From Gammaproteobacteria bacterium (GTDB taxonomy: Bacteria > Pseudomonadota > Gammaproteobacteria > GCA-001735895), in NCBI GenBank assembly GCA_030066085.1, contig JASJCI010000037.1:1-64000 (forward strand): a stretch of DNA of 64,000 nucleotides, given 5' to 3'. Below the pieces are notes generated by a model. That model was not told the DNA's origin. It was given only the letters and a program-made list of their open reading frames with translations, and ran no database searches. The translations under genes were made by a program, and so were the position numbers. Numbering within the stretch: position 1 is the first letter of the stretch; the number at the start of each line of letters is the position of its first letter. Below are positions 1-64,000 of this stretch, one piece after another.

Positions 1-26
1 AAGTACTGACAGAGGAATTGGTAACG

Positions 27-956
27 ATGTCGCACAATACACAGCTTGCCAACCACGAGAGATCGGTCGCGCGTGCGCCGGCCCAGGTCGTATCGCTGGA
101 CCCGCGGCCGGATACCCCGCCCGGTGACGGCAACAAGTACGTCCGCATTCTGCAGCTTTCCGACCTGCTTTCGCGCCACCTCGAAATTCGCCAGATCGTC
201 GAGGCTTTCATGCGCGAGATCAGCGGCGATATCGACTATTGCGGTTACGAGTTCGCCTGTGACGATGCCGACCTGGCGATCCGTTTCGGCGATACCATCG
301 GCCACAGCGCCAACTACCGGCTGAAGATACAGAATCGGCTGCTGGGTGAACTGACCCTTTACAAGCGCAGCAACTTTACCGGTTCCGAGCTGTGTGAACT
401 CGAAGACCTGATGTGTGCGCTGCTTTACCCGATCAAGCACGCGACGATGTACCGGATAGCGCTCAAGTCGGCCTACCGCGACCCGCTGACCGGGCTCAAC
501 AACCGCACCGCGATGGAAAAATTCCTGCCGCGGGAAATCGACCTGGCCAAGCGCCACCGCCAATCGATGGCGCTGCTGGTGATGGACCTGGACGGTTTCA
601 AACAGATCAACGACGGCTGTGGACACGACGTCGGCGACCAGGTTCTGCGCGAGGTCGGCCAGGTTATCAGCAATGTCGTGCGCAATACCGACCTGGTCTA
701 CCGCTACGGTGGCGACGAGTTCGTCGGCGGCCTGGCGCAAACCGATATCCAGGGTGCGGTCGACGTCAGCGAGCGTATTCGCAACACGGTCGACACCCTC
801 GATCTCGGCGACTGCGGCGCGCATCGCGGCATCCAGATCAGCATCGGCATCACGCTGGTGCGCAGCAGCGACGACTTCCTGAGCGCTTTCAAGCGCGCCG
901 ACAAGGCCCTTTACCAGGCCAAGTGTAACGGCAAGAACCAGATCATTATCTGCTAG
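27..956 (+). CDS. Diguanylate cyclase (GGDEF domain), soluble
   Basis: Predicted cytoplasmic diguanylate cyclase that makes cyclic di-GMP from two GTP. The C-terminal half carries the landmarks: DPLTGLNNR entering the domain near residue 150, a metal-binding MDLDGFKQIND segment, an intact GGDEF at residues 228-232, and an RxxD inhibitory site (RNTD, 219-222) exactly five residues before it, so product inhibition is expected. The N-terminal 140 residues show no membrane segment and look like a diverged GAF-type sensor, not recognised further. I start at ATG 27, 10 nt after AGAGGA; a TTG at 18 is in frame but only 1 nt from that site. The STAS and PilZ genes follow after a 218-nt gap, which suggests a shared signalling theme. 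Confidence 0.9.
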   Translation: MSHNTQLANHERSVARAPAQVVSLDPRPDTPPGDGNKYVRILQLSDLLSRHLEIRQIVEAFMREISGDIDYCGYEFACDDADLAIRFGDTIGHSANYRLKIQNRLLGELTLYKRSNFTGSELCELEDLMCALLYPIKHATMYRIALKSAYRDPLTGLNNRTAMEKFLPREIDLAKRHRQSMALLVMDLDGFKQINDGCGHDVGDQVLREVGQVISNVVRNTDLVYRYGGDEFVGGLAQTDIQGAVDVSERIRNTVDTLDLGDCGAHRGIQISIGITLVRSSDDFLSAFKRADKALYQAKCNGKNQIIIC

Positions 957-1174
957 GGAAGTGCGCACGGGCCGCCGTCATGGGCTCGATCAAGCCAGCC
1001 AGCGAGGTCGTGCTACAGCCTCCGGAGACGTGAAAATCGCCCCGAAATGGTCTATACAGTAACGAATCCTGGGGGGGTTGGGCCTTCTGCTCCGGCCGGG
1101 ATAGTGACGATAGACCGGGATAATCCCGCAATGGTTTAATACCACCCGATTAGAAATCTCGACGAGGATGGGTA

Positions 1175-1477
1175 ATGGGAATTAGCACGACGGTTTCCGA
1201 CAGCGGTAACCAGGTGACGATAGCAGTGGCCGGAAAGTTCGACTTCCAGCTGTACGACGAATTTCGCTCCTCTTACGCGGATACCGCGGGCAGTGGCGTG
1301 CGTTACGTGGTCGACCTGGCCGACACCGAGTATCTCGATAGTTCGGCGCTCGGCATGCTGCTGCTGCTGCGCGAACATGCCGGCGGCGAGGCATCCGATA
1401 TCGAAATCAGCCAGGCTTCGCCCGAGGTCAAGAAAATTCTCGATGTGGCCAACTTCGGTAAACTGTTTAAGATATAA
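1175..1477 (+). CDS. STAS-domain protein (anti-sigma factor antagonist type)
   Basis: A 100-residue single-domain STAS protein resembling SpoIIAA/RsbV-type anti-sigma antagonists or MlaB-like STAS proteins. The central YLDSSALGMLLLLRE segment contains the serine region that is phosphorylated by partner kinases in the antagonist family. A partner-switching role is plausible, but no anti-sigma kinase or phosphatase is encoded nearby, so the partner is unknown. ATG 1175 follows a GAGGA-containing leader. The PilZ gene begins 28 nt downstream on the same strand, indicating co-transcription. Confidence 0.8.
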   Translation: MGISTTVSDSGNQVTIAVAGKFDFQLYDEFRSSYADTAGSGVRYVVDLADTEYLDSSALGMLLLLREHAGGEASDIEISQASPEVKKILDVANFGKLFKI

Positions 1478-1505
1478 TCGCGCCAAATCCTGACGGAACC
1501 CGCCA

Positions 1506-1796
1506 ATGATCGACTACGCGGAAAAACGCGATTTCCTGCGCATGCCCATCGATTGCGAGTTGCGGTTCGGCAAGGCCGGCGAGGACAGCAGCTTGCAGGG
1601 CAATGTCATCAACCTCAGCAGCAAGGGTATACTGTTTACCTCGCAGGAGCGATTCAGCGAGGGAACGATGCTCGATATCGTGCTGACGCCGAGCAATTCG
1701 GAAACCCCGCCGATGAATGCGCGCGTAGTGGTCAGCCGGGTGACCGACAATGACGTGCTGTTCGAGATTGCCTGCGAAATCCTGAACGCCAGCTAG
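1506..1796 (+). CDS. PilZ-domain protein, likely cyclic-di-GMP receptor
   Basis: A 96-residue stand-alone PilZ domain. Both ligand-binding signatures are visible: RxxxR (RDFLR, near residues 8-12) and the NLSSKG motif corresponding to (D/N)xSxxG. Proteins of this size bind cyclic di-GMP and act through protein contacts on motility, pili or exopolysaccharide machinery. It lies directly behind the STAS gene, and a GGDEF cyclase is one gene further upstream. The target of this receptor is not evident from the window. Confidence 0.85.
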   Translation: MIDYAEKRDFLRMPIDCELRFGKAGEDSSLQGNVINLSSKGILFTSQERFSEGTMLDIVLTPSNSETPPMNARVVVSRVTDNDVLFEIACEILNAS

Positions 1797-1837
1797 CCTT
1801 CGATTGCCAGCCGCGCTCGCCGAGGCCCTTGCCGGGC

Positions 1838-3052
1838 TCAGCGGGGCGCGTAACGCCGCTCCACGTAGGTTTTCACCAGGTCGATAAACTCTTCGGCGAT
1901 GCGGTCGCCCTTGAGCGTCACGGTTTTCTCGCCATCCTCGTAAACCGGTGCAACCGGTTGTTCCCCGGTCCCCGGCAGGCTGATGCCGATGTCGGCGTGC
2001 TTGCTCTCGCCCGGACCGTTGACCACGCAGCCCATGACCGCAACCTTCATCGACTCGACTCCCGGGTAACGATGCTTCCAGTCCGGCATGGCGCTGTCGA
2101 GTTCGCGCTGAATATCCTGCGCCAGCACCTGGAAGTACTCGCTGGTGGTGCGTCCGCAACCGGGGCAGGCAGTCACCGTCGGGCTGAAGGCGCGCAGGTC
2201 GAGCGCCTGCAGCAGCTGCTGCGCGACGCGCACTTCGCGCGTGCGGCCCGCGCCCGGTTCCGGTGTCAGCGATACCCGGATGGTGTCGCCGATGCCCTGT
2301 TGCAGCAGGATCGCAAGTGCCGCACTCGATGCAATGATACCCGGGTCGCCCATGCCGGCCTCGGTCAGGCCGAGATGCAAGGCGTAGCGGCAGCGCCCGG
2401 CGAGTTCGCGGTAGACCGCCACCAGGTCGGGCACGCGGCTCATCTTGCAGCTGATGACGATGCGCTCGGCCGGCATGCCGATTTTTTCGGCGAAAGCGGC
2501 GCTTTCGAGCGCGGAGTCGACGACCGCCTGGCGATTGACCGCCTCCAGCGAGAGCGGATCGGCCAGGTTGGCGTTCCGGGTCAGCAGGTTGGCGAGCAGT
2601 TGCTGGTCCAGGCTGCCCCAGTTGACGCCGATACGCACCGGTTTGCCGAAGCGGCAGGCAATCTCGATCATGTCGCTGAACTGCGCGTCGCGCTTCTTGC
2701 CGCGGCCGACGTTACCCGGATTGATGCGGTACTTCGCCAGTTCGCGCGCGCAGGCTTCGTGCTCCGACAGCAGCTTGTGCCCGTTGAAATGGAAATCGCC
2801 GACCAGCGGTACCGGGCAGTCCTGCGCGCGCAGCTGCTCGATGATACGCGGCACCGCGCGCGCCGCGGCATCGTTGTTGACCGTCACGCGCACCAGCTCG
2901 GAACCGGCCTCGTACAGCTGGCGTACCTGGGTAACGGTAGCTTCTATATCGGCGGTGTCCGTGTTGGTCATGGATTGCACGACGATCGGGGCGTCGCCGC
3001 CGATGCGAACTCCGGCGACGTCGACGGTCAGGCTGCGGTGGCGTTGGTACAT
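1838..3052 (-). CDS. ispG: 4-hydroxy-3-methylbut-2-en-1-yl diphosphate synthase (flavodoxin)
   Basis: IspG (GcpE), the [4Fe-4S] enzyme of the methylerythritol phosphate isoprenoid pathway, converting the cyclic diphosphate of methylerythritol to HMBPP. The protein is 404 residues long. An N-terminal TIM-barrel part contains [14 protein letters not shown] and the NPGNVG segment, and a C-terminal iron-sulfur domain has cysteines at 296, 299 and 342 (ACPGCGRTT and [10 protein letters not shown]) as cluster ligands. It converges with the PilZ gene across about 40 nt. In many gammaproteobacteria ispG lies between rodZ and hisS; here those two genes are adjacent elsewhere in the window (22.3-24.7 kb) and ispG has moved. 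Confidence 0.97.
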
Positions 3053-3233
3053 ACTGCGTTTCCGACGAATGGCGCCGTCAATAGTAAAGAAGTCTCGCGA
3101 TCAGATAAAGCCTGCGGCAGGCGCAGGGGTTGCGCCCGGCGCCGCAAGACCGGGCGACATGGTCCGGACCGGCCTCGGTTCCGTACAACGAGCAAACGCG
3201 TTACTATCCAATTCGTCCCGTCTGGAACCCGCC

Positions 3234-3926
3234 GTGCTCGATAAAGTCACCGTCATCGCCTTCGATCTCGACGATACCCTGTGGCCCTGTCTGCCGGTGA
3301 TTCGCCATGCCGAGGAGACGCTGTACCGCTGGTTGCAGCAAAACTACCCGCGCATTACCGAACGCCACGACCCTGCCGCCATGGTGACGCTACGCCACGA
3401 ATTCAGCCGGCGTGACGATCGCTACCGCGTCGATATGACCGCGCTCAGGCGCGAGTTTCTCGGCTTCCTCGCGGAAATGCACGATTACCAAGCCGCGGAC
3501 ATGGTGGACGAGGCCTTCGACGTGTTTTTCCAGGCGCGCCAGCAGGTCGAATTTTACGATGACGTCCTGCCGAGCCTGGAGCGACTGAGCCGCCGTTTCC
3601 GGCTCGGCGCCATCAGTAACGGCAATGCCAGCGTCGAGCACGTCGGCCTGGGCCACCTGTTCGAGCACAGTCTCGGCGCGGCCGAGGTGCAGGCGGCCAA
3701 GCCCGATCCGCGAATCTACGGTCACTTCGCCGAACGGGTCGGGGTCGAACCCGTGCAGATCCTCTACGTGGGCGATCACCCGCATTACGATGTCGCGGGC
3801 TCCCTCGGCGCCGGATACCAGGCGGTCTGGGTCAACCGTGACGACTCCACCTGGCCGCAAGACCTCGATGAACCGCGTTACCAGGTGCGTGACCTGGAGG
3901 AACTGGAAGCGCTGCTCGCTGAATGA
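3234..3926 (+). CDS. HAD-superfamily hydrolase, YigB-like phosphatase
   Basis: A 230-residue haloacid-dehalogenase-type phosphatase. Motif I is FDLDDTLWP near residue 10, motif II is the SNGN segment, motif III is the AAKPDP lysine, and motif IV is VGDHPHYDV. The opening and the helical cap resemble YigB, the phosphatase acting on 5-amino-6-(5-phosphoribitylamino)uracil in flavin synthesis; the HAD family is promiscuous, so the substrate is inferred. GTG 3234 is chosen because it gives the standard family N-terminus. An in-frame ATG at 3159 would add 25 residues of atypical sequence. It converges with tesA, with 5 nt between stop codons. Confidence 0.8.
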   Translation: MLDKVTVIAFDLDDTLWPCLPVIRHAEETLYRWLQQNYPRITERHDPAAMVTLRHEFSRRDDRYRVDMTALRREFLGFLAEMHDYQAADMVDEAFDVFFQARQQVEFYDDVLPSLERLSRRFRLGAISNGNASVEHVGLGHLFEHSLGAAEVQAAKPDPRIYGHFAERVGVEPVQILYVGDHPHYDVAGSLGAGYQAVWVNRDDSTWPQDLDEPRYQVRDLEELEALLAE

Positions 3927-3931
3927 GCCTG

Positions 3932-4561
3932 TCAGTGTTCGAGGATGCGGGTCATGTGTTCACCGACGCGGCTTGCCAGCAGCGGTTGTGCTTTCGCCGT
4001 GGGATGGATGCCGTCCGCCTGCATCAGCTCGGGGTCGCTGGCGGCCACCCCCTCGAGAAAGCGGGGCAGGAAGTGGATCTCGAACTCGTCGGTAATGGTC
4101 TGGAATATCTGCTGGAAGCGTTCGTTGTAGACGGCGCCGAAATTGGGTGGCATGCGCACGCCGACCAGCAGAACGACGATGTCACGTTCGAGAGCCTGGC
4201 GGACCATGGCGCGCAGGTTGTCGGTGCTCTGCTCGAAGTTGAGACCGCGCAGCCCGTCGTTGCCGCCCAGCTCGATGATCAGGTGGGTCGGCGCGTGGCG
4301 CTCGAGCAGGCCAGGCAGGCGCTGGCGGCCGCCGAAGGTGGTTTCGCCGCTGATGCTGGCATTGGTGACGGTTGTTTGCGGGAAACTCGCCCCTATATTA
4401 TCGCGGAACAAGCGTACCCAGCCCTGTTCCACCGGCATGTTGTAAGCGGCGCTCAAGCTGTCGCCCAGGACCAGGATGTGCGCCGCCTGGTGACCGGCAC
4501 CGGCGCCTCCACCGTAACCGATGAGCAAGAACAGGCAAATGAACGACAGTAATCTATGCAT
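3932..4561 (-). CDS. tesA: Arylesterase / acyl-CoA thioesterase I, periplasmic SGNH hydrolase
   Basis: A 209-residue TesA/EstA-type lysophospholipase and thioesterase. A hydrophobic signal peptide (about residues 1-23) is followed by SGNH block I, LVLGDSLSAAYN, containing the nucleophilic serine; block III, ELGGNDGLRG; and block V, ADGIHPTAKAQ, with the catalytic Asp and His. It hydrolyses acyl esters and thioesters in the periplasm. As in Escherichia coli, it is divergent from an ABC transporter operon, but here the two 5-prime ends overlap by 23 nt. The ATG at 4561-4559 is needed to give a signal peptide. Confidence 0.9.
   Translation of the reverse strand: MHRLLSFICLFLLIGYGGGAGAGHQAAHILVLGDSLSAAYNMPVEQGWVRLFRDNIGASFPQTTVTNASISGETTFGGRQRLPGLLERHAPTHLIIELGGNDGLRGLNFEQSTDNLRAMVRQALERDIVVLLVGVRMPPNFGAVYNERFQQIFQTITDEFEIHFLPRFLEGVAASDPELMQADGIHPTAKAQPLLASRVGEHMTRILEH
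4372..4399 (+). promoter_or_regulatory. Candidate sigma70 promoter for the ABC transporter operon
   Basis: TTGTTT (4372-4377), a 16-nt spacer and TATATT (4394-4399) lie inside the tesA coding region and point toward the ABC genes. Because the ABC gene starts inside tesA, its promoter must lie within tesA, and this is the best match seen. The -35 matches only the TTG core. Confidence 0.3.
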
Positions 4562-5225
4562 TGCGTTGGACCGGGTTGGTAAAACCGTCGCGACCCCTGA
4601 CGGTGATCTCGACATCCTCAAGAGTATATCGCTGCAGGTCAGGTTCCGTGAAGCGGTTGTCATCAAGGGTGCTTCGGGCTCGGGCAAAACGACGCTGCTC
4701 GGCCTGATGGCCGGCCTGGACTCGGCCAGCAGCGGCGAGGTCCGGTTGCTGGGCGAGAATCTCGACGACAAGAACGAGGAACAGCGATCCTCGGTGCGCG
4801 CCGGCCGGGTGGGTTTCGTATTCCAGTCGTTTCACCTGGTGCAGGGCGCCAATGCGATTCAGAACGTCATGCTGCCGCTCGAGCTCGCCGGCGTCGAGGG
4901 CGCCTGGCAGCGTGCGCGCGACAGCCTGGAGCAGGTTGGCCTGGCGGCCAAGCTCGATACCCCGGTCGAACACCTTTCCGGTGGCGAGCAGCAGCGGGTC
5001 GCGATCGCGCGCGCTTTCGCCACCGAGCCGGAGGTGCTGTTCGCCGACGAACCCACCGGTAACCTCGATGCCGCTACCGGGCGCCAGATCGCCGACCTGA
5101 TGTTTCACCTGCGTGACCGGGCGGGCACCACGCTGGTGCTGGTGACCCACGAGGCGGAGCTGGCCGGGCGCGGTGACCGGCAAATCCTGATCGAATCCGG
5201 CGAGCTGGTCGACGGCGGAGCCTGA
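4539..5225 (+). CDS. ybbA: ABC transporter ATP-binding protein, LolD/YbbA-type
   Basis: ATPase subunit of a MacB/LolD-type ABC system. Walker A is GASGSGKTT, the Q-loop is in FQSFHL, the signature is LSGGEQQR, Walker B is [12 protein letters not shown] and the H-loop is VLVTHE. Its partner is the large FtsX-type permease 3 nt downstream. The tesA-ybbA-ybbP arrangement is the classical gammaproteobacterial one; the substrate is not established and is thought to be lipid- or envelope-related. ATG 4539 is chosen; ATG 4521 adds six residues and a TTG at 4566 would remove the overlap with tesA. No start has a strong ribosome-binding site. Confidence 0.92.
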
Positions 5226-5228
5226 GCC

Positions 5229-7673
5229 ATGCGCCGCGCCTCGCTGCACTCCTACTGGCTGATGTTCATCGCTACCGTGATCACGGTGGCGATCGTGACC
5301 TCGAGTCAGCTGGTAACGGCCCGCATCAGCCTGCTGCTCGACCGCCAGGCCAGCGAGTTGATCGCGGGCGACCTGCTGGTCGAGTCGGGGCGCGAACTCA
5401 GCGCGGAATACGCCGCCACCGCGCGCGACTACGGTCTCGACGTCAGCCGCAGCGTCAGCCTGCGCAGCGCCGTGTTTATCGACGACCTGCCGCGCCTGGT
5501 CGAGCTCAAGGCAGTCGACGATGCCTACCCGTTGCGCGGCCGGCTCGAACGAGCCGCGGATGCAACCGCGCCCCGGGAGGTTACCGCGCAGGGGCCCCGT
5601 CCCGGGGAAGTCTGGGTCGATTCGCGGCTGGCGACCGAGCTCGGCGAGCAAATGATGCTGGGCGAGGCCGGGTTCGACGTGAACTGGTTGCTGACCTTCG
5701 AGCCCGATCGCGGCGGCGCCATATTCAACCTGGCGCCGCGGGTCCTGATGCATGTCGATGACCTCGCGGCAACCGGACTGGTAGTGCCGGGCAGCCGGGT
5801 CCGGCAGCGCATGATGGTGGCCGGTGACGCGGTCGAGGTCGCGCGCTTCAAGGCCTGGCTGGAGGTCAACCTGGCGCCGGACGAGGAAATCGAGGATCTC
5901 GAAAACGCGCGCCCCGAAATGCGCGAGGCGCTCGAGCGCACGCGCATGTTTTTTGCGCTGTCGATCGTACTGACGCTGGTGATCGCGATGGTCGCGATCG
6001 CGATTACCGCGCGCTACACCGCGCGTCGCGAGGCGCCCAAGGTGGCCATGCTGCGCGCCTTCGGCATATCGCAGTACCAGCTGCTGCGCTACTACCTGCG
6101 CCAGCTCGGACTGCTCTGGCTGGCCGCTACGCTGGCCGGTATCGCGGTCGGATGGCTGACCCAGTTCCCCCTGCAGTGGGCGCTGGACGGCTGGTTCGGG
6201 CGCGACCTGCCGCAGGTCTTCGACCTGCGGCCCTACGGTATCGCGGCGCTGGTGGGCCTGCTCGCGCTGGCCGGATTTTCCCTGCCGCACCTGCTCAATG
6301 CGACCGCGACGCCGCCGATGCAGGTGCTGCGCATCAGCGTCGGTCGCCGCTCGTGGTGGCGCGGCGTGGCGATGTCGGCCGCCGCCGTGCTGACCGTGTT
6401 CGCGGTGCTGATGCTGCTGATGCAAAGCTCGCTGCTGGCGGTAGCGACCCTCGGCCTGGTGCTGGTATGCGCGCTGCTCCTGCCGCTGGTGCTCGGCTGG
6501 CTGGTGCGCCTGCTGCTGGCATCGAGCCGCCGACGCTTCTGGTTGCGCCAGTACCTGCTGAGCCGGCTGCAGGCGGGCTCGCGCGGCGCGGTGTACGTGA
6601 TGTCGGGCTTCAGCCTGGTGCTGATCGCGATCCTGCTGATCGCGGTGGTCAAGGACGAGCTGATCGGCGACTGGCAGGCGCAGTTGCCGGAGGGCATTCC
6701 GAATTACTTCCTGGTCAACATACCGGGAGACCGGGTCGTCGAGGCGGCCGCGTTCCTGCGCGATCGCGGCATCGAAACCTCGGCGCCTTACGCGATTACC
6801 CGCGCGCGCCTGAGCCAGATCAATTCGGCCGACATTTCGACGCTGTCGTTCACCGATCCGCGCTCGGAACACTTCGCCACGCATACCTTCAACATGACCA
6901 GCGCCAGCGAGCTGCCGGCCGACAATCAAATCCTGGCCGGCGAATGGATCGATGCCGCCAGCGACCGGCCGCAGCTGTCGGTGGAAGAGGGCATGGCGCA
7001 GCGGCTGGAGCTGCAGCTCGGGGATGAGCTGACGATGACGGTCGGCAGCCAGGTGTTGCGCGCGCCGGTGACCAGTATTCGCAGCGTGGAATGGGAAAAT
7101 TTCAAACCCAACTTTTACCTGATTTCGAACGCGGCCCTGGTGGCTGACACGCCCAGGTTCGGCCTGCTGAGCGCGGTGATCGGCGACGGTGACCGATCCG
7201 CGCTCAGGGAACTGCTCGGCATCTACCCGTCGATCACGCTGCTCGATATCACCGAGTTGATGGCGCGCGTACGCGGGATCGTCGACAAGGCCAGCGTCGC
7301 GCTGCAGTTCTTTTTCCTGTTCGCGCTGGCCTCGGCCACTATCGTGCTGCTGGCCGCGATCCAGACCGGGCGGCACGAGCGCGAGATCGAATCCTCGCTG
7401 CTGCGGGCGCTCAGCGCGCATACCAGCCAGCTCTACCGCGTGCACGTGCTCGAATTCACGCTGATGGGGGCATTGATCGGTTTTTTCTCGGCCAGCATCG
7501 CCACCCTGGCCGGCTGGGCGATCAGCGTGTATTTCTTCAGGATCGAGTTCCACCCGTCGCTCGAGGTATGGCTGTACAGCATGGTTTCGGCCTGCGTGGT
7601 GTTGACGCTTGCCGGTACGCTCGTCTCGCGCAGGGTTTATAATGTCTCGCCGATGAAAATACTGCGATCCTGA
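5229..7673 (+). CDS. ybbP: ABC transporter permease, FtsX/MacB-like (YbbP family)
   Basis: An 814-residue inner-membrane permease, close in length to YbbP of Escherichia coli. An N-terminal membrane anchor (about residues 10-30) precedes a periplasmic domain. Then come an FtsX core near residues 240-360 with a cytoplasmic-loop segment ARREAPKVAMLRAFGIS, a middle membrane pair, a second periplasmic domain and a C-terminal FtsX core (HEREIESSLLRALSAH onward). The duplicated FtsX layout is typical of the YbbP/LolE-like group. It is translated right after the ATPase and precedes relA by 5 nt, so relA may be partly read from this operon. Confidence 0.9.
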   Translation: MRRASLHSYWLMFIATVITVAIVTSSQLVTARISLLLDRQASELIAGDLLVESGRELSAEYAATARDYGLDVSRSVSLRSAVFIDDLPRLVELKAVDDAYPLRGRLERAADATAPREVTAQGPRPGEVWVDSRLATELGEQMMLGEAGFDVNWLLTFEPDRGGAIFNLAPRVLMHVDDLAATGLVVPGSRVRQRMMVAGDAVEVARFKAWLEVNLAPDEEIEDLENARPEMREALERTRMFFALSIVLTLVIAMVAIAITARYTARREAPKVAMLRAFGISQYQLLRYYLRQLGLLWLAATLAGIAVGWLTQFPLQWALDGWFGRDLPQVFDLRPYGIAALVGLLALAGFSLPHLLNATATPPMQVLRISVGRRSWWRGVAMSAAAVLTVFAVLMLLMQSSLLAVATLGLVLVCALLLPLVLGWLVRLLLASSRRRFWLRQYLLSRLQAGSRGAVYVMSGFSLVLIAILLIAVVKDELIGDWQAQLPEGIPNYFLVNIPGDRVVEAAAFLRDRGIETSAPYAITRARLSQINSADISTLSFTDPRSEHFATHTFNMTSASELPADNQILAGEWIDAASDRPQLSVEEGMAQRLELQLGDELTMTVGSQVLRAPVTSIRSVEWENFKPNFYLISNAALVADTPRFGLLSAVIGDGDRSALRELLGIYPSITLLDITELMARVRGIVDKASVALQFFFLFALASATIVLLAAIQTGRHEREIESSLLRALSAHTSQLYRVHVLEFTLMGALIGFFSASIATLAGWAISVYFFRIEFHPSLEVWLYSMVSACVVLTLAGTLVSRRVYNVSPMKILRS

Positions 7674-7678
7674 GCCGA

Positions 7679-9799
7679 ATGAATCCTGCTGCACCGAAAC
7701 AACTGGTTGCCGAACTCGAGCGGCAGTTCGGTGTCGACGAGGCGATCGAGCGCGCGCTGGAGTATGCCGCCGCGGTCGAACAGCGCGACAAGAGCAGGCC
7801 GCGCAGCATCGACGTCGCCGCTCGCGTGATCGAACTCGGCAGCGATCGTGACACCGTGGTGGCAACCCTGTTGAGCGGCCCGGTGCTGTTCGGCCAGCTG
7901 GACATCGACCGCATAGAGCGCGAATTCGGCAAGCGTATCGCGTCGCTTGCGAGTGGCGTCAACCAGCTCAACACGCTCAAGGACGGTACCCCGGCGAAGG
8001 TCGATACCCCGGAGCAGGCGGAGAAGCTGCGCCGCCTGCTGATGGCGATCATCAGCGACGTGCGCGTGATGCTGATCAAGCTCTGCTACCGCGCGGTACG
8101 CCTGCAGCTGCTCAAGCATGGCGATTACGAGCTCCGGCGCGCGATCGCGCGCGAGACCATGGATATCTACGCGCCGCTGGCCAATCGTCTCGGCATGGGC
8201 CTGCTCAAGTGGGAACTGGAGGACCTCGCGTTCCGCGCGCTCGAACCCCAGGTCTACAAGCGGGTGGCGAAACTGCTGGAGGAAAAGCGCAGCGAGCGGG
8301 AGGCCTTTATCGAGGCTTTCATCGCGCGACTCGACGGCCTGCTCGCCGGGCAGGAGATCGAGGCCAGCGTGATGGGACGGGTCAAGCACATCGTCAGTAT
8401 CTGGCGCAAGATGCAACGCAAGAACCTGGAGTTTCACGAGCTGTTCGACGTGCGCGCGGTGCGTGTACTGGTCGATACGGTGGCGGATTGCTACGCCGCG
8501 CTCGGTATCGTGCACACGACCTGGCAGCATATTCCGAACGAGTTCGACGACTACATCGCCAACCCCAAGCCGAACGGTTACCGGTCGCTGCACACCGCGG
8601 TAGTGAGCGAGGACGGCAAGGTGGTCGAGGTGCAGATCCGCACGCGCGAAATGCACGAAAACGCGGAGCTCGGCGTCGCTTCCCACTGGCGTTACAAGGA
8701 GGGCGCCCGCCTCGATCAGCGCATGGAAGCGAGTATCGCGCAGATGCGTGACATGCTGGCGGGTTCGGCCGAAGAAGTGTCGGATGCGATGTCGGAGATA
8801 TCGACCGAGTTATCCAGCGACCGGGTCTACGTGTTCACCCCGCGCGGCCAGGTCATCGACATTCCCAGGGGCGGTACGCCGCTGGACTTCGCCTACAGTA
8901 TTCACTCGGAGGTGGGTCATCGCTGCCGCGGCGCCAAGGTCAACGGTCGCATCGTCAACCTGACCCAGGTGCTGCGGACCGGCGACCAGGTCGAAATCCT
9001 GACCACCAAGGAAAGCCGCCCGAGCCGCGACTGGATGAACAAGAACCTCGGCTATATCAAGTCGGCCGGCACTCGCTCCAAGGTGCGCAACTGGTTCAAT
9101 CACCAGGACTTCGAGCAAAACCTGCTCGACGGCAAGGCTATTTACGACCGCACGTTGAGCAAGTACTCGATCCACGATGCCCGACTGAAAGAGGTCGTGG
9201 CGCATTTCAAGCGCAGCGAGAGCGACCAGTTTTTCGCCGACATCGGCCGCGGCCTGATTACGTCGGCACAGATTCTCGGTTTCCTGCAGACCGAATCGGA
9301 GCAGGACCCGTTTCGGCGGGTCAAGAAGGAGCGTGCGTCGCCCAAGTCGAAGGACGAAGTCAGCATCCACGGCGTCGGCAACCTGATGACGCAGTTCGGG
9401 CGCTGCTGCAAGCCCGTACCCGGCGACGATATCATCGGTTACATCACGCAAAACAGCGGCATCACGATTCACAAATGCAGCTGCGCCAACATTCTCAACC
9501 TGCCCGAAGACAAGCGCCAGCGCCTGATCGAAGTGCAGTGGGGCGGGCAAAACGGTTCGGTCTACCCGGTCGAGATCAGCATGACGGCTTATGACCGCAC
9601 CGGCCTGATGCAGGATATCAGCACCATCCTGGCCAATCTCAAGGTCAACCTGCTGCACGTCAATTCGAACACCAACCAGGCCGAGCAGATGGTGCATACC
9701 CGCCTGACCGTCGAAATCGAGTCCGTCGACGACCTGGTCGTGATCATGGACAAGCTGTCGCAACTGCCCAACGTACAGGACGTCAAGCGCATCGCATGA
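7679..9799 (+). CDS. relA: (p)ppGpp synthetase, RelA-type
   Basis: A 706-residue long RSH protein that makes (p)ppGpp from ATP and GTP/GDP when uncharged tRNA enters ribosomes. Domains in order: an N-terminal pseudo-hydrolase region lacking the HD metal signature; a synthetase domain with RVKHIVSIWRKM and the YRSLHT segment; the RelA-specific ExDD motif at residues 288-291 (EFDD), where bifunctional SpoT enzymes have RxKD; TGS (DRVYVFTPRGQ); a zinc-finger-like region with GRCCKPVPGD and HKCSCAN; and an ACT domain from about residue 625. The lost hydrolase signature and ExDD both indicate a synthetase-only RelA. Its stop overlaps the dusA start as ATGA. Confidence 0.97.
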   Translation: MNPAAPKQLVAELERQFGVDEAIERALEYAAAVEQRDKSRPRSIDVAARVIELGSDRDTVVATLLSGPVLFGQLDIDRIEREFGKRIASLASGVNQLNTLKDGTPAKVDTPEQAEKLRRLLMAIISDVRVMLIKLCYRAVRLQLLKHGDYELRRAIARETMDIYAPLANRLGMGLLKWELEDLAFRALEPQVYKRVAKLLEEKRSEREAFIEAFIARLDGLLAGQEIEASVMGRVKHIVSIWRKMQRKNLEFHELFDVRAVRVLVDTVADCYAALGIVHTTWQHIPNEFDDYIANPKPNGYRSLHTAVVSEDGKVVEVQIRTREMHENAELGVASHWRYKEGARLDQRMEASIAQMRDMLAGSAEEVSDAMSEISTELSSDRVYVFTPRGQVIDIPRGGTPLDFAYSIHSEVGHRCRGAKVNGRIVNLTQVLRTGDQVEILTTKESRPSRDWMNKNLGYIKSAGTRSKVRNWFNHQDFEQNLLDGKAIYDRTLSKYSIHDARLKEVVAHFKRSESDQFFADIGRGLITSAQILGFLQTESEQDPFRRVKKERASPKSKDEVSIHGVGNLMTQFGRCCKPVPGDDIIGYITQNSGITIHKCSCANILNLPEDKRQRLIEVQWGGQNGSVYPVEISMTAYDRTGLMQDISTILANLKVNLLHVNSNTNQAEQMVHTRLTVEIESVDDLVVIMDKLSQLPNVQDVKRIA

Positions 9800-10821
9800 C
9801 TATCGATCGTCGCTTTTGCATCGCGCCGATGATGGATTACTCGGACCGCCACAGCCGTTATTTCCTGCGCCTGTTTTCGCCCAACATCCTGCTGTATACC
9901 GAAATGGTCAGCGTCGGCGCGGTGCTGCACGGCGATCGCGATCGATTGCTCGGTTTCAGCGACGCGGAGCATCCGATCGCGGTGCAGCTCGGCGGATCGG
10001 ACCCGGATATGCTCTACCGCGCGGCCGGGTACTGCGTCGCATACGGCTACGACGAAATCGACCTCAACTGCGGCTGCCCCAGCGACCGGGTGCAGTCCGG
10101 CAGCTTCGGCGCCTGCCTGATGCGCGACCCCGCGCGCGTGGCCGATTGCGTGGCGGCGCTCAAATCGGCCGGCAACCTGCCGGTGACCGTCAAGCATCGC
10201 ACCGGGCTGGATCAACAGGAAGATTACGATGAATTTGCCGCGTTTGCCGCGGCCCAGATCGAAGCCGGCGCCGACGCGCTGATCGTTCACGCCCGCAACG
10301 CCTGGCTGCAGGGCCTGAATCCGAAGCAGAATCGCGAGATACCGCCGCTCAAGTACGACTGGGTGTATCGTCTCAAGCAGGATTTCCCGGCGCAGCCCAT
10401 CGTGATCAACGGCGGCATCAAGACCCTGCAGGCCTGTCTCGAGCACCTGCAGCGGGTCGACGGTGTCATGCTCGGTCGCGAACCCTACCAGAATCCGTGG
10501 TTACTGCAGGCGGTCGATGAAGTGGTGTTCGGCGCGACCGCTCCCGCGGTCGAAAACCGCGTCGCCGTGCTGCACCGGATTTATCCCTACATCGAGGAGC
10601 AGCTCGCGCGGGGCACGCCGCTGACGCGCATGGTGCGTCACCTCATCGGTCTGTTCAACGGGGTTCCCAACGCGCGCCGCTGGCGCCGCTATCTCAGCGA
10701 GAACGCCTACCGCAAGTCGGCCGGGCTCGAGATCCTGCAGCAGGCCGAAAGCCTGGTCACCGACCACCCCCCGGTTGCCGCGGCGCAACCGGTGGCTGGG
10801 TCTCAGGTGGCGCGCAGATAG
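9796..10821 (+). CDS. dusA: tRNA-dihydrouridine synthase A
   Basis: FMN-dependent tRNA-dihydrouridine synthase, 341 residues, reducing uridines in the D-loop with NADPH. The family opening is present (CIAPMMDYSDRHSRYFLR), as are the catalytic cysteine in LNCGCPSDRVQ, the VKHRTGLD segment, and the DusA-specific HARNAWLQGLNPKQNREIPP and INGGIKTL blocks with VMLGREPYQNP. These match DusA better than DusB or DusC. Translation is coupled to relA by a 4-nt ATGA overlap. Its last 19 nt overlap the end of the convergent Smr gene. Confidence 0.93.
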   Translation: MTIDRRFCIAPMMDYSDRHSRYFLRLFSPNILLYTEMVSVGAVLHGDRDRLLGFSDAEHPIAVQLGGSDPDMLYRAAGYCVAYGYDEIDLNCGCPSDRVQSGSFGACLMRDPARVADCVAALKSAGNLPVTVKHRTGLDQQEDYDEFAAFAAAQIEAGADALIVHARNAWLQGLNPKQNREIPPLKYDWVYRLKQDFPAQPIVINGGIKTLQACLEHLQRVDGVMLGREPYQNPWLLQAVDEVVFGATAPAVENRVAVLHRIYPYIEEQLARGTPLTRMVRHLIGLFNGVPNARRWRRYLSENAYRKSAGLEILQQAESLVTDHPPVAAAQPVAGSQVARR

Positions 10822-11306
10822 GCGTAGGTAGCGCCGGCGGCGCCGTCGCGCGGTTGCGCCGGGCACCAGGCCAGCACCTCGGGACAGCTTGCGAGCCAGC
10901 GTTGCGTCAGCGGCTTGAGCACCGCGTCGCGCTGCGAGCGCAGACCCTGGCCGTGGATGATGACCACCATGCGCAGACCCGCGGCGAGGACTTCGGCGAG
11001 AAACTCGTCGAGCGCCGCGAGCGCTTCGTGCTGGCGCAGGCCGTGCAGATCGAGCCTCGCCTCGGGCCTGATCTCGCCACGGCGGATGCGGCGCTGCAGT
11101 TTGCGCTGCAGGCCGGTGTTGAATTGCGCCGCTTCCGCCGGCGTACCGGCCGACACGGCCGTGGCGCGGATTTCGCGCGGCGTGTCCTGCCGCGTGGCCC
11201 GGGTCGCGCGCGCCGGCCGATGCAGGTAAGGGCTGACCCGATCCTGGTGCAGGCGGCGAACCCCGGGCACCATGCGGGCAAATTCGGAATCGTCGTCGTC
11301 TGACAT
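10803..11306 (-). CDS. Smr-domain protein (SmrA/SmrB-like nuclease)
   Basis: A 167-residue protein with a C-terminal Smr domain, the endonuclease module first seen in MutS2. The LDLHGLRQHEA motif and the HGQGLRSQ motif are both intact. SmrB-type relatives cleave mRNA between collided ribosomes; SmrA is a related stand-alone protein whose role is less clear. The N-terminal half is basic and probably disordered. ATG 11306 (MSDDDDSEFARM) is preferred to an in-frame ATG at 11330 that adds eight residues. Confidence 0.85.
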   Translation of the reverse strand: MSDDDDSEFARMVPGVRRLHQDRVSPYLHRPARATRATRQDTPREIRATAVSAGTPAEAAQFNTGLQRKLQRRIRRGEIRPEARLDLHGLRQHEALAALDEFLAEVLAAGLRMVVIIHGQGLRSQRDAVLKPLTQRWLASCPEVLAWCPAQPRDGAAGATYAYLRAT

Positions 11307-11379
11307 GCGGATGTCGATATGGCCGGGCAAATTTGCCAGTTTAGCCGAAAAGTGCTCTCGGCCGGGTAAATAAATCGGC

Positions 11380-11385
11380 TAAAAT
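11380..11385 (+). promoter_or_regulatory. Candidate -10 element immediately upstream of surE
   Basis: TAAAAT ends 9 nt before the surE ATG, which would place the transcript start within a few bases of the start codon. No Shine-Dalgarno sequence is visible in the 9 nt. No convincing -35 hexamer was found. Confidence 0.35.
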
Positions 11386-11394
11386 CGCAACCCG

Positions 11395-12141
11395 ATGCAC
11401 ATACTGATAACCAACGACGACGGCTATCTCGCCAGGGGTCTGAAAACGCTGGCCGATGCCCTGGCCAGAGTAGCGCGTGTCACGGTGGTTGCCCCCGATC
11501 GCAACAAGAGCGGCGCCAGCAACTCGCTGACCCTGATGCGGCCGCTGCGCGTGAACCGTGCCGACGACGGATTCTATTTCGTCGACGGCACTCCGACCGA
11601 CTGCGTGCATCTCGCGCTGTCGGGTTTGCTCGAGGACGCGCCCGACATGGTGGTGTCGGGGATCAACAGTGGCCCCAATCTCGGCGACGACGTGCTCTAC
11701 TCGGGCACGGTGGCCGGTGCGATGGAAGGGCGCTACCTGGGACTGCCGGCAATAGCGGTATCGCTCGCGGGGAAACCCGGCGAACATTTCGACACCGCGG
11801 CGGAAGTCACCCGGCGCGTCATCGCACGCCTGCAGGCCTCGCCCCTGCCCGACGATACCCTGCTCAACGTCAACGTTCCCGATCTGCCGCTGGCGCAGAT
11901 CGATGCGATCCGCGCGACCCGGCTCGGCTTCCGGCACAAGGCGGAGTCGATGGTGCGCCAGCTCGATCCCTACCAGCGCCCGGTGTACTGGGTTGGTCCG
12001 CCGGGCGAAGCGCAGGATGCGGGCCCCGGCACCGACTTTCACGCGCTCGAGCAGGCCTGCGTATCGGTCACGCCGATGCAGATCGACCTGACGCGTCATG
12101 GCGGTATCGGCCCGCTGCAGCAGTGGCTGGAGGTGCTGTGA
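11395..12141 (+). CDS. surE: 5'/3'-nucleotidase SurE
   Basis: A 248-residue survival protein, a metal-dependent nucleoside monophosphatase and exopolyphosphatase. The N-terminal metal site is the canonical ITNDDGYLA (residues 5-13). [43 protein letters not shown] and a C-terminal VTPMQIDLT follow in the expected order. It begins the conserved surE-pcm-yqaA-nlpD-rpoS stationary-phase cluster, and reading frames in this cluster abut or overlap throughout. The gene may be translated from a nearly leaderless mRNA. Confidence 0.96.
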
Positions 12142-12167
12142 ACTCGATGCGCCACCAGGGTATCGGC

Positions 12168-12803
12168 ATGACGTCGCAGCGCACGCGCGATCGCCTGATC
12201 AGGCGCCTGCAGGAGCAGGGGATCCATGACGAGCGCGTGCTCGAGGTCATGCGGCGGATACCGCGCCACCTGTTCGTCGACGAAGCGCTGGCCCACCGCG
12301 CCTACGAAGATACCGCGCTGCCGATCGGTTACGGTCAGACCATCTCGCAGCCCTTCATCGTCGCCCACATGAGCCAGGTCCTGCTCGAGGACGGCCCGGC
12401 CAACTCGGTGCTCGAAATCGGCACCGGCTGCGGTTACCAGACCGCGGTGCTGGCCAGCCTGTTTGCCCAGGTCTACAGCGTCGAGCGGATCGAAGCGCTG
12501 CATCAGCAGGCGCGCGAACGTCTGGCCGAACTGGAGATCTACAACGTGCAGCTGCGCTACTGCGACGGCATCGAGGGCTGGCCCAATCCCAGTTACCGCT
12601 TCGACCGGATAATCATGACCGCCGCCTGCAGCGAAGTACCGGAGGCCCTGCTGCAGCAGTTGCGTGAAGGCGGCATGATGGTGTTGCCTTTCGACAGCGG
12701 TTACGACCAGACGCTGACCCGGTTTACCCGCACGCGCGACGGTCTCGAGCGCGAACCGCTGGAAAAGGTCGCTTTCGTGCCGCTGCTGCCCGGACTGGAC
12801 TAG
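12168..12803 (+). CDS. pcm: Protein-L-isoaspartate O-methyltransferase
   Basis: An S-adenosylmethionine-dependent enzyme that repairs isoaspartyl damage in ageing proteins, 211 residues. [30 protein letters not shown] is the family hallmark, here matched in segments, and the SAM-binding motif is [16 protein letters not shown] chose ATG 12168, which has AGGG seven bases upstream and gives the [10 protein letters not shown] start seen in pseudomonad homologues. GTG 12138, overlapping the surE stop, and ATG 12147 are alternatives. The stop overlaps the next gene's GTG by one base. Confidence 0.95.
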
Positions 12804-13384
12804 TGCAGCTGTTCGAGCGGATTTACCTCGCGGTCATGCGCTTTTCCAGGCGCCGCAGCGCGCCGTATTACCTGTCGGCGCTGAGCTTCGCCGAGTCGTT
12901 CATCCTGCCGTTCCCGCCGCCGGACGTGATGCTGGCGCCGATGTCCGTGGCACAGCCCACGCGCGCAATGTGGTTCGCGGGCCTCACGCTGGTGTTCTCG
13001 GTGCTCGGCGGCCTGGTCGGGTACCTGATCGGCCTGTTCCTGTTCGACTTCGCGCAACCCTACATCAGCGAGTGGGGCTACCAGGCCGTATTCGAGCGCG
13101 CCACGGAACTGTTCGCCACCTGGGGTTTCTGGGCGGTACTGGTGGCGGGTTTTTCGCCGGTGCCGTACAAGATCTTCACCATTGCGGCAGGCGTACTGCA
13201 CCTGGCGCTGATTCCGTTCGTGCTGGCATCCATCATCGGCCGCGGGCTGCGTTTCTACCTGGTCGCCTGGAGCCTGGCACGATTCGGGCCCGCGATCGAG
13301 GCGCGCCTGATGCGCTACATCGAAATCATCGGCTGGGCGATCGTCGTCCTGCTGCTGCTGGCCATCGCGATCTATTACTTCTGA
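12803..13384 (+). CDS. YqaA/DedA-family inner-membrane protein
   Basis: A 193-residue polytopic membrane protein of the SNARE-associated/DedA (VTT) superfamily, YqaA branch. The segment ESFILPFPPPDVMLAPM near residue 30, hydrophobic helices at about 55-80, 110-135 and 170-190, and the FSPVPYKIFTIAAG motif with its conserved proline and lysine are diagnostic. DedA relatives act in envelope homeostasis and lipid-carrier flipping; the role of the YqaA branch is unsettled. It uses a GTG start overlapping the pcm stop. This position between pcm and nlpD recurs in related gammaproteobacteria. Confidence 0.85.
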   Translation: MQLFERIYLAVMRFSRRRSAPYYLSALSFAESFILPFPPPDVMLAPMSVAQPTRAMWFAGLTLVFSVLGGLVGYLIGLFLFDFAQPYISEWGYQAVFERATELFATWGFWAVLVAGFSPVPYKIFTIAAGVLHLALIPFVLASIIGRGLRFYLVAWSLARFGPAIEARLMRYIEIIGWAIVVLLLLAIAIYYF

Positions 13385-13397
13385 GCTGACCGCTGCG

Positions 13398-14138
13398 ATG
13401 AAACCTGTGCTCGTCACGATGCTGGTAGCGGTGTTACTCGCAGGTTGCGTCACGGTCAAGCCGACCACGTCGCTGCAGCGGGGACCCGGCTGGTACACGG
13501 TCAAGCGTTCCGACACGCTCTATTCGATCGCCTGGCGTTACGGACTCGACTACCAGCAGCTCGCGGCCTGGAACGGGATCGATGTCAACGCACCGATCCA
13601 TCCCGGACAGCGCCTGCGCCTGATCAGGCCGTCCGCTGGTACGACGGCCTCGAGCCCCGCGGCAAAAACGACGACCAGGTCGAGCGCGCCGCAGCGTGAC
13701 AAGCCGGCGACCTCCGGCAAGTCGACCACCAGCGCGCCGGCGCCGGTGGTGTCTTACAGCGGTAACGATCCGCGCAGCTGGCTGTGGCCGACCGACGGCA
13801 GGCTGCTCAGTACGTTTCTCGCCGCCGACCTGGCGCGGCGCGGAATTCGTATCACCGGCAAAGCCGGTCAGCCCGTGCGCGCGGTGGCCGACGGCAAGGT
13901 GGTATATAGTGGTAATGGTTTGGCCGGTTATGGTAATCTGATCATCATCAAGCACAGCGATACCTTTTTAAGTGCGTATGCCTATTGTCAGGAACGCCTG
14001 GTGCAGGAAGGAAAACGGGTCAAGGCCGGCAGCAAGGTGGCGACCATGGGCAGCAGGGACGACCGGGCCCAACTGCACTTCGAAATCAGGCGCAATGGCA
14101 AGCCCGTCGATCCACTCAAGTATTTACCCAAGCGATAA
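13398..14138 (+). CDS. nlpD: Lipoprotein NlpD, LysM-M23 amidase activator
   Basis: A 246-residue outer-membrane lipoprotein. The lipobox is LLAGC, with the acylated Cys near residue 17. A LysM peptidoglycan-binding domain follows (WYTVKRSDTLYSIAWRYGLD), then a serine/threonine/proline-rich linker and a C-terminal M23 (LytM) domain. The M23 zinc ligands are degenerate: the HxxxD region reads AADLARR and the final HxH motif reads QLHFEIR. This matches NlpD/EnvC proteins that activate septal amidases without peptidase activity. It sits 12 nt upstream of rpoS, and a visibly AT-richer stretch at about 13,900-13,985 could hold an internal rpoS promoter, as in enterobacteria. Confidence 0.93.
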   Translation: MKPVLVTMLVAVLLAGCVTVKPTTSLQRGPGWYTVKRSDTLYSIAWRYGLDYQQLAAWNGIDVNAPIHPGQRLRLIRPSAGTTASSPAAKTTTRSSAPQRDKPATSGKSTTSAPAPVVSYSGNDPRSWLWPTDGRLLSTFLAADLARRGIRITGKAGQPVRAVADGKVVYSGNGLAGYGNLIIIKHSDTFLSAYAYCQERLVQEGKRVKAGSKVATMGSRDDRAQLHFEIRRNGKPVDPLKYLPKR

Positions 14139-14150
14139 AGGATTCACCGG

Positions 14151-15239
14151 ATGACCAAGTCGAACGATACGACGCTCATCGAAGATACCGAAATACCGGC
14201 TGATGAACTGGTCGAGGACTTGCTCGATGACGAGGACGGCCTGGCCGATGACAGTGACGACGGTGACTCCGAGGACAGCGAGGAGCGCGCGGTTATCGTC
14301 GACGATGACAGTGACGACGACGACGGGGACGAAGTAACCCAGACCGAAGCTTTCGTCGAGCGGCGCAAACAGGTCGACCGCCGCAAGTCCACGTCGCGCC
14401 GCGCCTCCGACGCCGATCCGACTCGCCTGTACCTGAAGGAAATCGAGGTATCGCCGCTGCTGACGGCGGAAGAAGAAGTCTACTATTCGCGCCTCGCGCT
14501 CAAGGGCGATACCGCCGCGCGCGACAAGATGATCGAATGTAACCTGCGCCTCGTGGTCAAGATCGCGCGGCGCTACATGAACCGCGGGCTGGCGCTGCTG
14601 GACCTGATCGAGGAGGGTAACCTGGGCCTGATTCGCGCGGTGGAAAAGTTCGATCCCGAACGCGGTTTTCGATTTTCGACCTACGCAACCTGGTGGATCC
14701 GGCAGACCATCGAGCGTGGCCTGATGAACCAGACCCGCACCATTCGCCTGCCTATCCACGTCATCAAGGAACTCAACACCTACCTGCGCGCGGCGCGCAA
14801 GCTGACCCAGGAGCTGAACCGGGAAGCCACCGCCGAAGATGTCGCCAAGCTGCTGAAAAAGCCGGTCAAGGACGTCGAAAAAATGTTCAAGCTGGCGGAT
14901 CGCGTTTCGTCATTCGACATCCCGATGGGGGCCGACGGCGAGCGTCCGTTACTCGACGTGATCCCGGACGAGAACAACACCGACCCCGCCAGCATCCTGC
15001 AGGACGAAACCGTGATCAAGCACCTCGACGGCTGGCTCGACGAACTCGACGAAAAGCAGCGCGACGTGGTCGTACGCCGTTTCGGCCTGCGTAATCATCC
15101 GCGCGGTACGCTCGAGGAGGTCGGGCTGGAACTGGGCGTAACCCGTGAACGCGTGCGCCAGATCCAGATGGACGCGCTGCGCAAGCTGCGCCGCATCCTC
15201 GAACACAGCGGCTACTCGCGCGACAACATCATCGAGTAG
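14151..15239 (+). CDS. rpoS: RNA polymerase sigma factor RpoS
   Basis: Stationary-phase and general-stress sigma factor, 362 residues. Region 1.2/2 includes [38 protein letters not shown] and the region 2.4 segment [20 protein letters not shown]. Region 3 ([20 protein letters not shown]) and region 4 with [18 protein letters not shown] follow. The first 90 residues are unusually acidic, with two aspartate/glutamate clusters at about residues 20-35 and 50-60, then an Arg/Lys patch. The start has AAAGGA 7 nt upstream. The surE-pcm-nlpD-rpoS order strongly supports RpoS over other group 2 sigma factors. Confidence 0.95.
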
Positions 15240-15240
15240 C

Positions 15241-15627
15241 TCAGCCAGACTCGGCCGCGTCGATCAGGATCGCGGCCACCACCGCGCGATCCTCCGCGAC
15301 CAGGATATTGAAGGTACGGCAGAGCGCGCCATTGTCCATCACTTCGAGGCCGATACGCTGTTCTCCGAACAGCGCGTAAACCCGGCTGGCGGGAAAGCGC
15401 TGCTGCATGCCGGTGCCGAGCAGCACCACTTCGGGATTCATATCGAACACGGGCTGCAGGCTGTCAGCGTCGATCAGGTCGAGCCCGCCTACCTGCCAGG
15501 GGCTGTGCAGGTTCGAGCCCGACAGTACCAGGTGGTCGCGGTGGACGGTTTCGTTGACGGTCACCGAATCGCCGCTGTAGGCGGACAGGCGGTAACGGCT
15601 GGTGACGATATCTTCAGCTAGCGGCAT
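15241..15627 (-). CDS. Mth938-like domain protein (NDUFAF3/DUF498 family)
   Basis: A 128-residue single-domain protein. The core contains DMNPEVVLLGTGMQQRFP followed by LFGEQRIGLEVMDNGALCRTFNILVAEDRAVVAAIL, the hallmark of the Mth938/DUF498 family. Bacterial members are cytoplasmic and of unknown function; the mitochondrial relative NDUFAF3 assists complex I assembly. The start is the ATG at 15627-15625 (MPLAEDIV). It converges with rpoS with one base between stops and is divergent from hom. Confidence 0.8.
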   Translation of the reverse strand: MPLAEDIVTSRYRLSAYSGDSVTVNETVHRDHLVLSGSNLHSPWQVGGLDLIDADSLQPVFDMNPEVVLLGTGMQQRFPASRVYALFGEQRIGLEVMDNGALCRTFNILVAEDRAVVAAILIDAAESG

Positions 15628-15746
15628 CGTCGCAGGATAGTGGAATTCCGGCGGCCGTTCAACGCCGCGCGGGCGGTTGACAGCATCGCCGCCATTGCAT
15701 AATGTTGCGCGGTTTCGGATCCCTGAAATCCCCTGGAGACGCGAAT

Positions 15747-17066
15747 TTGAAACCGGTAAAACTGGGCCTGCTCGGCGTGGGTACGGTCGGCGCAAGTACC
15801 GCGCTGGTGTTGCAGAACAACGCCGCCGAGATCGCCCGCCGCGCCGGCCGCAAGATCGAAATCGTGATGGCTTCGCGGCGTTCGCTGGCGGCCGGCATGC
15901 CCGAGGGCAGCGGCGATATCGAGCTGACCGGCGATCCTTTTGCGGTGGTCGATAATCCCGAGGTCGATATCGTCATCGAGTTGATCGGCGGTTACGAACC
16001 GGCGCGCGAACTGGTGCTGCGGGCAATCGCGAGGGGTAAACACGTGGTTACCGCGAACAAGGCGCTGATTGCGCTGCACGGCAACGAGATTTTCGCCGCC
16101 GCGCAGGAGCAGGGCGTCAACGTCGCCTTCGAGGCGGCGGTGGCGGGCGGTATTCCGATCATCAAGTCGATTCGCGAGGGCCTTGCCGCCAACCATATCG
16201 AGTGGCTGGCCGGTATCATCAACGGCACCGGCAATTTCATCCTGACCGAAATGCGCGACCGCGGTCGCGACTTCGCGGACGTACTCGCGGAGGCACAGGC
16301 ACTGGGTTACGCCGAGGCCGACCCGACCTTCGACGTCGAGGGTATCGACGCGGCGCACAAGCTCTGCATCCTGTCGTCGCTCGCCTTCGGCATTCCCCTG
16401 CAGTTCGATGCGGTGTATACCGAGGGAATCGGTGCCATCTCCACCGAGGATGTCGTCTACGCCAACCAGCTGGGCTACCGTATCAAGCACCTCGGCGTTG
16501 CCCGCCGCGGCAACGGTGGCATCGAGATGCGCGTGCACCCCACGCTGATACCCGAGAAGCGGCTGATCGCCAATGTCGACGGTGTCATGAACGCGGTGCT
16601 GGTGCAGGCCGACAAGCTCGGGCCTTCGCTGTACTACGGCGCCGGCGCCGGCGCCGACCCGACCGCGTCGGCCGTGATCGCCGACATCATCGACGTCGCG
16701 CGCACCATTACCACCGATGCCCAGAATCGCGTACCGCATCTCGCGTTTCAGCCGGACCAGATCGTCGACATCCCGATCCTGCCGATTACCGAGATAACCA
16801 CCGCCTACTACCTGCGCATGAGCGTGGACGATCGCCCCGGTGTCATGGCGGAAATCACCCGCATCATGGGTGACAAGGACATTTCGATCGAAGCGATCCT
16901 GCAGAAAGAACCCGCTAGCGGAGTGACCCGGGCGACCATAATCATGCTGACCCAGCGCATCCGCGAACAGCAGATGGTCGACGCGATCGAAGAGATAACC
17001 CGGCTCGACGTGGTCCACGGCGAGGTCCACCGCATCCGGGTCGAAGCGCTCGACGGGGGCGCGTGA
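15747..17066 (+). CDS. hom: Homoserine dehydrogenase
   Basis: Monofunctional homoserine dehydrogenase, 439 residues, reducing aspartate semialdehyde to homoserine for threonine and methionine synthesis. An N-terminal nucleotide-binding motif GLLGVGTVGAS, the catalytic-core segments VVTANKALIA, AAVAGGIPIIKSIREGLAAN and INGTGNFILTEM, GYAEADPTFDVEGIDAAHK, and a C-terminal ACT domain from about residue 350 (YYLRMSVDDRPGVMAEI) are in order. The start is TTG 15747: GGAG lies 8 nt upstream and the result matches the usual MKPVKVGLLG opening. Its stop is coupled to the acetyltransferase gene by a GTGA overlap. Confidence 0.95.
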   Translation: MKPVKLGLLGVGTVGASTALVLQNNAAEIARRAGRKIEIVMASRRSLAAGMPEGSGDIELTGDPFAVVDNPEVDIVIELIGGYEPARELVLRAIARGKHVVTANKALIALHGNEIFAAAQEQGVNVAFEAAVAGGIPIIKSIREGLAANHIEWLAGIINGTGNFILTEMRDRGRDFADVLAEAQALGYAEADPTFDVEGIDAAHKLCILSSLAFGIPLQFDAVYTEGIGAISTEDVVYANQLGYRIKHLGVARRGNGGIEMRVHPTLIPEKRLIANVDGVMNAVLVQADKLGPSLYYGAGAGADPTASAVIADIIDVARTITTDAQNRVPHLAFQPDQIVDIPILPITEITTAYYLRMSVDDRPGVMAEITRIMGDKDISIEAILQKEPASGVTRATIIMLTQRIREQQMVDAIEEITRLDVVHGEVHRIRVEALDGGA

Positions 17067-17515
17067 ACAGCGCGCCCGGCGAGATCACCGACCTCGATCC
17101 GACCGACCTGCCGCGGCTCGAATCCCTGCTGCGGGCACAGGGCCTCCCCGCCGATGACTGCGCGGACCAGCTCGAACACTTCGTCGGCCTGTACGCGGGC
17201 GCTTGCCTGGTTGCTGCCGGGGGACTCGAGCCCGCGGGGGACTGCGGCCTGTTGCGTTCGCTGGTGGTTGCCCCGGACTGGCGCGGTCGCGGGCTCGGGC
17301 AACGCCTGACGCGACACTTGCTGGCGCGCGCCCGCGCGCGCGATTACCGGGCGGTTTACCTGCTGACCGAGACCGCCGAAGCCTATTTCCTGCGCCACGA
17401 TTTCGCGCCGGTCGAGCGCGCCGGGGTGCCGGCCGCGATTGCCGCGACGCGCCAGTTTGCGAGCCTGTGTCCCGATAGCGCCGTTTGCATGCGCTATCGA
17501 CCGGATAACTCGTGA
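17063..17515 (+). CDS. GNAT acetyltransferase, ArsN2-like
   Basis: A 150-residue GNAT-fold N-acetyltransferase. The acetyl-CoA pyrophosphate loop is seen in LLRSLVVAPDWRGRGLGQRL (segment near residues 68-87). The tail ATRQFASLCPDSAVCM resembles the ArsN2 group, which is associated with arsenic resistance operons and possibly with acetylation of arsenical or glutamate-like antimetabolites. No arsenic genes are present here. It starts at a GTG overlapping the hom stop by 4 nt, so it is translationally coupled to homoserine dehydrogenase. The substrate is unknown. Confidence 0.7.
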   Translation: MNSAPGEITDLDPTDLPRLESLLRAQGLPADDCADQLEHFVGLYAGACLVAAGGLEPAGDCGLLRSLVVAPDWRGRGLGQRLTRHLLARARARDYRAVYLLTETAEAYFLRHDFAPVERAGVPAAIAATRQFASLCPDSAVCMRYRPDNS

Positions 17516-17534
17516 ACCGTCGGCACGGAGCCGC

Positions 17535-18749
17535 GTGACCGGCGTGACAGCACGCCCCGGCTACGGCGAATTCATCGTCCTGGTCGCGCTGATCATTTCG
17601 CTGGTCGCGCTGTCGACCGATGCGATGCTGCCGGCGCTGCCGGAAATTGCTGCCGATCTCGGCGTGATGCGCGTCAACGACAGCCAGTACGTGATCTCGA
17701 TCCTGTTCGTCGGCATGGGGATCGGCCAGCTGATTTTCGGCCCGCTGTCGGATTCGATCGGGCGCAGAACGGCAATCCTCGCGGGATTTGCCGTGTTTGC
17801 CGCCGGCAGCCTGATGTCGTTGTTCGCGCCGAGCTTCGAATGGATGTTGCTCGGCAGGTTCCTGCAGGGACTGGGCGCCTCCGGTCCGCGTATCGTGACC
17901 ATTGCGCTCGTGCGTGACCAGTATCACGGCCGCGAGATGGCGCGGGTCATGTCCTTCGCCATGACCATCTTTATCCTGGTGCCCGTGTTCGCGCCGGCAG
18001 TGGGGCAGTTGCTGCTGGTGCTGGCCGGATGGCGCAGTATCTTCGGGTTGTTCGTCGTGCTCACGCTGGTGGCGGCGGTCTGGTTCTGGTGGCGCCAGCC
18101 GGAGACGCTGGCGCCGCAAAACCGGCTACGTTTTTCGCCGACGCGCCTGCTGCTCGACATTGGCGCTATCCTGCGCCTGCGCGCCGCGCTGGGCTACACG
18201 CTGGCGATGGGATTTTCCTTTGGCGCTTTCGTCGGTTACCTCGGCAGCTCGCAGCAGATATTCCAGGTGTTGTACGACCTGCGGGAATGGTTTCCGCTTT
18301 ACTTCGGTTTGCTCGCCAGCGCCATCGGCGCGGCCTCGCTGATGAATGCCCGCCTGGTCATGCGCTTCGGCATGCGCCTGCTGTCGACGCGGGCGCTGGC
18401 AATCATCTGGCTGCTATCGCTGCCGACCCTGGCACTGGCGCTGTGGTACGACGGCCAGCCGCCGCTGTGGCTGCTGATGGGCTACCTGCTGATCGTGTTT
18501 TTCTGTTTCGGTATCCTGTTCGGCAACCTGAACGCGATGGCGATGGAACCGCTGGGTCACATCGCCGGTCTCGGCTCGGCGCTGGTGGGCTCGCTGTCGA
18601 CGCTGATGTCGGTGGTTTTCGGTATCCTGATCGCGGATAACTACGACCATACCGTCGTGCCGCTGATTCTCGGCTTCGCGCTACTCGGTGTTGCCGCGCA
18701 GGGCGTCATGGCCTGGACCGCGCGCGGTCTCGCGGAAACCCCGCGCTGA
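17535..18749 (+). CDS. MFS multidrug efflux transporter, Bcr/CflA type
   Basis: A roughly 404-residue major facilitator with about 12 hydrophobic segments. DAMLPALPEIAADLG in TM1 and GQLIFGPLSDSIGRRTAI, the MFS motif A between TM2 and TM3, fit the Bcr/CflA drug:proton antiporter family. RFLQGLGASGPRI in TM4-5 also fits. GTG 17535 has GGAG 4 nt upstream, and GTG 17544 is an alternative. It follows the acetyltransferase after 19 nt, so the two could form an acetylate-and-export or resistance pair. The substrate is not predictable. Confidence 0.85.
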   Translation: MTGVTARPGYGEFIVLVALIISLVALSTDAMLPALPEIAADLGVMRVNDSQYVISILFVGMGIGQLIFGPLSDSIGRRTAILAGFAVFAAGSLMSLFAPSFEWMLLGRFLQGLGASGPRIVTIALVRDQYHGREMARVMSFAMTIFILVPVFAPAVGQLLLVLAGWRSIFGLFVVLTLVAAVWFWWRQPETLAPQNRLRFSPTRLLLDIGAILRLRAALGYTLAMGFSFGAFVGYLGSSQQIFQVLYDLREWFPLYFGLLASAIGAASLMNARLVMRFGMRLLSTRALAIIWLLSLPTLALALWYDGQPPLWLLMGYLLIVFFCFGILFGNLNAMAMEPLGHIAGLGSALVGSLSTLMSVVFGILIADNYDHTVVPLILGFALLGVAAQGVMAWTARGLAETPR

Positions 18750-18755
18750 GCGCGC

Positions 18756-20231
18756 TCAGGCGCGCAGGAAGGCGAGAATTTCCGCCTCGATGTCGGTCTT
18801 CGCGATTACGCCGTCGTGCGTGATCGGGCGCTCGAACAGCTCGCCGATAATCGAGGGAATGTCGATATCGGCGCGCGTGGCGACTGCGCGCAGCGAGGCG
18901 AGGTCGTCAGCGGGCGGATTGCCGTTGATCGCGTGGTCGACGACCGGTGCGAACTTGGTCCACTCGGCGGTCGAATACACCAGGTTGACGCGCTCGGCGA
19001 ACTCCGCCGCGGCGCAGGTCTTGAAGCAGGTCGCCGTATGCGGGTCGATCAGGGAGCCGCGCGCAAAGGCTTCGCGGATGTAAGCCTCGCCCTCGTCGTC
19101 GGCGCAGAAATCGGCGGCGAAAATCTCACGCACGCGCTCGTGCTCGCCGGCGTCGAGCTGGTAGACACCATGCTGGTCGAGTTGCGCCATCAGTTCGGCG
19201 GTGCGCGCCGCACCGAAAAGGTCGAACAGGATACGTTCCACGTTGGATGACTTGAGGATATCCATGGCCGGCGAGGTGGTCGCGATCAGTTCGCGCTTGC
19301 TCAGGTCGTAACGGCCGGTATTGATCCATTCCGTCAGCACGTTGTTGGCGTTGGATGCGATCACGATACGCTCGATCGGCAGGCCGAGACCACGCGCGTA
19401 GTAGGCGCCGAGCGCATTGCCGAAGTTTCCGCTCGGGATGTGCAGCACCGGTTTGTCGCCGAGCTCGATCACCCCCTGGCGTACCAGCTCGAGGTAGGCC
19501 TGAAACTGGTACAGCATCTGGAACACGATGCGGCCGAAGTTGACCGAGTTGGCCGCCGACAGCGAAATTCCGAGTGCCGCCAGCTCGGCCTTGAAGCGCT
19601 GCGAGGACAGCAGCGTTTTCAGCGCCGACTGGGCATCGTCGAAATTGCCGTCGATGCCGATGACCTTGAGATTGGGGGCTGACTCGGTGACCATCTGCAG
19701 GCGCTGGACGTCCGAGGTGCCGCCGGCAGGATAGAGGCAGGCAACGCGCACGTTGGGCTGGTTGCGAAAGGTTTCCAGCGCGGCCGGCCCGGTATCGCCA
19801 CTGGTCGCCGTCAGGATCAGGAACTGGCGCTCGAGGGTTTGCGCCAGCGTCGACAGGATCACGCCGAAAGGCTGCAGCGCCATGTCCTTGAAGGCACGCG
19901 TTGGTCCATGGTAGAGCTCGACGATATAGATACCGTCCCGGTAATGCGATACCGGTACCGGGTTGGCCGGATCGTCGAAGCGGTCGTAGCGTTCCAGCGC
20001 CCGCCGCAGCACCGCGTCCTCGATATCGACACCGACGTGCTGCAGCAGCGCGTACGCGAGTTCCTTGTAGCTGCTGTCGAGGTGGGATTCGAGGAAACCG
20101 GCGGGAATCGGAGGCATGGGCTCCGGGCTGTAAATGCCGCCGTGGGAAGCCATCGGTGACAGCAGTGCATCGGCGAAACGGATGCGCGCGAGATGCTCGC
20201 CGTCGTTGCCGCGGGTTTCGCTGAAGTACAT
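18756..20231 (-). CDS. thrC: Threonine synthase
   Basis: PLP-dependent conversion of O-phosphohomoserine to threonine, 491 residues. The PLP lysine is K115 in GPTRAFKDMALQPFG; LTATSGDTGPAALE and the VNFGRIVFQMLYQFQAYLEL and HIPSGNFGNALGAYYA segments bind cofactor and substrate phosphate. The length fits the long proteobacterial form. It converges on the MFS gene (6 nt between stops) rather than following hom, which is the more usual order. A TATAAT on the minus strand at 20270-20275 lies about 40 nt upstream. Confidence 0.96.
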   Translation of the reverse strand: MYFSETRGNDGEHLARIRFADALLSPMASHGGIYSPEPMPPIPAGFLESHLDSSYKELAYALLQHVGVDIEDAVLRRALERYDRFDDPANPVPVSHYRDGIYIVELYHGPTRAFKDMALQPFGVILSTLAQTLERQFLILTATSGDTGPAALETFRNQPNVRVACLYPAGGTSDVQRLQMVTESAPNLKVIGIDGNFDDAQSALKTLLSSQRFKAELAALGISLSAANSVNFGRIVFQMLYQFQAYLELVRQGVIELGDKPVLHIPSGNFGNALGAYYARGLGLPIERIVIASNANNVLTEWINTGRYDLSKRELIATTSPAMDILKSSNVERILFDLFGAARTAELMAQLDQHGVYQLDAGEHERVREIFAADFCADDEGEAYIREAFARGSLIDPHTATCFKTCAAAEFAERVNLVYSTAEWTKFAPVVDHAINGNPPADDLASLRAVATRADIDIPSIIGELFERPITHDGVIAKTDIEAEILAFLRA

Positions 20232-20269
20232 GCCTTTTCGCAGACCGTTTTGCGGGGTTGAAAGCGCGA

Positions 20270-20297
20270 ATTATAGCCGCCCGGGGCCGCCCCACAA
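20270..20297 (-). promoter_or_regulatory. Candidate thrC promoter
   Basis: Reading the minus strand, TATAAT occupies 20275-20270 and a weak TTGTGG lies at 20297-20292, 16 nt upstream. It is the only good -10 match in the 215-nt divergent spacer on the thrC side; TAAAAT at 20371-20376 on the plus strand could serve rlmN. Confidence 0.4.
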
Positions 20298-20446
20298 GCC
20301 GATTCGACGCGAAATCGTGGTAAAAGCGCCCAGTCCAAGGATTTCACTTCTACTCACCGGCAAATATGCGTAAAATTCGCCGATTGCCCCGGCCCCTGGT
20401 GACTGCCGGGTCGTTGTGTTCGCACCGGAGTATCCAGAACCAGCCC

Positions 20447-21565
20447 ATGTCCGCCACTACCAAGGTGAACCTGCTCGATTTCGATCGCGCCGCGCTCGAA
20501 GCGTTTTTCGTCGACCTCGGCGAAAAACCGTTTCGCGCGCGCCAGCTGCTGCAGTGGGTCCATCAGCGCGGGGTAACCGATTTCGCCGCGATGACCGACA
20601 TGTCGAAGCCGTTGCGCGCGCTGCTCGCCGAGCGCTGCATGATCCACACGCCGCGCGTGCTGGAAGTGCAGGATTCGAACGACGGCACGCGCAAGTGGCT
20701 ACTGGGCGTGGACGCCGCGGACAACGCGATCGAGGCGGTGTTGATCCCGGAAAAGGATCGCATGACGCTGTGCATTTCGTCGCAGGTGGGCTGCACCCTG
20801 AACTGCAGCTTTTGCTCGACCGCGAAACAGGGTTTCAATCGCAACCTGACGACCGCGGAGATCATTTCGCAGCTGTACCTGGTGCAGCGTACGCTGCTTG
20901 CCGAGGGGCACCAGCAGGGGGTTACCAACGTGGTCATGATGGGCATGGGCGAACCGCTGCTGAATTTTGCTGCCGTGATCGCGGCGATCAACCTGATGTG
21001 CGACGATTTCGCTTACGGTCTCAGCAAGCGTCGCGTAACCATCAGTACCGCCGGCGTGGTGCCGGCAATCGAGCGGCTCGCGCAGGTTACCGATGTTGCG
21101 CTGGCGGTTTCCCTGCACGCGCCCAACGACGAGCTGCGCGATGCGCTCGTGCCGCTCAACCGCAAGTACCCGATAGCCGAACTCCTGCGCGCCTGCCGGG
21201 CCTACATCGACGGCTACAACCGCAAGATCACCTTCGAGTATGTCATGCTGGCCGGCGTCAACGACAGCCTCGAGCATGCGCGCGAACTGGTCGACCTGAT
21301 CCGTGATCTGCCCTGCAAGCTGAACCTGATCCCGTTCAACCCCTATCCACACGCGGCCTATCGCTGCTCGGAGCAGTCCGCGATCGATGCTTTCCGCGAT
21401 TATGCGCTCGGCCGGGGCGTGATTACCGTCACCCGCCGCGCGCGCGGTGATGATATCGACGCTGCCTGCGGGCAGCTGGTGGGCGCGTTCCAGGACCGCA
21501 GTCGACGCAGCCGGAAGTACCAGCTCGGCCTGGACCAGATCGAGGGAGTCCGCCTTGCCCAGTAA
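20447..21565 (+). CDS. rlmN: Dual-specificity 23S rRNA/tRNA adenine-C2 methyltransferase
   Basis: Radical-SAM methyltransferase, 372 residues, methylating A2503 of 23S rRNA and A37 of some tRNAs. The radical-SAM cluster motif is [19 protein letters not shown] (CxxxCxxC). The [24 protein letters not shown] and [21 protein letters not shown] segments and the IPFNPYP segment complete the family pattern. The start is ATG 20447 ([10 protein letters not shown]); upstream in-frame codons are not family-like. It heads a tight seven-gene cluster running to der. Confidence 0.95.
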
Positions 21566-22307
21566 CAAAATCGTGATACTGCTCGCGCTGACCTGGCTGC
21601 TGCAGGCCTGTGTTGCGGCCAACCCGCAGCCGTCGCAGGACGAGCGAGCGAGCGCGGTCAACGTGCAGCTCGGCCTCGGTTACCTGCAGCAGAATAATCT
21701 CGAACTGGCCAACGAGAAACTGGCCAAGGCGCTGCGCCAGGATCCGAATTCGGCCGACGCGCATAATGCCTACGCTATCCTGCAGGAAAGGCTGCTGCAG
21801 CTCGACACGGCCGAGTTCCACTATAGCGAGGCCGTGCGCCTGGATCCGAGCAACTCCCTTGCCGCCAACAATTACGGCGCATTTCTTTGCCGCAACGGGC
21901 GCGAGGCCGAATCGGAAAAGTATTTCCTGATGGCGTTGGAAAACCCGCTCTACAAGACGCCGGAGTTCGCTTACACCAACGCCGCGGTCTGCCTGCTCAA
22001 GATCGATCAGCAGGACAGGGCCAAGGAATACCTGCGCAAGGCGCTGGCGGCACGCAGCACTTTTGGCGATGCGCTGCTGGTAATGGGTGACCTTTCCTTC
22101 AAGCAGTCGGACTTCGCCAACGCCCGTTTGTACATGCAGCGTTATCACCAGGTGGCACCGTCGACAGCAAGGAGCCTGTGGCTTGCCATCCGCACCGAAC
22201 TCGAGCTGGGCGGCGCGGGCTCGGGTACCATAGAACGCCTTGGCAAGGAGCTCGAGGAAAAATTCGTGGATTCCGACGAATACCGCGAATGGCGCCAGAT
22301 CCGCTGA
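21555..22307 (+). CDS. pilF: Type IV pilus biogenesis/stability lipoprotein PilF (PilW)
   Basis: A 250-residue outer-membrane lipoprotein with tetratricopeptide repeats, the pilotin for PilQ secretin assembly. The signal peptide ends in a lipobox LLQAC near residue 18. TPR-like helices follow: [36 protein letters not shown] and [21 protein letters not shown] 21555 is chosen because GGGAG lies 6 nt upstream and it begins the signal peptide; it overlaps the rlmN end by 11 nt. The rlmN-pilF-rodZ order is conserved in gammaproteobacteria, and the presence of pilF implies type IV pili. Confidence 0.9.
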
Positions 22308-22308
22308 C

Positions 22309-23352
22309 ATGAACGACGGCGTCGATCCAGCCAGCAACGAAACGCGCACGTCCGGTCCCGGGCCGGGCGAACGCCTGCAGTCGGCCCGCATCCAGCAGGG
22401 ACTGTCGCTCGAGGATGTCGCCAGCCGCATGCATTTGAGCCCCAACATTCTCGAGGCGATCGAGGACAACCACTTCGAGGAAATCACGGCACCGATCTTC
22501 GTCAAGGGATACCTGCGCGCTTATGCCCGTATCGTGTCGCTCGACGAGGACGAAATGATCGAGCAGTACGCGCAGTACTACTCGGGCGAGGATCCGCCGA
22601 TCTCGTCGGTCAGTAACGTGACGCCGGAGCTTTCGGCGGCCGACGCGCGCATGAAGTGGACCACCTTTCTCGTCGTGCTGGTGCTGGCAGCGCTGCTGGC
22701 GGCCTGGTGGTGGAACCGTGAACAGAGCGGCGAGGCACCGATTTCGCTCGATGCGCGCGCCCCCACCGGTGAAGAGTCGGTGCCTCAGGGGACCGTAAGC
22801 AATGGCGAAATCGAGGCCGTTTCGGAGTCGGAACTGGAGCGCGGGGACGCGGATACGGCCGCTGACGAGTCGAGCGTCCCGGTGGCGGAGACCCTGGCCG
22901 AGACGGCCGAGTCCGAGCCCGAGTCCGAGCCCGAGCCCGAGCCGACCCCGGAGCCGGTAGCCGAGGAAGCGCCTGCGCTGGCGCAGGATGCGGGAACTGT
23001 CGATGACAGGGCGCAGGCCGACGCAGCCGAGGTCGCGGTCGTCGACGCTGCCGCCGACACGTCGTCACCGACGACCGGGCCGGTGCAGAATCAAATCGCG
23101 CCCAGCGGCAACGATCGGCTCGAAATCGTCGTCAATGCCGATACCTGGGCCGATATCAAGGATGGTTCCAACTTCCAGCTCGTTTACGACCTGCTGCGAG
23201 CCGATCGTCGGCTCGAACTGATGGGACAGGCCCCCTTTTCGGTGTTTCTCGGCAACGGTCACGGGGTTGAACTGCGCTTCAATGACAGCGAAGTCGATCT
23301 GGGCGGGCGGATTCGCGACGACAACACGATCCGCATCCAGATCGGCGGCTGA
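22309..23352 (+). CDS. rodZ: Cytoskeletal/cell-shape protein RodZ
   Basis: A 347-residue bitopic inner-membrane protein that links MreB to the elongasome. The N-terminal helix-turn-helix (GERLQSARIQQGLSLEDVASRMHLSPNILEAIE) is followed by a membrane segment near residues 118-137 (TTFLVVLVLAALLAAWWW). A long acidic Glu/Pro-rich periplasmic linker with ESEPE repeats near residues 200-225 and a C-terminal DUF4115 beta domain complete it. The start ATG is one base after the pilF stop. It implies rod shape. Confidence 0.92.
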   Translation: MNDGVDPASNETRTSGPGPGERLQSARIQQGLSLEDVASRMHLSPNILEAIEDNHFEEITAPIFVKGYLRAYARIVSLDEDEMIEQYAQYYSGEDPPISSVSNVTPELSAADARMKWTTFLVVLVLAALLAAWWWNREQSGEAPISLDARAPTGEESVPQGTVSNGEIEAVSESELERGDADTAADESSVPVAETLAETAESEPESEPEPEPTPEPVAEEAPALAQDAGTVDDRAQADAAEVAVVDAAADTSSPTTGPVQNQIAPSGNDRLEIVVNADTWADIKDGSNFQLVYDLLRADRRLELMGQAPFSVFLGNGHGVELRFNDSEVDLGGRIRDDNTIRIQIGG

Positions 23353-23377
23353 TTCGACAGACGGGAAGGGCGGCGAC

Positions 23378-24655
23378 GTGGCGCAACAACTGCAGGCGAT
23401 TCGCGGAATGCACGACATTCTGCCTGTCGACATGCCGGTCTGGAATCAGCTGCAGGACCAGTATCGGGCCCTGGTCGAATCCTACGGCTACCGCGAAATT
23501 CGCACGCCCGTCCTCGAGAAAAGCGCGCTGTTTGCGCGCTCCATCGGCGAGGTTACCGATATCGTCGAAAAGGAAATGTACAGTTTCGACGATCGCAACG
23601 GCGATTCACTGAGCCTGCGTCCGGAGAATACCGCGGGTGTCGTGCGGGCCGCGTTGCAGGCCGGTATGCTGCAGGACCAGCAGCAGCGGCTGTGGTACTG
23701 TGGGCCGATGTTTCGCCACGAGCGACCGCAGAAGGGACGTTACCGCCAGTTTTACCAGCTCGGCGCCGAAGTCTGCGGGATTGCCGGCGCCGACATCGAG
23801 GCCGAACTCATCCTGCTGGCCGCGCGCTTCTGGAAAAACCTTGGCCTGCAGGAGATCGAGCTGCAGCTGAATACGCTCGGCAGCAGCGCGTGCCGGCAGC
23901 GGTACCGCGAGCTGCTGGTGAGTTATTTCCGCGACCACAGCGACCGCCTCGATGAAGACAGCAGCCGGCGGCTGGAATCCAACCCGCTGCGTATCCTCGA
24001 CAGCAAGAATCCCGACATGGCGCCCTTGATCGAGGCTGCGCCGGCACTGCACGACAGTCTCGACGAGGCCTCGCGCGAACATTTTGCCGAACTGAGGGAT
24101 ATTCTCGACCGGGTCGGTGTCTCATACCGGGTCAACCAGCGACTCGTGCGTGGTCTCGATTACTACTGTCACACCGTATTCGAGTGGGTTACCGACACGC
24201 TCGGCGCACAGGGAACCGTTTGTGGCGGAGGACGATACGACGGGCTGATCGAGCAGCTCGGCGGTAAACCCGGTCACGCGGCCGGTTTCTCGATGGGCTG
24301 CGAGCGCCTGATCGCGATGCTGATCGACCAGGGAAGGGCCGCCACCGAGACCGGTTGCGATGTCTACCTCGCGCTGCGCGGAGCCGACTGCGCCGCTCTT
24401 GGTCAGCGCCTGGCGGAAGAGATTCGCGATCGGCTGCCGCAACTGCGGCTCGTCGTGCACGCCGGCGGCGGCAGCTTCAAGAGCCAGATGCGCCGGGCCG
24501 ATCGATCGGGCGCGCGCATCGCCCTGATCCTGGGCGAGAGCGAGATCGAAGCGTCCAGCATCTCGATCAAGTTTCTGCGCGACGCGCGTGAACAGATCGA
24601 AGTTTCGCAGGCGGAAGTCGCGCAGCGACTGCCGGCCCTGCTGCAAGAGTCCTGA
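23378..24655 (+). CDS. hisS: Histidyl-tRNA synthetase
   Basis: Class II aminoacyl-tRNA synthetase, 425 residues. Motif 1 is in the YGYREIRTPVLEK region and motif 2 is FRHERPQKGRYRQFYQLGAE (20 residues). The histidine-specific loops are LVRGLDYYCHTVFEW and GGGRYDGLIEQLGG, and motif 3 contains GFSMGCERL. An anticodon-binding domain runs from about residue 330. GTG 23378 gives the VAQQLQAIRGMHDILP opening and has GGGAAGGG upstream. In related genomes ispG often sits between rodZ and hisS; here it does not. Confidence 0.97.
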   Translation: MAQQLQAIRGMHDILPVDMPVWNQLQDQYRALVESYGYREIRTPVLEKSALFARSIGEVTDIVEKEMYSFDDRNGDSLSLRPENTAGVVRAALQAGMLQDQQQRLWYCGPMFRHERPQKGRYRQFYQLGAEVCGIAGADIEAELILLAARFWKNLGLQEIELQLNTLGSSACRQRYRELLVSYFRDHSDRLDEDSSRRLESNPLRILDSKNPDMAPLIEAAPALHDSLDEASREHFAELRDILDRVGVSYRVNQRLVRGLDYYCHTVFEWVTDTLGAQGTVCGGGRYDGLIEQLGGKPGHAAGFSMGCERLIAMLIDQGRAATETGCDVYLALRGADCAALGQRLAEEIRDRLPQLRLVVHAGGGSFKSQMRRADRSGARIALILGESEIEASSISIKFLRDAREQIEVSQAEVAQRLPALLQES

Positions 24656-24663
24656 GGGCAGTT

Positions 24664-25287
24664 ATGCAAACCGAAGAAGAACAGGTCGAAAAACTCAAAA
24701 CCTGGCTGCGCGAGAACGGCATGTCCATCGTGCTCGGAATTGTCATCGGCGTCGGCGGCCTCGGTGGCTACCGTTACTGGGAGCATCACCAGGAAAGCCA
24801 GGCGCAACACGCTTCGAGCGCTTACATCCGCATGATGGATGCGCTCGCGAGCCAGGATTACGAGCAACTGGAGCTGCACGCGAAGCGCATAATCGACGAG
24901 CATGCCGAGCTGGAGTACGCCCAGCTCGCGCGCCTCGCGCTGGCTCGCGGCCATGTCGAGCAGGCAAAATTCGATGCCGCGCAGCAGGTGCTGCAGGCCA
25001 TCGTCGGCACCGCCGCACAGAGTCCTGTCGGCTATGTCGCCCGCACGCGCCTGGCGGCCGTGCAGCTGCAGCAGCAACAGTTCGAGCCGGCGCTGGCGAC
25101 GCTGGCGGTGTCGTTCCCGCCCGAATTTGCGGCCCAGGTCGACGAACTGCGTGGCGATATCTATCGTCGCCAGGGTAACACCGCTGGCGCGATCGAAGCC
25201 TATCGCAAGGCGCAGAGCGCCGATCCGCCACCGGCCAACGTCGAGTTCCTGCGCCAGAAACTCGATAATCTCGGGGGGACCGGTTGA
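24664..25287 (+). CDS. yfgM: YfgM-family tetratricopeptide inner-membrane protein
   Basis: A 207-residue bitopic protein with a short cytoplasmic N-terminus (EEEQVEKLKTWLRENG), one membrane helix (MSIVLGIVIGVGGLGGYRYW, about residues 20-39) and a periplasmic TPR-2-like domain. YfgM is a SecYEG-associated periplasmic chaperone partner (with PpiD) and, in enterobacteria, also tempers stress responses. The position between hisS and bamB is the conserved one. Its stop overlaps the bamB TTG start. Confidence 0.9.
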   Translation: MQTEEEQVEKLKTWLRENGMSIVLGIVIGVGGLGGYRYWEHHQESQAQHASSAYIRMMDALASQDYEQLELHAKRIIDEHAELEYAQLARLALARGHVEQAKFDAAQQVLQAIVGTAAQSPVGYVARTRLAAVQLQQQQFEPALATLAVSFPPEFAAQVDELRGDIYRRQGNTAGAIEAYRKAQSADPPPANVEFLRQKLDNLGGTG

Positions 25288-26438
25288 AGCAGCTGCGAAC
25301 ACTCCTGGCGCTGGTTGCAATCGCGCTGCTTGCCGCCTGCGGCGGTGAAACCGACAACAGCGAACCACCGGCACCGCTGACCTCGATCGACGATCCGATC
25401 CCGCTCGATGTCACCTGGAAGCTGGATACACGGGCAGCCGCCAACACGGCATCGTTTCGCTTGCGGCCGCTGCTGGCCGGCGAGCGTATCTACACCATCG
25501 ATACCGCCGGTACCGTCAGCAGCGTCGATCCGGAAAGCGGACGACGCCAGTGGCTTTTCGATACCGGCGTGGCCGCGAGTGCCGGGCTCGGCGGCAATGC
25601 AGAGGTGCTGCTGGCAACCTCGCGTAATGGTGATGTCGCCGCTTACCGCGTGCTCGAGGACGGGCTCGAAAGCCTGTGGCGAATCGGTATCGACGGTGAA
25701 ATCCGGGCCGCGCCGGTAATCTACGGCGATCGTGTCTTCGTGCGCAGCGTGGACGGTCGCCTGCGCAGCCTCGCGTTGGCCGACGGCAGCCAGGTCTGGA
25801 TGGTTTCGCGGCGAGTGCCGCCGCTGTCGCTGACCGGTACCAGCGAACCGCTGGTAACCGAGGCCGCGGTTTATGCCGGCTTCGACGACGGTAAACTGCT
25901 GGCGCTCGATCGCGACAACGGCGAGATCCTGTGGGAAGCCACCGTCAGCCTGCCCAGCGGCCGCACCGAGGTCGAGCGGCTGGTGGATCTCGACGGCCGC
26001 TTCATGCTGCGCGACGGCATTCTTTACGTTTCCTCTTTCCAGGGAAGGCTGGCCGCGGTGCAGGCGGTTAGCGGCGACATCCTCTGGACACGCGAGTTTT
26101 CCAGCTTCCAGCCGCTCGGGATCGACGACCGGGCGGTTTATCTCAGCGCCGACAACAGTCACCTGTGGGCCATCGACCGGCGCACCGGGACGGCATTCTG
26201 GAAGCAGGACGTGCTGAATGCGCGCCACATCACGGCGCCCGCGCTGGTCGGCGACGACCGCCTGGTGGTGGCTGACCTGGCCGGCTACCTGCACTGGTTC
26301 GAGCGCGACGACGGCCGTCTCGTCGGCCGCATCCGGGCCGCGGACTCGCGTATCTACGTGCAGCCGCTGATCTGGCGAGACCAGGTGCTGACGCTCGACA
26401 AGTTCGGCCTGCTGGCCTCGTATACGGCTCCGCAATGA
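25284..26438 (+). CDS. bamB: Outer-membrane assembly lipoprotein BamB
   Basis: A 384-residue eight-bladed beta-propeller lipoprotein of the BAM complex, which folds outer-membrane proteins. The lipobox is LLAAC near residue 19. PQQ-like repeats with internal W and D/N-G turns recur, for example VDPESGRRQWLFDTG, DRDNGEILWEATV and DRRTGTAFWKQDV. Translation starts at a TTG overlapping the yfgM stop (TTGA). The downstream der gene overlaps by 4 nt, so yfgM-bamB-der are translationally coupled. Confidence 0.95.
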   Translation: MKQLRTLLALVAIALLAACGGETDNSEPPAPLTSIDDPIPLDVTWKLDTRAAANTASFRLRPLLAGERIYTIDTAGTVSSVDPESGRRQWLFDTGVAASAGLGGNAEVLLATSRNGDVAAYRVLEDGLESLWRIGIDGEIRAAPVIYGDRVFVRSVDGRLRSLALADGSQVWMVSRRVPPLSLTGTSEPLVTEAAVYAGFDDGKLLALDRDNGEILWEATVSLPSGRTEVERLVDLDGRFMLRDGILYVSSFQGRLAAVQAVSGDILWTREFSSFQPLGIDDRAVYLSADNSHLWAIDRRTGTAFWKQDVLNARHITAPALVGDDRLVVADLAGYLHWFERDDGRLVGRIRAADSRIYVQPLIWRDQVLTLDKFGLLASYTAPQ

Positions 26439-27790
26439 TCCCGGTCATCGCGTTGGTCGGTCGTCCCAACGTCGGTAAGTCAACCCTTTTCAATGTTTTT
26501 ACCCGCAGTCGCGACGCGATCGTTGCCGACGAGCCGGGCCTGACGCGCGATCGGCAGTATGGCGTCGGTGAACGGGGCGAGCGGGTATTCATCGTGGTCG
26601 ATACCGGCGGTCTCAGCGGCACCCGGCAGGTGCTCGACGACCTGATGGCGCGCCAGACCCGGCTTGCAATCGACGAAGCCGATGAAGTCCTGTTCATCGT
26701 CGACGCCCGCGATGGTCTGACCGCCGGCGACCGGCAGATCGCCGACCTGCTGCGCAAGTCGGGCAAATCCTGCCGGGTCGTGATCAACAAGATCGATGGC
26801 GTCGATCCGGACCAGGCCGCGGCCGATTTTTATGCGCTCGGATTTGCGCAGCTGGACTGCGTTGCCGCCTCGCAGCGCAAGGGCACCGGTGCGCTCCTCG
26901 ACAGCCTGTTGCAGGATTACCCGCCCGCACAGGCAGCGGCCGATGAATCCGCGGGGCCATCGGTGGCGATCATCGGCCGCCCCAACGTCGGCAAGTCGAC
27001 CCTGATCAACCGCCTGGTCGGCGAGGAGCGCGTGGTCGCGTTCGATGCCCCGGGCACTACCCGCGATACGATCGAGGTGCCCTTCGAGCGGCGCGGCAAG
27101 GCCTACACGCTGATCGACACCGCCGGTGTTCGCCGCCGTGGCAAGGTGCGCGAGGCGGTCGAAAAATTCAGCGTGATCAAGGCGCTGGACGCGATCGAAA
27201 AAGCCGACGTGGTGGTACTCGTTATCGATGCGCGCGAGGGTTTGACCGACCAGGACCTGACCCTGCTCGGATACGTGCTCGATGCCGGCCGGGCGCTGGT
27301 GATCGCGATCAACAAGTGGGACGGCCTCGACGACTACCAGCGCGAACAGAATCGCGAAAACCTGCAGCGACGCCTCGAATTCGTGCCCTTTGCCGCACGC
27401 CATTTCATTTCCGCGAAACACGGTACCGGCGTCGGTGACCTGATGAAGTCGGTCGACCAGGCCTATGCCTCGGCCCGCGCGGATTTCAACACCCGTTACC
27501 TCACCGACCTGCTCGAGGAAGCCGTGTTTCGACACAATCCGCCGCTGCATCACGGCCGTCGAATCAAGCTGCGCTATGCCCACCAGGGCGGCCGCAGGCC
27601 GCCGGTAATCGTCATTCATGGCAACCAGACCAACCGTCTGCCGCAATCCTACCTGCGCTACCTGACCGGGTTTTTCATCGACAGGCTCGGACTCAAGGGC
27701 ACGCCGCTGCGGATCGAAACCCGCGCCGGGGAAAATCCCTATGCGCCGAAAAAGGGCAGTAAGCGCCGTAAACAGGGCCGTCCGTCATAA
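26435..27790 (+). CDS. der: Ribosome biogenesis GTPase Der (EngA)
   Basis: A 451-residue GTPase with two tandem G domains followed by a KH-like domain, required for 50S subunit assembly. Each domain shows a P-loop (GRPNVGKSTLFN at about 8-19 and GRPNVGKSTLIN at about 182-193), a DTGG/DTAG switch and an NKxD base-specificity motif (NKID, NKWD). The basic C-terminal tail (KKGSKRRKQGR) is typical. ATG overlaps the bamB stop. Confidence 0.97.
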   Translation: MIPVIALVGRPNVGKSTLFNVFTRSRDAIVADEPGLTRDRQYGVGERGERVFIVVDTGGLSGTRQVLDDLMARQTRLAIDEADEVLFIVDARDGLTAGDRQIADLLRKSGKSCRVVINKIDGVDPDQAAADFYALGFAQLDCVAASQRKGTGALLDSLLQDYPPAQAAADESAGPSVAIIGRPNVGKSTLINRLVGEERVVAFDAPGTTRDTIEVPFERRGKAYTLIDTAGVRRRGKVREAVEKFSVIKALDAIEKADVVVLVIDAREGLTDQDLTLLGYVLDAGRALVIAINKWDGLDDYQREQNRENLQRRLEFVPFAARHFISAKHGTGVGDLMKSVDQAYASARADFNTRYLTDLLEEAVFRHNPPLHHGRRIKLRYAHQGGRRPPVIVIHGNQTNRLPQSYLRYLTGFFIDRLGLKGTPLRIETRAGENPYAPKKGSKRRKQGRPS

Positions 27791-27853
27791 AAATGCGGGA
27801 AAAAAGGCCGAATTTAATGAAAACCTCGCATTTTCGACATAGACTTTTTAGTT

Positions 27854-28567
27854 ATGGCCTTGCGACGAATACTGGTCACGAACGCCAAGGGCGGGTGTGG
27901 CAAGACGACGATTACGACCAACATTGCCTCGCACTACGCGCGGCAGGGTCGCAACGTGCGCCTGTTCGACCACGACACGCAGGGATCTTCACTGGCCTGG
28001 ATCCGGCGCCGCTCCGATGACCTGCCGGAAATCGCGGGTGTCGATGCATCGAAAAACGCGGATCACCGGCTGACCCGATCGTGGCAGTTGCGTGTGCCGC
28101 CCGAAACGGACGTGGCAATTATCGATTCGCCGGCAGGCGCGGACATCTTCGAGCTCGCAACCCTGCTGCAGCAACACGACTCGGTACTGATACCGGTGCT
28201 GCCCTCGCCGATCGATATTCATGCTACCGCCCATTTCATCAAGGCGCTGCTGACGACCGGCGGTGCGCGCCGCAAGATGGTACGCCTCGCGGTAGTCGCC
28301 AACCGCGTGCGCAAGAATACGCTGATGTACCATTCGCTGGAACGTTTCCTGTTCAGCCTGAATATCCCGTTTATTTCCAGTTTGCGTGATACCCAGCTCT
28401 ATGCGCGCGCGATCGAGGAGGGTGTCGGCGTGCAGGAAATCCGGACCTCGCGCAACAAGGTCGACAAGGAACAATGGGCACCGATTTTCCGCTGGCTGGA
28501 AGCGCCCGCGATGCCGGATTTTGGCGCCCCGCCGACGCCGCTGCTGGATAACGCCGAGCACCAGTAA
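27854..28567 (+). CDS. ParA/MinD-family ATPase (orphan)
   Basis: A 237-residue Walker-type ATPase. The deviant Walker A KGGCGKTT (residues 12-19), a D-rich switch at LFDHDTQGSS and the IIDSPAG Walker B segment identify the ParA/Soj superfamily. No parB, parS-like repeat or replication gene is adjacent, so this is not an obvious chromosome or plasmid partition locus. Orphan ParAs position diverse cargo such as chemoreceptor arrays, pili or flagella. No Shine-Dalgarno sequence is visible before ATG 27854. An 8-bp inverted repeat (AAAATGCG at 27790-27797, CGCATTTT at 27827-27834) sits in the leader. Confidence 0.85.
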   Translation: MALRRILVTNAKGGCGKTTITTNIASHYARQGRNVRLFDHDTQGSSLAWIRRRSDDLPEIAGVDASKNADHRLTRSWQLRVPPETDVAIIDSPAGADIFELATLLQQHDSVLIPVLPSPIDIHATAHFIKALLTTGGARRKMVRLAVVANRVRKNTLMYHSLERFLFSLNIPFISSLRDTQLYARAIEEGVGVQEIRTSRNKVDKEQWAPIFRWLEAPAMPDFGAPPTPLLDNAEHQ

Positions 28568-28677
28568 CCCGGCCGCGGCAAGCGGCTAAATTAGTTCAGA
28601 TTCCCGGTTGCCGGTGCGCAACCGCGCGGTCGCCTGTGCTATGATAGCGCCGATTCTTCTACCGACTTACCCAAGCT

Positions 28678-29250
28678 ATGAAAACACTGCGCTCCGTCCT
28701 GATCGGTCTGGCCGGCATGATTGCCTGCGGGTCCGTATTCGCCAATGATTTCGAAGTCATGCTGAGCAGCGAAACCGCCGAGTTCACCTTTCGCTCCGAT
28801 TCCAGCCTGATCGGCTGGGGCGGCTCGGACCTTGCCTTCAGCCTGTTCTACAACGAAGAAGACGATTTCATCGCCCAGGCCAGCCTGCTGCAAATGCGTC
28901 AGCCTTCGGAGGAAACTCCGCTCACCTTCGGGGTCGGAGTCAAAGCCTACCTCGGACAGCTCGATGATCCCGACGAAGACGTCCTGGCGGTCGGAATCGG
29001 TGGCGAAGTGCGCTACACGATCCCGGGCAACATGCCGATGGCAGTCTACCTGCACGGCCACTATGCGCCCGATATCACGAGTTTTGCCGGTTCCGACGAG
29101 ATTATCGATTACCGCATCGGGTTCCAGATCGAAGCGATGCCGCAAACCGTGGCGTTTATCGGCGTACGGCATTTCGAAATCGAAACCGATGACGAGGATT
29201 ACGACGCGGACGACGACGAGCTGCATATCGGCGTGCGGCTGACTTTCTAG
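28678..29250 (+). CDS. YfaZ-family outer-membrane protein
   Basis: A 190-residue secreted beta-barrel-like protein. A signal peptide (MKTLRSVLIGLAGMIACGSVFA, described here by its ends at residues 1 and 22) precedes alternating amphipathic strands and a terminal aromatic residue (VRLTF), the C-terminal signature of outer-membrane proteins. The overall pattern matches the YfaZ family, whose function is unknown. It is strongly acidic near the C-terminus (ETDDEDYDADDDE). A TATGAT at 28640-28645 is a candidate -10. Confidence 0.75.
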   Translation: MKTLRSVLIGLAGMIACGSVFANDFEVMLSSETAEFTFRSDSSLIGWGGSDLAFSLFYNEEDDFIAQASLLQMRQPSEETPLTFGVGVKAYLGQLDDPDEDVLAVGIGGEVRYTIPGNMPMAVYLHGHYAPDITSFAGSDEIIDYRIGFQIEAMPQTVAFIGVRHFEIETDDEDYDADDDELHIGVRLTF

Positions 29251-29598
29251 CGGTTCCGGTCGCGGCGCGAAGAGCACGGGATCGTGCCGGGTCCCGCCGG
29301 GGTCTGGACCCCGGTGCAACCGCGGGCCGACCTGTAAGGTCGCAGTGCCGTCGACGAGGGCCGCCGGCACGGGTTCGTCAGGCAAGCGACAGGCGCTGGC
29401 GTCGCCGTCATCGAACCGCGGGCTCGCGGGTCGCCCGCTAGCGGCAACCGGCAGGACTGAAGCCAGTCGAGGCATCAACGACACGAGCGGAATCGACCGC
29501 GCGGCTCCCGTCCGCGTCAAACCCTTGCGCGCGGGGATGCGAACTTTTCGGCGCGGTTCGGGGTCACAGTGACTTTACCGCGCGGCTCCCGGACATCA
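29251..29598 (+). other. Gene-free interval with a palindromic repeat
   Basis: About 350 nt without a credible gene on either strand. It is GC-rich and holds the palindrome CCGGGGTC-TG-GACCCCGG at 29297-29314, whose core also occurs at 48729-48743 in this window. An in-frame GTG at 29569 could extend the downstream metallophosphoesterase by ten residues. No promoter was recognised with confidence. Confidence 0.6.
29297..29314. repeat. REP-like palindrome (GGGGTC core)
   Basis: A perfect 8-bp inverted repeat, CCGGGGTC, with a 2-nt centre. The GGGGTC/GACCCC arms match those of the palindrome after scpB, so it is probably a dispersed genomic element rather than a local operator. Confidence 0.6.
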
Positions 29599-30465
29599 AT
29601 GCAAAAACTGACGATCAACGAATCGAGGCTGCTGGTTTTCGGTGGCCCCTACGGTAACCTGGCCGCAACCCGGCAGCTGCGGGAGCGGGCCCGGTTTCTT
29701 GGCCTCGCGCCCTCGCAGGTGATCTGCAGCGGTGACCTGGTCGCCTACTGCGGTGATCCCGTCGAAACTCTCGAGCTGGTGCGCGACTGGGGTATCCCGG
29801 TAGTCATGGGCAACTGCGAGGAATCGCTCGCCAACGACGAGGCGGATTGCGGTTGCGGCTTCGCTCCGAACAGCCATTGTTCGCTGCTGGCGGTGACCTG
29901 GTACCGTTACGCCGCTGCGCGCATAAACCTGGATCATCGCCGCTGGATGGCGGCGCTGCCGCGCGCGATCGACGTCGAATTCGCCGGCCGCAGCCTGCGC
30001 TTCGTCCACGGCAGCCTCGACAGTATCAACCAGTTCGTGTTCCCGTCGACCCCGCGCGAAGAAAAACAGGCGCAGCTCGAGCGCGCCGGGGTCGATATCC
30101 TGGTTGGCGGGCACTCGGGCATTCCCTTCGGCCAGCGCATCGGCGACCGCTGGTGGCTCAACGCCGGCGTTATCGGCATGCCGGCCAACGACGGCGGGCA
30201 GCATGTCTGGTACATGTTGCTGGAGGCGCGCGATGACGCGCTCGAGGTCAGCTGGCATCGACTCGAATACGACTACGAAGCCAGCTATCGCAGCACGCTC
30301 GCGGCGGGCATGGCGGAGTACGCGCAGGCTCTGCGTGACGGGCTCTGGCCGAGCATGGATATCCTGCCGCAGGCGGAGCGCCGGCAGCGAGGGCAGGCGC
30401 TCGAGCCGGCCATGCTGACCATGCCCGGGTCCTGCGCCCGGCGCGCACTCGAGTCGGCGGTCTGA
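29599..30465 (+). CDS. Metallophosphoesterase-fold protein lacking motif I ligands
   Basis: A 288-residue protein of the calcineurin-like phosphoesterase superfamily. Recognisable blocks are SGDLVAYCGDP (motif II), VMGNCEES (motif III, GNHD-like), FVHGS and VGGHSGIPF (GHTH-like), ending in LNAGVIGMPAND. Motif I, usually DxHGN, reads GGPYGN, so both of its metal ligands are missing. The substrate is unknown. ATG 29599 gives the compact family start; GTG 29569 is possible. It ends 2 nt before the convergent cysZ. Confidence 0.75.
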   Translation: MQKLTINESRLLVFGGPYGNLAATRQLRERARFLGLAPSQVICSGDLVAYCGDPVETLELVRDWGIPVVMGNCEESLANDEADCGCGFAPNSHCSLLAVTWYRYAAARINLDHRRWMAALPRAIDVEFAGRSLRFVHGSLDSINQFVFPSTPREEKQAQLERAGVDILVGGHSGIPFGQRIGDRWWLNAGVIGMPANDGGQHVWYMLLEARDDALEVSWHRLEYDYEASYRSTLAAGMAEYAQALRDGLWPSMDILPQAERRQRGQALEPAMLTMPGSCARRALESAV

Positions 30466-30467
30466 GA

Positions 30468-31232
30468 TCAGGCCTGGCTGCCGCCGGCAAGCGTCCCGTC
30501 GGCGCCGGTTTGCTGCTGAAACTGCTCGACCCACAGCAGGGTGGCGCCCGCAACCGCGACCGGCATGGCAATGAAGTTGACCACCGGGATACTGGTCATG
30601 ATCATGACGCCGCCGCCGAAGCCCAGCGCGATCCCACGGCGTGCGGCCAGCTGCTTTTTCTGTGCACGAAACACGAGGTCGTGGTTACCCATCGGGTAGT
30701 CGAAGTATTCCAGCGACAGCAGCCAGGAGCCGAACAGTAGCCACAGCAGCGGCGCCAGCAGGTTGATCACCGGAATCAGGCTTACCAGGAACAGGCCCAG
30801 CGCCCACAGCGCCAGGTAGGCCAGCTTGCCCAGTTGCGAACGGAAGGCGTCGAGCGCCATGCGCGCAAAGCTGACGTCGCTGTTGACCGCCTTACCGGTC
30901 AGCAACTGTTCGATCTTTTCCGCCATCAGCGCATTGAACGGCGCGGCAATGAGGTTGGCGACCGCGGTAAAGGTAAAGAACACGATAATTGCCGCCAGCA
31001 GGCCGACGAAAAGCCAGATGAACCACTCGAGAAAATCGAGAAAGTCGGGCACGTAGGCCATCATGCTGTCGACCAGCGGCGCAAACAGGGTATAGCCGTA
31101 CCAGACCAGCGAGCCGAACAGCAGCAGGTTGATCGCAAGCGGGATCAGTACGTACGGCCTGACCTCGCGGCGCGGCAGCAGGCGCAAGCCCCGCGAGAGG
31201 GCCTGGATACCGGTGGTCAGGTCCCGCACCAT
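30468..31232 (-). CDS. cysZ: Sulfate transporter CysZ
   Basis: A 254-residue inner-membrane protein of the CysZ/EI24 family, a high-affinity sulfate uptake system feeding cysteine synthesis. Four to six hydrophobic segments and the family motifs GIQALSRGLRLLPRREVRPYVLIPL, seen in parts, ANLIAAPFNALMAEKIE, SLIPVINLLAPLLW and SLEYFDYPMGNH are present. The start is the ATG at 31232-31230, within 11 nt of the queF stop, so it is co-transcribed with queF. Confidence 0.92.
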   Translation of the reverse strand: MVRDLTTGIQALSRGLRLLPRREVRPYVLIPLAINLLLFGSLVWYGYTLFAPLVDSMMAYVPDFLDFLEWFIWLFVGLLAAIIVFFTFTAVANLIAAPFNALMAEKIEQLLTGKAVNSDVSFARMALDAFRSQLGKLAYLALWALGLFLVSLIPVINLLAPLLWLLFGSWLLSLEYFDYPMGNHDLVFRAQKKQLAARRGIALGFGGGVMIMTSIPVVNFIAMPVAVAGATLLWVEQFQQQTGADGTLAGGSQA

Positions 31233-31242
31233 CGGCTGGTGC

Positions 31243-31632
31243 TCAGGGCAGCTCGACCGGTGCGGGCGCCACCCAGCCGTCGGCGCGGTGTTCGACCACG
31301 ACCCGGGTGTAGACACCGCCGCGCACGTTGAACTCGGCATTGATGCGCATGAAGCGCGGCTCGCTCGCGGCTACCAGGTCCGACAGGATGCGATTGGTCA
31401 TGGCTTCGTGAAAGCCGCCCTCGTCCCGGAACGACCAGAAATAGAGCTTCAGCGCCTTGAGTTCGAGGCACAGGCGATCGGGAACATACTCGATTGCGAT
31501 ATCGGCGAAATCGGGTTGCCCGGTCAGCGGGCACAGGCAGGTAAACTCGGGCGTATCGATATGGATGGTGTAATCCCGCTCGGGATTCGGGTTGTCGAAT
31601 GTGTCCAGCTGCCTGGAAGGTTGCGTACTCAT
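31243..31632 (-). CDS. queF: NADPH-dependent 7-cyano-7-deazaguanine reductase (short form)
   Basis: QueF of the unimodular YkvM type, 129 residues, reducing preQ0 to preQ1 in queuosine synthesis. The active-site cysteine lies in [15 protein letters not shown] near residue 38, and the QueF motif [22 protein letters not shown] is present in full across residues 61-82. It is first in an apparent queF-cysZ operon. An ATG at 31632-31630 gives the family N-terminus. Confidence 0.93.
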
Positions 31633-31677
31633 GCTGTGTTCATGTCCTCGGGGGTGCGTGTGCGCTCGCGGCGCGTC

Positions 31678-31705
31678 ATTATAACGGCGCGCACCAAATA
31701 GGCAA
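31678..31705 (-). promoter_or_regulatory. Promoter of the queF-cysZ operon
   Basis: On the minus strand, TTGCCT at 31705-31700, a 16-nt spacer and a perfect TATAAT at 31683-31678. A transcript would begin near 31670, giving a leader of about 40 nt before queF. Confidence 0.55.
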
Positions 31706-31820
31706 TCCGCGGCTGGCACAGCCGCCAGCTGGATCTGATTTGGGTCGCGATACTGTTGCCGAACAGTGCAAGTGATATACTCTGGCGCGCCCAAATTCAA
31801 CCCTGGAAAAAACCGCGGCA

Positions 31821-34800
31821 ATGCGCCTGAGCCAAATCAAGATCGCCGGATTCAAATCCTTCGTGGATCCCAGCAAAATAGCGTTTCCGCGTGACATTAC
31901 CGCGATTGTCGGCCCCAACGGCTGCGGTAAATCCAACGTCATCGACGCGGTGCGCTGGGTGATGGGAGAATCCTCGGCGCGCAATCTGCGGGGCGAATCG
32001 ATGGAAGACGTCATTTTCAGCGGTTCGTCGGGCCGGCAGCCGGTCGGCCAGGCGTCGGTGGAGCTGGTTTTCGACAATTCGGACGGGCGCGTCAAGGGCG
32101 AATACGCCAAGTACAACGAGATCTCGGTCAAGCGCATCGCGACCCGCGCCGGTCAGTCCAAGTATTTTCTCAACAATACCCGCTGTCGCCGGCGCGATAT
32201 CGCCGATATTTTCCTCGGCACCGGGCTCGGTCCGCGCAGCTACTCGATCATCGAGCAGGGCATGGTCAGCCGCGTTATCGAGGCCAAGCCGGACGAGCTG
32301 AGGGTGTATCTCGAAGAGGCCGCGGGCATTTCCAAGTACAAGGAAAGGCGCCGTGAAACCGAAAACCGCATTCGCCATACGCGAGAAAATCTCGACCGCC
32401 TGATCGACCTGATCGAGGAAATCGAAAAGCAGCTCGCGCGCCTCGACCGGCAGTCGAAAACCGCCGAGAAATTCAAGGCGCTCAAGCAGGAACAGCGCCA
32501 GGTCGAAGCCGAATCCCTGCTGCTGCAGCACCAGGCCTACGAGCGCGACATCGAGCAACAGCAGCGTAAACTCGCCGCGGTCGAGAATTCGATGCAGGAA
32601 CGCACTGCCGCGCTGCGCAGCACCGAGCGCGAGATCGAGCAAACGCGTCAAAGCTACGCCGAGGCCAGCGAGGTTCTCAACCGCGTACAGGGTGTCTACT
32701 ACCAGCTCGGTTCGGACATATCCGGCAAGGAACAGGCGATAGAGCATCAGAAAAACCTGCGCCAGCTCAACCGCCAGGAACTCGACTCGATCCGCCAGTC
32801 GCTGGCGGACGCGCAGCAGATGCTGGCCGACGACGAAACCCGGCTGGCCGAACTCGATGGTGAACTCGCCGAACTCGCTCCCGGTCTAGAGGCCGGCCTG
32901 CGAGCGCTGCAGCAGGCCGAGCAGGATACCGCCGACAGTGAAGGCAAAATGGCTGAATGGCAGGAGGTCTGGGATCAGTTCAGGCGCGAGTTCCACCAGG
33001 TGCACGAATCGGCGCAGATCGAAAACCGGGGTATCGAGCATCTCGAACGCCAGGTGCGGCATACCGACGAGCGCCGCGCGCGCCTGCAGCAGGAGCTCGA
33101 CGGTCTCGACGCCAGCGAAATCGTGCGCGAGATCGATGCGCTGGAAAACGATGCCGAGGCCGCCAGCCAGGAATATGCCGCGGTCTCCGAGCGAGCGCAG
33201 GAGCGTGCCGAGGATATCCGCCGGCTGCGTGCCGAGCTCGAAGGGCTGTCGCAGCAGCTCGACGAAAAGCGGGTCGAGCTGCAGACCAGGCGCGGTCGCC
33301 TGAGCTCGCTCGAGGCGTTGCAGCAACACGTGCTCGACGAGTCCAGCGATTCGGTACGCCAGTGGCTCGAGCGTAATCGCATCAACACCGCGCGCCGCCT
33401 GACCGGCATGCTGCGCGTGCGCGGTAACCTGGAAAAGGCTGCCGAGGTCGTGCTGTCGCCGTTTCTCGGAGCTTATTGCGTCGAGCCCGGACAGTCGATC
33501 CCCGACGCCTTCGTGCCTAACCACAGCATCGCGATATTCGACGAAAGCCTGGTCAAGACCAACGCGGGTGAGCGTGACTGGCCACGGCTGGTCGACCAGG
33601 TCGAGTGTGACGTCGACCTGTCGGCGCTGCTGGATGGCGTCTACGTCTGCGGCAACGTCGAAGAGCTGCGCTATAAACGCGTGCAGCTGCGGCCGGGCGA
33701 GAGCCTGGTGACACCGCAGGGCCTGTGGGCGGGACGTAACTGGGTGCTGCAGCTGGGCGAGGAAGACCAGCACAGCGGGATGCTCGAGCGCGCGCAGGAG
33801 ATCGAACAGCTCAGGCTCGGGATCGACGAGATGACGCAGGGCGCGCGCGATCTGAAATCCCGCTTCGATGGCGAACGCCAGCGCCTGCAGGCGCAGGAGC
33901 AGCAGTGGGATGCCGAGCAGGGACAGCTGGGTGAGCTGCAGCAGCACCTGTCCGATCTGCGCCAGCAGCTGAGCCAGCGCCACAGCCGCGCGGAGCAGGT
34001 GCAACTGCGCCGCGAGCAGCTGCATACCGAGATCGCCGAACTGGACCAGCAAAAAGCGGGTCATGCGAGCGAGCTGCAGACGAACGCGGAACGGCGCAAC
34101 GAGTTTCTCGGCCAGATCGAGCAGATGGCGCAGCTGGAAACCGGTCTGCAGCAGCAGAAAACCGAACTGCAGGCCCGCCAGGGAGCCGTGCGCGAGACCC
34201 TGCAGCAGGCGCGCGACCATTACCACCAGCTACAGATTCGGCAACAGTCGCAACAATCGGAGCAGCGCGCGGCGCGCGCCAATATCGAGCGCGTGCAGCA
34301 GCAGCGCGACCAGTTCGACCGGCGGCTGCGCGAGCTGCAGACGGCCATCGAGGGCGTGCAGGATCCGATCGCCGATCTCGAGCGTGAACTGCAGCAGCTG
34401 CTGCAGGCCCGCGGCGAGAATGAACAGGAACTGACCCGCGCGCAGCAGGCGGTCGGCGCACAGGACAGTCGCCAGCGTGAACTCGAGACGCAGCGCGGTG
34501 AGCGCCAGCAGCAGGTCGACCAGTTTCGCGGCCAGGTCGAAGCCGAGCGCATGGCCCTGCAGGAAGGCCGGATTCGTCGCGATGCGGTCGCCGAGCAGCT
34601 GCAGAAGACCGGCTTCGACGCGGCGCAACTCGCCGAAGGTCTCGATCCCGCGGCCGAGGCCGGGGCCTGGGCGCGGCGTCTCGACGATATCAACCAGCGC
34701 ATCGAGCGGCTCGGTCCGATCAACCTCGCGGCAATCGACGAGTACAGGGAGCAGGCCGAGCGCAAGTCTTACCTGGATGCCCAGCACGAAGACCTGATCA

Positions 34801-35327
34801 CCGCGCTGGAAACCCTGGAGGACGCGATTCGCAAGATCGATCGTGAAACCCGCGAACGCTTCAAGGATATCTTCGACCAGGTCAACACCCGTCTCGGCGA
34901 ACGTTTCCCGAAGCTTTTCGGCGGTGGCGAGGCGCACCTGGAAATGACCGAGAACGATTTACTCAACACCGGCGTGCTGATCATGGCGCGGCCGCCCGGC
35001 AAGCGCGTGACCAACCTGCAGCTGCTGTCGGGCGGCGAGAAAGCCCTGACCGCGGTGGCGCTGATCTTCGCTATCTTCGAGCTCAATCCGTCACCGTTCT
35101 GCATGCTCGACGAGGTCGACGCACCGCTGGACGATGCCAACGTGGGACGCTTTTGCACCATGGTGGCGGAAATGTCGGAGCGGGTTCAGTTCATCATGAT
35201 CACGCACAACAAGATCACGATGGAAATTGCCCACAGCCTGAACGGCGTAACCATGCACGAGCCAGGCGTGTCACGCCTGGTTTCGGTGGATGTCGGTGAA
35301 GCGGTGGCACTCGCCGGGGTGCAATAG
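31821..35327 (+). CDS. smc: Chromosome segregation ATPase SMC
   Basis: A 1168-residue structural-maintenance-of-chromosomes protein. An N-terminal head with Walker A ([15 protein letters not shown], about residues 29-43) precedes a first coiled coil, a hinge near residues 500-640, a second Gln/Glu/Arg-rich coiled coil and a C-terminal head. The latter carries the [19 protein letters not shown] signature and [15 protein letters not shown] Walker B. Together with ScpA and ScpB, encoded 12 kb downstream, it forms the condensin of this organism, which therefore does not appear to rely on MukBEF. The smc-zipA-ligA order is the standard non-enteric gammaproteobacterial one. Confidence 0.97.
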
Positions 35328-35329
35328 AG

Positions 35330-38066
<2,737 letters not shown>

Positions 38067-38069
38067 AGC

Positions 38070-38444
38070 ATGATATTCGACGACAACGAGCAGCAGGAAC
38101 TCAAGACAAGCGGGCTGCAGGAACTCAGGAAATACACCTACACGGTCTACATCCTGCAGGCCGTCGGCTTCGTGATCCCGCTGACCGCCGTGATCGGGGT
38201 GATCGTCAACTATGTCAAGGCCGACGACACCCGCGGAACCTGGCTGGAATCGCACTTCGACTGGCAGAAGGCCACCTTCTGGTGGGGCCTGCTGTGGCTC
38301 GCGCTCGGCACTGGACTTACGCTGGTGTTAATCGGCTACCTGGTGCTGCCCGTAGTAACCATATGGCTGATCTACCGTATCGCGCGAGGCTGGATATGCC
38401 TCGTCGACGGCAAGGAAATGTACCTCGACCGCAGTGGAGAATGA
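38070..38444 (+). CDS. DUF4870-like small membrane protein
   Basis: A 124-residue protein with a charged N-terminus and three hydrophobic segments (about residues 25-50, 68-90 and 85-108). The pattern of a Tyr-rich first helix, a short loop with [11 protein letters not shown], and an [15 protein letters not shown] tail resembles the DUF4870 family; function unknown. It is 3 nt after ligA and 1 nt before msrB, so it is part of the same transcription unit. Confidence 0.7.
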
Positions 38445-38445
38445 C

Positions 38446-38838
38446 GTGAACGAAGAACTGAAGTGGCGTGACAAGCTGACTCCCGAGGAGTACCGAATCT
38501 GTCGCGAAAAAGGCACCGAACCGCCTTTCAGCGGCGCGTATTACAACAACCATGCCGACGGTCGTTACCGCTGCAAGTGCTGCGGCGAGGTGTTGTTCGA
38601 GTCAGTCAACAAGTACGATTCGGGCTCCGGCTGGCCATCCTTCGACCGCCCGGCGGCGGATGGCGTGATTCGACGCGAGGAAGACCTGAGTCTCGGCATG
38701 CGCCGGGTCGAGATTATGTGCGAACACTGCGGCAGCCATCTCGGTCACGTGTTCGAAGACGGCCCGCGCGAGACCACCGGGGAGCGTTACTGCATCAACT
38801 CGCTGTCGCTCGATTTCGAGGCCGACAAGCATGGATGA
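38446..38838 (+). CDS. msrB: Peptide-methionine (R)-S-oxide reductase MsrB
   Basis: A 130-residue repair enzyme that reduces methionine R-sulfoxide. Two zinc-binding CxxC pairs (CKCCGE, CEHCGS), the [10 protein letters not shown] substrate loop, the GHVFEDGP segment and the catalytic cysteine in RYCINSLSL are intact. GTG 38446 has GGAG 6 nt upstream and gives the usual [15 protein letters not shown] opening; a GTG at 38434 overlaps the previous gene. The 3-prime end overlaps cyaY by 8 nt. Confidence 0.95.
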
Positions 38839-39154
38839 GTCGACCTTCGACCGGCTCGCGGACGAAACCCTGGTAGCGATCGAGGAAGCGATCGACGAGT
38901 CCGGCGCGGATATCGACTACGACAGTGCCGGCGGTATCCTGACCCTCGAATTCGAAAACGGCAGCCAGATCATCATCAACAAGCAGGCCCCGCTGACCCA
39001 GATATGGGTTGCCGCGCGCTCCGGCGGTTTCCATTTTGATTACGATGACGACGCCGCTTGCTGGCGCCTGCAGGGCAGCGGCGAAGAATTGTTTGCCTGC
39101 CTCGGTCGTTACTGCAGCGAACAGGCCGGCGAAGCCGTCGAGCTACTGCCCTGA
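38831..39154 (+). CDS. cyaY: Frataxin-like iron-sulfur assembly regulator CyaY
   Basis: A 107-residue bacterial frataxin that binds iron and modulates IscS-dependent Fe-S cluster assembly. The acidic first helix ([23 protein letters not shown]) and the beta-sheet motif [26 protein letters not shown] match CyaY closely. Translation is coupled to msrB by an 8-nt overlap. In other gammaproteobacteria cyaY is often near dapF or lysA; the msrB neighbour here hints at an oxidative-damage context. Confidence 0.94.
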
Positions 39155-39319
39155 GACCCGGGGCCTTGCGCGCCGCGGCATCGATGGGTGGCCATGGCCC
39201 CCGGATGCCGCGCTCGAGTAGCGGCGTGATCGAAAATCGACCGGTGCGCGTAAGCTGCTGGTCATGTGTTTACTAGTGTTTCCGGTGCTGTCAGATATCC
39301 GGCCGAGCGAGGCGCGCTA

Positions 39320-39841
39320 ATGGATCGACGCAGACTGTTACAGCGCCTGCTGCGCATTTTCGGCATCGTTTTCTTGCTCGGGCTGGTCAGCGTTCTGCTC
39401 GATTTCGCGATCGATTTCAGGCCGCGAACCATCCAGGAATCCTATCGCTTCACCGTGCCGGAACTCACGCTCGATGAACCGGTCATTTTGCGCCGGGACA
39501 ATCTCAGCTTGGTGGTAATCCGCCGTTCGAGCGCGATCCTGGATGCGATCGCGGACGACCGGGAGCGGCCGCAGGACCCGGAATCCTCTGCCAGCCGGCA
39601 GCCGGCCGATGTCGATCGCCGCCACCGCGCGCGCGACGGTGAATTTTTCGTCGCCTACGCCATGGGTACCGATTTCGGTTGTCCGCTGGCGGTCGATGCC
39701 CAGACCTTGCGCGAGGTCTGCAGTAAAGCGCGCTACGATTTTGCCGGGCGCGCGCTGCGCGGCGAGCGCGAGTTTCCGAATCTGACCGTACCGGATTATA
39801 ATTTCAGCCCGGACTACCGGGTCCTGACCGTTTTTCCCTGA
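39320..39841 (+). CDS. Membrane-anchored degenerate Rieske-fold protein (no 2Fe-2S ligands)
   Basis: A 173-residue protein with an N-terminal membrane helix (about residues 11-30) and an extracytoplasmic domain. The C-terminal half aligns with the cluster-binding part of Rieske proteins: GTDFGCPL (116-123) replaces CTHLGC, and EVCSKARYDFAGR (132-144) replaces CPCHGSxYDxAGR, followed by the expected NLTVPDYNF. All four cluster ligands are lost (to G116, D118, E132 and S135), yet both disulfide cysteines remain (C121, C134). The function is unknown; it may be a structural or disulfide-bearing remnant. ATG 39320 is chosen; yajQ starts 10 nt after its stop. Confidence 0.65.
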   Translation: MDRRRLLQRLLRIFGIVFLLGLVSVLLDFAIDFRPRTIQESYRFTVPELTLDEPVILRRDNLSLVVIRRSSAILDAIADDRERPQDPESSASRQPADVDRRHRARDGEFFVAYAMGTDFGCPLAVDAQTLREVCSKARYDFAGRALRGEREFPNLTVPDYNFSPDYRVLTVFP

Positions 39842-39851
39842 GCCAGAAACC

Positions 39852-40334
39852 ATGCCATCGTTCGACGTCGTTTCCGAAGTAGATCACCATGAATTGCGCA
39901 ATGCCATCGACCAGGCTAATCGCGAGATCGGCACGCGTTACGACTTCAAGGGCGCAAACGCGCGCATCGAGCAGCAGGAGACCGAGCTCAGTCTCGAGGC
40001 CGAAGTCGAATTCCAGCTGCAGCAAATGATCCCGATCCTGAAGGAAAAGATGTCGAAACGCGGTATCGACGTCGAATGTCTCGAGTTCGGCGACGTGGTC
40101 GAAATGAACCGGCGGGCACGCCAGCCGGTACGTGTGCGCGAGGGTCTCGATCGCGATCTCGCGCGCAAGATGGTCAAGCTGGTCAAGGACAGTCGGCTCA
40201 AGGTGCAGGCCGCGATCCAGGGCGAGCAACTGCGCGTGACCGGCAAGAAGCGCGATGATCTGCAGGCGGTCATGCAGATACTGCGCGAAGCCGGCCTCGG
40301 CATACCCCTGCAGTTCCAGAACTTCCGCGACTAG
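39852..40334 (+). CDS. yajQ: YajQ-family nucleotide-binding protein
   Basis: A 160-residue cytoplasmic protein of the UPF0234 family. The MPSFDVVSEVDHHELRNAIDQA opening (residues 1-22), the TRYDFKGANARIE segment, the VRVREGLDRDLARKMVKLVKDS segment and RVTGKKRDDLQAVMQ are diagnostic. Members bind nucleic acids, and in xanthomonads and pseudomonads YajQ binds cyclic di-GMP, which would fit the GGDEF/PilZ genes at the start of the window. It is a short distance from the Rieske-like gene and probably co-transcribed with it. Confidence 0.95.
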   Translation: MPSFDVVSEVDHHELRNAIDQANREIGTRYDFKGANARIEQQETELSLEAEVEFQLQQMIPILKEKMSKRGIDVECLEFGDVVEMNRRARQPVRVREGLDRDLARKMVKLVKDSRLKVQAAIQGEQLRVTGKKRDDLQAVMQILREAGLGIPLQFQNFRD

Positions 40335-40386
40335 CTCCTCCCGGCGACAGCCGGCTCGACGCCAGTTCGCGGGGCAAGCCCGGCGA

Positions 40387-40401
40387 CAGGGTTTCGCCCT
40401 G
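40387..40401. terminator. Candidate hairpin between convergent yajQ and rsmJ
   Basis: CAGGG-TTTCG-CCCTG forms a short stem-loop in the 101-nt spacer, but no T-run follows on either strand. It could help end either transcript; support is weak. Confidence 0.3.
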
Positions 40402-40435
40402 GAGTCTTGCTCGAATCCTTTTCCGGACCCGGGGA

Positions 40436-41107
40436 TCAGGCGGCCAGGTAGACATCGAAGCGGACGGTTTTTTCCCGGTAAACGATGTCCGGGACGCGGC
40501 TGTCGAGGCGTGGCGCGCGTGCCGGTCGCTTGACCACGACGCGATAGCGCGCGCGCGTCAGCGCCAGCTCGAAAAATCGTTCGATATCGAAATTGGTGGT
40601 GATCGCCTGCAGTATCTGCATCGACTTGCCGGGCTTGGCGCCGGAACTGCGCGCGGGAAACATCGGGTCGAGGTAGATACAGTCGAAGACCCGCTCCGCT
40701 TGCTCGACGAGAAATTGGTACGCGTCCCCGCGCTGCAGCCGCAGCCTCGAAACCAGTTCGGTCTGACCGCTCGTCGCCAGCGTTGCGAGGGCCAGTTGCA
40801 GCACGTCGTGTATCTGCCGTTGTCGTTCGAGCATGGTGACGGTGAGACCGTGCGCGGCGAGGGTGAGGCTGTCGCCACCCCAGCCGGCGGTGGCGTCGAG
40901 CACGCTTTGAATGTGGCGCTTGCGGTCGCGGCAGGCCCTGAGCAGCGCCTGCCCCGGCTGGCGCGCGCGGCGCCGCAGTTCGCCGCTGACAAAACTATGG
41001 CGAAAGGCGAGGCCGGACTGGCGATGGGCGATACGGCAACCTTCGGCATCCGGGATAACCACCAGCGGCTCGTGCGGGGCTGCCGCGGTCGGACGCGATG
41101 ACGACAT
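40436..41107 (-). CDS. rsmJ: 16S rRNA (guanine(1516)-N(2))-methyltransferase RsmJ
   Basis: A 223-residue SAM-dependent methyltransferase modifying G1516 of 16S rRNA. The SAM motif is VLDATAGWGGDSLTLAAHG, the adenine-binding loop is at MLERQRQIHDVL and the catalytic-site motif is CIYLDPMFPAR. These match RsmJ (YhiQ). The start codon overlaps the slyX stop by one base, so the two are translationally coupled. Confidence 0.93.
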   Translation of the reverse strand: MSSSRPTAAAPHEPLVVIPDAEGCRIAHRQSGLAFRHSFVSGELRRRARQPGQALLRACRDRKRHIQSVLDATAGWGGDSLTLAAHGLTVTMLERQRQIHDVLQLALATLATSGQTELVSRLRLQRGDAYQFLVEQAERVFDCIYLDPMFPARSSGAKPGKSMQILQAITTNFDIERFFELALTRARYRVVVKRPARAPRLDSRVPDIVYREKTVRFDVYLAA

Positions 41108-41322
41108 CAGTAGTGCGGAGGCCTGTCGTGCGCGGGGTCGATGTCGCTGATGCCGTCCTTCAGCGACTGCAGTCGGCGCGACAGTTGTTCGACTTCGCCT
41201 CGTAGCCGCACAAGCTCCTGGTCCTGCCGCGCCAACGCGTCGTTGAGCCCTTCGATCACGTGATCCTGCTCGGCATAGAGGCTCTCGAGCCGCTCGAGGC
41301 GCTGATCGATCTCCTGTTCCAC
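41107..41322 (-). CDS. slyX: SlyX-family coiled-coil protein
   Basis: A 71-residue, mostly alpha-helical coiled-coil protein with heptad-like leucines (RLERLESLYAEQDHVIEGLN) and the characteristic terminal PPHY. The function of SlyX is unknown. GTG at 41322-41320 is chosen because AAAGGGG precedes it and it gives the standard family length. It is transcribed divergently from the Rsd/AlgQ-family gene and is coupled to rsmJ. Confidence 0.88.
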   Translation of the reverse strand: MEQEIDQRLERLESLYAEQDHVIEGLNDALARQDQELVRLRGEVEQLSRRLQSLKDGISDIDPAHDRPPHY

Positions 41323-41377
41323 GGTTACCCCTTTCGAAAATTGGACGAGTGTAGCAAAATTAGCCGGCCGGCCGGCA

Positions 41378-41383
41378 TATAAT
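41378..41383 (+). promoter_or_regulatory. Perfect -10 element upstream of the Rsd/AlgQ-family gene
   Basis: TATAAT lies 91 nt before the GTG start in the 152-nt slyX divergent spacer. No good -35 match is visible at the right distance. A short self-complementary CCGGCCGGCCGG tract lies just upstream (41364-41375). Confidence 0.4.
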
Positions 41384-41474
41384 GGCGGTTTACCGGGAAC
41401 GCATTCGGCCGCATAATACGTCCTTGGGCAGCCGCAGCCGGCATGCGATAAACACAGTATCCCAGAGGAATGTC

Positions 41475-41984
41475 GTGAGCGAATCACAGATCGACAAGAT
41501 TGCGCAGATTGCCGAAAAAATATCGGCCGAAGATAATCGCCGGACCCGCCAGACGCACACCATCAATTCGCTGCTGAACGAACGCCAGAAGGTGCTGGTG
41601 TCGATGTGTACCCTGGCGGAACTCGAGGCCAGCGAGACTGCCAGCGAAACGGTTATCGACGATTTGCGCAGCTTCAACCAGCAACTGGTGGACTACACCG
41701 CGCTCGGTCATTTCGAGATTTACGAGCGTATCATCGACGGCAAGGAGCGTCGCGGCAACATCAAGCGCGTCGCGGATCGCGTCTATCCCACGATTTCGGA
41801 AACCACCCGGGTGTTTGTCGACTTCAATGACAAGTACGATGGCGCCGACGAGCCCGAAAGCCTGATCGACCTTTACCAGGACCTGTCGAAGATTGGCGAA
41901 GCCATGGCCGAGCGAATCGAATCGGAAGACATGCTGCTGCGCGAAATCAGCGACCAGCTCGAGAGCCCCAGCAAGTTCCTCTAG
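41475..41984 (+). CDS. Rsd/AlgQ-family anti-sigma70 regulator
   Basis: A 169-residue all-helical protein. Family features are the central LLNERQKVLVSMCTLAEL helix, LRSFNQQLVDYTALGHFEIYERI and YPTISETTRVFVDFNDKYDG. Rsd and AlgQ bind region 4 of sigma70 and so favour alternative sigma factors; the rpoS gene in the same window is the natural beneficiary. GTG 41475 has AGAGGA upstream. AlgQ also affects alginate and virulence genes in pseudomonads. The fit is by motif, with overall divergence. Confidence 0.75.
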   Translation: MSESQIDKIAQIAEKISAEDNRRTRQTHTINSLLNERQKVLVSMCTLAELEASETASETVIDDLRSFNQQLVDYTALGHFEIYERIIDGKERRGNIKRVADRVYPTISETTRVFVDFNDKYDGADEPESLIDLYQDLSKIGEAMAERIESEDMLLREISDQLESPSKFL

Positions 41985-42019
41985 GCTGGCGGCAACAGCG
42001 CCCCGCCGTCAGTCCCGTA

Positions 42020-42319
42020 TCAGGGCAAAACCTTGTTAAACGGTTTGACCGTAACCGATTCGTACGCGCCTGCTTCGATATAGGGGTCGGTGTCGGCCCA
42101 GGCCTGCGCGGCTGCCAGCGATTCGAATTCGGCGATGATGATGCTGCCGGTGAAACCGGCTGCGCCGGGATCGGGACTGTCGATTGCCGGATTGGGGCCG
42201 GCAAGCACCAGCCGTCCCTCGGCCTTCAGCGCGTTGAGCCGTTCTACATGTGCCGGGCGTGCCGCCAGGCGCGCCTCGAGGCTGCCGGGTTTGTCGTTGC
42301 CGACGATGCTGTACAACAT
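42020..42319 (-). CDS. yciI: YciI-family protein
   Basis: A 99-residue protein of the YciI/YCII-related ferredoxin-like fold. [25 protein letters not shown] contains the conserved His-Asp region, and [28 protein letters not shown] is the second half. YciI of Haemophilus may act as a dehydrochlorinase-like or stress-related enzyme; the real role is unclear. Its start overlaps the yciB stop by one base, forming a yciB-yciI operon as in other gammaproteobacteria. Confidence 0.9.
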
Positions 42320-42969
42320 CAGGAAGTCTCCTCGTCCGTTCCGGGGACGTATCTTGCGATATAGAAAGCCTGGGCGACGACAAACGCGATCGTCATGCCC
42401 ATCAGGCCGAACAGTTTGAAATCGACCCAGGTATCCTCGCTGAACTGAAATCCGAGCGGATCGATTTCGGGTGCAACGAGCAGGTTGGCAATACCGGCGA
42501 CGACAAAAAACGTCACCCAGGCGATGTTGAGCTGGCTCCAGACCCGCGGCTCCTTGATCGCGAGCGCTCCGCCCATCATGCGCTGCACCAGCGGCCGGTC
42601 GCCGATCACGTGGCTGCCGGCGAATACCAGCGCAAACAGCCAGTTGATCACGGTCGGTTTCCACTGGATGAACAGCGGGTCCCTGAGCACGATGGTCGCA
42701 CCGCCGAACACGATCAGCAGGGCGAGGGTAACCAGCGGCATTTTTTCGACCCTTTTGACCAGGATCATGCCGACGATCACCTGTGCCAGCGTTACCACGA
42801 TGGCCGCGAAGGTAGCGAGGTAAATCGCGTCGCCGGCCTCGCCCGGTGTCAGCGCCATCAGCGGCAGCGCCGCGTTGACGGCGAGAACGAGTCCATCCGG
42901 CAAGTCGAGGTAGAACTTGTACAGGATGAAAAACAGCAGGATCGGAAAGAAATCGATGAGTTGTTTCAT
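42319..42969 (-). CDS. yciB: Inner-membrane septation protein A (YciB)
   Basis: A 216-residue polytopic membrane protein of the YciB/IspZ family. [19 protein letters not shown] opens the protein, [23 protein letters not shown] is the hallmark (in segments), and five to six hydrophobic helices follow. It has a role in envelope and division-site maintenance with the elongasome and divisome. The ATG at 42969-42967 gives the conserved start. Confidence 0.93.
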
Positions 42970-43081
42970 GCAGGCGTTGCTGGTCCGGCCAGCGGGCATT
43001 TTAGCGCATATACCGGCCCGGGGTGACTAATATCGAGCGCGGTGCTATGCTCCGCGCAATTCCCCGGATCCACGTTTCAGC

Positions 43082-43939
43082 TTGAGCGAAAAGACCTTTT
43101 TTTACCTCGCCGGATTGCCGCGTACCGGCAGTACCGTGCTGGGCGAAATCCTCAACCAGAATCCGCAAATACACGTATCACCGGCGTCCCCGCTGTCCGA
43201 GATCGTCAGCGATGTGATCGCCAAGTGGCGCATGAACAACGTTACCCTGCGCGCCTACAAGCATCCCGAGCAATTGCCCAACGTCTGGCGCGGTATCCGC
43301 GACGGCATGTACCGGCATCGCGCCGAACGCTTCATCATCGACAAGTCCTGGGCCTGGCACATGAACGATGCGATCAATTCGACGCGCGATATCCTGGGCG
43401 AGGAAATGAAGGTGATCTGTACCGTCGACGATATCGCCGACTGCGTGGCATCGTTCATCATGCGGATACGCTCGAATCCCGACTATGTTTCCTACATCGA
43501 CGATTACCTGCGCCAGCAGCGTGCCGAGCTCAACGACGCCAATCGCTGCCGGGCCTTGATGGATGCGCGAATCCCGACCAGCGTCGGCTGGTGTTACGAG
43601 AACCTGAAGCAGACCTGGCAGGGCAACAATCGCAAGAACCTGCTGCTGATCGAGCGCCGCGACCTGGTCGCCGATCCCGACGCCACGCTCGACCGGATCT
43701 ACGCCTTTCTCGAGATTCCCGCGCACCGCGGCTGGGGAGAGGGCGAAACCCACGTATTCGACCGCATCGAAAAGGAAATCACCGAGGATGATGGAGCGGC
43801 CTACGGGATCCCGGATCTGCATCAGCTCGGGCCGCGGCTGCGCGACCGCAGCTGGCGGGCGAAGGACGTGCTCGGCAACCAGCTTTTCTTCAAGTACAAG
43901 CGCCTCGAATTCTGGCGTCCGAAAAAACGCGCGTTGTAG
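43082..43939 (+). CDS. Sulfotransferase-family protein
   Basis: A 285-residue PAPS-dependent sulfotransferase-like protein. The 5-prime phosphosulfate-binding loop GLPRTGSTVLGEIL is at residues 11-24. The 3-prime phosphate region reads ICTVDDIADCVASFI: the serine is kept but the usual RxP arginine is not seen. LLLIERRDLVADPDATLDRIYAFLEIP is the typical C-terminal acceptor-domain block. Bacterial members sulfate carbohydrates, amines or lipids; the acceptor is unknown. TTG 43082 is the first usable start and lacks a clear ribosome-binding site. Confidence 0.8.
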   Translation: MSEKTFFYLAGLPRTGSTVLGEILNQNPQIHVSPASPLSEIVSDVIAKWRMNNVTLRAYKHPEQLPNVWRGIRDGMYRHRAERFIIDKSWAWHMNDAINSTRDILGEEMKVICTVDDIADCVASFIMRIRSNPDYVSYIDDYLRQQRAELNDANRCRALMDARIPTSVGWCYENLKQTWQGNNRKNLLLIERRDLVADPDATLDRIYAFLEIPAHRGWGEGETHVFDRIEKEITEDDGAAYGIPDLHQLGPRLRDRSWRAKDVLGNQLFFKYKRLEFWRPKKRAL

Positions 43940-43964
43940 ACTGACCGGGACTAATTTACACGCC

Positions 43965-43996
43965 AAAAAAGAAAGGGCCCCGAGAGGGGCCCTTTC
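43965..43996 (-). terminator. Rho-independent terminator of the porin gene
   Basis: A perfect 11-bp stem, GAAAGGGCCCC (43971-43981) with GGGGCCCTTTC (43986-43996), and a GAGA tetraloop. On the minus strand a run of six T residues (complement of 43965-43970) follows directly. It is one of the strongest terminators in the window and sits 25 nt after the porin stop; it may also stop the sulfotransferase transcript. Confidence 0.92.
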
Positions 43997-44020
43997 CGGT
44001 ACTGCGTTACGACGTCGAGA

Positions 44021-44998
44021 TTACAGGATGTCGTACTTCAGGACTGCGCGGACGGCAGTGATGTCGTCGTCGCTGTCGCCAACGCCGCCACCGAGGTAGT
44101 CGGAGTCATCCGCGTCGAGCGAGTGTACTTCGTACCACATGGTGGTGTTGCGGCCCAGGCTCTGGGTGTAACCCACGGTGATGCTCAGGATGTCAGCATC
44201 GGGTACGTCGAGCATCAGTTGCTCAACGTGCACGTAGGCGTTACCGATACCCAGGTCGATAACGATACCGTCATCGTCGTCCTGGTTCATGTAGCTGATA
44301 CCCAGGGTAGCGTCACCGATGCCGATGCCGGACCAGGCGATACCGACGATGTCTTCGTCATTGGCGGAGTAGCCTTGAGTGGTCTCGGTGGACTGGTAGG
44401 CGATACCGATGGTGCCCAGGTCGCCGACGGCGAAGCTTGCACCGACTTCGAGCTCGTCAGGGTTTTCTTCTTCAGATTCCCACACGAAGTAGCCGGTGAC
44501 ACCCAGCATGACGGGGCCGGCGTTGCCGGAGTAGGTCAGGCCGTTGTCGGTACGGCTGCGATAGTTGATCATCGCGTAGCCTGATGACCACCACGGGTTA
44601 TCCAGCGGACCAACCACGTGGTTGTAAAAGGTGTGGTAGGTTTGACCCAGCGTGACGGTACCGAAGTCGCCCTTGACACCGACGTAACGGTGACGCAGAC
44701 CGATGTCGTCTTCGCTTGAAGCAGCGGTGTCGCTACCGGCTTCCTTATCGGAATCGTTGAAGTCGACGTCCCACTCGTAACGGCCAAAACCGGTCATGCC
44801 GTTGCCGAGATCGGTTTCGCCGCGAGCGCCAAAACGTGAAGAAAAGCTCTTCACGCGTGCATCAGCGATGCCGTCCAGGTCGATGTGCTCCAGACCGACA
44901 CGAGCCGAGGCGTAAACTTCACCCTCAGCCTGTGCAACGACCGGAGCAGCGACGGTACCCGCCACGGCCAATGCGATTGCAGAAGTTTTGAATTTCAT
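44021..44998 (-). CDS. Gram-negative general porin
   Basis: A 325-residue outer-membrane 16-strand porin (OmpC/porin_4 type). The signal peptide runs to about residue 24 (ends VVAQA). The mature part has alternating strands, for example GEVYASARVGLEH, GMTGFGRYEWDVDF, GTVTLGQTYHTFYN and LGRNTTMWYEVHSL, and many acidic turn residues, suggesting a cation-preferring or calcium-tolerant pore. The dedicated promoter, A/T-rich upstream element, long leader and strong terminator suggest an abundant monocistronic transcript. Confidence 0.9.
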   Translation of the reverse strand: MKFKTSAIALAVAGTVAAPVVAQAEGEVYASARVGLEHIDLDGIADARVKSFSSRFGARGETDLGNGMTGFGRYEWDVDFNDSDKEAGSDTAASSEDDIGLRHRYVGVKGDFGTVTLGQTYHTFYNHVVGPLDNPWWSSGYAMINYRSRTDNGLTYSGNAGPVMLGVTGYFVWESEEENPDELEVGASFAVGDLGTIGIAYQSTETTQGYSANDEDIVGIAWSGIGIGDATLGISYMNQDDDDGIVIDLGIGNAYVHVEQLMLDVPDADILSITVGYTQSLGRNTTMWYEVHSLDADDSDYLGGGVGDSDDDITAVRAVLKYDIL

Positions 44999-45104
44999 GA
45001 GTAATTACCCTTAAGTCGTTTATGTATTGTGCTTAAGTGCAGACCCGTCCGGGCGGAGCTTCATGTGCTCGAGCAACCCCGGCCCTTCAGGCCTACCGCT
45101 GTGC

Positions 45105-45156
45105 ATCATAGTGAATTCTGCTTCAATAGCAAGTCTGTTTTCGCAAAAAAAACAAC
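45105..45156 (-). promoter_or_regulatory. Strong porin promoter with UP-like element
   Basis: On the minus strand: TATGAT (45110-45105), a 16-nt spacer, TTGCTA (45132-45127) and, just upstream, T-tract-GCG-AAAA (about 45156-45135), which resembles the UP element bound by the alpha subunit of RNA polymerase. Transcription would start near 45098, leaving a leader of about 100 nt. More A/T tracts extend to about 45200. Confidence 0.65.
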
Positions 45157-45317
45157 AAAAAGCCGTTTTGTTGCACAAATGAGACAAAAAAAGCAGTAAA
45201 TCCTGTCTCCGCTGCAAGATAGCCCCGGCAACTGCCTGATTCGAGGCTATTTTTCAATCGTTGTTTTCTTGTCAGGGATTTCCGGTATGATCGCGCCCCG
45301 GCAATTACGAGTGCAGC

Positions 45318-45938
45318 ATGGCGCAATATTTCGAAATACACCCGGTCAATCCCCAGCGACGGCTGATCCAGCAGGCGGTCGCGATCATCGATCGCGGCGG
45401 CCTGGTCATCTATCCAACCGATTCGAGTTACGCGCTCGGCTGTCACATCGGCGACAAGGCGGCGATGGAACGCATCCAGCGCATCCGTCGTACCGACAAG
45501 GATCACCACTTCACGCTGGTTTGCAGCGACCTGTCCGAGATCGGCACCTACGCCAAGGTCGACAACACCGACTACCGCCTGATGCGTAACCTGACACCGG
45601 GGCCCTACACCTTCCTGCTCAGGGCGACCTCGGTGGTGCCGCGGCGGCTGATGAATCCGCGGCGCAAGACCATCGGCGTGCGCGTACCCGACAACGCGAT
45701 CGTGCACGCACTGTTGCTCGAACTGGGTCAGCCGATCATGAGCAGTACCCTGATCCCGCCGGGCGGGCGCGAGGCGCTCGACGACGCGGTCGAAATCCGC
45801 GAGCGCTTCCAGCACGAGGTCGACCTGGTTATCGACGGCGGCTTTTGCGGCACCGAGCCGACCACCGTGATCAGCCTGATCGACGAAGTTCCCGCGATCC
45901 TGCGTCACGGCAAGGGCGACGTGTCCTTCCTGGAATGA
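45318..45938 (+). CDS. yciO: YciO, Sua5/YrdC-like protein
   Basis: A 206-residue protein of the YrdC/Sua5 RNA-binding fold, YciO branch. The KxR-like binding region and GLVIYPTDSSYALGCHIGDK, RIRRTDKDHHFTLVCSDLSEI and TPGPYTFLLRAT segments identify it. Unlike YrdC/TsaC it is not established as the essential threonylcarbamoyl-AMP synthase. ATG 45318 is preceded by a long A/T-rich spacer that also holds the divergent porin promoter. Confidence 0.9.
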   Translation: MAQYFEIHPVNPQRRLIQQAVAIIDRGGLVIYPTDSSYALGCHIGDKAAMERIQRIRRTDKDHHFTLVCSDLSEIGTYAKVDNTDYRLMRNLTPGPYTFLLRATSVVPRRLMNPRRKTIGVRVPDNAIVHALLLELGQPIMSSTLIPPGGREALDDAVEIRERFQHEVDLVIDGGFCGTEPTTVISLIDEVPAILRHGKGDVSFLE

Positions 45939-45971
45939 CAGACGGGGCTGTCCCCGGCCGGAGCGACTGAG

Positions 45972-45977
45972 TATAAT
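45972..45977 (+). promoter_or_regulatory. Perfect -10 element upstream of trpS
   Basis: TATAAT lies in the 74-nt yciO-trpS spacer, 35 nt before the TTG start, and suggests trpS, scpA and scpB can be transcribed independently of yciO. The -35 region is not convincing. Confidence 0.4.
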
Positions 45978-46012
45978 GCGGCGCAGGGCCGTTTTTCCTT
46001 GGAACGTCATTC

Positions 46013-47230
46013 TTGAACACCATTAGCCAAAACAACCGCGTGCTGTCCGGCATGCGTCCTACCGGCTTGTTGCACCTCGGCCACTATCACGGGGTTCTGA
46101 AAAACTGGATCGAGTTACAGCACAGCTACGAGTGTTTTTACTTCGTGGCCGACTGGCATGCGCTGACCACGCATTACGAGGATCCGTCGATCATCGGCGA
46201 AAGCAGCCGCGACATGGTGATCGACTGGCTCGCCGCCGGGGTCAATCCGGGCAGCGCCACCATCTTTGTGCAGTCGCGTATCCCGGAACATGCCGAGCTG
46301 CACACCCTGCTGTCGATGATAACGCCGCTGGGCTGGCTCGAGCGGGTACCGAGTTACAAGGACCAGCAGGAAAAGATCAAGGACAAGGATCTCGACACCT
46401 ACGGCTTTCTCGGTTACCCGCTGCTGCAAAGCGCCGATATCCTGATGTACAAGGCCGGCTTCGTGCCGGTTGGCGAAGACCAGGTCGCGCATGTCGAACT
46501 GACGCGCGAGGTTGCGCGCCGCTTCAACCACTTCTACGGCCGCGAGCCGGACTTCGAGGCCAAGGTCGGGGTCGCGATGCGCAAGATGGGGCGCAAGAAC
46601 GCGCGCCTGTACCAGGATGCGCGCAAGCGCTACCAGGAGCAGGGTGATACCGATGCGCTGCAGATCGGCCGCGCGCTGCTGGAATCGCAGCAGAATATCT
46701 CGCTCAGCGATCGCGAACGATTACTGGGTTACCTCGATGGCGAGGGCCGCATCATCCTGCCCGAGCCGCAGTCGCTGCTGACGGTGTCGTCGAAGATGCC
46801 CGGGGTCGATGGGCAAAAGATGTCCAAGTCCTACAACAATACGATCGCGCTGCGCGAGGAACCCGACGAGGTGGTCAGGAAACTCAAGACCATGCCGACC
46901 GACCCGGCGCGGGTCAGGCGCACCGATCCGGGCGATCCGGACAAGTGCCCGGTGTGGGGTTTCCACGACGTCTACACCAGCGAGCAGACCCGCGCCGAGC
47001 TGGCCGAGGGCTGCCGTACCGCGGGGATCGGCTGTATCGACTGCAAGCAGCACGTGATTGATGCCGTGCTCGACGAACTGAAGCCGATCCAGCGCAATGC
47101 CAGGGAATACCTGAATGACCTCGCCGGCGTCGACAGCATCATCAACGAGGGCTGCGAACACGCGCGCGACGTGGCGCAGGATACCATCGAGGAAGTGCGC
47201 AAGGTCATGGGCCTGGCGGGGCGTCGCTAA
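46013..47230 (+). CDS. trpS: Tryptophanyl-tRNA synthetase
   Basis: Class I aminoacyl-tRNA synthetase, 405 residues. The HIGH-equivalent is GLLHLGHYHGVLKNW near residue 18 and KMSKS is intact (GQKMSKSYNN, about residue 265). The protein is 70 residues longer than the 334-residue Escherichia coli enzyme and resembles the longer pseudomonad type, with an extra Cys-containing C-terminal segment (GIGCIDCKQHV). Translation starts at TTG 46013; later ATGs fall within the HIGH region. Its stop overlaps the scpA ATG by one base. Confidence 0.95.
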   Translation: MNTISQNNRVLSGMRPTGLLHLGHYHGVLKNWIELQHSYECFYFVADWHALTTHYEDPSIIGESSRDMVIDWLAAGVNPGSATIFVQSRIPEHAELHTLLSMITPLGWLERVPSYKDQQEKIKDKDLDTYGFLGYPLLQSADILMYKAGFVPVGEDQVAHVELTREVARRFNHFYGREPDFEAKVGVAMRKMGRKNARLYQDARKRYQEQGDTDALQIGRALLESQQNISLSDRERLLGYLDGEGRIILPEPQSLLTVSSKMPGVDGQKMSKSYNNTIALREEPDEVVRKLKTMPTDPARVRRTDPGDPDKCPVWGFHDVYTSEQTRAELAEGCRTAGIGCIDCKQHVIDAVLDELKPIQRNAREYLNDLAGVDSIINEGCEHARDVAQDTIEEVRKVMGLAGRR

Positions 47231-48036
47231 TGGAGCCGGTGTTCGCCAACGGCGCTTCTAACCAGTCGGAAATGCCGTTTGCGCTGGTGCAGGGCGAACC
47301 GCTGACCGTGATTCCGCAGGACCTCTACATTCCGCCGGATGCGCTGCTGGTATTCCTCGAGGCCTTCGAGGGGCCGCTCGACCTGCTGCTGTACCTGATC
47401 AAGCGGCAGAATATCGACGTCCTGAACATCCCGATCGCGGCGATCACGAAGCAGTACATGGAGTATATCCACCTGATGGAGCAGCTCGAGCTCGAGCTCG
47501 CCGCCGAGTACCTGGTGATGGCGTCGATGCTGGCCGAAATCAAGTCGCGCATGCTGTTGCCGCGCCCGGTGACCGACGACGACGAGGAAGATCCGCGTGC
47601 CGAGCTGGTGCGGCGGTTGCAGGAATACGAACAGTTCAAGCAGGCGGCCGAGGACCTCGATGCACTCGACCGGCTGGAGCGCGAAATTCACCTCACCAGC
47701 ATCGATATTCCGAAATTCGAAATCGACGTGCCGCTGCCCGAGATCAACATCAACGACCTGATGAGCGCGTTTCGCGACGTGGTCAACCGTGCCGAGCAGT
47801 TCGCCGCGCACCATGTCGAGCGTGAACCCCTGTCGGTGCGTGAGCGCATGGTTATCGTGCTCGAGCGCATTTCGGCGGAGGAATTCAGCAGTTTTGCCGA
47901 CTTCTTCGATCCGCGCGAGGGGCGTATGGGTGTGGTGGTCAGTTTCATCGCTATCCTCGAGCTGCTCAAGGAGTCCCTGATCGAACTCGTGCAGAGCGGC
48001 CCCTACGCGCCGATTTACGTCAAGGCGAACGGCTGA
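47230..48036 (+). CDS. scpA: Segregation and condensation protein A
   Basis: ScpA kleisin, 268 residues, bridging the SMC heads. After a family-variable N-terminus of about 35 residues, the core begins FEGPLDLLLYLIKRQNIDVLNIPIAAITKQYMEYI, seen in segments, with helices that bind SMC. The C-terminal winged helix includes ERMVIVLERISAEEFSSF and VVSFIAILELLKE. Adjacent scpB and the smc gene in this window give the complete condensin set. Confidence 0.94.
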   Translation: MEPVFANGASNQSEMPFALVQGEPLTVIPQDLYIPPDALLVFLEAFEGPLDLLLYLIKRQNIDVLNIPIAAITKQYMEYIHLMEQLELELAAEYLVMASMLAEIKSRMLLPRPVTDDDEEDPRAELVRRLQEYEQFKQAAEDLDALDRLEREIHLTSIDIPKFEIDVPLPEININDLMSAFRDVVNRAEQFAAHHVEREPLSVRERMVIVLERISAEEFSSFADFFDPREGRMGVVVSFIAILELLKESLIELVQSGPYAPIYVKANG

Positions 48037-48620
48037 TGGACGCGGATAAGCTGAGGTCGATCCTGGAGGCGCTGTTTGCCGCCGCCGACAAGCCCCTGTC
48101 GGTCAACCAGCTGTTCGAGCTGTTCGTCGGTGATATCGAACAGCCCGGCAAGGACGAGATTCGCAAGGCCATTCACGAGCTGCAGGCGCGCTACGAGTCC
48201 GGCGGCATGGAACTGAAGCAGGTCGCGTCCGGATTCCGCCTGCAGGTGCGGCCGGAATTCGAGACCTGGGTGGCACGCCTGTGGGAGCAGAAGCCGCCGC
48301 GCTACTCTCGTGCGCTGATGGAGACGCTGGCGCTGATCGCCTACCGCCAGCCGATCACGCGCGGCGAGATCGAGGACATCCGTGGCGTCAGCGTCAGCAG
48401 CAATATCATCAAGACGCTGCAGGAGCGCGAGTGGGTCAAGCCGCTCGGACACAAGGAGGTCCCGGGGCGTCCCACCCTCTACGGCACGACGCGCGAATTT
48501 CTCGATTACTTCAATCTCAAATCGCTCAACCAGCTGCCCACGCTGGCCGAAATCCGCGATCTCGACCAGTTCAACCCCGAGTTCGAGTTCGATGACAGCG
48601 GCGAAGCCGCCGCGCAATAG
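48036..48620 (+). CDS. scpB: Segregation and condensation protein B
   Basis: ScpB, 194 residues, a tandem winged-helix protein that binds ScpA. ILEALFAAADKPLSVNQLFELF forms the first domain; the family hallmark is SRALMETLALIAYRQPITRGEIEDIRGVSVSSNIIKTL, seen across residues 90-127, then GRPTLYGTTREFLDYFNL. Start and stop overlap with scpA as TGATG. The interval that follows contains repeats rather than another gene. Confidence 0.95.
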   Translation: MDADKLRSILEALFAAADKPLSVNQLFELFVGDIEQPGKDEIRKAIHELQARYESGGMELKQVASGFRLQVRPEFETWVARLWEQKPPRYSRALMETLALIAYRQPITRGEIEDIRGVSVSSNIIKTLQEREWVKPLGHKEVPGRPTLYGTTREFLDYFNLKSLNQLPTLAEIRDLDQFNPEFEFDDSGEAAAQ

Positions 48621-48631
48621 CGCACTCATGC

Positions 48632-48673
48632 GCTTCGCGTAAGCGGTCATTGCGAGCGCAGCGAAGCAGTCTC
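48632..48673. repeat. CATTGCGAG/GCGAAGC element
   Basis: GCTTCGC (48632-48638) pairs with GCGAAGC (48661-48667). The right half contains CATTGCGAGCGCAGCGAAGC (48648-48667), matching a short motif known from many bacterial intergenic repeats. Confidence 0.6.
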
Positions 48674-48728
48674 CCGGGTAATATCAGCACCGGCCTGATC
48701 CCGGCACCCCTGTCAATCCAGTCTAAAC

Positions 48729-48743
48729 CGGGGTCAGACCCCG
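48729..48743. repeat. GGGGTC-A-GACCCC palindrome
   Basis: CGGGGTC and GACCCCG are separated by one A and followed by TTTT. The same arms occur at 29297-29314, implying a dispersed family. Confidence 0.65.
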
Positions 48744-48763
48744 TTTTCCGCGAGCTCCTGTCG

Positions 48764-48784
48764 CCCCGCGACTCGATCGCGGGG
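48764..48784. repeat. CCCCGCGA/TCGCGGGG stem-loop
   Basis: A perfect 8-bp inverted repeat with a 5-nt CTCGA loop. No T-run follows, so a simple terminator is unlikely. Confidence 0.6.
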
Positions 48785-48810
48785 TCCAGGGTTAGTCGGT
48801 ACGGCCTGGA

Positions 48811-48831
48811 TACCGCGGTCAAGCCGCGGTA
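48811..48831. repeat. TACCGCGG/CCGCGGTA stem-loop
   Basis: A perfect 8-bp inverted repeat with a 5-nt TCAAG loop, followed by TGACAGATAAGGA, a combination also familiar from intergenic repeats. Confidence 0.6.
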
Positions 48832-48962
48832 TGACAGATAAGGAACAGGGAGCAGGTCCCGTTTTTCAGTTAAGGTCGCAAAGCCGGCCGCGATCTTCCG
48901 CGCTGGTCGCATCCTTTGGCCGCCCGGCTCAATGAATCCGTGGCGCGGCCGATACAGCGTTC

Positions 48963-49937
48963 ATGCGCAAATTTGTCCCTGTGATTCTGCCTCTACTCGC
49001 GGTTAGCCTGCTGCTTGCGGCCTGCACCGAGCGCAAGCAGGCGCTCGAAACCTGGGTGCATGCCGATACCGGCTCCTACGGTGCCGCGCTGAGTCCCGAC
49101 GGTCGCCTGCTGTTGACCGGCGAGATCGGCGGTTTCGCGCGCGTATGGGACCTCGAGCGCAACCAGGTGCGCTACAGCCTGCAGCACGAGGAAGGTGATG
49201 CCGGCGGCATCATAGCGGCAGCGTTTTCCGCGCGCGGCGACGTGCTCGTAACCGTCGAACAGAATTCGATCGCGCGCTGGGCGGTTGCCAGCGGCCGGCT
49301 GACCGGCTACTGGACCTGGCCCAACCTGACCGACGTCGCGGTCTCGGCGGACGGACGCTACGCGCTGATCGGCAGCAAGGACAACCAGGCCGTTTACTTC
49401 GACATGGTCGAGGGTCGCATGCGCTACGTGTTCGCGCACCACGAAAAGGTCACCAGCGTGGCGCTTTCGCGTGACGGACGCTACGCGCTCACCGGTGCCG
49501 ACGACTGGCACGCGAGCCTGTGGGACCTGCGCGACGGCAGCCATCGCTGGTCGAAGAACCTCGAATACAAGATCTCGCTGGTCGAACTGTCAGACGACGG
49601 TGAACTCGCGCTGGCGAACGCCTTTATCGGCGATGCGCGGATCTATCGCACTGCCGGCGAAGGCCAGCTGGTTTCGCGCCTCGACGAGGTCCGCATGACC
49701 CTGGTATCGGCCGATTTCTCCGATGACAATCGTGTCCTCGCTACCGGGCGCGCGGCCAAGGGCATCGACGTGTGGGAGGTAGCCAGCGGCCAGCGGCGAG
49801 AGACCTGGAAGCCGGCGGTCAAGCACCGGGTGCAGCCGGATTCGGCCACTATCCTCGACCTCGTGCTCGACGCCAACGCGCGCACCCTGATTTCGGAATC
49901 CTCGTCCGGCATCGGCCAGAAGTGGGCCATCAACTGA
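48963..49937 (+). CDS. WD40-repeat lipoprotein
   Basis: A 324-residue lipoprotein with lipobox LLAAC (Cys near residue 21) and about six or seven WD40-type blades. Repeats such as YGAALSPDGRLLLTGEIGGFARVWDLE, DVAVSADGRYALIGSKDNQAVYFD and SVALSRDGRYALTGADDWHASLWDL show the expected GH-WD-like spacing. It is probably tethered in the outer or inner membrane facing the periplasm and acts as a protein-interaction scaffold. It was not assigned to a named family, and no operon partner is obvious. Confidence 0.85.
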   Translation: MRKFVPVILPLLAVSLLLAACTERKQALETWVHADTGSYGAALSPDGRLLLTGEIGGFARVWDLERNQVRYSLQHEEGDAGGIIAAAFSARGDVLVTVEQNSIARWAVASGRLTGYWTWPNLTDVAVSADGRYALIGSKDNQAVYFDMVEGRMRYVFAHHEKVTSVALSRDGRYALTGADDWHASLWDLRDGSHRWSKNLEYKISLVELSDDGELALANAFIGDARIYRTAGEGQLVSRLDEVRMTLVSADFSDDNRVLATGRAAKGIDVWEVASGQRRETWKPAVKHRVQPDSATILDLVLDANARTLISESSSGIGQKWAIN

Positions 49938-50010
49938 GCGCGATTGCGCGGCGTCGGCACGGCTCACACGATCCGCAACGATGCCGGCTGGGTCCCGCCG
50001 CGATTGCGGG

Positions 50011-50016
50011 TATAAT
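50011..50016 (+). promoter_or_regulatory. Perfect -10 element, possible leaderless start of rluB
   Basis: TATAAT ends 6 nt before the rluB ATG. With standard -10 to start-site spacing the mRNA would begin at or next to the ATG. No Shine-Dalgarno sequence is present between them and no strong -35 is seen. Confidence 0.45.
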
Positions 50017-50022
50017 CGCGCG

Positions 50023-50787
50023 ATGCAGAGAATCCAGAAATACCTTGCCAGCCAGGGCGCGGGGTCGCGCCGGCAGATAGACGCGCTGCTGCAGCAGGGA
50101 CGCATCAGCGTCAATGGCAAGATCGCCAAACCCGGCGACCAGGTCGAAGGGCGCGAGAAAATCGCGATCGACGGCAAACTGCTGCGGCTGCAGCGCCACC
50201 CGGGTCGCGGCAAGATCCTGCTGTATCACAAACCGGTTGGCCAGGTCTGTACGCGCGATGACCCGGAGGGCCGCGACGACGTTTTTCAGCATCTGCCGGG
50301 CCTGCGGCAGGGGCGCTGGATCAGCGTTGGCCGGCTCGACATCAACACCAGCGGCCTGCTGCTGTTCACCACCGACGGCGAGCTGGCCAATCGCCTGATG
50401 CACCCGTCGTTCGAAGTCGAGCGCGAGTACGCGGTACGCGTACATGGCGAAGTGACGCCGGACATGCTGCAGCAGTTGCGCGACGGGGTCGATCTCGACG
50501 ACGGGCCCGCGCACTTCGAAGAGATCGTCGACGCCGGCGGTACGGGGCGCAATCACTGGTACCACGTGGTACTGCGCGAGGGGCGTAACCGGGAAGTGCG
50601 TCGCCTGTGGGAAGCGGTTGGGGTCGAGGTCAGCCGCCTGGTACGCGTACGCTACGAGCGTTTCAACCTGCCGCGCTGGCTCAAGCCCGGGCGCCATCGT
50701 TTCGTCGACGAGGGCGAGGTACGACGCACGCGCGCGCGGCTCGGGCTGAAGAACGAGGTCGGGGTAAAGTCCGGCCGGCGGCGCTGA
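50023..50787 (+). CDS. rluB: 23S rRNA pseudouridine(2605) synthase RluB
   Basis: A 254-residue RsuA-family pseudouridine synthase. An S4-like N-terminal RNA-binding domain (RIQKYLASQGAGSRRQIDALLQQGRISVNG, in segments) is followed by the catalytic motif GRLDINTSGLLLFTTDGELA, with the catalytic Asp near residue 106, and RNREVRRLWEAVGVEVSRLVRVRY. RluB rather than RluE or RsuA fits by the position next to scpB. Its stop overlaps the next gene as ATGA. Confidence 0.9.
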   Translation: MQRIQKYLASQGAGSRRQIDALLQQGRISVNGKIAKPGDQVEGREKIAIDGKLLRLQRHPGRGKILLYHKPVGQVCTRDDPEGRDDVFQHLPGLRQGRWISVGRLDINTSGLLLFTTDGELANRLMHPSFEVEREYAVRVHGEVTPDMLQQLRDGVDLDDGPAHFEEIVDAGGTGRNHWYHVVLREGRNREVRRLWEAVGVEVSRLVRVRYERFNLPRWLKPGRHRFVDEGEVRRTRARLGLKNEVGVKSGRRR

Positions 50788-51245
50788 TGAGCACTACGCG
50801 TCTCGGCAAACTCTGTCGCGCGGTGTTACCGGCGAACTACGAGCGCGTGGTGCGCGATATACCGGCCGTCGAACGTTTCCTCGACGAAAACCTGCCGCCG
50901 ACGCTGCGCCGCAACCTGACCCTGTTGACCCTCGACCAGGCCGAACTGGTTATCGGTGCCCACAGTCCCGCGGTGGCCAATTACCTGCGCCTGCACCTGG
51001 CCGAACTCGGCCAGCAGCTGCGCGAGTCCCTGCAGTTCGACCGTGAAATCCGCGTCAGGACCGTGCCGCCGTCGCTGCTGCGCGTCGACGGCAAACCGGC
51101 GGCGCACAAACGCGTACCGCGGCCGGTTGCCGAAGATACCGTCGGCGCGATCGAACGCAGCGCCGACTGGATCGAAGACGAATCGCTGCGAGACGCCCTG
51201 CGCGATCTCGCCGACGCCCTCAAATCCGAATCCGAGCGAGATTGA
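50787..51245 (+). CDS. DciA/DUF721-like protein
   Basis: A 152-residue protein. The N-terminal KH-like half (LTLLTLDQAELVIGAHSPAVANYLRLHLAEL) matches the DUF721 domain of DciA, the ancestral helicase operator that recruits DnaB in bacteria lacking DnaC/DnaI. The C-terminal part is predicted disordered, then helical. Identity as true DciA is uncertain; other DUF721 proteins have no known role. ATG 50787 overlaps the rluB stop, and the DmdA-like gene follows after 6 nt. Confidence 0.6.
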   Translation: MSTTRLGKLCRAVLPANYERVVRDIPAVERFLDENLPPTLRRNLTLLTLDQAELVIGAHSPAVANYLRLHLAELGQQLRESLQFDREIRVRTVPPSLLRVDGKPAAHKRVPRPVAEDTVGAIERSADWIEDESLRDALRDLADALKSESERD

Positions 51246-51251
51246 TTCGAC

Positions 51252-52370
51252 ATGTCCTACACCATCGGTATCGCGCCCAATATTCGCAAGTCGCCTTACT
51301 TCGACGCGACCGTCGAGGACGGCGTGCAGGCGTTTTCGGTCTACAACCACATGTATATTCCGGCGCACTTCGGCGACCCGGACGCGGAATACCGCCGCCT
51401 CGTCGACGGCGTCGCTATGTGGGACGTGGCGGCCCAGCGACAGGTGGAGATTCGCGGGCCCGACGCGGAAGAGCTGGTGGCGTACCTGTGCGCGCGCGAT
51501 GTCTACCGCACCCGCGTCGGCCAGGGGCGCTACGTTCCGCTCTGCAATCACGACGGGCTGTTGCTCAACGATCCCGTGCTGTTGAAACTGTCGGCTCAGC
51601 AGTTCTGGCTGTCGATTGCCGACAGCGATATCGAACTCTGGGCGCGCGCTATTGCGGCCGAGCGCGACTACGATGTCGAAGTCGGCGAAGCGGACGTGTC
51701 GCCACTCGCGATCCAGGGCCCGCGGGCCGAGGCGGTTGTTACCGACCTGTTCGGTGACTGGGCCGGGCAACTCGGGTATTTCGCTTTCCGCGAGACCGAG
51801 CTCGATGGCATTCCGCTGGTACTCGCGCGCTCGGGCTGGTCGAAGCAGGGCGGCTTCGAGCTATACCTGCGCGATGCCGGGCGAGGCGGTGAACTGTGGC
51901 AACGGGTGCGCAGCGCGGGCCAGGCTTACGCTATCGGGCCGGGCGCACCCAACGACGCCGAGCGTATCGAAAGCGGCCTGCTGTCCTGGGGCGCCGATTG
52001 CCGCCTGCAGGTCGACCCGGCCAACCCGTTCGAGCTGGGACTGGATGCCTTTGTCGACCTCGAAGTCGAACACGACTTCATCGGCAAGCAGGCGTTGCTG
52101 CGGATTCGCGCGATCGGGCCGGCGCGCCGCCGGGTCGGTTTTGTTATCGACGGCGAAGCGGTTGCGGGCAACAGCGCGCCCATCGATATCCGCCTGCGCG
52201 AGCGCAAGGTCGGCAGCCTGCACGAGATAGCTTATTCGCCTAGACTGCGGAGAAACCTGGGTCTCGGCCTGATCGATATCGAGGTCGAGGACGATGAGCG
52301 CGGGCTGCAGTCAGTGGTCGACGGCGCCCCGCGCGCACTCGAAATCCGTGCCTTGCCGTTTATTGGCTGA
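51252..52370 (+). CDS. DmdA-like tetrahydrofolate-dependent demethylase (GcvT family)
   Basis: A 372-residue GcvT-fold protein. It resembles dimethylsulfoniopropionate demethylase DmdA more than glycine-cleavage T-protein: the early IRKSPYFDATVEDGV-VYNHM block, WDVAAQRQVEIRGPDAEELV, NDPVLLKLS-FWLSIADSDI, VSPLAIQGPRAE, ARSGWSKQGGFELYL and PNDAERIESGLLSWG all parallel DmdA, and the length is close to the about 369-residue reference enzyme. DmdA transfers a methyl group from DMSP to tetrahydrofolate. No gcvH or gcvP is nearby. Close relatives that are not DMSP demethylases exist, so the substrate is inferred. Confidence 0.65.
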   Translation: MSYTIGIAPNIRKSPYFDATVEDGVQAFSVYNHMYIPAHFGDPDAEYRRLVDGVAMWDVAAQRQVEIRGPDAEELVAYLCARDVYRTRVGQGRYVPLCNHDGLLLNDPVLLKLSAQQFWLSIADSDIELWARAIAAERDYDVEVGEADVSPLAIQGPRAEAVVTDLFGDWAGQLGYFAFRETELDGIPLVLARSGWSKQGGFELYLRDAGRGGELWQRVRSAGQAYAIGPGAPNDAERIESGLLSWGADCRLQVDPANPFELGLDAFVDLEVEHDFIGKQALLRIRAIGPARRRVGFVIDGEAVAGNSAPIDIRLRERKVGSLHEIAYSPRLRRNLGLGLIDIEVEDDERGLQSVVDGAPRALEIRALPFIG

Positions 52371-52387
52371 CGCCCGCTTCAGCGCAA

Positions 52388-55300
52388 TCACGCCTTGCGG
52401 GACAGCAGGCGGCGCGGCGCGGCGTGCAGGTCGTCGAGCACGGCCAGCAGGCACGGTATCAGGATCAGCGTGATCGGCGTGGCGAACAGGATGCCGTATC
52501 CCATCGCCAGTGCCATCGGCGCCGAGAACGGATCGGAACCGCCGAGACCGTAGGCCATGGGCAACAGTCCCGCGACGGTCGTAATCGAAGTCAGCACGAT
52601 CGGGCGCAGGCGGGTCCTGGTCGCGTTGACGATCCGCTCGTGCCGGCTGGTCTCGGGATGCGTCTCGCCGAGCCGGTTGACGAGGTTGACCAGGATCAGC
52701 GAATCGTTGACCACGATGCCGGTCAAACCGACGACGCCCAGCATCGCCAGGAAGCCGAACGCGGTACCGTGCAGCGCGAAGGCCACGATCACGCCGACCA
52801 GGCCGAAGGGGATTGCGATCATGACCATGACCGGCTGGGTCAGCGAGTCGAACAGCAGCACCAGCAGCAGGTAGATTCCGACCGCCGCGGCGATGAAGGC
52901 CACCACCAGGCTGCCCATCGATTCGGCGGACTCCTCGGCCTCGCCACCAACCACGATGCGCATACCCGGCCAGTCGCGGTCCAGATCGATGCCTTGCGTG
53001 GCCGCGGCGGTTGCCAGCAGCGGCGTGGTCAACTCCTTGGTCACGTCGGCGGTAACGGTGATCGCGCGCTCGTTGTCGAAGTGATAAACGTTCGCAGGCC
53101 CCGCTTCGATGCCGAATGCGGCTACTTCCTCGAGGCGAATGAACTCGCCGCGCGCATTCGGTACCACCAGGTCGGCCAGCGTGTCGAGCGACGAACGCGC
53201 GGTTTCCTCGAACAGTACGCGGAAATCGACGTCCTCGTCGCCGTAGCGCACCGAGGTTACGATTTCACCATCGAAGGCGAGGCGCACGTTGCGCGCGATG
53301 TCGGCCACGGTCAGGGCCGAGTCGGCCAGGCGGATGTAATCGATGTCGATACTGATCTGTTCCTTGCCCTGTTTGTCATCGCGATCGATGTCCTTGACGC
53401 CGTCGATGGCCTGCAGGCGTTCGACGATCAGGTCGGCGAGCCGCGGTCGCATTTCATCGTCACTGCCGACGACGCGAATCGTGACCGGGCGCCCGACCGG
53501 TGGGCCGCCGCTGTCGATGACGAACGACGTGCGCTCGATCTCGGTGATGGTCTGCGACTGCGCGCGCAGTTGTTCGACGATCTCGTCGGCGTTGCGCGCG
53601 CGGGTTGCGAATGGCGTGAGGTAAACGCCGATGAAGGCCCAGTGCTCGTTTTCACCCTGGAAAAATCCGCCGAGGCCACCGAGCCGGGTGACGTAGGACT
53701 CGACTTCGCCGGCGGGCAGTTGCTCGACCATGTTTTCGAGCTTGCGCATAACGTCCGAGGTGTGATCCAGCGAGGAACCGATCGGCAGCTCGACCAGCAC
53801 GAAGAAACTGTCGGCCGACTGGGTCGGGAACAGCACAAAATCCATGTAGCGGGCGGCGTAGCCGAAAGCGCTGGCCAGCATCAGCGAGGCAGCCAGGATC
53901 ACCCCGTAGCGCCAGCGCAGCATGCGCTCGAGCAAGCGGCCGAAGCGGTGCTTGATCGATTCGATATCCAGGCGCCCGGGTTCGCTGCTGCGATCCAGCT
54001 TGCGCTCGCCCACGCCCCAGATCAGGTGCGCCGGCAACGCAATCGTCAGTTCGAAGAAAGACACCAGCAGCGCGAGAACCACGACCAGCGGGATGACATA
54101 GATAAAATCACCCAGCGTGCCGGTCATGAAGAACATCGGTGCAAAGGCCAGCCCGGTAGTCGCGAGCGTGGTGATCACCGGCTTGAAGACCGCGGCGGCA
54201 CCCTCGACCGCGGCGTCGAGCGCGGCCATACCCTGTTCGCGGTAGCGCCAGATATTCTCGGCAACCACGATACCGTCGTCGACGATGATACCGATGACCA
54301 GGATCATCGCGCCGAGCGCGATCGAATCGAGATAGGCACCGAACACCGGCAGCAGGAAGATCGTCCCGAGCAGCGCCACCGGGATACCCATGGCAACCCA
54401 GAAAGCCGAGCGCAGGTCGAGAAACAGCGTCAGCGTCAGCAGTACCAGGACGAGGCCGAGCGCACCGTTCGACAGCACCACGGCGAGACGATTGTTGACG
54501 TTTTGCGAGATGTCGTTGGAAAACTCGATGCGCACGCCTGCGGGCAGGCGATGCTGGTTGTCCTCGATGAATTCCTTTATCCGCTCCACCGTGCGGATGA
54601 TGTCGGCGCTTTCCTTCTTGTAGACCACGAACGAAATGGCCGATGCGCCGTTCATGCGCGAGCGCACCTTTTCGGGCTCGAAACTGTCCTTGACGATGGC
54701 GAGATCGCTGACCCGGACCTGGGTCCCGTCCGCGGTCACGTCGACGATCACGTCCGCGACCTCGAGCGGGTCTTCGAACTGCGCCAGCGTGACGATGTTC
54801 TTTTCGCTGGTGTAGGACTCGAACGACCCGCCGCTGGCGCGGATGTTACGATTGGCGATGGCGCTGACAAGCTGTGCGCCCGGAATCTGCCACTGTTCTA
54901 GCGCATCCTGCAGCATCTCGATGTGGATCTCGCGATCGCGGTAACCGAAGCGCTCCAGTCGCGCCACCCCGTCGATATTCTCGAGCTGCTTTTCCGCGCG
55001 CCGGGCGATTTCGCGCAGGGTGGGGTAGGGAATTTCGCCGCTCAGGCCGACCTCGATGATCGGGATGCCGGTCGCGGTGGTGATCTCGCGTACCACGGGT
55101 TGCTCGTCCACCTCGGGCGGGAAGTCCGAGGTGCGCGCAACCGCGTCGCGGACATCGGTTTTGACCTTGTCCAGATCCCTGGAGTCGAGGTCGATCTTGA
55201 CGTAGATGATGGAAATGTTTTCCATCGAAAACGACGTGAAACGCTTGAGACCGTCGACCTCCTTGAGTTCTTCCTCGATCTTGTTGGTGACGTTGAGCTC

Positions 55301-55480
55301 GACGTCCTGCGGCGATGCCCCGGGGTAGCGCGTGGTAATGACCATCTCGGCCAGGTCGACGCCGGGAAAGTTGTCGCGCTGGATGTGCGTCAGCGTACCG
55401 AGGCCGAGCAACACGACCATCAACGTAAACACGTTGGCGAGCGTATGCCGGCTGGCGAAATAACGCAGACAGGCTTTCAT
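52388..55480 (-). CDS. RND-family efflux transporter, inner-membrane pump
   Basis: A 1030-residue AcrB-like resistance-nodulation-division permease. The protein begins with a membrane helix (FTLMVVLLGLGTLTHI), has a large periplasmic porter domain after TM1, and a DD pair in the fourth helix (IIVDDGIVVAENIW, near residue 400) that relays protons. A second set of helices follows the second porter domain (LVVAFIAAAVGIYLLLVLLF onward). Divergence within the periplasmic domains does not allow the substrate to be named. It is transcribed with its adaptor, 18 nt upstream; no TolC-type channel is encoded here. Confidence 0.93.
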   Translation of the reverse strand: MKACLRYFASRHTLANVFTLMVVLLGLGTLTHIQRDNFPGVDLAEMVITTRYPGASPQDVELNVTNKIEEELKEVDGLKRFTSFSMENISIIYVKIDLDSRDLDKVKTDVRDAVARTSDFPPEVDEQPVVREITTATGIPIIEVGLSGEIPYPTLREIARRAEKQLENIDGVARLERFGYRDREIHIEMLQDALEQWQIPGAQLVSAIANRNIRASGGSFESYTSEKNIVTLAQFEDPLEVADVIVDVTADGTQVRVSDLAIVKDSFEPEKVRSRMNGASAISFVVYKKESADIIRTVERIKEFIEDNQHRLPAGVRIEFSNDISQNVNNRLAVVLSNGALGLVLVLLTLTLFLDLRSAFWVAMGIPVALLGTIFLLPVFGAYLDSIALGAMILVIGIIVDDGIVVAENIWRYREQGMAALDAAVEGAAAVFKPVITTLATTGLAFAPMFFMTGTLGDFIYVIPLVVVLALLVSFFELTIALPAHLIWGVGERKLDRSSEPGRLDIESIKHRFGRLLERMLRWRYGVILAASLMLASAFGYAARYMDFVLFPTQSADSFFVLVELPIGSSLDHTSDVMRKLENMVEQLPAGEVESYVTRLGGLGGFFQGENEHWAFIGVYLTPFATRARNADEIVEQLRAQSQTITEIERTSFVIDSGGPPVGRPVTIRVVGSDDEMRPRLADLIVERLQAIDGVKDIDRDDKQGKEQISIDIDYIRLADSALTVADIARNVRLAFDGEIVTSVRYGDEDVDFRVLFEETARSSLDTLADLVVPNARGEFIRLEEVAAFGIEAGPANVYHFDNERAITVTADVTKELTTPLLATAAATQGIDLDRDWPGMRIVVGGEAEESAESMGSLVVAFIAAAVGIYLLLVLLFDSLTQPVMVMIAIPFGLVGVIVAFALHGTAFGFLAMLGVVGLTGIVVNDSLILVNLVNRLGETHPETSRHERIVNATRTRLRPIVLTSITTVAGLLPMAYGLGGSDPFSAPMALAMGYGILFATPITLILIPCLLAVLDDLHAAPRRLLSRKA

Positions 55481-55498
55481 CCGCGAACCGGCCCGCCG

Positions 55499-56269
55499 TT
55501 ACTCGAAAATCGCCTTGCCGAACATGCCGGGATAAAGGCCGGGCCGTGCGGGCAGCGCCAGTTCGATCAGGAAGGTGTGACGTTCGTCGCCGCTTGGAAT
55601 CACCTTGATGACGCGCGCCTGCAGCGGCTCGCCGCCGAGCGCGGTGATTTCTACCCTGGCGGTATCGTCGATCTCGATGTGCACGAGGTCGCGTTCCTTG
55701 ACCCGGGCACGGAACTTGAGCCGGCTCTGGTCCTCGATGGCGTAGAGCGCCTGGCCAGGCTGGGTGACCAGGCCGGTTTCGGCGAATTTTTCGATCACGA
55801 CAGCGTCGAACGGTGCGCGGATACGGGTTTCCGCCAGGGTCGATTCGATCGATTCGATTTCCGCCTGCGCGGCCTTGACATTGGCCGCCGCAACCTCCAG
55901 CGCGTAGATCGCCTCGTCGATCGCTTCGCGCGAGACGTTGTCGTTGGCCGCCAGCTTTTGCAGCCGCTGGCGGGTGCGCTCGCGATGCGCGAGCTCGGCA
56001 TTGGCGCGTTCGCGCGCGGCCAGGGCAATCTTGAGGCGCGCCTGGTACTCGGTGTCGTCGAGTTCGACAAGCACCGCGCCGTCCTCGATCCTGTCGCCTT
56101 CGCTCGCGTTGATCCGCGTAATCCGCCCCATGATCCGGGTTGCGAGGGTTACGCTGCGGTTGGCGATCACGTCACCGGTGACGATGCGAGTACCCGACTC
56201 GGCGCCGACGGTGGTGCTGATCGACAGCAGGGCAGCCGCCAGCACAAGCCAGTGTAACAGTTGCTTCAT
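55499..56269 (-). CDS. RND efflux periplasmic adaptor (membrane fusion protein)
   Basis: A 256-residue adaptor of the AcrA/HlyD type. A signal peptide (about residues 1-22, ending TTVGAES) precedes a beta-barrel/lipoyl-like start (VIANRSVTLATRIMGRITRINASEGDRI), a coiled-coil hairpin (LAARERANAELAHRERTRQRLQKL, in segments) and the returning lipoyl and barrel parts ending LYPGMFGKAIFE. It is shorter than AcrA and lacks a clear lipobox. The start is the ATG at 56269-56267. It bridges the pump to an outer-membrane channel. Confidence 0.9.
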   Translation of the reverse strand: MKQLLHWLVLAAALLSISTTVGAESGTRIVTGDVIANRSVTLATRIMGRITRINASEGDRIEDGAVLVELDDTEYQARLKIALAARERANAELAHRERTRQRLQKLAANDNVSREAIDEAIYALEVAAANVKAAQAEIESIESTLAETRIRAPFDAVVIEKFAETGLVTQPGQALYAIEDQSRLKFRARVKERDLVHIEIDDTARVEITALGGEPLQARVIKVIPSGDERHTFLIELALPARPGLYPGMFGKAIFE

Positions 56270-56600
56270 GCTCCTGGGCCTCGTGGGAGACACGCCCACT
56301 ATACTGCATTGTGACCGATTGGCCAGCTTGCGCAGCCCTCGTCGGGCAACTGTCCGTTGTACTGGGCGAAATGCCGGTTCTGGTCCCGCTAGTAGCGGCA
56401 ACCATGGCCGATGACAGGCGCGCAGGGTCTCGATGTAGGCGGATCGCAGACTGGACGATGACGCAATCCAGGCCGCCTGGCTGCGATCGGGTCATGATCT
56501 GCAAACATGCCCCTGGCGTAGACACCATGCCCGCCGGCGCCCCCGCAGGAACCGGGCGGGTGAATCCGATTTTTTACTTGTTCATACGAGGATCTCGTTC
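56270..56600. other. Divergent spacer between efflux pair and sodN
   Basis: About 330 nt without a gene. It separates the minus-strand efflux operon from the plus-strand sodN, so promoters for both should lie here. The right end becomes A/T-rich (about 56570-56590), and AGGA at 56589-56592 precedes the sodN ATG by 8 nt. No sequence resembling a known Fur, NikR or Nur operator could be identified by eye. Confidence 0.55.
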
Positions 56601-57092
56601 ATGATGTATAAACTGATTTCCGCCCTCGACCGCAGGTTCGGGATCGAGCCTGCCGCCGCTCACTGCGATATACCCTGTGCCATCTATGATCCCTGCGCGG
56701 CCCAGGTTGCGGCGCTGACCGTGCTGCGCATGGTCGACCTGATCGAGGGAAATGCCGACAGCGACGAAACCGCGCGCCTGAATTCGATGGCGCGCTACAT
56801 CGCGTCGAAGGAGGAGCACGGGGTCAGGGTCAAGGAAGAGATCCGCGTCATCTGGGGTGATTACTTCAAGCAGCCGCAGCTGGAAAAGTTCCCCGAGATT
56901 CACGAACTCACGCATGAAATCATGCTGCTGGCGTCGAAGTCCAAGCAGCACGTGAACCGTGACCTGGCCCTGCAGTTGATCGACCGGGTCAATCGTTTTG
57001 CCGAGATTTTCTGGGCCAGCAAGAACGTCGCGACCAAGCGCGCGGTCTGCCCCTACCCGCCCGAGGTCGAGATGGTCTACCCCGACCTTTAA
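56601..57092 (+). CDS. sodN: Nickel superoxide dismutase precursor
   Basis: A 163-residue Ni-SOD, dismutating superoxide to oxygen and hydrogen peroxide. A 20-residue leader ending PAAA must be removed to free His21 as the new N-terminus. The nickel hook reads HCDIPCAIYDP, with ligands H21, C22 and C26 and the active-site tyrosine at 29. Compared with the usual HCxxPCGxY, alanine replaces glycine after the second cysteine, and an extra cysteine follows at 32. The helical core (EEIRVIWGDYFK, EIHELTHEIMLLASKSKQ) is typical. The following gene is the dedicated maturation peptidase. Expression is probably nickel-dependent, but no regulator gene is adjacent. Confidence 0.93.
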   Translation: MMYKLISALDRRFGIEPAAAHCDIPCAIYDPCAAQVAALTVLRMVDLIEGNADSDETARLNSMARYIASKEEHGVRVKEEIRVIWGDYFKQPQLEKFPEIHELTHEIMLLASKSKQHVNRDLALQLIDRVNRFAEIFWASKNVATKRAVCPYPPEVEMVYPDL

Positions 57093-57122
57093 AGCGGGGG
57101 GTCGCCATTCACGGCAGGTAAA

Positions 57123-57407
57123 ATGTTAAAGCTGATTCGTATCCAGGGCGACAGCATGCGGCCCGAGTACCGCTGCGATGACTACGTCGTGATCGCGCGG
57201 CCGCTGTGGCGCCGAATCCGGGCGGGTGACGATGTCGTCGTCCGCCATCCCGTGCTGGGCACCATTTTCAAGCGCATCGAGTCGCTTGCGGGGGACCGAC
57301 TGCGGCTGACCGGGCTCGATAGCCGCAGTACCCCCAGCGACGAGATCGGTAGTGTCGCGCGAACCGACGTGCTTGGACGAGTTATCCTGCATATCCGCGC
57401 GCGCTAG
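57123..57407 (+). CDS. sodX: Nickel-type superoxide dismutase maturation protease
   Basis: A 94-residue S26 signal-peptidase-like enzyme. The nucleophilic serine is S11 in QGDSMRPEYR, and the general-base lysine is K50 in TIFKRIESLAGDRL, the minimal Ser-Lys dyad. There is no membrane anchor, unlike LepB, so it is expected to cleave the SodN leader in the cytoplasm. It lies 30 nt after sodN on the same strand, the standard sodN-sodX pairing. A LexA/S24-type repressor is excluded because no DNA-binding domain is present. Confidence 0.88.
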   Translation: MLKLIRIQGDSMRPEYRCDDYVVIARPLWRRIRAGDDVVVRHPVLGTIFKRIESLAGDRLRLTGLDSRSTPSDEIGSVARTDVLGRVILHIRAR

Positions 57408-57519
57408 AGAGCTCGAGGACGCCGCGGCCCGGCGTGACTTTACGACGCGGGGTAGCCGCAATGGGAAGCTGGAAGCGGATCAAGGGCGGGAAAACGTCCC
57501 TGTTTGCCCGTGATTATTT

Positions 57520-57570
57520 GCCGAGGCCGCTGTTCGCGGACACGACGGTCGCTCAGGCAGCGGCCTCGGC
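57520..57570. repeat. Perfect 13-bp inverted repeat between sodX and ahpF
   Basis: Arms GCCGAGGCCGCTG (57520-57532) and CAGCGGCCTCGGC (57558-57570) with a 25-nt loop. The right arm overlaps the last codons of ahpF, whose stop lies in the loop. No T-run follows on either strand, so it may protect the 3-prime end, pause polymerase or bind protein rather than act as a classic terminator. Confidence 0.6.
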
Positions 57571-59148
57571 CAGGGGTTCGGCATCTACCTGGTGAGTCAG
57601 CAGGTATTCGAAAGCCGCCAGCGCGGCCTTGGAGCCTTCACCCATGGCCACGACGATTTGCTTATAGGGCACCGTGGTCACGTCGCCGCAGGCGAAGATG
57701 CCGGGCTCCGAGGTTTCGCATTTTTCGTTGATAACGATTTCGCCCCAGGGCCGGGTCTCGAGCAGGTCGACCACCACCTGGCTGTTGGGAATCAGGCCAA
57801 TCTGGATGAACACGCCGGCCTGCTGGTCACGGTGGACCTCGCCGGTAGAGCGATCTTCGTAGTCGATCGCGTGCACCTTGCCTCCGTCGGCAAGAATCTC
57901 CCGGGTAGCCGCGTTGGTCCTGACCGAGATGTTGTCGCGTGCCTCGAGCTGGTCGACCAGGATACGATCGGCCTGCAGGTCGGACTGGAATTCGTAGACG
58001 GTCACCGACCTGACGATCCCGGCCAGGTCAAGCGCCGCCTCCACGCCGGAGTTACCGCCGCCGATGACCGCAACGTCGCGACCCTTGAAGAAGGGTCCGT
58101 CGCAGTGCGGGCAGTAAGCCACGCCGTTGCCGATGTTTTCCTTCTCGCCGGGCACGCCGAGTTCCTTCCAGCGCGCACCGGTGGCCAGGATCAGCGTACG
58201 GGTGGTGATCGCTTCGCCCGACGACAGGGTCAGGGTCTTCACGTTACCGGTTTCGACCCGGGTTACGCGCAGGTTTTCCTTGATCGTGATGTCGTAGTCG
58301 TCGAGGTGGCTCTGCATTGCGCCGACCAGTTCCGGCCCCGTGGTTTTAGGCACGGAGATGAGGTTCTCGATGCCCATGGTGTCCTTGACCTGGCCACCCA
58401 TGCGATCCGCGATCAGGGTGACCTTGAGGCCCTTGCGGGCGCTGTAGATGGCGGCGGCTACGCCGGCCGGGCCGCCGCCGACCACGGTGACGTCCTGCAG
58501 GGGCAGGGCGGGCTGATCCGCCAGCGTGGCCGCGGTGATCCGCGGTTCGAGTTCGATCAGCTTGTCGAGCAGCTGCGCCGCGTCGACCTTGCCGGTGCCG
58601 AACAGCTCGCCGTTGAGATAAACGCTGGGAACGCCCTGGATATCGCGCTCGGCGATGAGCTCGGGGAACAGGCCGCCGTCGATCATTTCAGCCGAGATAT
58701 TCGGGTTGAGCAGGGCGAACTGGTTCAGCGCCTGCACCACGTCCGGGCAGTTGTGGCAGCTCAGGCTGATGAAGGTCTCGAAACGCATCGGCTTGCTGAC
58801 CTTGCCGACCAGCTTCTGCACGCTTTCGTCGAGCTTCATCTCGTGGCCCGATGCATGCAGGATCGCGAGTACCAGCGAGTTGAATTCGTGGCCGCCCGGA
58901 ATACCCGAGAAGACGATGCCGGTGTCTTCGCCATCGACCTCCAGCAGGAAGCTGACGGGGCTGCGCAGGATGCCGCCGGTATCGCGCTCCTCGAATGCTA
59001 CGTTGTCTGAAATCGCGCCGATAGCGGACAGAAAGTTCACCAGCTCGGCGCGTTTTGCATGTTCGCCGGTCTGCAGCACCAGCCTGACCGGCTGTTGCAG
59101 ATTGGCAAAGTACTGGCTCAAGGCCTGTTTGATTTCCGCGGTAATCAT
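57553..59148 (-). CDS. ahpF: Alkyl hydroperoxide reductase subunit F
   Basis: A 531-residue NADH-dependent disulfide reductase that recharges AhpC. The N-terminal double thioredoxin fold has a CxxC at C131/C134 (CHNCPD). The thioredoxin-reductase part has FAD-binding [15 protein letters not shown], the second CxxC at C346/C349 (CPHCDG), the NAD-binding [13 protein letters not shown] and the terminal [15 protein letters not shown] motif. GAGGG precedes the ATG at 59148-59146. It sits 66 nt after ahpC and is probably read through from it. Confidence 0.96.
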
Positions 59149-59214
59149 GTTGCTGCCCTCGTAAACTCGGGTGAACGGCAGGGCGCGCGGCACGCGCCCG
59201 CCGTGGATTGTGGT

Positions 59215-59784
59215 TTAGATCTTGCCGACCAGGTCCAGCGAAGGTGCGAGCGTTTCCTCGCCTTCCTTCCAGGCTGCCGGGCAGACCTTGCCGGGGTTCT
59301 CGCGCACGTACTGCGCCGCCTTGACCTTGCGCAGCAGTTCCTCGGCGTTGCGGCCGACACCCTCGGCGGTCATTTCCATCGCCTGGATGACGCCGTCCGG
59401 ATCGACGATGAAGGTGCCGCGATCGGCCAGGCCCTGGTCTTCGCGCATGCAGTCGAAGTTGCGCGTGATGGTGCCCATCGGATCACCGATCATGGTGTAG
59501 GCAATTTTGCCGATCGCTTCCGACGATTCGTGCCAGGCCTTGTGGGTGAAGTGGGTGTCGGTCGAGACCGAGTAAATTTCGACACCGCGGCTCTGGAATT
59601 CGTCGTAGTGATCGGCCAGGTCGGCCAGCTCGGTCGGGCAGACGAAGGTGAAGTCGGCCGGGTAGAAAAAGAACACGGCCCACATGCCGAGCACGTCCTG
59701 GTCGGAAACCTGGACAAAATCTTCCTGGAACGGCTTGAACGCCGTGGCCGAGAAAGGCTGGATCTTGGTGTTGAGTACAGACAT
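59215..59784 (-). CDS. ahpC: Alkyl hydroperoxide reductase subunit C (peroxiredoxin)
   Basis: A 189-residue typical 2-Cys peroxiredoxin, the main scavenger of low-level hydrogen peroxide and organic peroxides. Peroxidatic C49 lies in [13 protein letters not shown] and resolving C168 in GKVCPAAW; the N-terminal and C-terminal parts match the AhpC1 group used with AhpF. GGAGC precedes the ATG at 59784-59782. It is divergent from oxyR, and the shared spacer carries dyad elements suited to OxyR. Confidence 0.96.
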
Positions 59785-59887
59785 CGGTAGCTCCAAAAGC
59801 TGGTTGAAAAAACGGGTTTGAAAACTTGGTGCCTGCGGGACTGCCCGCAAACCTGACGCAATATAGGCGCGTCGATCGATAAACTAA

Positions 59888-59926
59888 AATTGAACGTTTC
59901 GATTATTACGTTCTAAAATATAGAAC
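59888..59926. promoter_or_regulatory. Candidate OxyR operator in the ahpC-oxyR spacer
   Basis: Two dyads: AATTGAACGTTTCGATT (59888-59904, centre 59896) and GTTCTA-AAATA-TAGAAC (59910-59926, centre 59918). Both contain the LysR-type T-N11-A pattern, and their centres are 22 bp apart, the spacing of the two half-dyads in the OxyR consensus. Base matches to the ATAG elements are partial in the first dyad and poor in the second. Confidence 0.5.
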
Positions 59927-59950
59927 TACTGTCGATCACGGGTCTATACG

Positions 59951-60853
59951 ATGATTTCGCTCAAACAGATTCAGTATGTCCTTGCCGTCGAACGCACGCT
60001 GCATTTCAAGAGGGCAGCGGAAAACTGTGCGATATCGCAATCGGCTCTCAGCACAGCGCTGGCGGAGATGGAAAAACAGCTCGGTTTCCAGGTTTTCGAG
60101 CGCAACAACAAGCAGGTCCTGGTGACTCCACTGGGCAGGCAGGCACTGGCCAAGGCGCGCCAGATCCAGCTGCAGGTAGACGACCTGATGGCGCTCGGCG
60201 CCGGGCGCGGCCAGCCGCTGAGCGCGCCCATGTCGCTGGGCATCATCCCGACCATCTGTCCTTACCTGTTACCCGTCGTGCTACCCGAGCTCAAGACGCG
60301 CTACCCCGATTTCCAGCTGCAGATCGCCGAGGAGCAGTCGCACTTGCTGCTGGAGCAGGTTCGCAGCGGCATTCTGGACGCGGCTATCCTCGCATTGCCC
60401 TATGAATGTGCGGGTTTGCTGACCTTCAAATTCTGGGAGGAAAGGTTTTACTGGGTAACCCGCAAAGACGACCCGGTTGCCGATAAACCCCAGATCGGCA
60501 GTGCCGAACTGGATCCGACGCAGATGCTGTTGCTGAAGGAAGGCCATTGCCTCAAGGACCACGTGCTGGCGGTCTGCCACCTGTCCGACATGGCCGAACA
60601 AAATCTCGGGGCAACCAGCCTGGGTACGCTGGTGCAGCTGGTCGCCAACGGTATGGGAACGACGCTGGTACCGGCAATGGCGCTGGCGCCGCTGGTCTCG
60701 GGCAATCCCCGCCTGGCCAGCGTGGCGCTGGCCGAACCCGGACCGCATCGTGAAATTGCGTTCGTGGTGCGGCCGACCTACCCGAATCTCGCCGATATCG
60801 AACTGTTGATGCAAATATTCAGGCAGCAGCTGTCGCGTTCGGAGGCCTGCTGA
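59951..60853 (+). CDS. oxyR: Hydrogen-peroxide-sensing regulator OxyR
   Basis: A 300-residue LysR-type regulator. The N-terminal winged helix includes KRAAENCAISQSALSTALAEMEKQLGFQVFERN, seen in segments, and the regulatory domain has the redox-active pair C200 and C209 in LKEGHCLKDHVLAVC, equivalent to Cys199 and Cys208 of Escherichia coli. Peroxide forms the disulfide and switches it to activator. Divergence from ahpC with a shared spacer supports direct autoregulation and ahpCF activation. Confidence 0.94.
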   Translation: MISLKQIQYVLAVERTLHFKRAAENCAISQSALSTALAEMEKQLGFQVFERNNKQVLVTPLGRQALAKARQIQLQVDDLMALGAGRGQPLSAPMSLGIIPTICPYLLPVVLPELKTRYPDFQLQIAEEQSHLLLEQVRSGILDAAILALPYECAGLLTFKFWEERFYWVTRKDDPVADKPQIGSAELDPTQMLLLKEGHCLKDHVLAVCHLSDMAEQNLGATSLGTLVQLVANGMGTTLVPAMALAPLVSGNPRLASVALAEPGPHREIAFVVRPTYPNLADIELLMQIFRQQLSRSEAC

Positions 60854-61000
60854 AGCGCACCGGGTACTCGCGGCGGCAAGAGTCGCCGCCAAAGCGGCAT
60901 GATCGCGAGTTGGACATTCGGCGCGGTGGAACAGGAACGCGGGTGGACGACACCGGTCTGCCACCGCTACGACACGAGGCCTCGCTGCACCTGCAGCATT

Positions 61001-61069
61001 GAATATTTACAGGCAGAATATTAAATTCCAGCATAACTATAAGTAAATTCTAATATGCTGATATATAAT
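61001..61069 (+). promoter_or_regulatory. A/T-rich control region upstream of the YeeE/YedE gene
   Basis: Direct repeats GAATATT (61001-61007 and 61016-61022), an inverted repeat CAGCATA (61029-61035) with TATGCTG (61054-61060), and a perfect TATAAT (61064-61069) without a good -35. This looks like a regulated promoter, with leader of about 22-28 nt before ATG 61098. Confidence 0.5.
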
Positions 61070-61097
61070 CCGTGGAACCCGGACACAGCAAGCGCGG

Positions 61098-62231
61098 ATG
61101 CACGAGAAAATGGCGAGCGAATTCAACATCGAAACCTGGCTGGAACAGCTCGACAGCGGGGTAGTCTCGGTCATGATCGGTCTCCTGGTGGGTCTCGCGT
61201 TCGGAGTATTTGCCCAGCAAAGCCGATTTTGCCTGCGGGCCGCGTGCGTGGAATTCTGGCGCGGCCAAACCGGGCAGAAGTTCACCGTCTGGCTGCTGAC
61301 CTTCGGTGCCGCCATGCTGGCCACGCAGTTCTTCATCGAGGCGGGATCGATCGACACCGGCCAGGTGCGCCAGCTGAACAACGTCGGCTCCATGTCCGGC
61401 GCAATCGTCGGCGGGCTGCTGTTCGGTGCCGGCATGGTACTGGCCGGGGGTTGCGCGAGCCGATTGCTGGTCTTGTCCGCCACCGGCAACCTGCGCACCC
61501 TGGTCGCCGGCGTGGTCCTGACCCTCGTTGCCCAGGCCTCTCTCCGCGGTGTGCTGTCACCGCTGCGCGAGGAAATCTCGTCATGGTGGCTGGTAGACGC
61601 CGATGCGCGCGGCTTTGCGCACTGGTTGCCACCTTACGGCGGCGTTTTCCTGGGGATATTCTTCCTGCTGGTCGCGTTCTGGATGGTGCGCCGTCACCAG
61701 GTCGGCAGGTGGTGGACCGTTGCCGCGATCATGACCGGTGTCAGCGTTGCGTTGGGCTGGCTGCTGAACAGCCTGCATGCCGCCAGCTCCTTCGAGATCG
61801 TACCGGTGAAGAGCGTCAGTTTCACCGGGCCCTCCGCCGATACGCTGATGGGTCTGATCAATCAACCCAGCCTGCCGCTGGACTTCGATATCGGGCTGGT
61901 GCCCGGGGTGTTCGCGGGTGCCCTGCTGGCCGCGCTCGTAACCCGGGAATTCAAGTGGCAACAGTTCACCAGCGAGAGCGGTACGGTGCGTTTCCTGGTT
62001 GGCGCCAGCCTGATGGGCTTCGGCAGCATGCTGGCCGGCGGCTGTGCCGTGGGCGCTGGCGTCAGCGGGGGCGTCATGCTGGTGATCTCGGCATGGGTTG
62101 CACTGTTCGGTATGTGGATCGGTGCGGGTCTGACCGACTGGCTGGTGGATCGGCGCGCGGACGAAGCCCGGGCTGCGGCCGAGGCAGCGCAACGGGTTCC
62201 GGGGCCGACCGCTGAATCCCTCCACACCTGA
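61098..62231 (+). CDS. YeeE/YedE-family (TsuA-like) thiosulfate/sulfur transporter
   Basis: A 377-residue inner-membrane protein with about nine hydrophobic segments and two YeeE repeats. Conserved cysteine motifs characteristic of TsuA-type thiosulfate channels are present: QSRFCLRAAC near residue 40, AGGCASRLL near residue 120 and MLAGGCAVGAG near residue 315. Relatives import thiosulfate or other sulfur compounds for cysteine synthesis or sulfur oxidation. No TusA/rhodanese partner is adjacent. It starts at ATG 61098. Confidence 0.85.
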   Translation: MHEKMASEFNIETWLEQLDSGVVSVMIGLLVGLAFGVFAQQSRFCLRAACVEFWRGQTGQKFTVWLLTFGAAMLATQFFIEAGSIDTGQVRQLNNVGSMSGAIVGGLLFGAGMVLAGGCASRLLVLSATGNLRTLVAGVVLTLVAQASLRGVLSPLREEISSWWLVDADARGFAHWLPPYGGVFLGIFFLLVAFWMVRRHQVGRWWTVAAIMTGVSVALGWLLNSLHAASSFEIVPVKSVSFTGPSADTLMGLINQPSLPLDFDIGLVPGVFAGALLAALVTREFKWQQFTSESGTVRFLVGASLMGFGSMLAGGCAVGAGVSGGVMLVISAWVALFGMWIGAGLTDWLVDRRADEARAAAEAAQRVPGPTAESLHT

Positions 62232-62313
62232 TGCGGGGATAGCGGACTCCTGCGCTACAGCCGAGCCGTCCGGATAACCATACGGCCCACCGAATTGCCG
62301 ACAGGCATTCACG

Positions 62314-62332
62314 AGCGCGGGACTGCCGCGCT
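62314..62332. terminator. Candidate hairpin between convergent YeeE and cyclase genes
   Basis: AGCGCGG-GACTG-CCGCGCT, a 7-bp GC-rich stem with a 5-nt loop between the two convergent stops. No clear T-run follows. Confidence 0.4.
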
Positions 62333-62334
62333 TG

Positions 62335-63534
62335 TCAGTCCGGCCGCAGCGCGTAAACGGTTTGCGCTTCGGCAATACCCTTCATGCGCTGGTTTTCGAA
62401 TGCCAGCAGCGGCACGTCGAGATGTTCGGCAAACTCGTGTGAAAACAGGATGGGTTGAGCGAGTTCCCTGGTCAGCGATTCGAGCCGGGCCGCGCGGTTG
62501 ACCGCGGTACCCATGACGGTGAAATCGAGTCGATCGAGCGATCCGACGTTACCATAGACGACTTCACCGACATTGAGCCCCACGCCGAACTCGATGGCGG
62601 GTAAACCCTGGCGTCGGCGGCGATGGTTGAGGCTGGCAAGCGTATTGCGTGCATCGAGCGCGGCATCGAGCGCGGCATTACAGGCGAGGGAGGTGTCCTG
62701 GTGCGCATCGATCGGAAACACGATCAGCATGGCGTCACCGATGAAGCGCAGAATCTCTCCGCCGCGGGCAGCCGCCGCCGCGCCCACGAACTCGAAGTAA
62801 TCGTTCAACATGCCGATCAACTGTGCGGGGTCGAGGGTTTCGCTCAGTTCGGTGAAGTTGCGCAGGTCGCTGAACCACAGCGCGGCGTGGATCAGGTCCG
62901 AGTCCCCGCGCGCGATCATGCCGGACAGCACCTTGTCGCTGGTGCGCTTGCCGATGTAGGTATTCAGCAGGGCACGCGACAGGTGACGCAGGCTCTGTAC
63001 CTCGAGAATCGGCACCAGGTAGTCACGCAGGCGCTGCAGCTTGTCGAGGTCAGCCTGGTGAAATCCGCCCTCGCGCTCGCTGACGACTATAAACGCGGCT
63101 GTGTAGCCGCTCGCGGTCAGAATCGGCATGGCCAGGTAGTCGCTAAAACCCTCATCGGCGAGTTCGCGGTAGGCACCGTGGGCGTTATCGGGCAATTGAT
63201 CGAGTCGCTGGCGCACGTTTTCCCGGGTTTCGATCAACTGCTGCAGGGGGCTGCCGATATAGCGTTCCGATTCGCGCACCGGGCGCTGGGCAAGCACCAG
63301 CCTGGTGGAGTCGGTCGCGCGGGTCCAGCTGGTTGCCACACCGACGATCTGCGGGTGCAGGGTCTGCAGCACGATACGCAGATGGCCGACCCCGGCGCCA
63401 CAGCGATCCAGGCAGTGTCCGAGCTCGCGGATAAAGCGCCGGTTATCGTCCAGGCGGCAACCCTTGGCGAACAGCCAGTCGATCACCGGCTGCAGTGACC
63501 AGTGCGGCGAGTTGCCGGGAGAGTTTTCGCTCAT
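62335..63534 (-). CDS. Class III adenylate/guanylate cyclase
   Basis: A 399-residue cytoplasmic nucleotide cyclase with an N-terminal GAF-like sensor region (about residues 30-180), a connector (NTYIGKRTSDKVLSGMIARGD) and a C-terminal catalytic domain. Metal-binding aspartates are D223 (FSDLRNFT) and D267 (RFIGDAML); D337 (LDFTVMG), N346 and R350 are the usual substrate and transition-state residues. The adenine-specifying lysine position is Arg263, which weakens the substrate call. Probably makes cAMP or cGMP. Confidence 0.85.
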   Translation of the reverse strand: MSENSPGNSPHWSLQPVIDWLFAKGCRLDDNRRFIRELGHCLDRCGAGVGHLRIVLQTLHPQIVGVATSWTRATDSTRLVLAQRPVRESERYIGSPLQQLIETRENVRQRLDQLPDNAHGAYRELADEGFSDYLAMPILTASGYTAAFIVVSEREGGFHQADLDKLQRLRDYLVPILEVQSLRHLSRALLNTYIGKRTSDKVLSGMIARGDSDLIHAALWFSDLRNFTELSETLDPAQLIGMLNDYFEFVGAAAAARGGEILRFIGDAMLIVFPIDAHQDTSLACNAALDAALDARNTLASLNHRRRRQGLPAIEFGVGLNVGEVVYGNVGSLDRLDFTVMGTAVNRAARLESLTRELAQPILFSHEFAEHLDVPLLAFENQRMKGIAEAQTVYALRPD

Positions 63535-63710
63535 GCCGCTATTCTACCCGAACGCCGGCAGATCGCCGCAAAACGGGGCCCCGGCCGGGTGCGTCGAGGG
63601 ACACAGCATGGCTCGGGTGCGGTCTATTGCCGCGCCGGAAGCCTTGTGCCGGGATTGCTCAGGGGTAACAATTCGGGACCAGGTGGATACTTACTCCGAC
63701 AAATCGTTCG

Positions 63711-64000
63711 ATGAGCAAGCCGAATCTCGCAGTTGACGAGCCCACGGGGCCGCGCAGCCTCGTGTTCGGCGCCAGTGGCTATATCGGTTCTAACCTGGTG
63801 CCTTACCTGCTCGAGCGGGCAGTCCGGGTGCGGGCGGTTGCGCGCGATCGCGCGGTGCTCGAGGCTCGCGGATGGCAGGGCGCGGAAATACTCGCCGCGG
63901 ACGCACTTGCGCCGGAGACGCTGGCAGCCGCGCTGGCTGATGTCGACACTGCCTACTACCTCGTGCATTCGATGGCCGCCGGGCGCGATTTCGGTCGTCT
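63711..64000 (+). CDS. NAD(P)-binding Rossmann-fold protein, partial
   Basis: The first 96 residues of a short-chain dehydrogenase-like or NmrA-like protein, cut by the window end. The glycine motif is VFGASGYIGSN (about residues 18-28), and the sequence VDTAYYLVHSMAAGRDF resembles DUF2867-type NAD(P)-dependent epimerase/oxidoreductase proteins. ATG 63711 is the only reasonable start in this frame. The function cannot be refined without the missing C-terminus. Confidence 0.7.
   Translation, partial: MSKPNLAVDEPTGPRSLVFGASGYIGSNLVPYLLERAVRVRAVARDRAVLEARGWQGAEILAADALAPETLAAALADVDTAYYLVHSMAAGRDFGR

Follow-up and report, generated by a model that had tools for sequence, protein, structure and literature searches.

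The gene at positions 39320..39841 (+ strand) of the window, the whole stretch of 64,000 nucleotides analysed here, encodes what profile and structure comparisons indicate to be a paralogue of PetA, the Rieske subunit of cytochrome bc1, that has lost all the ligands of the iron-sulfur cluster. It belongs to a family that is widespread in Gammaproteobacteria and is not the product of one gene's decay. The best explanation of its role, to which we assign a probability of about 0.5, is that of a non-redox, disulfide-stapled accessory of cytochrome bc1, involved in the assembly, stability or regulation of the complex. The dispersal of the family and its tie to bc1 were missed by the initial annotation of the window. 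To our knowledge, few dedicated assembly factors are known for bacterial bc1, and a widespread PetA-derived family lost along with the complex represents a direct, testable candidate for such a factor.

The protein and its predicted fold

The reading frame comprises 173 amino acids plus the stop codon and is backed by homologues and by dN/dS in relatives. An N-terminal transmembrane helix (aa 3-30; 39326..39409, +) is predicted in the structure model. Box I reads GTDFGC (aa 116-121; 39665..39682, +), with the ligand Cys replaced by Gly and the ligand His by Asp, and box II reads EVCSKA (aa 132-137; 39713..39730, +), with the ligand Cys replaced by Glu and the ligand His by Ser. All four cluster ligands are substituted in this protein, and both disulfide cysteines, C121 and C134, are retained. 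The alignments also show the conserved motifs YDFAGR (aa 139-144; 39734..39751, +), located 3' of box II, and NLTVPDYNF (aa 154-162; 39779..39805, +), directly before which the protein lacks PetA's Pro loop (PAP). The boxes, the YDFAGR and NLTVP motifs and the two cysteines had been described in the initial annotation, and its reading frame, residues and coordinates all proved accurate. An ordinary petA-petB pair with intact CTHLGC and CPCHGS boxes is located on another contig of the same genome. Going by its sequence, the cluster-less paralogue cannot carry electrons as PetA does.

The NCBIfam model of the proteobacterial bc1 Rieske protein, TIGR01416, matches the window protein with an E-value of 3.6e-8 and 33.6 bits, below its cut-off of 97.4 bits. 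The phmmer search related the protein to the Rieske subunit of Pseudomonas bc1 (PDB 8smr, 8smr_C) with an E-value of 7.4e-8. These matches identify the window protein as a homologue of PetA. In Pfam, no family was found for it at E up to 10, and the 13 distant members gave no Rieske-like Pfam match at E up to 1, where the filters of HMMER can hide weak matches. In the alignment, C121 falls on the second Cys of CTHLGC and C134 on that of CPCHGS. In Thermochromatium tepidum PetA, the disulfide links the cysteines at these positions, Cys129 and Cys154 (PMC10492824); C121 and C134 thus match the disulfide pair of PetA.

The AlphaFold (AF2) model, the input of which was restricted to family members (alignment A4, 28 sequences), had a mean pLDDT of 80.6 and a pTM of 0.68, with weak confidence at the hinge and at residues ~80-100. 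The best Foldseek match of the model was 8smr_C (E 1.7e-10). VIA-align superimposed it on 8smr_Z with a Z-score of 16.9 and an rmsd of 5.3 over 169 aligned residues, on the immature PetA 7yr9 with a Z-score of 16.0 and an rmsd of 2.5 Å over 129 residues, and on 1rie with a Z-score of 14.1. The Rieske fold proposed earlier was thus checked against a structure model, the best matches of which are bc1 Rieske structures, and the soluble head is predicted to take a PetA-like Rieske fold.

The small subunit of nitrite reductase, NirD, also has a Rieske fold without a cluster, and the family is therefore not categorically new. Following its general description, NirD is a soluble cytoplasmic protein of another Rieske branch, unlike the membrane-anchored family considered here, and serves as a precedent for a ligand-free Rieske fold. 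The structure 7yr9 represents the Zn-bound immature PetA of T. tepidum (PMC10492824), which has the Rieske fold and the disulfide without the cluster, so the fold can stand cluster-free. This is a stage of real PetA with all ligands present, whereas in the family the ligands are permanently gone.

Conservation, origin and selection

Of the 143 relatives searched, most of those in the genus have an orthologue; others were found in the sister genus, and single ones in two more distant families. Eleven further distant members came from a profile search covering 369 genomes of the class. In a scan of contigs, the single protein gave no match and the broad alignment A1 contained no sufficiently conserved stretch; the genus alignment A2 was usable. 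The A5 profile was unselective, as true PetA scores equally well, and family membership was assigned by motif. Close homologues are encoded in named public genomes: that of the Olavius algarvensis Gamma 3 endosymbiont is one, and numerous MAGs of marine or sediment origin are others. No description of a family of cluster-less PetA paralogues was found in the open-access literature searched; the initial annotation, too, knew of no described function for such a protein.

For residue counts, 83 homologues, which represent nine or more other families of the class, were aligned with 21 true PetA proteins. The pattern noted earlier in the window protein, a kept cysteine pair and lost ligands, holds throughout the alignment: both equivalents of C121 and C134 are present in 83/83 members, no ligand is retained in 81/83, and the remaining two retain only the His of box I, so that no member has more than one. 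All four ligands and both cysteines occur in 21/21 PetA rows by construction, the rows having been chosen by that motif. The members with the box I His are L026 (GTHLGC) and L031 (GTHMGC), in which the other three ligands are absent. The Pro loop is lost as well; its two Pro positions are occupied by Pro in 5 and 2 family members vs 21/21 and 20/21 PetA proteins.

The invariance of the two cysteines despite the loss of the cluster might be explained by a thiol-disulfide function, in which a redox-active C121-C134 pair would pass periplasmic reducing or oxidising equivalents or sense redox conditions. Such a function, raised in the initial annotation, seems unlikely and gained no positive evidence. 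The pair is already a structural disulfide in PetA, and its retention, being ancestral, demands no new role; there is neither a CXXC motif nor a thioredoxin fold, other cysteines in the soluble part are sporadic across the family, and the loss of the gene together with bc1, described below, would be left unexplained. Five members from the sister genus (L035, L034, L030, L033 and L032) carry, towards their C-terminal end, a second pair of cysteines in a YNFCPDYSC-type motif, which may form an extra disulfide.

The ligand Cys position of box I is never Cys (0/83) and is Gly in 77 members, and the position of the box I His is Asp in 56/83 and His in only 2. In box II, the ligand Cys position is Asp or Glu in 81/83 and never Cys (0/83), and the ligand His position is never His (0/83). 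These acidic replacements (D118, E132 and neighbours in the window protein) could be taken as ligands of a different metal or cofactor, but the other two positions vary (G/S/R/A/D and R/G/S/D/A), which leaves no complete set of ligands conserved, and we consider binding of this kind very unlikely.

The comparison with PetA (UQCRFS1; TIGR01416) shows which Rieske features survive without a cluster. The homologous head with its predicted fold, the disulfide pair, the YDxAGR and NLxxP motifs and the N-terminal anchor are common to both; the ligands and the Pro loop are missing from the family, and the Tat motif is not conserved. The family also differs by forming a separate clade, by its location outside petABC and, in the case of the window protein, by a score of 33.6 bits against the required 97.4. 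Two distant members exceed the TIGR01416 cut-off with 106.1 and 107 bits; members of the family can consequently be misnamed as the iron-sulfur subunit of complex III.

In the maximum-likelihood tree, which had no outgroup and whose root is therefore not fixed, all PetA proteins were divided from all cluster-less proteins by one branch (100/100). Removal of both boxes, the N-terminus and the Pro loop left the split in place (SH-aLRT 99). Convergence of the ligand columns was considered as a source of the split and rejected, since the split survives removal of the ligand boxes. The synteny with yajQ and rsmJ in other families is in line with a single origin. The phylogeny fits one old duplication of PetA, not repeated decay.

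The dN/dS ratio is 0.19-0.39 between close relatives and 0-0.06 for the adjoining yajQ. These estimates indicate that the gene is under purifying selection, weaker than that on yajQ. Together with the one old origin, they bear out the earlier statement that the loss of the ligands was selective and not random decay. The absence of every ligand is what would be expected of a decaying, functionless duplicate of petA, but the dN/dS values, the cysteine pair in 83/83 members, the one old origin and the intact frames in many families refute functionless decay as a general account, and we regard it as hardly credible.

Occurrence with cytochrome bc1

Among the 31 genomes of the genus, 27 carry the gene and four do not (G003, G006, G024 and G027). 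Cytochrome bc1 is present in 26 of the 27 carriers; the remaining one, G021 (88% complete), has no found PetA or sspA. An apparent absence of bc1 in G025 and G037 was rejected as an assembly gap; petC is present beside sspA in both, and they were counted as bc1-positive. G006 is 62% complete and the locus is absent from it. In G003 and G027, cyaY and yajQ are neighbours separated by a short gap in which the gene is missing, and in G024 yajQ is present without the gene; the gene was lost with cyaY and yajQ still intact.

G003 has lost bc1 by a deletion, which left the first residues of petA joined to the end of petC, with Nif3- and SspA-type genes on either side. In G024, petC is missing from its place next to sspA and petB from the whole genome; in G027, neither petB nor the sspA locus was found. 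G003 and G024 belong to separate clades of the genus tree, which indicates at least two independent losses of bc1 accompanied by loss of the gene. The association of the gene with bc1 in the genus has a Fisher p of 0.0026, uncorrected for kinship; the tree-based pair/sign test had too few pairs to reach significance, the co-loss being based on two verified independent events. Loss of the oxidase was considered as the driver of gene loss and rejected. Both G003 and G024 retain the cbb3 oxidase (ccoN), so the gene tracks bc1 and not the oxidase.

The remnant in G003 (L162:2884-3153; G003:C258:5883-6152, minus strand) is the result of an in-frame deletion, after which ~60 residues from the N-terminus of petA run into the C-terminal anchor of petC. 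The bc1 operon has lost petB and most of its other sequence, and an open frame of 89 residues is left.

A similar distribution was found beyond the genus. In the f146 order, to which one of the distant members belongs, 48 genomes were searched and about 40 have the gene; 38 carriers have a PetA match, and two, G794 (77% complete) and G810 (74% complete), are without a found PetA. Each of the 16 carriers in the class sample has at least one further Rieske-type match (p 0.028); these matches were taken as PetA, though not every one was read. The reverse combination, bc1 without the gene, occurs in G031, in G033, in six genomes of the f146 order with PetA only and in most of the class, and the product is therefore not a core subunit of bc1. 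The gene was never located inside the petABC operon among the loci seen. As carriers nearly always possess PetA and bc1 often occurs without the gene, it seems that the gene requires bc1 and bc1 does not require the gene. The link to bc1 is correlative. Since the gene is lost together with complex III, its product probably assists the complex in a role other than electron transfer.

Export, proposed role and gene neighbourhood

The protein was earlier supposed to be membrane-anchored and periplasmic, and the model agrees with this, predicting one N-terminal helix (aa 3-30) and a periplasmic head. PetA is a substrate of the Tat system and needs it for export (PMC3623810). The Tat-like motif, scored as [RK]R-x-phi-phi, is present in 20/21 PetA proteins and in 8/34 members of the family (Fisher p 1.3e-7, with no correction for kinship), and its strict form, RRxF[LIV], in 14/21 vs 0/34. 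The anchor helix of the family is more hydrophobic (mean 2.28-2.37 vs 1.91 in PetA) and contains fewer Gly and Ala residues. The loss of the motif from most members and the more hydrophobic helix make export via Sec likely, which fits a protein requiring no cluster insertion in the cytoplasm. The disappearance of the Tat motif along with the cluster also fits the view that it is cofactor insertion that makes Tat export necessary.

The proposed mechanism begins with one old gene duplication in Gammaproteobacteria that would have given rise to the cluster-less paralogue of PetA. With no cofactor to be accommodated by cytoplasmic folding, the paralogue would have lost PetA's Tat motif in most members, and its insertion would probably proceed by Sec/YidC. 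A single transmembrane helix at the N-terminus would anchor it in the inner membrane, with the predicted Rieske-fold head facing the periplasm and held together by a putative ancestral inter-loop disulfide, C121-C134; an acidic residue would occupy the position of the former cluster Cys of box II. The PetA-like helix and head would bind cytochrome b/c1 or immature PetA, and the accessory would act as an escort, a placeholder or a regulator of bc1. Binding to PetA is conceivable, because immature T. tepidum PetA is a dimer in solution and one model of its interface includes the disulfide patch (PMC10492824). The absence of the features that face cytochrome b in PetA, the Pro loop and the His ligands, counts against a bc1 accessory.

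Mitochondria have the Rieske escort factors Bcs1 and Mzm1, which belong to protein families unrelated to the cluster-less paralogue and share with it only the proposed role, the delivery of the Rieske protein into bc1; the bc1 role of the family is itself a proposal. Bcs1 is covered in PMC12219900. More tentatively, many Gammaproteobacteria may possess a dedicated non-catalytic, Rieske-shaped partner of bc1 that replaces PetA, competes with it or acts as its escort; bacterial bc1 would then have an assembly or control factor spread across the lineage and derived from a duplicated and defused catalytic subunit.

In the window, the gene follows cyaY (frataxin; 38831..39154, +; PF01491, E 1.2e-29) after a gap of ~166 bp and is followed by yajQ (39852..40334, +; PF04461, E 1e-63), 10 bp past the stop codon, and by an rsmJ-type methyltransferase gene (40436..41107, -; PF04445, E 4.6e-42), a recurrent neighbour in distant families. 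The usual order in the genus is ligA-(membrane protein)-msrB-cyaY-gene-yajQ-rsmJ. The tightest neighbour there is yajQ, which begins 3-15 bp past the stop codon of the gene across the genus. In distant families, rsmJ and/or yajQ adjoin the gene in 9/13 loci and cyaY is near it in 6/13, frequently on the opposite strand. The frataxin neighbour emphasised in the initial annotation does recur in these six distant loci, but it is not the defining context, as yajQ and rsmJ recur more widely; cyaY belongs to a block of genes conserved since long ago, and the link to frataxin is no special clue. In three loci of one family (f52), sohB- and folD-type genes, named by eye from the sequence, adjoin the gene instead, and in G059 neither these nor yajQ, rsmJ or cyaY were found nearby.

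The short distance to yajQ in the genus and the recurrence of yajQ and/or rsmJ in several families, with cyaY near in many, might suggest that the protein is a partner of YajQ, RsmJ or CyaY and not of bc1. The probability of this appears low: the three proteins are cytoplasmic and the product of the gene is predicted to be periplasmic, none of the three genes was found nearby in G059 and the f52 group, and cyaY and yajQ persist where the gene has been lost. The neighbourhood includes two small proteins without Pfam matches. One, a predicted membrane protein encoded between ligA and msrB (38070-38444), is conserved in the genus and the sister genus. The other is a conserved protein encoded, in several of the distant families, between the gene and cyaY or yajQ at L083:5533-6000, and also at L078, L079, L080 and L084.
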